DNA from: a virus
Length of the DNA: 32,138 bases
Virus record (IMG/VR): IMGVR_UViG_3300025896_000114
Location: 1-32,138 of that record
Strand: one strand, 5' to 3'
A model generated the notes under the pieces. The model saw nothing but the letters and a program-made list of their open reading frames with translations, was not told the DNA's origin and did no database searches. A program made the position numbers and the translations under genes. Shown here one piece after another: positions 1-32,138 of the stretch. Each line of letters begins with the position of its first letter. The stretch's first letter is position 1.

Positions 1-153
1 CGGGGCGTCAGGTGGCGGGGCGTCAGGCGGCGGCGCGCCGCCGGCGCGCTCACGCAGCGCCTGCAGCAGCCGCTCCTGCTCGCGCAGGGCCGAGCGCGCA
101 GCGATGTCCGGCGCGATGTCGTCGCCAGCCATGGGCATCTGTCCGTCCGGCAT
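1..153 (-). CDS. N-terminal fragment of a virion protein gene, cut by the window edge
   Basis: The ATG at 153 overlaps the TGA of the preceding internal virion gene (ATGA), so the two are translationally coupled. Fifty-one codons are visible with no stop before base 1. The peptide begins MPDGQMPMAGDDIAPD, continues with a short charged stretch (LREQERLLQALRERAG) and ends in a proline/alanine tandem repeat (PPPDA twice) encoded by a roughly 15-base DNA repeat. By position, after two T7 gp14/gp15-like genes, it should be the start of the gp16-like giant ejection protein whose C-terminal part appears at the right edge of the window. That identity is inferred from gene order only; the fragment has no diagnostic domain. 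Confidence 0.7.
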   Translation of the reverse strand, partial: MPDGQMPMAGDDIAPDIAARSALREQERLLQALRERAGGAPPPDAPPPDAP

Positions 154-1790
154 CAGGGCGCCACCTCCTTGGTCCGGTGACGGTTCTCCATCTCCTCAAT
201 CAGCTTCATCTGCTCTGCGGCTTGCCCGCGGGTGATCTTGCCGGCGGCCAGCGCTTCGTCCGTGGCGCGGTAGGTCGCCTTGAAATCCGGCGCCGTCCGG
301 CTGCCAACCAGGTAAGCCGGAGCCGGTTGTATCAGCGCCGGGGCGGTCACGTACCGCCACTGGCGAACGACGTAGTCGCCTTGGCGCTTATGATCGGCGC
401 GGGTAATTGGCTCACCTTTTTCGCGCTTCTGGCGCAGCCAGTCGTAATACTGGTCCATCGCCTGCGCATAGCGCTCGGCCGCGCCTTCCTTCGGCTGCAT
501 CACCGAGCCCAGCACATTACCCTTGATGAACTCTGTGGTCTCGGCAACAAGGGCATCGCCGGCGAGCTCGACGTCCTTCAGCACGCGGTCATAGCTGTCC
601 TTGGTCAGCCGGCGCTCGCTCGTGAACGCGCGCCGCGCCTCGGCGGTGACATCCTCGCCCGCGGCCGCGCGGGCCCGCAGATCGGCATAGACGTCAGGGT
701 CTGTCACCGCCGCACCAGAACCGCCGGCGGCGTTGACAAACAGGCGGTAATCGCTGTCAGAGAACCTGGCCCGGTTGGCTTGCAGCCAGTCAAGCGTCAG
801 CGTGCCGGCCGCCTGGCGGTCGACCGCGTCCTTGGCCGCATTGCCCGCCAGCCGGCGCTCGTTCCGCTCCGCGCGGCGTTCGGCGCGTTCGGCATCGGCG
901 CGCAGGCCGTCCAACGTGCGGTCGAGCTCGCCGAACAGCTTGTCGGCCGCCTCGGGCGTCAGGTCCGGGTCGTGCCGCACGGTGCCGGCGTACCTGAGCC
1001 CGGCGGCGAGGCCGCCGCCTTCGATCGCGCGATAGAACTCGCCGCGGTGCACCTCAGCCGTAATGGCCTGGCCGAGCGCGCGCTTGCTGCCGGCCACCTC
1101 CTGCGCCGTGGCGCGGCCGGCTGCCAGCAGCGCGGTCAGGCCGGCGTCGTGCCGGGCCTGGTATTCCGTCACTTTGCTGGCGTCGCCCAGGCGCGCGGCC
1201 CGCTTCGCCTCGTCAGCGAACAGGCCGAGCGCCTCACGGTCGGTGGCTTCCTCCATTTCGAGGCGACGGGCAGTGAGGCGCTCGGTTATCTTGGCCCGCT
1301 CGCGCCCGGCGAACAGCGCCAGCTCGCCTTGCGCCGCGGTGCGGATATCGGCCGGCAGCGCGGCGAGCGCGGCCTCCTCGCGGCTGACGGCGCGGTCGAA
1401 CGCGCCCACGTCGTCGCCGGATGCAGCGCCGGCCTGGCTGACGCGGACGGCCATGCGCGACGACAGCGCCTCAGCGTAGCCGGCGCGCGCGGCGGACGAG
1501 TAGGCCAGATCGTGAATCGAGCCGCCTTCGGCTGCCGGGATGCCGGTGCCGTCGAGGGCTGCCATCCGGCCGGCGGCAAGGCCGGCGAGCTGTCCCTCGA
1601 ACTTCGCCGTCTCAGCCTGCTCGGCGATAAGCGGCTCCATCACCTGGCGAGAGATGTCGGCCAGCCCCTTGAAGATCACGGTGCCGAGCGTGTCGCCCGG
1701 CTGCAACGGCGCCAGTGCGCGCCTGCGGCGCTGCTCAATCGGCTGCCAGTGCAGCGCGGTTGATGGATTGGCTATTGGGTTGCGGCGCAT
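153..1790 (-). CDS. Internal virion protein (T7 gp15-like position)
   Basis: The product is 545 aa. It is rich in alanine, arginine and glutamate, has long predicted helices and lacks signal peptide or transmembrane segments. In T7-like virions such proteins form part of the internal core that is ejected into the host envelope. The ATG lies one base after the stop of the gp14-like gene, and the TGA overlaps the next ATG, so it sits in a tightly coupled late operon. The middle (about residues 95-330) is heptad-like and alanine-rich. The role is inferred from gene order between a gp14-like gene and a giant gene; no catalytic motif is recognised. The long plus-strand frame opposite it looks like a GC-driven shadow. 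Confidence 0.7.
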   Translation of the reverse strand: MRRNPIANPSTALHWQPIEQRRRRALAPLQPGDTLGTVIFKGLADISRQVMEPLIAEQAETAKFEGQLAGLAAGRMAALDGTGIPAAEGGSIHDLAYSSAARAGYAEALSSRMAVRVSQAGAASGDDVGAFDRAVSREEAALAALPADIRTAAQGELALFAGRERAKITERLTARRLEMEEATDREALGLFADEAKRAARLGDASKVTEYQARHDAGLTALLAAGRATAQEVAGSKRALGQAITAEVHRGEFYRAIEGGGLAAGLRYAGTVRHDPDLTPEAADKLFGELDRTLDGLRADAERAERRAERNERRLAGNAAKDAVDRQAAGTLTLDWLQANRARFSDSDYRLFVNAAGGSGAAVTDPDVYADLRARAAAGEDVTAEARRAFTSERRLTKDSYDRVLKDVELAGDALVAETTEFIKGNVLGSVMQPKEGAAERYAQAMDQYYDWLRQKREKGEPITRADHKRQGDYVVRQWRYVTAPALIQPAPAYLVGSRTAPDFKATYRATDEALAAGKITRGQAAEQMKLIEEMENRHRTKEVAP

Positions 1791-1791
1791 G

Positions 1792-2307
1792 TCACTGATA
1801 CCGCCCGAAGATGGGGGTTTGCGCCCCGGTTGCCGCGGTCGATTGGTCGGGCGCGCCCGGCTTGCGCAGCGCGCGGTAGGTCATTGCCGCCGATGTGGCA
1901 TCGGACGCGAACTGGAGCCCGGCGGCAACCGGGATCAAACCGCGCTGGAACCCCTCCTGCCGCGCGCGCCCCTGCAGAATAGAGCTCTCGATCGCGCTCA
2001 ACCGCTCGTCTGCCGCCTGCTCGGCAGACGCAGACGCAATCGTCTCGGCGGCAAGCGCGGCGGCCGAGCCGGAGGCCGACGGGATGCCGCGGGCACCGAA
2101 GTGAGCGCGCTGCGTGCCGAGCACCTGACGCAGGCGTACTTGCCGGCGCCGTTCCGTCTCGTCCGCTTCGGCCTGAAGCGCTTCTTCCTGCGCTTCGATC
2201 TCGGCTTCGCGCGCCTTGCTTTGCTGGTGTGCGCTGTAGGCCGCGGTGGCCGTTGACGCCGCCGCCGTGATTAACATCGCGATCGCGAGTGCGGCAGCGA
2301 TCGGCAC
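1792..2307 (-). CDS. Internal virion protein (T7 gp14-like)
   Basis: The product is 171 aa. It starts with a hydrophobic helix (about residues 4-24, AALAIAMLITAAASTATAAY) followed by a long acidic/basic coiled-coil region (about 25-65, rich in E, Q and R). This matches the small membrane-interacting internal core protein of T7-like phages. The GTG at 2307 is chosen because AGGAG lies 8 bases upstream; the first in-frame ATG would truncate the hydrophobic segment. The central segment GARGIPSASGSAAALAAE resembles a motif common in this family (recalled, not searched). It is followed one base later by the gp15-like gene. A perfect 12-bp hairpin lies just upstream of its ribosome site. Confidence 0.75.
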   Translation of the reverse strand: MPIAAALAIAMLITAAASTATAAYSAHQQSKAREAEIEAQEEALQAEADETERRRQVRLRQVLGTQRAHFGARGIPSASGSAAALAAETIASASAEQAADERLSAIESSILQGRARQEGFQRGLIPVAAGLQFASDATSAAMTYRALRKPGAPDQSTAATGAQTPIFGRYQ

Positions 2308-2328
2308 GGCCTATGCTCCTGAAGAGCG

Positions 2329-2359
2329 CCCCGCCGCCGGCAGCGCACCGGCGGCGGGG
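2329..2359 (-). other. Perfect 12-bp stem-loop between late genes
   Basis: CCCCGCCGCCGG (2329-2340) pairs exactly with CCGGCGGCGGGG (2348-2359) around a 7-base loop. In the minus-strand transcript it lies between the stop of the 91-aa gene and the ribosome site of the gp14-like gene. No T-run follows, so it is either a weak or Rho-assisted terminator, or an RNA-stabilising element at the 3' end of a capsid/decoration message. The structure is seen directly; the function is inferred. Confidence 0.6.
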
Positions 2360-2396
2360 ATCGACGATGTCTTGTGCCGAGACAGCACGCAGATGC

Positions 2397-2672
2397 TCAG
2401 GCGACGGCGACATAGCCGACGGTAACGGCCGTGCCCGTGTTGGCCGTCACGATGAGCGCCGCACCGCCCGGCGTGCCATCGAGATCGAGGCTGGCCAGAA
2501 TGAACGCACCCACCGGCAGCCACGCCGCGGCGGCATCCCAGTAGTTCGCAGCCACCAGGTTCGCCTTGGTGTCGTTGGTCGCGTAATGGAAAATCGGGAT
2601 CGAACCGCTGCCGGCCGTGGGGTTCGGTGCACCGGTAAGCGGGCCGACCAGTTGCTTGAGATCGAAAGCCAT
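2397..2672 (-). CDS. Small capsid-associated (decoration/head-fibre-like) protein
   Basis: The product is 91 aa and beta-rich. The pattern of aromatic and small residues (FHYATNDTKANLVAANYW, then LPVGAFILASLDLDG and TVGYVAV) resembles the small proteins encoded directly after the capsid gene in many podophages, where a YxTxDxxxxVxxxxYF pattern recurs (recalled family knowledge, not searched). The start at 2672 has GGAG 9 bases upstream. It lies between two strong RNA hairpins, separating it from the capsid gene upstream and the internal virion genes downstream, which fits high and separately tuned expression. A minor capsid or head-fibre role is inferred from position. Confidence 0.6.
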   Translation of the reverse strand: MAFDLKQLVGPLTGAPNPTAGSGSIPIFHYATNDTKANLVAANYWDAAAAWLPVGAFILASLDLDGTPGGAALIVTANTGTAVTVGYVAVA

Positions 2673-2690
2673 TGTTGTCTACTCCACTCG

Positions 2691-2732
2691 CGTCGCGGGG
2701 CGACGATGCGGCCGGCTTGGGGTCCGGCCGCA
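2691..2732 (-). other. Tandem stem-loops after the capsid gene
   Basis: TGCGGCCGG (2707-2715) pairs perfectly with CCGGCCGCA (2724-2732) around 8 bases. A second hairpin, CGTCGC (2691-2696) with GCGACG (2700-2705), follows in the minus-strand transcript. Both sit between the capsid stop and the next start codon. There is no U-tract, so these are more likely RNA stability or partial termination elements than a classic intrinsic terminator. Confidence 0.55.
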
Positions 2733-2743
2733 CGTCAGGTCGA

Positions 2744-3598
2744 TCAGGTCGGGATGGCGATGTCGGCGTCGGTCTTGATCTGGACCACGCCGGTGTTGTC
2801 GATGATCTTGGCGCCGAGGCTCATCATCGAGGTCACCAGGTGCGCCACTTTCTCGGGCACGTAGTTGATTTCGGTCGTAACGTCCTGGCCGGACGCGCAG
2901 CCGACCGCATCGCGGTGCCACATGTAGTTGAGCTTGTGCCCGGAACCGTTGGTCGTCAGGTCCGGGTGCCACATCCACAAGACGCCCATCCACGAGCGGT
3001 TGTCGAAGATGTTCTTGTACGGCAGGTTCTCGGGGCCGATCTTGTCGGCATCGACGAACTCATCGAGCGTCATCAGCGAGGACCACTCGCGGTTGCCGAC
3101 GACGGCGACGACATCTGGCACCATGCCGCGGTAGCCGGTGGCGCGCAGGCCCTCGGTCGCCTGCAACGCGATGTTGCGCGTCAGCGCCGCGGTGCCGTCA
3201 CCGACCACGTTCGCGCCGGAATAGGTGCCGGCATCGAGGGCCGCGATGATGAGCTCGTCCGTTTTGCGGCCCAGTGCCGCGGCGCAGGTCCGGGCGCACA
3301 CCGTTTGCTCGTCGTGATTGACCTTGAGCTCGTCGAGCTTGTCGACGTACTCCGGCGCATACCAGTCTTCGAGCGTGACTTCGACCGGCGCTCGGTCCGC
3401 ATTCATCGGCTGGACGTTGGAGTGCCGGTTCTTTCTGGTCGCCGTGCCCGTGCCGGCGACTTGGAAGGTCGTCTTGTAGCCGCGCACGTTGGTCTTGCGG
3501 CGGCAGAAGTTCATGAGCACCGAGCCCATCTGCTGATACTGCAGATGCACCTCGCGCTCGAACTGAATGACAAAACTGTCGGAAACCTGGGTGGTCAT
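2744..3598 (-). CDS. Major capsid protein
   Basis: The product is 284 aa. It begins MTTQVSDSFVIQFEREVHLQYQ and has the arrangement of the compact phage capsid family found in T7-like temperate podophages: an N-arm with QYQQMGS, a TTFQVAGTG strand, a long alpha helix (KTDELIIAALDAG) and a C-terminal GAKIIDNTGVVQI strand pair. The length is normal for that family. The start at 3598 has GAGGGG about 5 bases upstream. A noncoding leader of about 185 bases lies upstream and carries a candidate promoter. The gene lies downstream of the nozzle gene rather than between scaffold and tail tube as in T7. Assignment rests on sequence appearance and context. Confidence 0.8.
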   Translation of the reverse strand: MTTQVSDSFVIQFEREVHLQYQQMGSVLMNFCRRKTNVRGYKTTFQVAGTGTATRKNRHSNVQPMNADRAPVEVTLEDWYAPEYVDKLDELKVNHDEQTVCARTCAAALGRKTDELIIAALDAGTYSGANVVGDGTAALTRNIALQATEGLRATGYRGMVPDVVAVVGNREWSSLMTLDEFVDADKIGPENLPYKNIFDNRSWMGVLWMWHPDLTTNGSGHKLNYMWHRDAVGCASGQDVTTEINYVPEKVAHLVTSMMSLGAKIIDNTGVVQIKTDADIAIPT

Positions 3599-3751
3599 CT
3601 CAACCCCTCAATCAAACGAAACGGTTGCGTTCGATCGAGGCTGAGAGTTCCGGACGAACCGGGTCGAACCTCTAACCAGCTATCGCGCCGGCTAGGCGGG
3701 GCGCTGCGGCGGCGGGTCCGCGCCCCGGGAGAGTTCCGCTGAAGTGTGCGT

Positions 3752-3781
3752 ATTTGATCCACATCAGCGCCAAAACATCAA
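3752..3781 (-). promoter_or_regulatory. Candidate minus-strand promoter for the capsid gene
   Basis: On the minus strand TTGATG (3781-3776) is followed after 18 bases by TCAAAT (3757-3752). It lies at the end of the DUF4326 gene, in an AT-richer patch, upstream of the capsid. The leader from here to 3599 (about 150 bases) also holds a GGGGCGC/GCGCCCC inverted repeat near 3697-3725 and no gene. Match quality is moderate, so this is only a candidate. Confidence 0.35.
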
Positions 3782-3783
3782 GC

Positions 3784-4086
3784 CTATTTTGTGGTGCGGT
3801 CGCTGCCATTCGCTAATTCTAGGAGCACGTCCGCGTGGCAAGCGTGATCGAGTGGGCACCAGCATGCGAGATCGCGGCCACGCAATTGTTGGATGTCCCT
3901 CAGAACGCGCTGCCGGCGTACTTCCATGCTTTCTGAAAATTGCGTGGCCAGGCCCCCCAAAAGCCATTGCCGGTACAGATCTGCCGTAGCCAGCGGATTA
4001 CCCCATTTCGTCGGGCGGCCGACGTAGACGGCACCGAGCGGCAGCCGATATCCCTTTACGCGGCTTCGCCGAATCCGCACAGGCAT
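3784..4086 (-). CDS. DUF4326 family protein
   Basis: The product is 100 aa. It carries both hallmarks of DUF4326: YVGRPTKWGNP at residues 21-31 and ACWCPLDHACHADVL at 74-88, with C75, C77, C83 and H84 as a likely metal- or cofactor-binding cluster. The molecular function of the family is not established. Its ATG overlaps the TAA of the nozzle gene (TAATG), so it is co-translated with a virion gene although it is probably not structural. A plus-strand frame over the same bases is taken as a shadow because the DUF4326 signature is on the minus strand. It may be a moron inserted into the late operon. Confidence 0.8.
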   Translation of the reverse strand: MPVRIRRSRVKGYRLPLGAVYVGRPTKWGNPLATADLYRQWLLGGLATQFSESMEVRRQRVLRDIQQLRGRDLACWCPLDHACHADVLLELANGSDRTTK

Positions 4087-6524
4087 TAGGTCTGCACCGC
4101 CAGTTCCTGTTCAACCTTCAGCAAAGCGAACGGCAGCGGCGTGTCTTGCGCGATCCGCCACAGCCCCGTTTCGGTGCCGCGGCGCCAGCCAAGGGCGCGG
4201 ACGAGGATCTCGCCGGTCGTCTCGGGCGGTGCATCCCCGAAGCGGTCGCGGCCGAAGCGCCGCAATGGCACCGTGCGGGTCCGCGCGCCCATCGTCACCG
4301 TCACCGAGCGCGCGCCGTAGACAAAGAATCGCGCCGCCACCAGGCGCACGCGGGTGCCGACAACACCCTCTGGCAACTGTATCAGGGACGGTGGCAACGG
4401 CTCGATCTCGTGGCTGTAGGCGAGCCCTGCCTGCACCGCAGAGGCGCTCGCGGGCAGCACGATCGCGCCGGCAGCCACCTGGGCCGCGCCACCGTCAGCG
4501 CCGTCCGCTTGCACGCGCACGGTCGTGCCATCGGCCAGGTGATCGAATCCTGACCAGTCGACCGTCGGCTCGGCCACGGTCCCGGTCAGCCCGGCGTCGA
4601 CCTGGAAGCTTTCATCGTAGCGCTCAAGCAGCAGCTTGCCTTGCCGCTCGACGGCGACGTAAGTCTCATCACCCACTTGCGCCACCGCACGGAACGCTCC
4701 GGCGGTGGTGTGCAGGGACCAGCCGGCCACCTCCTCCAGCCGATAGATCGCGAGCACCGCCATCGTGCCGTCGTCGTTGACGATGTAAAGCCAGCGGTTG
4801 TCGCCGTCGTAAGCCATTGCGCGCACCGGCGCGGAAAACAGATGCTGCGACAGATACCCAAGCTCGGGCGCCTGGTAGCCCTGCTCAAGCTCGTCCCACG
4901 CGAACTGCAGCGGCCGCGGTACGGCGCGGCCCATGAACACCGAGATCCCATCAACCACCGCCGGTGGCACCGTGCGGTCAATCCGCGTCCCGTGGCTGGT
5001 CTGCGGCCGCAGCTGCACATTCGCGGGCGTGATTGGATCGCCTTCGAGGATCCACTCGGCACCGGACGTGTAGACCTGCAGGTGGCGCCCGGGCACGACG
5101 GCCCGCACGGCATTGACCTGGTCCGCCAGCACCGGCAGCTCGATTGCGCTGTCGTCATCAGCCGCGCCCAAGTCAAAATTGAACAGATCGGCGGACTTCG
5201 ACATCCACATCCGGTTCGGCAGATCGCGCGAGCCGCCGATCACGAGCCGATCTTGATGGAAGCATACCGTCGCCGGCCAGCCACGCACGGCGGAAAACGC
5301 CTCCTCCGAGAAGTCCGTCGTCTCGTTCGTATCAGCCAGGTCCTCGATCACCGTCGCCGTCGCCGTCGATGCCGGTGCCGACGACACGGCCGCGATCTCG
5401 ACTTCCTTGTCACCGAGGCGAAACCGCACGCCGACGTGGGCGGCCTGGAAGAGGTTAAGCGCCACACCTCCCTTGGCCGCGCGCGCCGTCAGTGTCACCG
5501 TGCCGGTCGTGGCCGAGGCCTGCAGCGTCGCCTTGTCGTCCGCGAACTTGTGGTGCGGCGAGAACTTCCTGCCGCTGTCGTTGTCCTCGACGAACTCCCA
5601 GTCGGCGATCGTCCATTCGGTGTGTCCCGAGCGCGTGATCCGTTGCGGCGGATGATCCGGATGGACGACGAGCAGCGTGTCGGCCGACTGCGTCCAGTAG
5701 ACCTGCGCTAGATCGGCCGCGGACCACGGCACCGTGGCCGCCGCCGGCGGCTCCCAGAACACGGCCTCGGCCAGCGCGATCTCGTGTCCGGTGCCAGCGG
5801 GGCTTTCCTTGACCACCACCCACACGCAGGCCCACGCCGTCGTGCTGTCGTTACTCTCGATCACCTGCGGGCCGACAGTTACGTCAGCGACGGTGAGCGA
5901 TCCCAGGAGCGTGCCGCCGGTGGCGAGGTTCGCCGGCGGGGCTGCCGCGGCGCGCAGCTCGATCGTGACGTCGCCCGGGTAATTGTCGATGTAGCCGCGG
6001 TCACTCGCCGGCCACGTTTGGACGCGGCGGATGCGCTTCGGTGCGCCGGAATAGTCCTTGCCGACGGTCAGGTTCCCGCTGCCGAGATCAGCCGCGCACG
6101 ACGTGTGCAGCGCGCTTGTCGTGCCATCGAAGGCGGCCGCGAGCCCCCCTCGGGCGGTACCGTTGCCGATATTCGATCCCGTGCCGCCGGCGATCGCCGT
6201 TGCCGCCTGGCTGGCATCGGCGAGCGAGATCGCCTGATCGACGCCGTCGCGATAGACCGTGATCGCCTGGTCGGTCAGCACCACCAGGTACGTCTGCTCG
6301 GTATTGAACTCGAAGCTGATCAGCCGCACGTCGCCGGCGGCCGCCAGCAGCTGATCGATGTAGCGCAGACCTGGCCTGCGGACGAGGCCGCCATAGGGGC
6401 GGATGTTGACGTTGCGCGCCCTGGCGAGCCCGTTCGCGTAGGCTCGCAGATCCGCGCGGCCAACCAACCGCGGGTCGAGCTCGCCCCCGGCGAAGGTCAG
6501 CGTCGTGATGCGGGTCTGTGGCAT
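4086..6524 (-). CDS. Tail tube/nozzle protein (T7 tubular protein B analogue) with discoidin-like insert
   Basis: The product is 812 aa. The N-terminus has the signature FAGGELDPRLVGRADLRAYANG followed by NVNIRPYGGLVRRPGLRYID (residues about 11-56), typical of podovirus nozzle or stabilisation proteins closing the short tail. The conserved FHQDRLVIGGSRDLPNRMWMSKSADLFNFD block and a propeller-like region (GDNRWLYIVNDDGTMAVLAIYR) follow. Residues about 124-260 look like an F5/8-type C (discoidin-like) domain: AAAFDGTTS at the start, IRRVQTWPASDRGY in the middle, and IALAEAVFWEP at the end. This may bind a surface sugar. The start at 6524 lies one base after the stop of the tube A gene. Confidence 0.85.
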   Translation of the reverse strand: MPQTRITTLTFAGGELDPRLVGRADLRAYANGLARARNVNIRPYGGLVRRPGLRYIDQLLAAAGDVRLISFEFNTEQTYLVVLTDQAITVYRDGVDQAISLADASQAATAIAGGTGSNIGNGTARGGLAAAFDGTTSALHTSCAADLGSGNLTVGKDYSGAPKRIRRVQTWPASDRGYIDNYPGDVTIELRAAAAPPANLATGGTLLGSLTVADVTVGPQVIESNDSTTAWACVWVVVKESPAGTGHEIALAEAVFWEPPAAATVPWSAADLAQVYWTQSADTLLVVHPDHPPQRITRSGHTEWTIADWEFVEDNDSGRKFSPHHKFADDKATLQASATTGTVTLTARAAKGGVALNLFQAAHVGVRFRLGDKEVEIAAVSSAPASTATATVIEDLADTNETTDFSEEAFSAVRGWPATVCFHQDRLVIGGSRDLPNRMWMSKSADLFNFDLGAADDDSAIELPVLADQVNAVRAVVPGRHLQVYTSGAEWILEGDPITPANVQLRPQTSHGTRIDRTVPPAVVDGISVFMGRAVPRPLQFAWDELEQGYQAPELGYLSQHLFSAPVRAMAYDGDNRWLYIVNDDGTMAVLAIYRLEEVAGWSLHTTAGAFRAVAQVGDETYVAVERQGKLLLERYDESFQVDAGLTGTVAEPTVDWSGFDHLADGTTVRVQADGADGGAAQVAAGAIVLPASASAVQAGLAYSHEIEPLPPSLIQLPEGVVGTRVRLVAARFFVYGARSVTVTMGARTRTVPLRRFGRDRFGDAPPETTGEILVRALGWRRGTETGLWRIAQDTPLPFALLKVEQELAVQT

Positions 6525-6525
6525 C

Positions 6526-7095
6526 TTACCTCGCGTCCGTCAGCGGAAAGTGCTTGAGCGCACGGGTGTCCTTGCCCTGATCGTCCGCTTGCTTGGCGCG
6601 AACGAACCTTAATTCGCCCACGCGGGCGAGCGTATCGGCGCGCGCCGTGCTCTCTGTGAGCGGGATCGCGAGGTTCGCTGCCAGCTGCGCCACCAGCGCG
6701 TCCTGGAAGTAGCCAGGCCAGTCGTCCTCGAGGGCGCGCCGCACGTAGGTGATCTCGACCACCGCCTCATCGGTGAGGAGCTGATCACCGCGCACTTCGA
6801 ACGGCACGCCGGCATCGGCCGTGGCGGTGCCCACGGCTTGCAGCCGCAGAAAATCCGCCGGCAGCGCGTAGGCGTATGCCCACCCTGCTGGCGGATCGAC
6901 GTTCAGGCGGGCAAGCGACGACCGCCTGAGCGCGAACGACCAGTAGTGCGCCGACAACAGCGCTTCCGCCGTCATCGGATACCACAGGCCCGCCACTTCG
7001 GCTTCGACCGTCCCGGCGTCGAACGAGGTGATCGGATCAGCGCCGACGGCGGTCAGCGCTAGCGAGCAGAGTTCCAGCGGCGTGCGGCGTGCCAT
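6526..7095 (-). CDS. Tail tubular protein A / head-tail adaptor (T7 gp11-like)
   Basis: The product is 189 aa. It begins LELCSLALTAVGADPITSFD and contains EVAGLWYPMTAEALLSAHYWSFALRR and ALPADFLRLQAVG, the typical order of T7 gp11-like adaptors and gp6-like connectors (xxLxxxGxxxIxS, then Y...r..lL..hpWsFA, then lPaDxLrl). These form a ring between the portal and the nozzle. The ATG overlaps the TGA of the scaffold gene (TGATG), and the nozzle gene starts one base after its stop. Confidence 0.88.
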   Translation of the reverse strand: MARRTPLELCSLALTAVGADPITSFDAGTVEAEVAGLWYPMTAEALLSAHYWSFALRRSSLARLNVDPPAGWAYAYALPADFLRLQAVGTATADAGVPFEVRGDQLLTDEAVVEITYVRRALEDDWPGYFQDALVAQLAANLAIPLTESTARADTLARVGELRFVRAKQADDQGKDTRALKHFPLTDAR

Positions 7096-7940
7096 CAGCC
7101 GCGCGCCGCCTGGCGCAGCGCGGCAATCCGCTGAGACACCTCCTCCGCCTTGCGCCGCGCCTCAGGATCGCCGCGACGGTAGGCTTCGGACGCGATGATC
7201 TTGTCGAGTTCAGCCACGGTCGCGGCCTCCTTATGCGCCGGACCGGCCGGGCCAGCGACGTACGGCCCGGCAAGCCGCGTGAGCTCGCCAGCGAGAGCCT
7301 TCTCTACCAGGTCAGCACCGTCGGCGGTGAACGTCCACGCCTTCAGGGTCTCGTTGACCTGCTTCGCGCGGCCCTCATCGTTCGGAAAGAGCTTTGCCGC
7401 CAGGCCGGCGAGGCGGGTATGCAGCCCATCAAGCCGCTCGCGGACCCGCGATGCGGCGCGGCCGGGGTCGCTCTCGCCGGTCCGCTTGGCCATCTCCTCG
7501 AATTCGGCTTGCGCCGCGGCTTCAAAGTGCTCGTTGTAGGCCGTGACGGCCGCGTCGAACACGCTTTGCGGGGCTCCAAGCGCCTTGAAGTGCTTTGTCA
7601 CCGAAGCGACCAGCGGATGGTCCGTCGGGCTCTCGACACGCGCAAGCACTGTGCCTTCGCCGACGTTGAGCGCGTAGCTCTCCGGCGCAGACATCTGCTT
7701 GGCCGCGAGCGCCTTATTCTGCCGGGCGACCTCGGCCAGCTTCGCCTTGGTGTCGGAGACGCTCTTGATCAGATTGTCGACGCGCACGCCTTTGCGCTCG
7801 CCGTCCCAGTACGGCTCCGGGATGTCGCCAGGCCTGCTTTCGGCTGAGGCCCAGTCGTCTCGCGTGTAGAGCCAGCCGTTGTCGGCTACCTGGTCCGCGC
7901 CAGCCGTGCCGGCAGCAGTGATTTCGGGTTCGTCTACCAT
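7095..7940 (-). CDS. Capsid assembly scaffolding protein
   Basis: The product is 281 aa, acidic at the N-terminus and helical throughout. It has a coiled-coil segment after the conserved-looking start (YWDGERKGVRVDNLIKSVSD, then AKLAEVARQNKALAAKQM). The motif PESYALNVGEG and the basic C-terminal helix (ARRKAEEVSQRIAALRQAARG) fit scaffolding proteins that template procapsid assembly. The start at 7940 has GGAG 6 bases upstream. It lies between the portal/small-protein block and tail tube A, the T7-like place for scaffold, although the capsid gene itself is three genes further on. Confidence 0.75.
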   Translation of the reverse strand: MVDEPEITAAGTAGADQVADNGWLYTRDDWASAESRPGDIPEPYWDGERKGVRVDNLIKSVSDTKAKLAEVARQNKALAAKQMSAPESYALNVGEGTVLARVESPTDHPLVASVTKHFKALGAPQSVFDAAVTAYNEHFEAAAQAEFEEMAKRTGESDPGRAASRVRERLDGLHTRLAGLAAKLFPNDEGRAKQVNETLKAWTFTADGADLVEKALAGELTRLAGPYVAGPAGPAHKEAATVAELDKIIASEAYRRGDPEARRKAEEVSQRIAALRQAARG

Positions 7941-7941
7941 C

Positions 7942-8145
7942 TCATTCTCCGAGTTTTGTCTTGCCGGTCAGTGTCGGCAGCAGCCCGGTCAGGGCACCGC
8001 CGGCGCCCAGGCCGCCCGCACCGGTGGCGATCAGTCCGGCGCGGCCGCGGCGCTGGCGGGCGAGCAGCTCCACCCGCGCCTTGGCTTCCTCAACCGCCGG
8101 GTCGGTCTTCGGCTCCGCCGGCTTCGGTGGCTTTGGGCTATCCAT
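7942..8145 (-). CDS. Small portal-adjacent phage protein (glycine-rich C-terminus)
   Basis: The product is 67 aa. A proline/lysine-rich N-terminus (DSPKPPKPAEPKTD) leads into a charged helix and a glycine-rich tail, RRGRAGLIATGAGGLGAGG...TGKTKLG. The same arrangement (RRGRAS...GPxGL...GKTxLG) is found in a widespread small protein encoded next to phage connector genes (recalled, function unknown). The ATG at 8145 is chosen over an upstream in-frame ATG because AGGAG stands 8 bases before it; it then overlaps the end of the preceding gene by 8 bases. Confidence 0.7.
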   Translation of the reverse strand: MDSPKPPKPAEPKTDPAVEEAKARVELLARQRRGRAGLIATGAGGLGAGGALTGLLPTLTGKTKLGE

Positions 8146-8356
8146 GGTCTTTCTCCTCGTCGTCGGCAAACACGATCCGCTCGATCCACTTCACCAGCTC
8201 GCGCTGGCCCTCTTGGTGGCGCAGCACAGCGTCCGGCGCGGTGACCGGCACGACGTTCTCGATGGTCCGCTGTCGCAGGTAGGACAGCGCGACCGCGCCA
8301 CTCGGCCCGGAAAACACCACCCGCAGGGCGCGGTGGCCGTCGGCGAGCGCAATCAT
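8138..8356 (-). CDS. Small unknown protein downstream of portal
   Basis: The product is 72 aa, starting in an ATGA overlap with the portal stop. It has two hydrophobic beta-like strands at the start (HRALRVVFSGPSGAVALSYL) and an acidic, aromatic end (LVKWIERIVFADDEEKDHG). No family is recognised. Coupled translation with the portal and the following small gene supports a real gene with a virion-assembly role, but nothing in the sequence gives a function. Confidence 0.65.
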   Translation of the reverse strand: MIALADGHRALRVVFSGPSGAVALSYLRQRTIENVVPVTAPDAVLRHQEGQRELVKWIERIVFADDEEKDHG

Positions 8357-9936
8357 CGCCCACCTCCGCCGCGCGGCGGCTGGCCGCCGATCGCCCGCAG
8401 CGCTGGGGCGGCGCGCCCGGCCGCTTCCGCCGTTCGCTCAACGGCTGCTGCCTGCTCCTGCGCCTGCAAGCTTTCCGCGATATCGTCCGGTTGCCTGATA
8501 AATTTCTCAGGCACTCCAAGCCGGCGCACCACGTCGGCCTGCCAGCCAGGAAGGTCGATGACGGCCGCGACCGTGCCGGGCGACACGGCGGCGGCGAGCG
8601 AAATCGCCTGCGCCTCGTCGTTAATCTGAGCCATTTCCTGCATCTTCATCCACGGACTGACCGCGATGACGTGCACGTCGCGGCCGATGCGGTCGACCAG
8701 GTCGAACACCTCGCCGCGACGAACCAGGATATCGAGGCAGCGCCGGAACAAGGGCACCACCAGCTCCCGCCACAGCACCAGCAGACCCGGCACGCGCAGC
8801 AATTCGACCTCCAGTGCCTCGCGGTCAATCGCGTTCGTCGTGACGTGGCTCTTGGCCAGGTTCGGCATCTCGCGGCGCATGATTGCGTATCTGATACGGG
8901 CGCGCAGCTCGGAGATCACGAGCTGCGAGACGTCGAAGTTGCCCGGCATCCTGAGCGGCTGCAGCCCAGCCGAGCCGACTGCCTTCGGGATAATCGCTCC
9001 CGGCACGAGCCGAATCGTCGAGGGGTTGATCACACCGTCGTCATCGGCCTGCCAAATGCCGGTGACGGCGATGGACGCGTTCTTGAGCAACAGCTCCACC
9101 GCCTTGTCGAGTGTGCGGATATCCGGCAACACGGCCAGCACAGGGCCGCGACTCAACACTTCGCCTGGCGTGCGGCTGTAGCCGCCGTAGATCCACGGTG
9201 AGGTGTTCTGCTCCTGTTCGAACAGGAGATGACCATCGTCATCCGGCCATAAGACGACATAGCGGAAGGAGCGCTCCTGCATCTGCCAGACGGCGCCCTC
9301 GATGATCTCTACGGTCGCGGTGCCGTCGTCGCGGCGGCGCTCAGCCAGGCGCGGCGGGATGTTTACTCCGGGCCATTGCTCTTCGATGAGAGCGACCGGC
9401 AGGCGGCGGATGCGCCAGATCGTCTGCCGACCTGGGTCGACCGCTTGTTCCGGATAGATTTCGGAGAGAGGCACCGCGGTGATATCGAACGCCGAGATCG
9501 ATCCCGCAGCCGCTTCTGTCACCTGCAGGCAACCGGCGGTGATCTGCGCCTGGTGGTAGGCCGCACCGACGACGGCCTGAAAGTCTGAGGCATTCAGGTG
9601 GCTGAAGAATGTATCCATAGCCTCGTCAAGCAGGTCAGCGAACTGGGCCGCCTCACTGTTCTGATCGACGCGCGCGTCGAGAAAGCGCGTGTTGGGCGGC
9701 GTCAGGATCATGCGCACCTGGTCAGCCGCGTCCCTCGCCGCCTGGTAGGCGGTCGAATCGTAGACCTGGCGATCGGGGCGCTGCGCGCCGACGGTAGAAC
9801 CGATTTGCTGAAAGCCGCTGTCGAGTTCTGGCCCTGCATAGCGAAACGCGTCGGCCAGGATGGTATTCCACGGTTGGCGCCGATCGCGGGCGCGCTGCGC
9901 CCGCTTGATCAGTTCCTTCGCGTCGCTACGCGACAT
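8353..9936 (-). CDS. Head-to-tail connector / portal protein
   Basis: The product is 527 aa. The sequence carries the conserved landmarks of the T7-type head-to-tail connecting protein family: a DSTAYQAARDAADQVRMILTPPNTRF stretch near residues 60-85, GGYSRTPGEVLSRGPVLAVLPDIRTLDK about 240-270, and GVINPSTIRLVPGAIIPKA about 295-315, followed by a long C-terminal helix-rich region. It forms the dodecameric ring at the capsid vertex through which DNA is packaged. The ATG at 9936 is preferred over an upstream frame-open ATG because GGAGG lies 7 bases upstream and the product then begins like family members. It overlaps the preceding gene by 11 bases. Confidence 0.92.
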   Translation of the reverse strand: MSRSDAKELIKRAQRARDRRQPWNTILADAFRYAGPELDSGFQQIGSTVGAQRPDRQVYDSTAYQAARDAADQVRMILTPPNTRFLDARVDQNSEAAQFADLLDEAMDTFFSHLNASDFQAVVGAAYHQAQITAGCLQVTEAAAGSISAFDITAVPLSEIYPEQAVDPGRQTIWRIRRLPVALIEEQWPGVNIPPRLAERRRDDGTATVEIIEGAVWQMQERSFRYVVLWPDDDGHLLFEQEQNTSPWIYGGYSRTPGEVLSRGPVLAVLPDIRTLDKAVELLLKNASIAVTGIWQADDDGVINPSTIRLVPGAIIPKAVGSAGLQPLRMPGNFDVSQLVISELRARIRYAIMRREMPNLAKSHVTTNAIDREALEVELLRVPGLLVLWRELVVPLFRRCLDILVRRGEVFDLVDRIGRDVHVIAVSPWMKMQEMAQINDEAQAISLAAAVSPGTVAAVIDLPGWQADVVRRLGVPEKFIRQPDDIAESLQAQEQAAAVERTAEAAGRAAPALRAIGGQPPRGGGGR

Positions 9937-10354
9937 TTGCAATCCTCCGATAGAGCTGCCAGGGCGTCCAAATCCACCAGCCGCGCACGCCCAGCGCGCG
10001 TTTGATTTGCTCGACGCAGGTGCACGGAAACCACGCATAAGGACGCTTAGGGTCTGGTGGATCAACTCGTGTAATGATCATCCTGCTCACATCCCACCGC
10101 GGATCTTTCAGCTGGGCGAGCAGCTCGTCGATATTGTGCGTTGCCCACACGTCAACTTCGGTTCCGCCCATCCGCGGGTTAATCCCAACCCAGATCTCGT
10201 GGCCGCTGGCTACGTCGGTGTGCATATCCTCGATCAGCGCCCCACAGTGCCGATATCCAGGCTTGAGCAAGTGCATCCACCATGGCCCCTTGGCCGGGCC
10301 GTCGGCGAACCACACGATCGCGCGCTGGCGAGGTGGCGAGACGTCAAATTTCAC
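9926..10354 (-). CDS. Phage protein with permuted-papain-like features
   Basis: The product is 142 aa. It contains HCGALIEDMHTDVASGHEIWVGINP near residues 31-55 and CTCVEQIKRALGV...WTPWQLYR near the C-terminus. A histidine in the first half and a cysteine in a CV-x-x-x-KR-x-LG context followed by TPxQLYR resemble the permuted papain-like (YiiX/NlpC-related) proteins often encoded beside phage terminase and portal genes. Function in virions is not established. The GTG start has GGGAGG 8 bases upstream. It lies between terminase and connector genes. The fold assignment is recalled pattern knowledge and should be treated as tentative. Confidence 0.6.
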   Translation of the reverse strand: MKFDVSPPRQRAIVWFADGPAKGPWWMHLLKPGYRHCGALIEDMHTDVASGHEIWVGINPRMGGTEVDVWATHNIDELLAQLKDPRWDVSRMIITRVDPPDPKRPYAWFPCTCVEQIKRALGVRGWWIWTPWQLYRRIANVA

Positions 10355-10372
10355 GCTGATTGCCTCCCATGC

Positions 10373-11977
10373 TCATCGCTCCAAAGGATTGAACGTGTGC
10401 GCAGCTATAACCTGGCGCGTGAATGCGCCTTGCTCCTGGCGCCGTCCGAGAACGGCCAGGTATTCGCCGCCACCGAGCAGGCCCGCCTGCAGCGCGTCGA
10501 CGATGTTCGAATGCGCGTTCTTGATCGGCCGCTCGCCGAACCGGGTCTGACCGGCGCGCTTGATCGCCGGGTAGCAATACTTGCCGGCCAGTGCTGTGCG
10601 CAGCATCGGGCAGCCGCCCAGGATCTCGACGTGCCGCTTGGTGTCGTAGCCGATCCTGTGCGGCGGCGAGAGCAGCAGCGCCGGCCCACCATCTTCGGCG
10701 GCTGTCCTGAGCAGGCCGTCGATCGCCTCGAAGCGCGGGTGCCAGGCGTTTTGTCCCGGCGCTGGACGCCAGGACAGCCCGGTTACCCGGCGCAGCGTGC
10801 GGATCGGCGTATCGTCGCTGACCGAGCCTTGCACTTCTGCCGCCGGATCGATCCACGCGGCGATGCGAGCCGCAGTCCATTCCGGGTAGCGGTCCCTGAG
10901 CAGCCTGTTGATGTGCAGGCCGAAGTCTTCCGCACCCATGTTCTCGTCATAGAACTCGTCCAGCACCAGCCACCGCCCCATGGCCGCCAGCCACTGCATC
11001 ACGACGAGTGCAGGCTTGCGCGGTTGATCGGCGCCGAGCACCAGGCCGAGCTCGAGGATCGGCTTGATCGGTGCCGGCGCCACATGGCGATCGCTGCGGA
11101 ACTTCGGGTGCACCGGCTTGCCTAGCCGCGACGGCGCCCACTGGTTCAGGATCATGCGGCTGAACCAGCCCGGATCATCACTCTCGGGCGCGTCGGCGTA
11201 GCGCTGGTAGTAGCCTGGCGGCAGGTTCTCCAGGTTCTCCGCCTCCGGGCTCAAACCGGATGGCTGATCGAAGCACTGCAGCCCTGGCCGTGGTATTTGG
11301 ACGTAGTCATACAGCCAGTGGTCGATATCGGACTTGTTGAAGTCCGCCAGGATGCCAAACCACGGCAGACTGCCATCGGCAGCGTCCGGATACCGGCCGG
11401 TGCGGCCAGAGGCAAACAGGATGGTATTCGGGTCATCGAACGAGGCCAGCTCGTTCAAGTAGATCACGCTCGCCTCGAATCCGCCGAAGAACGCCTCCAT
11501 GCTCTGTCCGTCGCCAGGAGCCACGAACAACACCTGGAATTCCAGCGGCCCGTCGGCGAGATCAAAGCGCAGGTTGTGCTCGGCCGAGCGCGGCTCTGAC
11601 CCCTTCCAGCCCGGGTATTGCTCCGGCGGAAACATCTTGTGCCACGTCCGGATCGTCGAGCGCCACAGCTCCGGATAGGTCTGCCGACACACGACAAGCC
11701 GGAAACGCCGCACGCCGTCGCGCGGGCTGGGCTTCATTGCCTGCGCCAGCAGATAGGCCTTGGTAAACGTCGTGCGCGTCTTCGCCGACCCGATCGGCCC
11801 AGAAATCAGAACCGTTCCGGACGGCCAGTAAAGGCTCCCGTCCTTGGCCTGCTTTACCCGTGACCGGTCCGCATCGGTCAGCTTCTCCGCATCCACGACC
11901 GGTGTGGTCGGCCATGCCGTCAGGTACGCCTGCCCGATCCGGCCTTGTGGCCACGCGTTTGTCGCCGCCACCGTCAC
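10373..11977 (-). CDS. terL: Terminase large subunit
   Basis: The product is 534 aa. The ATPase domain shows a Walker A GPIGSAKT at residues 60-67 (alanine replaces the usual glycine before the lysine) and a Walker B-like SVIYLNELAS at about 170-179, with E176 as catalytic glutamate. The C-terminal nuclease acidic residues are probably in LGLVLGADQP, AWIDPAAE and HSNIVDAL. It packages phage DNA into the procapsid and cuts it. GTG at 11977 is taken as the start because an AGGGGAGG purine block precedes it; a longer frame extends into the upstream region. It is followed by the papain-like gene and portal. Confidence 0.92.
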   Translation of the reverse strand: MTVAATNAWPQGRIGQAYLTAWPTTPVVDAEKLTDADRSRVKQAKDGSLYWPSGTVLISGPIGSAKTRTTFTKAYLLAQAMKPSPRDGVRRFRLVVCRQTYPELWRSTIRTWHKMFPPEQYPGWKGSEPRSAEHNLRFDLADGPLEFQVLFVAPGDGQSMEAFFGGFEASVIYLNELASFDDPNTILFASGRTGRYPDAADGSLPWFGILADFNKSDIDHWLYDYVQIPRPGLQCFDQPSGLSPEAENLENLPPGYYQRYADAPESDDPGWFSRMILNQWAPSRLGKPVHPKFRSDRHVAPAPIKPILELGLVLGADQPRKPALVVMQWLAAMGRWLVLDEFYDENMGAEDFGLHINRLLRDRYPEWTAARIAAWIDPAAEVQGSVSDDTPIRTLRRVTGLSWRPAPGQNAWHPRFEAIDGLLRTAAEDGGPALLLSPPHRIGYDTKRHVEILGGCPMLRTALAGKYCYPAIKRAGQTRFGERPIKNAHSNIVDALQAGLLGGGEYLAVLGRRQEQGAFTRQVIAAHTFNPLER

Positions 11978-11979
11978 CC

Positions 11980-12213
11980 TTATCCCTCCCCTAGGCAGCT
12001 GTTTCCTTGGCAGCTCTGGCACCAAGGGAATGGTTCAAATCCGGGGAAAATCACGCACGCCGCCGCCCAACGTACGCCGAGGCCGCAGCTGGGGGGCGCG
12101 ACTTCCAGCCTTGGCGTGCGGCGCTCGCGGCAGGCCGCCTGGCGCTCGACCGGCTGATTGACAATCAGCGGCGCAGCGGCCGTTTCACCGCGCATTATCA
12201 GCGACTTAACCAT
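11980..12213 (-). CDS. Possible small gene between terminase subunits
   Basis: The open frame is 77 aa. Its ATG overlaps the terminase small subunit stop, and its TAA lies two bases before the terL GTG, so it fills the gap exactly. The peptide is cysteine- and arginine-rich with no recognised family. Composition is not clearly that of a gene, and opposite-strand frames are also open. It may be coding only by chance. If unreal, the 240-base terS-terL gap would simply be leader for terL. Confidence 0.35.
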   Translation of the reverse strand: MVKSLIMRGETAAAPLIVNQPVERQAACRERRTPRLEVAPPSCGLGVRWAAACVIFPGFEPFPWCQSCQGNSCLGEG

Positions 12214-12847
12214 CGGCGTTCGACGCTCCGCGTTCGACACCGCCCGGTCGGCCTGCGCTAACACCTTGTTTTTCCTTGCTTATCTCAGGTGGTCCGACGG
12301 GACGGACAGCGAGCGGACCAGCCGCCCGGGCGGGATCAGGATCGCCGTCGTCGTCCGGCTCGGCGAGGCCGATCATACGCGCGATATGGGTGCCTGAAAG
12401 CATCTCGCCCGGCTCGCCACCACCCTCCGGCGGCGCGCCCAGGAACAGCGCCGTCACCGTCCGCGCATCGACTTCGACCGACTGCGGCAGCTTCTGGTGC
12501 CAGTACGGCATCAGCGCTTCCAGCGCCTTCAGCTGACGATCAAACGCCTCGATCCGCTTGCAGCGCAGCGCCAGCGCCATCGTCTTGGTATCCACTGCGG
12601 CGATGCGCGCCAGCTTGAGGATCGGCGGCTCGTAGCCGAGCGCCTCCAGATACTCCAGCATCTGGTTGGTGCGCCGATTGCGCGCGCCCTTCGGCCGGCC
12701 GCGGCCGCGCCTGGCCTGCGCCACCTCCGGCGTCACGTTGTTGAGCAGCTCGTCGACGGACGCGAGCGTCATCTGCTCCGCCTGCAGGCCATCGCCCAAG
12801 GCCTCAACAGCCCGCGTCAGCTCCCGCTTGCGGCTGACTTTAGTCAA
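12206..12847 (-). CDS. terS: Terminase small subunit (probable)
   Basis: The product is 213 aa. An early RGRGRPKGARNRRT basic segment (about residues 47-60) is followed by MLEYLEALGYEPPILKLARIAAVD and a helical RCKRIEAFDRQLKALEALMPYWHQKLPQ region. This arrangement is typical of small terminase-like DNA-binding proteins placed directly before terL in temperate podophages. The start is TTG at 12847, with an AGGGGA ribosome site about 7 bases upstream; no ATG gives a comparable length. The C-terminal 60 residues are low-complexity and acidic, then proline/glycine-rich. Identity rests on position plus general resemblance. Confidence 0.7.
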   Translation of the reverse strand: MTKVSRKRELTRAVEALGDGLQAEQMTLASVDELLNNVTPEVAQARRGRGRPKGARNRRTNQMLEYLEALGYEPPILKLARIAAVDTKTMALALRCKRIEAFDRQLKALEALMPYWHQKLPQSVEVDARTVTALFLGAPPEGGGEPGEMLSGTHIARMIGLAEPDDDGDPDPARAAGPLAVRPVGPPEISKEKQGVSAGRPGGVERGASNADG

Positions 12848-12920
12848 AAATATTCCCCTTCAGCCGACATACAACCAGGAAGCCTGCAACAACGATAGCT
12901 CCGCAACCGTGCCACAATTC

Positions 12921-13127
12921 GTTACCGCTTGTTACCAATTCTGTTACCGCCTAAGCCTTTGATCTATCTAATCTATTTGACAAAAGTAACGAAGTAACAA
13001 AGTAACGGGCTTTTCCCTATACGCGCGCGCGCGCGCGCGCATGTGTGAGAGGAGGTCTGTTACTTTGTTACTCTGTTACCGCGTTGATCTATAACGACAA
13101 TTCCGTAACGGCCGGTAACAAAGTAAC
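12921..13127. repeat. GTTAC/GTAAC iteron array around a Z-DNA-prone tract; putative replication origin
   Basis: Twelve copies of a pentamer occur as four triplets of alternating orientation: GTTAC at 12921, 12931, 12943; GTAAC at 12986, 12994, 13002; GTTAC at 13059, 13067, 13075; GTAAC at 13105, 13115, 13123. A 16-base direct repeat GTAACAAAGTAACGGG starts at 12994 and 13115, and its 13-base core occurs inverted at 13059. Between triplets two and three lies a 30-base alternating pyrimidine-purine run (13018-13047), mostly CG repeats. AT-rich bases (12951-12985) flank it. The last triplet is inside the helicase 3' end. Position after the helicase/primase genes suggests an origin; this is inference. 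Confidence 0.75.
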
Positions 13128-14951
13128 GGGACCTTCCCGAAGCGTCGGATCATTACCTATCTTAGGTAGAATATTGTCAGCCGGCAAAAGCGCACAACGT
13201 GTAGTGAACCCGCCAACCTTCAGAGGCTTTGACACTTCGATGCCGCCAAGGGAACGGGCAGCGCGACGGATGGATTGCACCCATGGTGATGCCCGGCCTG
13301 CCATGCCGGCCCAGTGCGTACCGTCGAGAAGCCGCGTCAGCCCCTGATGCTTGTTGGCAAGCCCGATCACGGGCACGGGCGCGGGCACACACTCCCCGTC
13401 GCCGGGGAACACATAATGCCCCACCCAGATGCCGTGCGTGCCCAGCGTGCGGAGCGCCTTTTCGTGATCGAGCGCCTTGTCTCGGCCGAGCGCGCCCAGG
13501 AGCCATTCCGCCACGGTGCGGCGCACCTCGCCTGACCGGCCGGGATCGAGCGTCGAGGAGAGCAGAAACGCGATCAGCTCATCCTCATCGCGCACGCGTT
13601 CGAGCGCATTGGCCTCGCTTGCGCGCACCTGCTCTGGCCAGGCGCGCTGCGCGGCATCCAATTCCTCGACATCATCGACCAGCAACACTTCCGCCAACGC
13701 CAGCAACGCCGCGAAGACGTCGCCACCGCGGGCATCCATCCGCTCGCTGGCGCCATCAGTCATGGTCAGAGCCGCTGAATAGCGCTCGATCGTGGCCGGC
13801 AAGCGTGGCCAGGCCTGGATGATCCGCCGCCGCAGCGCGCGGCCGATCTCCTTGATGCGGATAGTATCGAACGTCGGCCGCGGCCGGCCGGCGAGCGGAT
13901 CGAGATCGAGCACCGCGATCCTGGAGCGCTCGGCGGGCGCCAAGGGCGGGATCAGGATCGACGAGAACAGGAACGCCGAGCGGACCTGGAACTGCACTTC
14001 CGCATGATCGGACGAGCCGCGCAGCACCAGCGCGCCGGAAGCGGCGAGCTTGGCGAGCTCGATCACGCCTTGCGCCTTGCGGTGATCGGCCTGCGCTTCG
14101 AGCTCATCCACCATCGCCGGCAGCGTTGAGCAGCGCAGCGCCTGGCGCAGTCCGGCCTGGCTGGTATCGCCGACCATGACCGCGGCACCGTCGAACAGCG
14201 GCTTAAGAACATGATCCTGCAGCGTTGACTTGCCGGTGCCGGCGCCGCCCGTGAGCCACATCATCGGCCGCCAGCGGAGCGCACCGCCGAGCAATCCGCA
14301 GCCGATCCAGCCGAGCATCAGGACCGGGTCAATCTCCGGCCGCCGCCAGGCCCAACTCGACAGCAGCGCGAGCAGCTCGGCGGCGAAGCCGCCGCCAATC
14401 GGCGCAGGCAGAGGCCGCGGCAATCCGGGCGAGGACGGATAGACGACACGCCCGATCAGGCCAGGCTCACGCACGGATTCGTCTACTCCGTCAATCACCA
14501 GGATCTGATCACCGCAATGCAACAGGAGCTCGCCATCATCCCCCAGCCAGCCGCCAGGACCGCGCAACCGCTCAAGCGGCGACCACACCCCACGCCGGGC
14601 GCACGCCGCCATCAAGGCCTCCGCCGCCAGCTCCCAGCGGACGCCATTGACTTTGCCGTCCTTACCGTGGCGGGGATAGGTCTTGTACAACCACTCGATG
14701 TTCGGCGAAAAAAGGCCGGTCATGTTGAGCCGGCCGTGCTTGTCCTCGCGCAAGGCACGCAGTTCGCGCAGCGGATTGAGGTAATAGCGGGTGTCGCCGT
14801 CGGTCCCGAGCGCCGTCACCGGGCAATCGTCCGGCAGGCCGTCGTCGCGTTTCTTCGGCAGCATCCACCGCGGCGGGTCTTTGGCCGCTTCAAGCGCGCG
14901 GCGCACCTCGCCGATGTCAACCACGCCATCGCCGCGACCAGGATCGGTCAT
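13089..14951 (-). CDS. Phage replicative helicase/ATPase paired with a primase
   Basis: The product is 620 aa. Residues 1-185 are a primase-associated N-terminal region without a recognised catalytic motif. The ATPase domain has Walker A GGAGTGKST at 235-243 and Walker B MVDELE around 280-285 (D282, E283), plus a VRSAFLFSSILIPPL strand that fits sensor 1. This matches the DUF927/D5-like helicases of temperate phages and integrative elements. Its ATG overlaps the primase stop (ATGA). The final residues (VTLLPAVTELSL) are encoded by the last triplet of the iteron array, so coding and cis-acting sequence overlap. Confidence 0.82.
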   Translation of the reverse strand: MTDPGRGDGVVDIGEVRRALEAAKDPPRWMLPKKRDDGLPDDCPVTALGTDGDTRYYLNPLRELRALREDKHGRLNMTGLFSPNIEWLYKTYPRHGKDGKVNGVRWELAAEALMAACARRGVWSPLERLRGPGGWLGDDGELLLHCGDQILVIDGVDESVREPGLIGRVVYPSSPGLPRPLPAPIGGGFAAELLALLSSWAWRRPEIDPVLMLGWIGCGLLGGALRWRPMMWLTGGAGTGKSTLQDHVLKPLFDGAAVMVGDTSQAGLRQALRCSTLPAMVDELEAQADHRKAQGVIELAKLAASGALVLRGSSDHAEVQFQVRSAFLFSSILIPPLAPAERSRIAVLDLDPLAGRPRPTFDTIRIKEIGRALRRRIIQAWPRLPATIERYSAALTMTDGASERMDARGGDVFAALLALAEVLLVDDVEELDAAQRAWPEQVRASEANALERVRDEDELIAFLLSSTLDPGRSGEVRRTVAEWLLGALGRDKALDHEKALRTLGTHGIWVGHYVFPGDGECVPAPVPVIGLANKHQGLTRLLDGTHWAGMAGRASPWVQSIRRAARSLGGIEVSKPLKVGGFTTRCALLPADNILPKIGNDPTLREGPVTLLPAVTELSL

Positions 14952-16042
14952 GCCGCCACCACGGTCCGCATCTCATTGAAATCCTTCTTGCCCGCCGGCG
15001 GCCGCGCGACAGCGACCCGGCGGCCCTGGTCCTGGAAGCGGGCGACGGCAGCCGCCAGGGCGCGCGCCGCAGGCGAGCCGGCAGCGTCATTATCGGCACA
15101 GATCACGACGGTGCGCAGCGCGGCCGGCAGCTGGATTGCACATAGGTTGCTCACGGAAATCGCTGCCGCGACACGCCAGTCCGGCTGCGCGACCGCTACC
15201 GTCAGCCCATCCTCGATGCCCTCAGTGATCGCGAGCACGTCATCCGCCGGCGCCTGCGCGAGCGGCTTGCCGGAGCGGCCGCGCCACAGCGGGATGATCC
15301 CGCCGCGCATAATGCCCATTACCCGCTTCGGCGCCGGGATCGGCGCCTTGCCGACGTGCCCGTCAGCACGCACGGCGAGGAACGTGCGGTGAATGCCGAT
15401 CGGCGCCATCTTCGCGCCGCCGGTGCCGCAGATCACCGCCACCATCGCCGGCCAGTAGCGCTCCTCGGCGCGCAGCTCGGGATGGAAGCGCAGCGCCGCC
15501 GGCTGACGGCCGAGCCGCGCGAGCGGGATGCCACGCGTCTCGACAAGGTACCGCTCGACCGGCGTGCCACGAATCGCGGCGCGCGCCGCCAGCCAAAGGC
15601 CAAAAGCGCGATCGCTCTGGCGCGCGCGCCTGGCCGTCTCGTCACCCGTATCCGCCGGCGGCCGGTGCGGTGGCGCCGCGACAGCAGAGCGGCCCTGAGC
15701 ACGACCATGATCGGTCAGACCAAGCCAGGCGTCGCACGCCCAATGCCAGGCCTCGGTGCGGTTGCCGGCGAACAGGGCGCCCGCGATCAGATCGATCGCA
15801 TCGCCGCCGCGGTGCTCCGCGTGCTCGAACCACAGCCCCCGCTTGGGGCCCGACAGACAAATCCGCAGCGACTGGCCAGGCTCACCATCGAAGCCGCCAA
15901 TCACCCACTCGTGGCCCTCGCGGCGGCCGGCCGGGAACAGCTCGTGCGCGAGGGGAACCATATCCTGGGCGAGCATGGCCGAGACCTCGCTCATCAGCGG
16001 CCGACGTGGCGCCGCCGTGGCTGGGCCTGGGCCGACGCTCAT
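14948..16042 (-). CDS. TOPRIM-domain phage primase
   Basis: The product is 364 aa. The N-terminal part (about residues 45-110) resembles the virus-type primase module around WVIGG...LWFEHAEHRGGDAIDLIAG, but the usual zinc-binding cysteine array is absent: only C62 is seen there. The TOPRIM domain has ITEGIEDGL with E274 and E277, and VVICADNDAAG with D317 and D319, the metal-binding acidic residues. It would make primers for the neighbouring helicase. It starts in an ATGA overlap with the upstream gene and ends in an ATGA overlap with the helicase gene. Confidence 0.85.
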   Translation of the reverse strand: MSVGPGPATAAPRRPLMSEVSAMLAQDMVPLAHELFPAGRREGHEWVIGGFDGEPGQSLRICLSGPKRGLWFEHAEHRGGDAIDLIAGALFAGNRTEAWHWACDAWLGLTDHGRAQGRSAVAAPPHRPPADTGDETARRARQSDRAFGLWLAARAAIRGTPVERYLVETRGIPLARLGRQPAALRFHPELRAEERYWPAMVAVICGTGGAKMAPIGIHRTFLAVRADGHVGKAPIPAPKRVMGIMRGGIIPLWRGRSGKPLAQAPADDVLAITEGIEDGLTVAVAQPDWRVAAAISVSNLCAIQLPAALRTVVICADNDAAGSPAARALAAAVARFQDQGRRVAVARPPAGKKDFNEMRTVVAA

Positions 16043-16611
16043 GCACCACCCGCGGATGACTGGTAGCGGACACTCTGCCCACGTTTGCCCGCGCGACGGT
16101 TACGGCCCAGCAAACTGAGCGCGCCGCCGGTCGAGCGCACGTACCCTAGGGCACTGGCAACCTGCTCACGCACGACAACATCGCCTTCCGCGACCGCCTT
16201 AAACATGGCGCCCGTGGCTTCCGCGTCGACCCCGGCCAGATCACAGACTTCGCGAAAGTCTCGCGTCCCGATCCAGCTTAACCACTTGTCCTGCGCGCGC
16301 ACCGCTTCGATGCAGTTCGGTTTCAGCAGGTCCCGCAACGCCTGCAGCAAGACCTCCTGCCACAGGCTCTGGCTTCGCGCCGCTTCGACGGCAGGCGCAA
16401 GCGCAGGATCCTCTTGTTCCGCCAGCAGCGCCCACCCGCGCGCGTCTTCGTCCCCGGTCTCGAGCCTGCCGGCCCCTTGGCTGGGGCCGGCAGGGTTTCT
16501 TGCAGTCAGTCGCTGCGGGGGGAATTCTGATTCAGCCTCGGGATCGGCGTGGAGCGCCTTCATCCGCGCGCTTACCGCCGCGGCCGCCGGGCTAAGCCGC
16601 TTCTTCGGCAC
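16039..16611 (-). CDS. Early phage protein of unknown function
   Basis: The product is 190 aa. A disordered, proline-rich N-terminal third precedes a helical C-terminal half containing WLSWIGTRDFREVCDLAGVDAE, a pattern often seen in early genes preceding primases of alphaproteobacterial phages (recalled). The basic end (RNRRAGKRGQSVRYQ) suggests nucleic-acid contact. GTG at 16611 is chosen, with GGAG 7 bases upstream; it overlaps the Cro-like gene by 20 bases. It lies second in the leftward early operon, before primase and helicase, suggesting a replication or regulatory accessory. Confidence 0.6.
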   Translation of the reverse strand: MPKKRLSPAAAAVSARMKALHADPEAESEFPPQRLTARNPAGPSQGAGRLETGDEDARGWALLAEQEDPALAPAVEAARSQSLWQEVLLQALRDLLKPNCIEAVRAQDKWLSWIGTRDFREVCDLAGVDAEATGAMFKAVAEGDVVVREQVASALGYVRSTGGALSLLGRNRRAGKRGQSVRYQSSAGGA

Positions 16612-16897
16612 AGGCCTGCTCCATACGCTCAGAGGCCTCGCCTACAAACGGGGATTGTACAGGCCCAGCCGCGGGCGCACGCTCGTCCTGCGGGAAGAAG
16701 TCCTCCGCAGTAAGCGGGACGCCAAGAACGGTCGCGCGGTTGAGCAGAAAGCCGATGCCCGATGCAGGAATGCGCCTCCGCTGCCGCCACATCGCCAGCC
16801 GCGCCGGGCTCACGCCCAACTCGCGTGCCACTGCGGCGTCAGTGCTGACGTTGAGGCGGGACTTGAAGCGCTGAAGAACCGTATCTGGGGACATCAT
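16592..16897 (-). CDS. Cro/CI-type helix-turn-helix regulator, first gene of the leftward early operon
   Basis: The product is 101 aa from the first of two tandem ATG codons. The N-terminal half is a CI-repressor-type HTH: VLQRFKSRLNVSTDAAVARELGVSPARLAMWRQRRRIP, then a GVPLTAEDFF end. The C-terminal 35 residues look disordered. The gene is divergent from the CI-like gene, as expected of a Cro. An alternative start at 16939 (115 aa) has GGAG 7 bases upstream, but it would lie upstream of the -35. The operator-overlapped promoter at 16934-16906 would give an mRNA starting within about 3 bases of the ATGATG, that is, a leaderless message. The start therefore remains open. Confidence 0.75.
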   Translation of the reverse strand: MMSPDTVLQRFKSRLNVSTDAAVARELGVSPARLAMWRQRRRIPASGIGFLLNRATVLGVPLTAEDFFPQDERAPAAGPVQSPFVGEASERMEQACAEEAA

Positions 16898-16905
16898 GGC
16901 CGCAG

Positions 16906-16934
16906 AGGCTACTAACACCTCGTTAGTCACGCAA
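16906..16934 (-). promoter_or_regulatory. Leftward early promoter with operator O1
   Basis: On the minus strand TTGCGT (16934-16929) and TAGCCT (16911-16906) are 17 bases apart. The palindrome ACTAAC-N5-GTTAGT (16911-16927) fills the spacer. The core TAAC-N5-GTTA recurs in the same relative place in the promoter at 18841. The -10 is a weak match. This would be the lytic promoter for the Cro-like, primase and helicase genes, shut by the CI-like repressor. Confidence 0.6.
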
Positions 16935-16984
16935 GACATTTTTTTGCTCCGGCCGGCCGGCGCGACCCTGCATACCCGCGCGCT

Positions 16985-17623
16985 ATGAGGCAGCCAACGA
17001 CCGCTGAGCGTTTGCGTGCTATCCGCGACCGCCTCGGAATCGAGAACGCCGCGGATCTGGCGCGCGCAATCGGCGTAGAGCCAGCAACCTATCGCCAGTG
17101 GGAGAACCCGAAGCGCGCCAAAAGCCGGCCGTCGCTCGATCTGGATCTAGTTGAGCAGCTGGCCGCGCTCGCTGTGAATCGCGGCCTAGACGTAGCGCCG
17201 GTCTATGCGCTGGCCGGCTACGACGTGCGCGGACCTGTCGGCCCACGCGGGCTAGCTGACTACGGCGCCGTCCGCTACCTGCCGCCGGAGCGCTCGCCGC
17301 TGCAAGCCGCGATTGCCGCCTGGCAGGCCGCAGGACAGAATCGCGAGCCATGGGTGATGCGCGATGCCGGCCTGTTTCTGGCGGGCGTCTTGCCCGGCGA
17401 TGTCGCCATCGTCGATCTCGGCCGCCCGCCTCCGGCCGGCGCGATCGTGCTCGCCTCGATCGACGGCGCGCACGGCTGGCACCGCTCGGTGCTCAGGCTC
17501 TATCGCCCGCCTTATTTGGTGGCACAGACGGCCGACGCAAGCCTGCTCACCCCGGTGTTGATCGATGAGGCGACGGTGATCGTCCGCGGCCCGGTCATCG
17601 CCGTACTGCGCGAACTGGGGTGA
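16985..17623 (+). CDS. CI-like phage repressor with degenerate S24-type C-terminal domain
   Basis: The product is 212 aa. The N-terminal HTH spans residues about 8-50 (LRAIRDRLGIENAADLARAIGVEPATYRQWE). The C-terminal domain has the LexA/CI fold pattern LFLAGVLPGDVAIVDL (130-145), AGAIVLASIDG (151-161) and RSVLRLY (167-173). The residues that should be the catalytic Ser and Lys are L130 and L170, so self-cleavage is not expected. No ribosome site precedes the ATG, suggesting a leaderless or maintenance-type transcript. It is divergent from the Cro-like gene with O1 in between. It should maintain lysogeny by binding TAAC-N5-GTTA sites. Confidence 0.82.
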   Translation: MRQPTTAERLRAIRDRLGIENAADLARAIGVEPATYRQWENPKRAKSRPSLDLDLVEQLAALAVNRGLDVAPVYALAGYDVRGPVGPRGLADYGAVRYLPPERSPLQAAIAAWQAAGQNREPWVMRDAGLFLAGVLPGDVAIVDLGRPPPAGAIVLASIDGAHGWHRSVLRLYRPPYLVAQTADASLLTPVLIDEATVIVRGPVIAVLRELG

Positions 17624-17632
17624 ATTTTCCTG

Positions 17633-17669
17633 TTGATACGCTAGCTCCAATGTCCGATAATGCGGACAT
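17633..17669 (+). promoter_or_regulatory. Strong promoter with its own inverted-repeat operator
   Basis: TTGATA (17633-17638), a 17-base spacer and GATAAT (17656-17661) give a good sigma-70-type promoter. The inverted repeat ATGTCCG (17650-17656) with CGGACAT (17663-17669) encloses the -10 and differs from the TAAC-N5-GTTA operators. It drives the three-gene cassette downstream and is probably controlled by a different regulator, perhaps the HTH protein encoded at the end of the cassette. Confidence 0.65.
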
Positions 17670-17719
17670 TCGATGAGCGCGGGCATGAGGCCGGCGCCAA
17701 CCAGGGCGAGGAGGCCCAG

Positions 17720-18007
17720 ATGAACAAACGCCAGTTCTTGCGTCTTGAATACCAAGATCGCGACATCGAGCTCCGCCGCGCTGCGCGAGCTGTTGATGGC
17801 GCGCTGAACCTTTGGGGCCGCGAGACAATTGATGAGTTGATACAGGCCGCGCACGAAGGCGCCGGCGCCGACGAGAGGCTGATCGCACAGGTCAGCAAGG
17901 TGTCGTCGCCGGACTTCCCCGCATCGTTCGTCCGCGCCGCCCAGCCGGCGTGCAACACATATCTCCGATATGCACGCTACTGGCGTGCCGCGGCTGAACG
18001 GGATTGA
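17720..18007 (+). CDS. Unknown small protein, first gene of accessory cassette
   Basis: The product is 95 aa, highly charged and helical (MNKRQFLRLEYQDRDIELRR at the start), with no signal peptide or membrane segment. ATG at 17720 is chosen over an upstream in-frame ATG because GAGGAGG lies about 5 bases before it. It lies about 50 bases downstream of a strong promoter/operator and 12 bases before the next gene. No family is recognised. The cassette position next to the repressor gene suggests expression in the lysogen. Confidence 0.65.
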   Translation: MNKRQFLRLEYQDRDIELRRAARAVDGALNLWGRETIDELIQAAHEGAGADERLIAQVSKVSSPDFPASFVRAAQPACNTYLRYARYWRAAAERD

Positions 18008-18019
18008 AGGAGTAAAGCA

Positions 18020-18343
18020 ATGGAGAGACTGCATCTATTTGGCAGAGATTACGGTTACAGCAATATTTCCATTGACATCTATGGTTACTACACACCGGAA
18101 GGGTTTCTGGTGGCTGTCCCTGCCAGGTATCCCTTTTGGGAGCAGGGATACATGGAGGGTGACCACTGGATCGAGTACGCCGATCCCCTCATGGTCAGTG
18201 ATTATGCGGGGGGAGCGGGTGGACGTCCGAGATTCACCATCAGCAGGGCGTCTCCGGAGGTAGACCCGAAGGGCTGGATATGGCCCGGGGAGATAATCAC
18301 CGAGAATGCCAAGACGGGTATTCATCCGCACCGGCCACTCTGA
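18020..18343 (+). CDS. Unknown small protein with atypical, AT-richer composition (moron candidate)
   Basis: The product is 107 aa, rich in aromatic residues and glycine (GRDYGYSNISIDIYGYYTPEGF; later WIWPGEIITENAKTG), likely a beta-rich globular domain. AAGGAG lies 7 bases before the ATG. The first half of the gene is visibly less GC-rich than its neighbours, and codons such as AGA, ATA and TTT are used freely, indicating recent transfer. No family is recognised. It is a good candidate for a lysogenic-conversion, superinfection-exclusion or defence function, but nothing in the sequence decides this. Confidence 0.7.
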   Translation: MERLHLFGRDYGYSNISIDIYGYYTPEGFLVAVPARYPFWEQGYMEGDHWIEYADPLMVSDYAGGAGGRPRFTISRASPEVDPKGWIWPGEIITENAKTGIHPHRPL

Positions 18344-18358
18344 GGCCGGGATCAGAAG

Positions 18359-18601
18359 ATGCGCGGCATGACCCCCGCTGATCTCGCGATCATTGGTGAG
18401 GCCCTGTACGGGCCTCGCTGGCGGATGCCGTTAGCGAGTGCGCTCGAAGTCAACGAGCGCACCGTTCGCCGCTGGTGCGCCGGCACCTCCCCGGTGCCGC
18501 GCGGCGCCGCGGCCGAGCTGCAGGCGTTGCTGGAGCGCGCCGAACAAAAGCTGGCCGCCGCGAAGGCCACGCTGGCAGCGGCAGCAGACTTTCCAGCCTG
18601 A
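18359..18601 (+). CDS. Small helix-turn-helix protein
   Basis: The product is 80 aa. The HTH is centred on ALEVNERTVRRWCAGTSPVPRG (residues about 29-50), followed by an alanine-rich coiled-coil helix that could dimerise. The motif RRWCAGTSPVP closely parallels KRYRAGTSAVP in the 62-aa protein encoded at 20606, so the two are paralogous mini-HTH proteins. It is the last gene of the cassette, followed 4 bases after its stop by an intrinsic terminator. It is the natural candidate to bind the CGGACAT inverted repeat at the cassette promoter, by inference only. Confidence 0.7.
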   Translation: MRGMTPADLAIIGEALYGPRWRMPLASALEVNERTVRRWCAGTSPVPRGAAAELQALLERAEQKLAAAKATLAAAADFPA

Positions 18602-18605
18602 AATC

Positions 18606-18628
18606 ACGGGTGTCTTGCGCCCGTTTTT
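18606..18628 (+). terminator. Intrinsic terminator ending the accessory cassette
   Basis: ACGGG (18606-18610) pairs with CCCGT (18620-18624) around a 9-base loop, followed directly by a T-run. It lies just after the HTH gene stop. The following 18629-18840 stretch holds no convincing gene; the only small frame with a ring of sense is a 23-codon hydrophobic peptide (18741-18812) without a clear ribosome site. Confidence 0.6.
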
Positions 18629-18840
18629 GTGCGGGCCGCCGGTGTTCACGGTTTTGCCGCGCGGTTTTTGCCTAGCGCGGCCGACTTACTTACAATCCGT
18701 CGGCGAGCTCGCCGGGCAGGGTGCTGCCACGCCGGCCAAAATGGCCGCAACCAGCGCCGGCACCCTGGCCATCGCTTTGATGCTCATGGCAGCACTGTAT
18801 CTCCGGCCATAGCGGCGTTGCAATCGGACAACATTTTTTG

Positions 18841-18869
18841 TTGACACGCGTAACAATTTGTTATTCAGT
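18841..18869 (+). promoter_or_regulatory. Rightward promoter with operator O2
   Basis: A perfect TTGACA (18841-18846) is preceded by a T-rich patch. The palindrome TAACAATTTGTTA (18851-18863) follows, and a weak -10 TTCAGT (18864-18869) lies at 17-base spacing. The palindrome fits TAAC-N5-GTTA, shared with O1. Repressor binding would block polymerase here. The transcript would start near 18876 and first cover a structured leader ending in a terminator. Confidence 0.65.
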
Positions 18870-18875
18870 TAGCAC

Positions 18876-18997
18876 CGCTGCATCCGTGCAGCTCAGCCGC
18901 TCCCGCTCCTCCCTCGGGCGCGGCTCGGGCATGACCCAGATGCCCAGCGGCAGATGACTGGAGGGCCGCGGCCGGAAAGCTCGGCCCTCCTTTTTTT
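18876..18997 (+). ncRNA. Structured leader or small RNA, about 120 nt, ending in an intrinsic terminator
   Basis: Downstream of the O2 promoter the RNA would fold into GCTGCA/TGCAGC (18877-18892), then GGGCAT/ATGCCC (18927-18945), then the terminator hairpin at 18960-18997. No gene is needed to explain it. A minimal frame of 8 codons (18931-18957) stops just before the terminator stem and might be an attenuator peptide, though it lacks a good ribosome site. It may be a free-standing regulatory RNA (as in P22 sar or P4 immunity RNA) or an antitermination-controlled leader for the genes from 19013. The 5' end is estimated from the promoter. Confidence 0.5.
18960..18997 (+). terminator. Strong intrinsic terminator within the leader
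   Basis: GGAGGGCCG (18960-18968) pairs perfectly with CGGCCCTCC (18982-18990) around 13 bases, followed by seven T residues. It lies 16 bases before the ATG of the next gene, on the same strand, so it must be read through, or the next gene needs another promoter. Confidence 0.85.
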
Positions 18998-19012
18998 CGA
19001 GGAGCACCGCTG

Positions 19013-19351
19013 ATGACCGAGGTTCTGCTGTTCGTTCGGGTCGATATCCTGAATCCGACCACCCACGACCGCGCCGACACGCCGCGCTGCGTGGCCATCC
19101 GCACCGACACTTGCCTGCAGCCGGCCGTGCTGCAGCAGCTGCTGGTCGAGGCGCTGCACAGGGAATACCGCTCCTGGCGCGCCGGGCCGGTAGCACCCGC
19201 CAAGCCGTCCCTATGGCGGCGCTTGCCGGCCTGGCTGCAGGCGCTGATCAAGCCTGCCGTCATCATGCGGCGCAAGCTGCCGGCTGCAGCCGGCGCGCGC
19301 CCGGCAACGCCGCTGGCGGCCATCGGCCAGCCGCGGCGGAGGGCGTTCTGA
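19013..19351 (+). CDS. Unknown early protein, basic C-terminus
   Basis: The product is 112 aa. The first 45 residues look like a compact alpha/beta unit (MTEVLLFVRVDILNPTTHDR, then LQQLLVEALHREY). The rest is arginine- and proline-rich with a hydrophobic stretch, LPAWLQALIKPAVI. GAGGAG lies 8 bases before the ATG. It is the first gene after the leader terminator and heads a run of small overlapping genes up to the Xis-like gene. No family is recognised. Confidence 0.65.
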   Translation: MTEVLLFVRVDILNPTTHDRADTPRCVAIRTDTCLQPAVLQQLLVEALHREYRSWRAGPVAPAKPSLWRRLPAWLQALIKPAVIMRRKLPAAAGARPATPLAAIGQPRRRAF

Positions 19352-19383
19352 TCCAAGACGCCGAAAAAAAACGACGGACTGCG

Positions 19384-19644
19384 ATGGCCGATGATGCCGT
19401 ATCGACAAACGATCCGCCCTGCGGAAACTATGTGACGACTTGCGGCGAAGTACTGGCAGTCGTGAATAAAAATAACCTTGGCTTCGAGCTGTCCCTCAAA
19501 GCGCTCCTTGCGGTGGCAGGAACAATCATCAGCCAGGAACGCGAGGCACAGCCTTTTACTCTGCCTGAAAAGCTTTTCATTGTGGAGCTGGCCCAGGTGC
19601 TATTCCATGCTGGCAAACTGCCCGCTGTTATTTCATTGTCATAA
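19384..19644 (+). CDS. Unknown small protein, less GC-rich
   Basis: The product is 86 aa, helical (LSLKALLAVAGTIISQE; PEKLFIVELAQVLFHAGK). The ribosome site is weak: an A-run and GACGGAC precede the ATG, so the start could be a little upstream in the same frame. Base composition is visibly lower in GC than neighbouring genes, which supports an independently acquired real gene. No family is recognised. Confidence 0.55.
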   Translation: MADDAVSTNDPPCGNYVTTCGEVLAVVNKNNLGFELSLKALLAVAGTIISQEREAQPFTLPEKLFIVELAQVLFHAGKLPAVISLS

Positions 19645-19659
19645 CTAAAGGACGGTGAA

Positions 19660-19776
19660 ATGCGTAAACACCTGTACGAGATATACTGCGATCACGCTGC
19701 CGGATGGCACGGCAAGTCCCTGTGGGGCCCGGAGCTTCAGCAGCGCGTCGGCTTGCTCGACGGAGGGCCGTGGTGA
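19660..19776 (+). CDS. Micro-ORF, 38 aa
   Basis: The peptide starts MRKHLYEIYCDHAAGW and ends LLDGGPW. It has AAGGA about 8 bases before its ATG, and its TGA overlaps the ATG of the next gene (TGATG). The ribosome site plus the overlap chain with three further genes supports translation. It is tryptophan-, histidine- and tyrosine-rich with no membrane segment and no recognised family. Confidence 0.55.
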   Translation: MRKHLYEIYCDHAAGWHGKSLWGPELQQRVGLLDGGPW

Positions 19777-19970
19777 TGCCACCCGACGAGGCCGGAGCGC
19801 CGCCGCAACCGTCCGAGGATATTTGCCGCCAGGCCATCTGGCGGCTGGTCGGCGCGCTGGCCAGCCAAAGGGCGGCGGGCGACAGCATCCTGCGCACGAT
19901 CACCGATTTGCACACCATGATCGAGAACCTGGACCGCCGCCTTCGACGGATCGAGGAGCGGCAGCGATGA
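19776..19970 (+). CDS. Small coiled-coil protein
   Basis: The product is 64 aa. After a proline-rich start, residues about 15-64 form a continuous amphipathic helix ending HTMIENLDRRLRRIEERQR, a typical coiled coil. It starts in a TGATG overlap and ends in an ATGA overlap, so it is translationally coupled both ways. A longer open frame upstream has no ribosome site and would overlap the 38-aa gene. Function unknown. Confidence 0.6.
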   Translation: MPPDEAGAPPQPSEDICRQAIWRLVGALASQRAAGDSILRTITDLHTMIENLDRRLRRIEERQR

Positions 19971-20227
19971 GCTGCGCACTTAAGCTGCATGTCGCCGGGC
20001 CAGCGAGAAGGCAGACCACCATGAGCATCAGCAACATGTTTCGGTTCCTGGCTTACCAACAGCTCAACTGCGGCCGCGGCTGGCGGCTGCTCAGCCGCGG
20101 CGAGGAGGCGCTGTCGTGCGCGCGCCGCGCGCGCTACTGGCATCGCTGCTGGATCGAGCAGCGCATTGCCGAGCGCGGCTGTCCGTCCCGGCCGGCAGCC
20201 TTGACCGCGCCGCGGGCTGCGCCATGA
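19967..20227 (+). CDS. Small basic, cysteine-containing protein
   Basis: The product is 86 aa and starts in an ATGA overlap. An internal ATG at 20021 (MSISNMFRFLAYQQL) is preceded by AGAAGG and is an alternative start giving 68 aa. The sequence is arginine-rich with scattered cysteines and tryptophans (CARRARYWHRCWIEQR), suggesting a small nucleic-acid- or metal-binding protein. No family is recognised. The TGA overlaps the ATG of the Xis-like gene. Confidence 0.55.
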   Translation: MSCALKLHVAGPARRQTTMSISNMFRFLAYQQLNCGRGWRLLSRGEEALSCARRARYWHRCWIEQRIAERGCPSRPAALTAPRAAP

Positions 20228-20505
20228 CCGCGCCGGGCCTGCTCAACGCCGCCCAGACCGCGCGGCTGATCGGCATGCCGCCAACCGCTTTCTACGAGCG
20301 GCGCCAGCAGATGCAGGATCAGGGCTTTCCGGCGCCGCACTTGGAGTTCCGCGCCGGCCGCGGCCACACGACGCGCCGCTACTGGTCGCGGCTCGCCGTC
20401 GAAGCCTGGCTCGCCGCCAGGCCGCCCGTCAATTTTGGTAAGCACGACGTCGAGGACGCTGGCCTGCAAACCGCGCGCCAGGTCTACGTGCTACGGGTGT
20501 CGTGA
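20224..20505 (+). CDS. Excisionase / AlpA-like winged-helix DNA-binding protein
   Basis: The product is 93 aa. LLNAAQTARLIGMPPTAFYERRQQM (residues about 6-30) is the HTH, followed by GFPAPHLEF, TRRYWSRLAVEAWLAAR, the usual layout of AlpA/Xis-type MerR-like proteins, in which the beta-hairpin wing precedes an aromatic/Arg residue pair and a final helix. Such proteins direct excision or act as transcription activators. It is 300 bases upstream of the integrase gene, fitting recombination directionality. It starts in an ATGA overlap and is followed by a hairpin and an intrinsic terminator. Confidence 0.7.
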   Translation: MTAPGLLNAAQTARLIGMPPTAFYERRQQMQDQGFPAPHLEFRAGRGHTTRRYWSRLAVEAWLAARPPVNFGKHDVEDAGLQTARQVYVLRVS

Positions 20506-20506
20506 C

Positions 20507-20533
20507 CACGCGCGGTTCTCCAGCCCGCGCGTG
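20507..20533 (+). other. Stem-loop after the Xis-like gene
   Basis: CACGCGCGG (20507-20515) pairs perfectly with CCGCGCGTG (20525-20533) around 9 bases. No T-run follows. It stands directly ahead of the intrinsic terminator at 20542, giving a tandem hairpin that may slow polymerase or protect the 3' end of the early message. Confidence 0.55.
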
Positions 20534-20541
20534 AACCTCAG

Positions 20542-20579
20542 CCTGCGTGGTACGCCTCCCGCCACGCAGGCATTTTTTT
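20542..20579 (+). terminator. Intrinsic terminator before the HTH-integrase pair
   Basis: CCTGCGTGG (20542-20550) pairs perfectly with CCACGCAGG (20562-20570) around 11 bases, followed by CA and seven T residues. It separates early-gene transcription from the integrase operon, implying that the HTH-integrase pair has its own promoter in the AT-rich 20571-20605 stretch. No clear -35/-10 pair is resolved there. Confidence 0.85.
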
Positions 20580-20605
20580 ACTTGCATCGGTATCATTATG
20601 AGCCC

Positions 20606-20794
20606 ATGATTATTGACATGACACACATTGACTTCACGAACTGGATGAAGCGGCTGGGGCTGCGGATCAGGGATGCCGAGGATCTGCTCGGCCGATCGGC
20701 AGCCACCATCAAGCGCTATCGCGCCGGCACCTCGGCGGTGCCAAAGCCGGTCGCCGCGCTTTGCCGGCGGATCGAACAGGAGCGTCGGTCATGA
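20606..20794 (+). CDS. Mini helix-turn-helix protein upstream of integrase
   Basis: The product is 62 aa. The HTH is WMKRLGLRIRDAEDLLGRSAATIKRYRAGTSAVP (residues about 14-47), like the C-terminal part of the 80-aa HTH protein at 18359. The start at 20606 has no clear ribosome site; ATG at 20618 is an alternative. The TGA overlaps the integrase ATG (ATGA), so it probably regulates integrase dosage or transcription, or helps build the intasome. This is inference from coupling. Confidence 0.65.
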   Translation: MIIDMTHIDFTNWMKRLGLRIRDAEDLLGRSAATIKRYRAGTSAVPKPVAALCRRIEQERRS

Positions 20795-21927
20795 AGGTCT
20801 CGGTGCCGTATCTCGTCACCCGCACCAGCCGTGAAGGCCGGGTGCGGTTCTACTGGTCGCCGGCGGCACGCCTGGTGCGCCAAGGCTGGGCCGTGCGCCG
20901 GCTGGCCGACGATCCGCTCGCCGCGCGCGCCGAAGCCGAGGCCCTCAATACCGCACTGAACGCCTGGCGGTCAGGCGATCAGCCGCAAGCGGCCGCGCGC
21001 GACACTCTGGAAGCGGCAGTGCGGGCCTGGCAGACCTCGCGGCTGTGGCACGAGCTGCGGCCCGCTACGCAGCGCTTCTATCGGCAGAACCTGGTCGTGC
21101 TGACGACCGCCTGGGGCGATCTGCCGCTGCGCGGGATCAATCGGCGCGCCCTTGAAGCGCTGTACGTGAAGTTGCGCGCCAACACGCCGGCGAAGGCGAA
21201 GGCGGTGCTGCGCACCTGCCAGGCGCTGCTGCGCTACGCCGTCCATGCCGAGCTGATCACCGAGGAAAACAATCCCTGCCGCAAGATGCGGCTGACCGGC
21301 ACGGCCGCCAAGGGGCGGGTGTGGTCGGACACGGCCGTGGCCAAGGTCGTTGCGGCCGCCGATGCAATCGGCCAGCACGGCATCGGCACGGCGGTCGAGC
21401 TCAATGCCTGGTGCGGGCAGCGCCAGGCGGACGTGCTCGCGTGGCGACGGCCGGAGGTCACCGGCGACGGCAGGATCCGCGTCACGCAGGCCAAGACCGG
21501 CGCGGCCGTCTCGTTGCCGGTCGGCATCGTGCCGCACCTGGTCGAGCGGCTCGCAGCCGAGCACGCCCGCTCGGCGGCACGGCCGGTGCAAAGCCCCTAT
21601 CTGGTCGTTGACGGGCGCGGACGGCCGTTCAAGGCCGATCACTTCCGGCACACGTTCGCCGCTGTTCGGACGGCGGCCGCCAACAACGCGCGCGCCGCAG
21701 GCGACGAGGCGCTCGCGGCCGAGATCGAGGGCGTCGATTTCATGCACCTGCGGCACACGGCCGTGGCACGCCTCGCCGAGGCCGGATGCGAGCTGGCTGA
21801 GATCGCCGCGATCACCGGCCACACGCTCACGAGCTGCACCCAGATCATCGACCGCTACCTAGTCCGCACCGAGCGCCTGGCAGAGCGTGCCTTCCAGCGG
21901 CGTATGGACGTCGGCAGGCCGCGATAG
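20791..21927 (+). CDS. int: Tyrosine-recombinase integrase
   Basis: The product is 378 aa. The N-terminal region carries arm-binding and core-binding (SAM-like, residues about 70-165) domains. The catalytic residues are R211 (CGQRQADVLAW), K235 (TQAKTGA), H319-x-R321 (MHLRHT), H344 (ITGHT) and the nucleophile Y356 (IIDRY), so the enzyme looks intact. It recombines phage attP with the 3' end of a host tRNA-Lys gene; the matching core lies about 245 bases downstream. The ATG overlaps the stop of the mini-HTH gene. A longer frame upstream is disfavoured by the overlap. Confidence 0.95.
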   Translation: MKVSVPYLVTRTSREGRVRFYWSPAARLVRQGWAVRRLADDPLAARAEAEALNTALNAWRSGDQPQAAARDTLEAAVRAWQTSRLWHELRPATQRFYRQNLVVLTTAWGDLPLRGINRRALEALYVKLRANTPAKAKAVLRTCQALLRYAVHAELITEENNPCRKMRLTGTAAKGRVWSDTAVAKVVAAADAIGQHGIGTAVELNAWCGQRQADVLAWRRPEVTGDGRIRVTQAKTGAAVSLPVGIVPHLVERLAAEHARSAARPVQSPYLVVDGRGRPFKADHFRHTFAAVRTAAANNARAAGDEALAAEIEGVDFMHLRHTAVARLAEAGCELAEIAAITGHTLTSCTQIIDRYLVRTERLAERAFQRRMDVGRPR

Positions 21928-22105
21928 CGGCGCGCCTGTAAGCCTTGCGCTGCCCGGCCGCCCCCCAGCCGGCCGAAGGTCGGATGCGCGTCTGGAGCCA
22001 TTTATGGAAGCCAGAACAGCGACCGCCAGCGGCGCCTCAGAAACGTAACCGCCGCCACCTATGCGATAGCCGCATCGCGTCACGGGGAACATTCTGCGCA
22101 CCGGA

Positions 22106-22297
22106 GTCGAACGCGTTCGACTTTTTCGCGCTTCGTTCTTCAGCACAACTGCGGCTAAGTCCTTGATTTCTTGGTGGGCGCACGAGGGCTCGAACCTCGG
22201 ACCCGCTGATTAAGAGTATCCGCAGGCCTTAATGTTTTCAGAGCAGCGTTCGACTTTTCGGTATTGTTTTGCTGGCATTAGCCAGCCACTGTCGAAC
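22106..22297. other. attP: tRNA-Lys(CUU) 3'-end core with flanking integrase arm sites
   Basis: The core 22172-22217 is the complement of a tRNA 3' half: on the minus strand it reads through anticodon loop CTCTTAA, variable loop, T-arm CGAGG-TTCGAGC-CCTCG and acceptor TGCGCCC-A-CCA. After the anticodon loop the match to tRNA-Lys breaks off, so it is an attachment core, not a gene. The 13-base repeat GCGTTCGACTTTT occurs directly at 22113-22125 and 22246-22258, on either side. The first copy is part of a 16-base palindrome (22106-22121) and an inverted GTCGAAC stands at 22291. These are likely arm-type integrase sites. A GCTGGC/GCCAGC hairpin lies at 22271-22286. The rest of 21928-22315 holds no gene. 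Confidence 0.88.
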
Positions 22298-22315
22298 ACC
22301 CGCGATCGTTGCTGA

Positions 22316-22831
22316 TCACACGATCATGATCCCCAACCAGCAGTCCTCCATCTTGGTGACATACGCCGCCATTTTTTCCGGGATGCTCTGCGTCTGGTAG
22401 TAGCGCCCCCAGCGGCGCGCCTGCTCCTCGAAGTTGCTTGCGCGCGGCACGGGCGCCGGATCACGGCGCCAGTAGTGAACCCGCGCCAGCCAGCATGACA
22501 GCGCGAGGTTGATTGGGAGCTGGTCGACGGCACTCCACCCAGGAACGAGCAGCGCGCTCGTTACCTGCTTGAAGGCCGGGTGGCGCTCGATCCAATCGAG
22601 ATGGTCGCGCGCCGTCGGTGGCTCCATCTGCCACACGCCGAGCGCAGGGCCGCCGCGATATTGGGCGATCGCTGCCCCGCACTCGCTTTCGATCAGTGCC
22701 GTTCCGAGCAGCAGCGCTTCGGCACCAACTGAGGCGAGGTTCGGAATGGCGCTCAGCTCGGCCGCCATCGCGAGCGTCGGCCGGATCACGTGACGCAGGT
22801 ACTGCTTACAGCGCTCGCGGCGCTCGATCAT
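22316..22831 (-). CDS. Putative peptidoglycan-degrading (lysozyme/transglycosylase-like) lysis protein
   Basis: The product is 171 aa. The segment ALLLGTALIESECGAAIAQYRGGPALGVWQMEPPTARDHL (about residues 39-78) has the E...GGPxLGxWQMEP pattern of phage transglycosylase-like proteins, with E48 as probable catalytic acid, followed by a conserved NLALSCWLARVHYWRRDPAPVP block and RWGRYYQT. ATG at 22831 is chosen because AAGGAGG lies 5 bases upstream and it overlaps the preceding stop (ATGA). It is the last gene of the late operon, after holin-like and DUF1353 genes, so endolysin is the likely role. Family members are often annotated hypothetical. Confidence 0.65.
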   Translation of the reverse strand: MIERRERCKQYLRHVIRPTLAMAAELSAIPNLASVGAEALLLGTALIESECGAAIAQYRGGPALGVWQMEPPTARDHLDWIERHPAFKQVTSALLVPGWSAVDQLPINLALSCWLARVHYWRRDPAPVPRASNFEEQARRWGRYYQTQSIPEKMAAYVTKMEDCWLGIMIV

Positions 22832-23283
22832 GTCAGCCTCCTTAACAACGCGCCCACCTTGCGCCACATGCGGCTGCCGATCGTGAGCCCGTAGCGGGCG
22901 AGAAAGCGATCGAGGCCGTCATCTTTCAGCGTAGCCAGAATGTAGCTGTGGACGGCGTTTGCCTCCTCGAACGTCACGGCCGCCGTATCAAGCATACCGA
23001 ACAGGTAGTCGTGGAACAGGCTCGCAACGATGTGCGGCCCCTCGCGCGGATCGTGCACGAGCCGGCTGAAGAACGTCGTCGACGGCGCGAACCTGAAGTG
23101 CTCCGGGATGCACCACGTCCGACGCTGACCACGCCACACGTAGGCAAACGGAATCGGCTGCACGGTCATGAGCGCATTGTCCTGCGCTTCGCAGCGCACC
23201 GCGAGCAGGAGCTCCAGCGGCCAGTGCGGCGCCGCGCACCAGAACTCGGACACGCCGAGCACCTTGAGCGGCACATTGCTCAT
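22828..23283 (-). CDS. DUF1353 family protein
   Basis: The product is 151 aa. FRFAPSTTFFSRLVHDPREGPHIVASLFHDYLFG (residues about 63-96) and the end RYGLTIGSRMWRKVG match the DUF1353 pattern (a TDFAS/P-type segment, HDYLY, a D-rich helix and a VRxFG-like tail), here with variant residues. DUF1353 proteins are commonly encoded in phage lysis regions next to endolysins; function is unproven. It starts and ends in ATGA overlaps with the lipoprotein and lysis genes. Confidence 0.75.
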   Translation of the reverse strand: MSNVPLKVLGVSEFWCAAPHWPLELLLAVRCEAQDNALMTVQPIPFAYVWRGQRRTWCIPEHFRFAPSTTFFSRLVHDPREGPHIVASLFHDYLFGMLDTAAVTFEEANAVHSYILATLKDDGLDRFLARYGLTIGSRMWRKVGALLRRLT

Positions 23284-23549
23284 TTGGGCGGGATCGCTGC
23301 GGCGCGCACGAGGACGCTCAGCAGCCCCAGGTAGGCCTGCGCCTGCTCAGGGGTCATGGACGTCGAGGCACCGGCACCGAGCGTGAGCCGCACGGCGTCG
23401 GTGTCGAACGATCCGCCGGGATTCTGCAGGTCCTTGGCGATCGTCCACGAGTGGACGCGCATCACGTCCCCCTCAGCGGTCGCCACCTCGGCCGACTGGC
23501 TTGCGCAACCGGCGAGCGCAACCGCAACCACGATGGCCGCCAGCCGCAT
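23280..23549 (-). CDS. Small lipoprotein in the lysis module
   Basis: The product is 89 aa. A short basic start and hydrophobic segment, MRLAAIVVAVALAGCASQS, ends in a lipobox LAGC with Cys15, so it is an outer-membrane lipoprotein. After it come charged and small residues (MTPEQAQAYLGLLSVL near the end). The start at 23549 is chosen to give a standard signal peptide. A longer frame from 23627 exists but would bury the signal. The lysis context suggests an o-spanin-like or outer-membrane role, although the proline-rich look of Rz1 is absent. The stop overlaps the DUF1353 start. Confidence 0.65.
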   Translation of the reverse strand: MRLAAIVVAVALAGCASQSAEVATAEGDVMRVHSWTIAKDLQNPGGSFDTDAVRLTLGAGASTSMTPEQAQAYLGLLSVLVRAAAIPPK

Positions 23550-23610
23550 GGCCACCGGCGGCAACCGCTTCGCTATCTGCCCGCCGGGAACATGGCCGGC
23601 GCCAGGGTGT

Positions 23611-23802
23611 TCACTGCGCCTTCGCATCACGCATGTCCTTTGCAACAGAACCGATGAGCGCGATCAGGACCGCGCCAACAGTGCTCACCACCTGCCATTC
23701 GCCGGCCGCAAGGCCAAACGCGGCAAATTCCGGGCCGATCTCAGACGCAATCGCGAGCAGAGCGCCGGCGATGCCGAGCCACGAGAGTTCAGTCAATTTC
23801 AT
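23611..23802 (-). CDS. Holin (probable)
   Basis: The product is 63 aa with two hydrophobic segments (about residues 8-20 and 36-52), separated by an acidic turn (EIGPEFAAFGLAAGEW) and closed by a charged tail, KDMRDAKAQ. This is a small class II holin-like layout, placed before lipoprotein and lysis genes. A GGAGGTGA ribosome site precedes the ATG. It overlaps the upstream gene by 14 bases. Confidence 0.7.
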   Translation of the reverse strand: MKLTELSWLGIAGALLAIASEIGPEFAAFGLAAGEWQVVSTVGAVLIALIGSVAKDMRDAKAQ

Positions 23803-24301
23803 CAGTCACCTCCGACGTGATCGCCTCGCGCACGGGCAGGCCGTCAAGGTGGGGATTCGCGGCGGCGGCGTCTGGTATCACCCCACCCATAATAGGATTG
23901 GACAGCACGTCCTTGGGAGGCACCAATACCTCGCGCAGCGTTGGCGCGAACAGGTTGCTGAGTGCCACCAGCACAGCCGCAGCGATCACTCTCACGGCCC
24001 AACGCGAGATCTCGGCGCGCCAGGCGGCCGTCAGCTCCTGCGCGCTTTGCAGCGCGTGCACTTTGCTGACGCTGTTCGGATCGTCCACATTGAGGCCGAA
24101 GGCGACGTGCATCGCGTATTTGATGCGATCCATCGACGCGTTAAGCGCACGCACCTCTGCGAGGACGATGCGCAAGTCGTGTTGCAGGTCTCCGTTGCCT
24201 GGCACGCGACGCTCCGGCTGCACGTCGGTTGTCTCCTCGGCTTGCTGGTTCCGCGCGCCTGACCTAACAGCGTGCGGCGGACAGGTGTCGTCGCCGCCCA
24301 T
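23789..24301 (-). CDS. Membrane protein of unknown function preceding holin
   Basis: The product is 170 aa. An N-terminal soluble region with a coiled coil (LQHDLRIVLAEVRALNASMDRI, about residues 36-60) is followed by a single membrane segment, WAVRVIAAAVLVALSNLFA (about 99-117), and a proline-rich tail. ATG at 24301 overlaps the TAA of the lyase-like gene, with GGAAAG just upstream. Possible i-spanin-like or anchoring role by position; no family is recognised. Confidence 0.55.
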   Translation of the reverse strand: MGGDDTCPPHAVRSGARNQQAEETTDVQPERRVPGNGDLQHDLRIVLAEVRALNASMDRIKYAMHVAFGLNVDDPNSVSKVHALQSAQELTAAWRAEISRWAVRVIAAAVLVALSNLFAPTLREVLVPPKDVLSNPIMGGVIPDAAAANPHLDGLPVREAITSEVTDEID

Positions 24302-25434
24302 TACTGCTTTCCATACCACCTGAGATTGTGCATGTAGTGCCGGCAATCATTTGTGGGGATCAAGGTTGGATCGAGCGACCAGCCGCCGCCCATCGACCTC
24401 ATAGCCGGACCGACCAGCCGGAACCCGCCGTAGCTTCGATAGGCCGGATCGCAATCGGCCGACAGCGCGCCGTCGCCGGCGGACTTCGTCGCCGATGACG
24501 CACCGGCCGGCGCCGACTTGCCGCGGTAAAGGCCACGGTCGCCGACCCAGCCGCCGAGATCCAGGTTCTCCCACGCCTGTTTCCGCTCGCCATCGATGTA
24601 CCACTCGATCAACCCGTCACGCCGGTTGGTGTCCATTTTGGCGCGCAGCACGAACTGGAACCACCGCCCTTTCGGCACCGCTATCTTGGAGGTAACGGCG
24701 AGCCCCGGCAAACCAGGCACCGGGTGCGAATAGGCGCCGTTAGAGCCGAGGTTGGCGACCGAGCGCATCACGTCGGCGCCGGCCACGTAGCCGCCGACGG
24801 TGTGGCAGTAGAGCCCGTATTCGACGTTTCCGGTGGCAAAGCGATAGGTCCAGTTGACGCCCAGCATGCCGCCGAACATGTCCTCGGGGAAACAGACCTC
24901 GGTGCGCCAGCCGTACCGGAAGTTCGGCACAAGGATCTGCGGGTGGCCCATGGTCATGCCAAGGAACGTCTTGCCGTGCATCGCCGTCTTGCCCGACTGC
25001 TGCGGGCTGGGCGCGAAGGTGGCCGGGTAATAGATGTCGACGCAGATGCCCATCTCGGTGTAGCGCGCCGGCAACCGCGCGGTGCGGTAATTGAGCTGGA
25101 TCAGTCTGTTCGCAAAATACCGGTCCTCCAGGCACCTCTTTCCGTCAAAGGTCACGATCGACAGGCGGTTGAAGGCAGGCTGCTGCAGATCGGTATTGGT
25201 ATTGCGACTGCCCATGTTGGGCGCAAAGAAGTTCGTCGAGTCAGTGGGCTCTGCCGCCGTGCCAAGCGTATCCTGGCCGATGAACGACAGCCCTTTCGCC
25301 TGCAGGATCGGCGCATCGGTGGGCTTGCCGTCGACGACGGGCGGCGGCGGTGCCGCCGTCCTGATCCGCTGCGACGCCGGCGATCGCTGCAATGAGGCCA
25401 AGAGCGGGCCGGCGTAGATCTCGGACGACATCAT
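24301..25434 (-). CDS. Tail-associated protein resembling a polysaccharide lyase (depolymerase candidate)
   Basis: The product is 377 aa. The second half, KGRWFQFVLRAKMDTNRRDGLIEWYIDGERKQAWENLDLGG (about residues 253-293), has the look of the jelly-roll of alginate/heparin-lyase-like enzymes, in which a W.xvelxvklN...DGxxxvwxDGx strand pair lines the substrate groove. A preceding FGGMLGVNWTYRFATGNVEYGLYCHTVGG block fits the same sandwich. A phage tail enzyme digesting capsular or exopolysaccharide is a good guess. The start is either of two tandem ATG codons (25434 or 25431) after an overlap with the preceding gene. Family identity is by eye only. Confidence 0.55.
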   Translation of the reverse strand: MMSSEIYAGPLLASLQRSPASQRIRTAAPPPPVVDGKPTDAPILQAKGLSFIGQDTLGTAAEPTDSTNFFAPNMGSRNTNTDLQQPAFNRLSIVTFDGKRCLEDRYFANRLIQLNYRTARLPARYTEMGICVDIYYPATFAPSPQQSGKTAMHGKTFLGMTMGHPQILVPNFRYGWRTEVCFPEDMFGGMLGVNWTYRFATGNVEYGLYCHTVGGYVAGADVMRSVANLGSNGAYSHPVPGLPGLAVTSKIAVPKGRWFQFVLRAKMDTNRRDGLIEWYIDGERKQAWENLDLGGWVGDRGLYRGKSAPAGASSATKSAGDGALSADCDPAYRSYGGFRLVGPAMRSMGGGWSLDPTLIPTNDCRHYMHNLRWYGKQ

Positions 25435-26477
25435 GTCAGCACCGGAATGCTGCCGCGCAGGTTGGTCACGTTTGCCGCGCTCGCCGGCACCTCCATGACG
25501 ATGCCGTACGTCTCCGTCGGCCCGATCGTGGCGCCATCAGGGAAGGCAGCAGCCAGTGACGGTACGGCGACACCGCTGTTGGCAGCGAAGTCCAGGTGCA
25601 GCAGGTTCTGCCAGGTGGTGCCGACCAGGCGGCGCAGGTTGACGCGGAAGGCCGCCCCGGTTGTCCGGTAGCAATCGGCGCGGCCGAGATTGCTGAAGTC
25701 GGCCGGCACGTAGAGCTCGCGCACCGCTGCCTGTTCGAGGATGACATTGGGGCGCTGCGGCACCGCCTCGCCGTTGAAGCCGGCAGCGAACTCAATGCTC
25801 GGGCTGACCGCATTGCGCCCGACCAGCGCCCAGCCATCGCCATCGTTCTGCAGATCGATCAACACCGAGCGGCCGGGACGCGCCACCAGGTCCGGCATCT
25901 CACCGATCACCGGGATCGTGCCGCGCACAATGCGCTGCGGCCGGGACGCATGGGTATTGGTGAGCTGCAGCCGGCACGAGCTGACCCGGCCGGCACCATC
26001 GCTGAAGGTGCCGCTCGGCAGCGCCGTCGTCGGCGTGTTGAGCGTCACGGTGGCAGAGAATGTCGCCTTCACCAGCGCGGCTGCCACCGACGGCTGCCAC
26101 GTCACGGGCGTGCCCGCCGGGGTCAGGTTGCCGGGGTTTAGCACCTTCCAGGCGGCGCGCGGCAGTCGCGCGCAGGCCGCAGCAGTGTCGTAGCCGAGAT
26201 CGGCCGAGCGTGCGATCGCCGGCCCGGCACCGACCAGCAGCACGTCATCCGCGGCAGCACCAACCGGCAGGGCGGCCGTGCCGGCGCTACTCAGGATCTG
26301 GGCCGTCGTGCCCGGGTTGGTCGTGCTGGTGACGCGCGCCAGCGCAGCGACGTCGGTCAGATAGATGAGCTCATCCACCTGCAGCCGGTTTGCGGCCGCA
26401 GCCGCGAGCTGATCCGCATCACAGTCCGCTGCGGTGCCGATGTAGCTGGGTTTGACCCTGGTGATGAGTGCCGCCAT
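25431..26477 (-). CDS. Tail-region structural protein
   Basis: The product is 348 aa, rich in alanine, threonine and small beta strands, with no signal peptide or membrane segment. A middle segment (GNLTPAGTPVTWQPSVAAALVKATFSATVTLN) reads as beta-sandwich sequence. It lies between tail-fibre genes and the lyase-like gene, and its stop overlaps the next start, so it is probably a baseplate/fibre-associated or receptor-contacting protein. No family is recognised. Confidence 0.5.
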   Translation of the reverse strand: MAALITRVKPSYIGTAADCDADQLAAAAANRLQVDELIYLTDVAALARVTSTTNPGTTAQILSSAGTAALPVGAAADDVLLVGAGPAIARSADLGYDTAAACARLPRAAWKVLNPGNLTPAGTPVTWQPSVAAALVKATFSATVTLNTPTTALPSGTFSDGAGRVSSCRLQLTNTHASRPQRIVRGTIPVIGEMPDLVARPGRSVLIDLQNDGDGWALVGRNAVSPSIEFAAGFNGEAVPQRPNVILEQAAVRELYVPADFSNLGRADCYRTTGAAFRVNLRRLVGTTWQNLLHLDFAANSGVAVPSLAAAFPDGATIGPTETYGIVMEVPASAANVTNLRGSIPVLT

Positions 26478-26479
26478 CG

Positions 26480-27169
26480 CTAGAACCCCATACCGAGGAC
26501 GTTGTGTTGCCGGCGCGAGGCATCGACTGCGGCAAGCAGCTCGACGGCAAACGACGCGATGTAGCCGTCGCTGCCGGTGCCGGCACCGGTGTAGGTCTCC
26601 GCGCCGCTCGGCGCCGCATCGATGCCGTAGGCGACGCGCAGCTCATCCTCCGCTTGCGTCAGCGCAAGGCGCGTCACGCCCGACATCGTGATGTTCGAGA
26701 GCCGGTCGTCCTCGCCGGCGTGGGCGACGAAGCCGAGCGACCCTTCGGCGCTGTACGTCAAGCCGACGGAGAACGCGCTGCCGCCCCAAACGCTGTCTGC
26801 CGTTTTTGCCGTGGCACCGACGATCGACGCGTCCAGGCCGGTCGCCTTGCTGGCGTAAAGCACAGCGGCCTTGCACGAGCCGCCGTTGTTCGGATCAAAG
26901 ACCAGATTGGCCGTCTTCGATCCCGGGTCGCTCAGGTGCCACACGTAGAGCTTGTAGCCAGGATACGCGATGACGTTCAGGCTGGTAATGAGCGTGAGCG
27001 CGACGCCGTCAAAGGTGCAGGCAGCGTCCGGGTTGGCGTTGTTTTGTGTTCGCGCGACAGCGATCACGAGCAGGTCGCCGCCGGCTTCGTGCGTGTGCGA
27101 CCACGTGGCGGAGCCCGTGGTAGGGCTCGCTGCCGTGGCGTGGATCGTCGTCGTGAGTTGAACGGCCAT
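26480..27169 (-). CDS. Unknown tail-region protein
   Basis: The product is 229 aa. Beta-rich repeats (AACTFDGVALTLITSLNVIAYPGYKLYVWHLSDPGSKTANLVF and SLGFVAHAGEDDRLSNITMSG) resemble small immunoglobulin-like or concanavalin-like sandwich domains in phage tails. The ATG is one base after the stop of the preceding gene. No active-site motif is seen. A structural or carbohydrate-contacting role is likely from context. Confidence 0.5.
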   Translation of the reverse strand: MAVQLTTTIHATAASPTTGSATWSHTHEAGGDLLVIAVARTQNNANPDAACTFDGVALTLITSLNVIAYPGYKLYVWHLSDPGSKTANLVFDPNNGGSCKAAVLYASKATGLDASIVGATAKTADSVWGGSAFSVGLTYSAEGSLGFVAHAGEDDRLSNITMSGVTRLALTQAEDELRVAYGIDAAPSGAETYTGAGTGSDGYIASFAVELLAAVDASRRQHNVLGMGF

Positions 27170-27628
27170 TTATCCGTACCGGATGAACCCGGCCGCCGCC
27201 GCCTGGAGCAAGCTCACCAGGCTGGATAGCTCGGAGGGTGTGTAAACAACCTCGGTGCGGACACCGCCCGCGGTGTAACCCGGCTTTTTCGCGGGGTCAT
27301 TCAGCAGCGCGACCAGTTGATTCCTGATTGCCGTGACGGCGTTGGTGTGCGCCGCCGCCGCGGCCGCGACGTTCAGCGCCGGGTCGTTGGCGATGGCCCG
27401 CAGCTCCGCGGTGATCGCCGCCGGCACCACCCCTGAGATCATGGCCTCGGCTTTGAGCGCCCCGAAGCGCTGCTGGTAAGCGATGGTGCGCTGCCACCAG
27501 CCCTCAAGTTCGCGTTGCGAGATGTTACTTCCGGCCGCGGCAATCCACTGGGTGATCTGGTTGTGATAGACCGCGCCGGCCGCTGCGAGATCCGCGGCAA
27601 AGGAGGTGGCGGGTTTGGAAATCAGCAT
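27170..27628 (-). CDS. Small unknown tail-region protein
   Basis: The product is 152 aa, mainly helical, alanine-rich (AAAAAAHTNAVTAIRNQLVALLND), with an N-terminal helix and a C-terminal helix. There are no membrane or catalytic features. It lies between the fibre and the 229-aa gene; about 18 bases separate it from the fibre gene. Likely a tail-assembly accessory or chaperone, but the sequence does not say. Confidence 0.45.
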   Translation of the reverse strand: MLISKPATSFAADLAAAGAVYHNQITQWIAAAGSNISQRELEGWWQRTIAYQQRFGALKAEAMISGVVPAAITAELRAIANDPALNVAAAAAAHTNAVTAIRNQLVALLNDPAKKPGYTAGGVRTEVVYTPSELSSLVSLLQAAAAGFIRYG

Positions 27629-27646
27629 TCTAGGTGTTTCCCTTTG

Positions 27647-28903
27647 TTATGCTGCCGGCGCCCGGCTGAAGATCAGGGCCACCAGCGGACCCGCCCAGGT
27701 CGCATCCTGGCTGGTCGGCCAGCGCAGCCGGAACCGGGTGCCGGCCGCCAGGTTGGTCGCGGAGCTAAAGTCGCCGGAGGCCGCGGCCGCCACCGAGCCC
27801 GTCGAGACCTCGATCGTGCCGGCATTCGTCGGCGTTCCGGCGAGACGCGTTCCGGCGGCGACGGTCTGCAGTTCGCACGATGCCGTCGCGGTTGGGTGCG
27901 CCTCGCTCATACTGTCGATGGCGCCGGTGAGTGACGCCGGCAGCGTCCACGTCTCGCCGGCCGGCACGCTGAACCACTGCGACACTTCGCCGGCCTTGGG
28001 CTTCTCGGCGTTGCCGATGCCGAACGGAATCGTGATCTTGCCCAGGAACGCCGGCAGATCGCCAATCGCGTGGCTGTGCGAGACTGGAGCGTAGACACCA
28101 GCGTGGTTGTGCGTGCCGTCGATCGTCAGCGTGTCGCCGGAAATTTCCGTGGCGATGCCGTTGGTGCCGTTGATCGCCAGCGTGTCCGGGGCGTCGGTGG
28201 CGGTCCACGTTCCAGTGTCGGCATTAATCGTCCCGAGGGCGTTAGTGGCGCCGACGCCGGAAATGGCAACCACCGGTTGCCCATCGACTTCAGAAACCGT
28301 TACGCCGGAGCCGGAGAACTTGATGCTCCGGTAATACGAGCCGACCAGCGTGTCGCCGGCGTCGTACACGTCGAGCCCGATTTCGAGCGGCGGCTCGGAA
28401 TTAGGGTCGGCGAGCCGATCGCCGAGCGCGAAGGCCGCCGCGGTCAGTCCGCCAACCACCGGCGAGCGAAACGTCGCCACCTCGATCCCGCCGCCAGCGG
28501 TCACCGTCTGCCACGCGCCACTGACGTAACGCACGTCTGTGGCCTCGTCCTCGACATAGGTCCGCATGCCGAGCGCGGGTGCCGTCTGCACCCAGGCAGC
28601 GCCGGCGTAGGTGACGACATCGCCGGCGGCGAACCCGGACCAGGCGCCGGTCGGGGTGCCGTCGGCGATGATGTAGCGGTCGCCCTCGGACGGCGATCCC
28701 GGCGGGGTCAGCAGCGTCCGGTTCTTGACGCTGTCCTGCCAGTCGTTGGCGCCGCCGACGGCCGCAACGAGGGTTCCGAGCGCCATGTGATACTGCTTGC
28801 CGTCGGTGCCCGAGACCTCGATGAGCAGCGAAGCATTGTAAGCCGTGGCCGGCAGATTGCCCGCACTCTCAAGCTGCCGGCGCTTGATCTCCGTGTGCGC
28901 CAC
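27647..28903 (-). CDS. Tail fibre-like protein with DUF2793
   Basis: The product is 418 aa. Residues about 65-125 match DUF2793: TPPGSPSEGDRYIIADGTPTGAWSGFAAGDVVTYAGAAWVQTAP, then RTYVEDEATDVRYVSGAW. This domain is common in alphaproteobacterial phage fibres. Further on, GTHNHAGVYAPVSHSHAIGDLPAFLG is the HxH collagen-like fibre repeat that ends many phage fibres. The start is GTG at 28903, overlapping the TAG of the upstream fibre gene. It would contact host receptors, perhaps as the distal fibre of the 476-aa protein. Confidence 0.75.
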   Translation of the reverse strand: MAHTEIKRRQLESAGNLPATAYNASLLIEVSGTDGKQYHMALGTLVAAVGGANDWQDSVKNRTLLTPPGSPSEGDRYIIADGTPTGAWSGFAAGDVVTYAGAAWVQTAPALGMRTYVEDEATDVRYVSGAWQTVTAGGGIEVATFRSPVVGGLTAAAFALGDRLADPNSEPPLEIGLDVYDAGDTLVGSYYRSIKFSGSGVTVSEVDGQPVVAISGVGATNALGTINADTGTWTATDAPDTLAINGTNGIATEISGDTLTIDGTHNHAGVYAPVSHSHAIGDLPAFLGKITIPFGIGNAEKPKAGEVSQWFSVPAGETWTLPASLTGAIDSMSEAHPTATASCELQTVAAGTRLAGTPTNAGTIEVSTGSVAAAASGDFSSATNLAAGTRFRLRWPTSQDATWAGPLVALIFSRAPAA

Positions 28904-30333
28904 TACGCCAGCACTCCCACGATCATGGCCCACAAGGCCGCAGGGTCAATGAGGTTCGAGCCACCGGACGTGTACACCTCCAAGGTGCAGTGATTGGTCG
29001 ACTTCGACGCCACATGCACCGTTCGGCTCGCGCCGGCAGAAATTTGCAGGAATGGCTGCACTTGATACGCGTGCACGGAGGCAAACGGCGCCGGGAAATC
29101 GATGCGGTACAGACCGAGGCCGGTGCGCGAAATAGTCCACCCTGCCGTTGCCTGCTGGACGGCGCCGCCGGGTCCGCCGGCGATAGCGAGCGTCGCCAGG
29201 ATGCGGCCGCCAAGAAGACCGAGTTGGCTCGCCTTCACGTAGCCATTGCCGGATGCGGCCGTAACGTCCGCATCCGCCGCAGCACTCGGGATTGCGATCG
29301 CGCCCGGCGTATTCGCCGCGGTGATGCCCAAGGCCGCTCCGACGGCTGGCAGCGCCAGCTCGGCGATCTTGCCGTCGCCATCGCGCCAGAGGAACTTGTG
29401 CGCCGTGCCGGCCGCGACCTTGGTTCCATCAAGGACGATCGCGTTATCCGCGAGTTTCGGCGTTGTGATCTGAGCATCGCCGATGTCGTTGGTGGTCTTC
29501 GAACCGGCGATCACGAGCCACTGGAACGTATCGCCGGCGACGAGCTCGCCGGGCCCGGCCGCGGCGCCGGCAGCCAGCACGGTCGCGTTGAAGGAGAGCG
29601 AGCGACCGCCGTTGCTAAGCTCATAATCCGCATACGGCAGCAGCTGACCGTTGAGCAGGACCTGGACGTTCGTCTTGCTTGCGACCGGGTCTGCCGGCTC
29701 TGGCAGGATCTCGTAATCCGTCTGCCCCTCGACCAGCGTGACAACATCGGTCGGCAGCGCGTCTCCGTAGCTTGATGTTGCGGCCAGCGCCTCATTTGCC
29801 GTCGCCACCGCGGTGGCGACGCTTGCGCTCAGCGCGGCAACCAACGCTTCGGCAGCCGCCACCCGCGCTTCGTAGCTGTCCGGATCGGCCGCCGACAGGC
29901 CGAGCGCGCCCGTCGCCAGCATCAACAGCGCGCGTTGCCCGGCCGCTGCGGGCGACGGCAATTGCGGCGCGGCCGAAGCGGCCGATGATGGCGGCAGCAG
30001 CAGCGCCCGGGCCAGCCGCGCGACCTGCTCGTCAATCAGGTGATACAGGTTCTGCAGCTCGCGATTGAGATCGGCCGCCGACAGCGGCCCGGATTCAGCG
30101 AACAGCGTCTCGCGCTCGACGACGGTGCTCGGGTTGAGCGTCACCCGCACACCAGCGGCTGGCGCGCCGGTGAAAGTCACGGTGACACGGCCGCCGACAC
30201 CGGCGAGCGTGAAGCCGTCCGTCTGCAGCGCGTCGTCGAGATAAACTTCCAGATCGGCCGCGGCGAACACGTCGAACTGCGTTTCGAATGCGACCTGCAG
30301 GCCGTTGGCGATGTACTGTGTCGGCTGCCTCAT
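28903..30333 (-). CDS. Tail fibre, proximal part (T7-like N-terminal attachment domain)
   Basis: The product is 476 aa. The N-terminal 110 residues (MRQPTQYIANGLQVAFETQFDVFAAADLEVYLDD, then AGVRVTLNPSTVVERETLFAESGPLSAADLNRELQNLYHLIDEQ) match the T7 gp17-like domain that binds the tail. The rest is coiled and beta-helical with a GTINPNS-like repeat pattern. It starts in a TGATG overlap with the giant protein gene and ends in an overlap with the DUF2793 fibre gene, so fibre parts are co-translated. Confidence 0.82.
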   Translation of the reverse strand: MRQPTQYIANGLQVAFETQFDVFAAADLEVYLDDALQTDGFTLAGVGGRVTVTFTGAPAAGVRVTLNPSTVVERETLFAESGPLSAADLNRELQNLYHLIDEQVARLARALLLPPSSAASAAPQLPSPAAAGQRALLMLATGALGLSAADPDSYEARVAAAEALVAALSASVATAVATANEALAATSSYGDALPTDVVTLVEGQTDYEILPEPADPVASKTNVQVLLNGQLLPYADYELSNGGRSLSFNATVLAAGAAAGPGELVAGDTFQWLVIAGSKTTNDIGDAQITTPKLADNAIVLDGTKVAAGTAHKFLWRDGDGKIAELALPAVGAALGITAANTPGAIAIPSAAADADVTAASGNGYVKASQLGLLGGRILATLAIAGGPGGAVQQATAGWTISRTGLGLYRIDFPAPFASVHAYQVQPFLQISAGASRTVHVASKSTNHCTLEVYTSGGSNLIDPAALWAMIVGVLA

Positions 30334-32138
30334 CAGGGCACCTCCCCAAGCAGGTCCGAGCGCCGGGCACGGTGGCGCTCCGCGATCTCCCGGCGCAGCT
30401 CCGGGCTCTCATCGAGGAGCTGCTTGCGCGCGCGGTCCCGATAGTCCGCGATCAAGTTCTGCCAGAACGCCGCCCGGCGATCGGCCGGCCGCGCCCGGTA
30501 GACCTCCGTCAGGTCGTGCTTGCCGGTGACGATCTGGTTGGCGAGGTCGAACAGGCCGAGATCCCAGACGGGATGCTTGAGGCCGTTGCCGGCCAGCTCG
30601 ACGTAGCGCCAGTAGAGATGCGGGTCGAACGTGCGCAGATCGATGCCGACGGTGTCGTCCCAGCCGGCAGGGAAAAATACCCGCCGGCCCGGTTTGCTCG
30701 GGAAATATCCGAGCGCGCGCAACTCGCGGTCGATCGGTGCGGCATCCTCGCGCGAGGAATATGCCGGCGAGAGCACATCATAGGCCTGGCCAAGGCCGGA
30801 CTGCAGCGAGACCTCGCGTCCCCACAGGTCGCGCTGCTTCGGCAGCTCCTTGGACGACCACGGCGTGCGGCGCACCAGGCCGTCGGTCAGATCGGCCGCG
30901 TCACGCAAGACCGGGTCGATGGCGCGCGCCACCTCGGCAGCGCCCGTCGGCATCAGCGTGCCGATGAAGGACTTGATTTCATTCTCGGCGGCCTCGCCGC
31001 CATAGATGGCGCCGCGCATCAGCCCGCTTAGTCCCGACAGGTAGGTTTTCGACGTCGCGTTGTAGGCCGCGGCAAAGATGGCGGCGGTCACCGCACGGGT
31101 GGCATCCTCATCGTAGTCCGCATCGAAGTCGCCCGCGAACGTTGCGGCCAGATCGCCGGCAATGCCGAGCGTCGTGCCGAGCGGGTCCATGCGCGAGACC
31201 TGCACCCACCGATCGCCCAGCTTGACGGCGTATTCCTTCTTGCCGTCGCGGAAGAACATCTCCCGTTCGCCGGGTGAGGACGGCGCGCGGCCGGTGATCA
31301 GGCCGTTCTGCGCCATGTCCATCGCTACCATCATGATTGCGGTGCCGGTGGCAAGCCGGGCGAGCGCCAGGTCGCGGCGCGCACCGCCGGCGGCAATGTC
31401 GGCGCGCCACTGCCGCACGAGCGGCGCCGCCGGCGAGCGCTCGGCTGCAAACCGGAACAGGTTCACCGGCGTGCGGACGAACGGCATGATGATCCGCAAC
31501 GCCGGCCCCTGCGAGACCAGTCGCATGGCGCCTTGGCCGAACCAGCCTGGCCGGTTGGTAAAGGTGTTGACGAGCGCCGCCTCGGTGGCGTCGAGGCGGA
31601 TCTGCTCCGGCGGGTCGGTGATCAGCGCGGCCATGCGCTCCTTGAGCCGCTCGACCGGGATCGCACCCGCCTGCACCTCGCGCGTCGCCTGGCGCAGCGC
31701 GTGCGCGTGCAGCTCCATGCGGTAGTTGAGCGACTTGAAGATAAAGTCTTCCGCCTCAAGGGCCGACCCCGGCAGCTTGACCGCACCACTGAGGAAGTCG
31801 ATCACCCGGCCGGGCGTGGTATTGGCCGCAACACCCCAGGCTTCGGCGGAGAGCGGGTCGACCGCGCCTCTCGCTGTGCGCTCGATCTTCTCCGGCCCGG
31901 GCGCTTTGACCTCGCCTTTGAGATAGCGCCAGAACGAGCTGTCGCCCGACAGCCGGAACAGGTCCTTCAGCCCCTCGACCATGCCATGGTATTGCGCGAC
32001 CGCCTCGCCGGCGGCAACGCCGTCGGCACTGTCGAGCACCCCCGACACGCCTTCGCCGACGCGGCGCTCGAGCTGCGCCAGGGCGAGCACCGAGGTGTTG
32101 GAGATCATGTTGGTGATGTGCGTCTTCGGGCCGCTCAA
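30333..32138 (-). CDS. C-terminal part of a giant ejection/internal virion protein, cut by the window edge
   Basis: 601 residues are seen, with no start codon in the window: the reading frame is open to the right edge (first codon TTG, in a SGPKTHITNMISNTSVLALAQLERR context typical of the middle of large polyvalent phage proteins). It has helix-rich segments, a SGPKTHxxNxxSN motif at the visible start, a hydrophobic stretch near ATGTAIMMVAMDMAQNGLI, and a basic end (RARRSDLLGEVP). T7 gp16-like and LPD-type proteins of this sort are ejected into the host envelope. Its stop overlaps the fibre start. Joining it to the 51-codon fragment at the left edge is likely but not shown; the frame happens to match. 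Confidence 0.8.
   Translation of the reverse strand: MSGPKTHITNMISNTSVLALAQLERRVGEGVSGVLDSADGVAAGEAVAQYHGMVEGLKDLFRLSGDSSFWRYLKGEVKAPGPEKIERTARGAVDPLSAEAWGVAANTTPGRVIDFLSGAVKLPGSALEAEDFIFKSLNYRMELHAHALRQATREVQAGAIPVERLKERMAALITDPPEQIRLDATEAALVNTFTNRPGWFGQGAMRLVSQGPALRIIMPFVRTPVNLFRFAAERSPAAPLVRQWRADIAAGGARRDLALARLATGTAIMMVAMDMAQNGLITGRAPSSPGEREMFFRDGKKEYAVKLGDRWVQVSRMDPLGTTLGIAGDLAATFAGDFDADYDEDATRAVTAAIFAAAYNATSKTYLSGLSGLMRGAIYGGEAAENEIKSFIGTLMPTGAAEVARAIDPVLRDAADLTDGLVRRTPWSSKELPKQRDLWGREVSLQSGLGQAYDVLSPAYSSREDAAPIDRELRALGYFPSKPGRRVFFPAGWDDTVGIDLRTFDPHLYWRYVELAGNGLKHPVWDLGLFDLANQIVTGKHDLTEVYRARPADRRAAFWQNLIADYRDRARKQLLDESPELRREIAERHRARRSDLLGEVP

Follow-up and report, generated by a model that had tools for sequence, protein, structure and literature searches.

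A mirrored pentamer array at the end of a phage D5/SF3-type helicase gene: a probable replication origin with a conserved geometry and a changing recognition word

Results

Gene neighbourhood and layout of the array

The DNA analysed, hereafter the window, is a virus record from IMG/VR, 32,138 bases long. On its minus strand the order is Toprim primase, helicase, pentamer array, putative terminase small subunit (TerS), putative terminase large subunit (TerL) and portal protein. The primase P0002 (14948–16042, minus strand) matched Toprim_3, DUF7146 and a DNA primase PHROG. P0001 (13089–14951, minus strand) was assigned as a D5/SF3-type AAA+ helicase with a C-terminal winged-helix-like domain on the basis of an AF2 model (mean pLDDT 86.5) and its fold matches, namely ASFV PrimPol, SCCmec Cch (5dgk), the C-terminal region of NrS-1 and poxvirus D5/E5; superposition on 5dgk gave TM scores of 0.45/0.52 at a sequence identity of about 11%. 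We propose this helicase as the initiator. The putative TerS P0003 (12206–12847, minus strand) was named by its position, its sole match being a PHROG of unknown function, and no helix-turn-helix (HTH) was recognised in it. The putative TerL P0006 (10373–12025, minus strand) was assigned from distant homology and position; an iterated profile links it to a protein, L040, that matches Terminase_3. Further along, at 16592–17623, divergent open reading frames (ORFs) resemble a Cro/CI-type lysogeny switch, an ORF layout consistent with a temperate phage.

The array occupies 207 bp (12921–13127) and consists of 12 GTTAC/GTAAC pentamers arranged as four triplets of alternating orientation around a tract of alternating purines and pyrimidines. 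All twelve sites were found exactly where the original prediction had placed them: on the plus strand at 12921, 12931 and 12943 (outer triplet on the TerS side, 12921–12947), on the minus strand at 12986, 12994 and 13002 (inner triplet with 8-bp steps, 12986–13006), on the plus strand at 13059, 13067 and 13075 (the mirrored inner triplet, likewise with 8-bp steps, 13059–13079), and on the minus strand at 13105, 13115 and 13123 (outer triplet on the helicase side, 13105–13127). The direct repeat described at 12994 and 13115, with its inversion at 13059, is present, and the alternating run, a Z-DNA-prone sequence, spans precisely 13018–13047 (30 nt) without a break. When 300 windows were Markov-simulated from the dinucleotide composition of the window and the densest 207 bp of each was counted, the maximum was 3 GTTAC/GTAAC pentamers, versus 12 in the array. 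An AT-rich spacer (12948–12985) separates the outer from the inner triplet on the TerS side and contains, on the minus strand at 12952–12964, the IHF-like site GATCAAAGGCTTA, which has one mismatch to WATCAANNNNTTR; a weaker IHF-like site with two mismatches lies at 13077–13089, also on the minus strand. An Rfam search returned no match, and GC skew showed no clear switch and gave no origin signal.

The array had been described as lying directly after the helicase gene. The adjacency holds, but the array does not lie strictly after the gene, since the helicase ORF stops inside it; for this reason the outer triplet at 13105–13127 falls within the last helicase codons. At the other end, the putative terS gene, which the earlier description did not mention, starts 74 bp from the array, and it is this proximity that raises the alternative of a packaging site.

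Arrays behind related helicases

Two collections of relatives were assembled. For the motif-based one, viral contigs were scanned for three GTTAC pentamers at 8-bp steps, which returned at least 120 loci, many of them with mirrored arrays and recurring spacings. The loci are flanked by helicases of several families and, on the opposite side, by terminase genes. The same scan with the reversed control pentamer CATTG gave a count that is likewise a lower bound among the matches listed, and the loci so selected also contain clusters of their own pentamer. Because the control behaves alike, raw triplet counts in viral contigs are no evidence; controls within each locus are.

The protein-based collection comprised 80 loci found by helicase alignment, which avoids selecting for GTTAC, and 81 with the window. 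The region after each helicase gene was scored for a pentamer array and compared with equal-sized regions upstream of the gene, the threshold being the best score of 70 such control regions. An array scoring below this threshold followed the gene in 69 of the 81 loci; the remaining 12 had none below it. About 13 of the 80 loci carry GTTAC arrays, and in almost all an array of one pentamer or another follows the helicase gene, the words including GTTAG, GTTCC, GTAGC, GTTGC and others. A further set of prophage or contig loci from GTDB, mostly alphaproteobacterial and, it appears, sharing some prophages with the viral set, gave scores below −9 in 32 of 33 cases, with a similar layout. Most relatives thus retain the triplet geometry and the alternating tract, whose conservation had been put forward as a check on the prediction, but differ in the pentamer word. 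Near the terS genes of HTVC027P, DSL-LC04, 023Pt and HTVC023P, no array of this geometry was found. The Pelagibacter phage HTVC027P carries a different kind of array, thirteen CAAGC units mostly at 7-bp steps (L244, 5136–5261), placed 5′ of terS at a distance of several hundred bases.

Across 70 arrays, the spacings between sites peak at 8, 11–12 and 41–45 bp despite the differing pentamers. The plan of a half-array is outer sites 11–12 bp apart, a gap of 41–45 bp and two or three inner sites 8–9 bp apart; a centre of 45–123 bp follows, variable in length and sequence among relatives, and then the mirror image of the half-array. Of the 70 arrays, 64 have a central alternating purine-pyrimidine run that exceeds the length seen in 95% of random windows (the median being 19, versus 6 in random windows). 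AT content peaks between the inner and outer sites, at the same place as the spacer in the window, and mean AT is 0.25 at the midpoint. IHF-like sites with at most one mismatch occur in 42% of the inner-outer gaps, compared with 3.6% of shuffled gaps and 1% elsewhere, an enrichment which suggests that IHF may bind there.

A second sub-architecture was observed in arrays built from AGAAC/GGAAC (L296, L298, L310, L319, L312, L320 and similar loci): compared with the GTTAC class, the motif has the opposite orientation, most inner sites come as doublets, and the centre measures close to 79 bp.

Arrays outside the terminase context

A second, different helicase family, the DUF927/Cch-like proteins, of which the member tested has Cch HTH_56, provided loci of another kind. 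In about 47 of 53 of these, an array built on the same plan lies 4–240 bp after the gene. A scan of ten neighbouring downstream genes of DUF927 loci gave no terminase match; the genes scanned include helicases, PAPS reductase and dUTPase. Among phage isolates, the array stands at the end of the helicase gene in Bdellovibrio phage phi1422, 7.3 kb from terS, and in Synechococcus phage S-H1, 1.3 kb from terS; in Acjo_20 it lies 5′ of the helicase gene.

Plasmids were also found to carry arrays; their gene tables are incomplete, and the absence of a terminase gene from them is to be read within that limit. With no terminase gene listed, the Arsenophonus plasmid paNv_UK14 (8.3 kb) and an Enterobacter plasmid of 6.9 kb each have an array directly after the helicase gene, and Arsenophonus paNv_CAN18 has the helicase and an array. 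The AT-rich arrays of paNv_UK14 and paNv_CAN18 score only modestly beyond their own controls. Since a Rop-family protein is also listed for the Enterobacter plasmid, this plasmid may hold a second replicon. In Arsenophonus paPv13, paPv15 and paNv_CAN17 the array is present and terS is listed elsewhere on the plasmid. Five Arsenophonus plasmids with helicase plus array (L519, L520, L529, L532 and L533) are 8–12 kb in size, several of them linear; most of these have a protelomerase and some a lone terS, and they resemble N15-like minimal replicons. Eubacterium p1_EUCAMar and Atlantibacter pLH84-a-B were set aside as array plasmids for their weak or different repeats, and a candidate array on a Geobacillus plasmid was rejected when control regions scored equally high.

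Helicase or TerS as the reader of the pentamer

In most Hel14 loci the array lies 20–140 bp 5′ of the putative terS. Insertions part the helicase from the array in about 12 loci, where terS remains nearby; another 11 or so have the array close to the helicase, with terS 0.5–1.2 kb away. The pentamer is often common to pairs of loci whose TerS are divergent and whose helicase C-termini are similar, as in L309/L320 (TerS 27%, C-terminus 63% identical), and in several pairs with similar TerS and less similar C-termini, such as L329/L333, it is not shared. Motif sharing was correlated with the identity of the helicase C-terminus after controlling for the helicase core, TerS and TerL (partial r 0.138, p 0.001), versus r 0.005 (p 0.40) for TerS as a whole. 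By residue windows, helicase 570–593 was strongest (partial r 0.149) with TerS 121–144 nearly equal (0.129), and this covariation did not cleanly separate the two proteins. Since the TerS window is so close behind, the covariation is support for reading by the helicase and not proof of it: pentamer identity appears to track the helicase C-terminal domain rather than TerS as a whole.

A group of phages defined by TerS cluster c0 (L336, L391, L402 and others) has half-arrays 20–280 bp 5′ of terS, laid out as a triplet, a gap of 31–47 bp, a pair and a single site, in the words GTAAC, ACCGC, GCTAC or ATTAC. Their contigs, which may be incomplete, gave no match to DnaB_C, DUF5906 or Toprim_3, and no D5 helicase was recognised; the one phage of this group that was examined has an AEP primase, a UvrD-like helicase and PolA.

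Discussion

The array is most likely the phage replication origin of the neighbouring self-loading D5/SF3-type helicase, a reading to which we give a probability of roughly 0.8. The original prediction of an origin bound by the adjacent replication proteins draws support from the geometry kept among relatives and from the presence of array and helicase together in plasmids that list no terminase.

A terminase-bound cos site was our first idea from the GTTAC-selected loci, and packaging is still the alternative that deserves most attention. In a cos or pac site of this kind, TerS would bind the pentamers, IHF would bend the DNA as in lambda cosB, and the centre would be cut. Lambda cosB, which lies beside terS, has the order R3-I1-R2-R1, with an IHF site set among the repeats. 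Compared by description rather than alignment, the phage array likewise has repeats with an IHF-like site between the site groups and lies next to terS, with which it stays in the loci carrying inserts; the covariation of TerS 121–144 with the motif points the same way. It differs from cosB in being mirror-symmetric around an alternating centre that varies in length and sequence, and in occurring where no terminase gene is listed. The finding of the same array after the helicase gene in the DUF927 family, in plasmids without a listed terminase and in isolates with a distant terS weakened the packaging explanation, as did the failure of the motif to follow TerS as a whole and the lack of a recognised HTH in the TerS of the window. 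The half-arrays 5′ of terS in the TerS-c0 phages keep it alive; we regard it as weakened and unlikely. Less probable still is a site at which a phage or host regulator would control transcription of the late operon (terminase and head). The position of the array at the boundary of replication and structural genes in Hel14 phages would suit such a role, but the genes scanned after DUF927 arrays include helicases, PAPS reductase and dUTPase, the Acjo_20 array precedes the helicase gene and the motif tracks the helicase C-terminus. That the repeats arose as a by-product of repeat expansion, or belong to a coding repeat, might be suggested by the outer triplet inside the helicase 3′ end; steps of 8 bp are no codon multiple, and the same geometry recurs with different pentamers in dozens of loci, so that the comparative data already contradict this explanation and we give it next to no weight.

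For the origin, the closest parallels are found in phage satellites and SCC elements. PICI origins lie 3′ of rep and have an AT-rich region with an iteron set on each side; the rep-ori segment of the Gram-negative PICI EcCICFT073 replicates in E. coli (PMC6092414). The phage array shares with SaPI/PICI Rep-ori its place immediately 3′ of the helicase/Rep gene, whose 3′ end it overlaps in the window, and the arrangement of short, element-specific iterons as two sets, one on either side of a centre; P0001 has a D5/SF3-like helicase fold, as indicated by the Cch and D5-type matches, and a predicted C-terminal DNA-binding domain, as in SaPI/PICI Rep. Unlike in those origins, its sites number up to 12 or more and fall into four groups, and its centre, of alternating purines and pyrimidines, is GC-rich where theirs is AT-rich. 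In the SaPI-like element PT1028, an array 3′ of the DUF927 Rep gene has steps of 9–11 bp, gaps of 41–45 bp and a centre of 95–103 bp, and thus the spacing plan of the phage arrays; an IHF-like sequence, TATCAATGGTTTG, was read there by eye. In SCCmec, the AAGTG iterons bound by the C-terminal domain of Cch2 lie immediately 3′ of the gene that encodes it (PMC7581432). Five-nucleotide iterons directly downstream of the helicase gene are thus common to SCCmec Cch2/Cch and the phage, with three iterons for Cch2 versus twelve in the phage array. Geminivirus iterons are described as words of 5–6 nt, lineage-specific and matched to the cognate Rep (PMC12548392); to that extent they are like the phage pentamers, although geminiviruses use a rolling-circle Rep and are an unrelated system. 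The best reading of these comparisons is that the array would be a fuller phage variant of the SaPI/PICI/SCC-type origin, "variant" because the AT-rich centre, a defining PICI feature, is missing. In the papers searched there was no earlier description of GTTAC or pentamer phage origins.

A mechanism can be proposed from these features. The D5/SF3-type helicase would act as the initiator, its C-terminal winged-helix-like domain binding the pentamers. Between the outer and inner triplets the DNA would be bent by IHF or a similar protein, folding each half of the array into a single complex. Two helicase rings might then be loaded in opposite directions about the alternating centre; the YR steps of this centre are flexible and may favour wrapping or opening. 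Both the site of melting and the direction of replication are inferred in this scheme.

We lean towards the broader view that a single origin architecture is common to tailed phages, plasmids and phage satellites, in which a fixed geometry is combined with an interchangeable five-letter word read by the helicase C-terminal domain, and specificity would evolve in a code-like manner that can be read from sequence. The origins of most uncultivated phages are unknown, and the constant geometry with its changing pentamer lets origins be found by sequence alone, and the relatives offer helicase domains already paired in nature with their recognition words. The origin plan has been described as peculiar to PICIs; the arrays of phages and small plasmids suggest that it occurs more widely, and that phages, satellites and small plasmids are thereby linked through replication.
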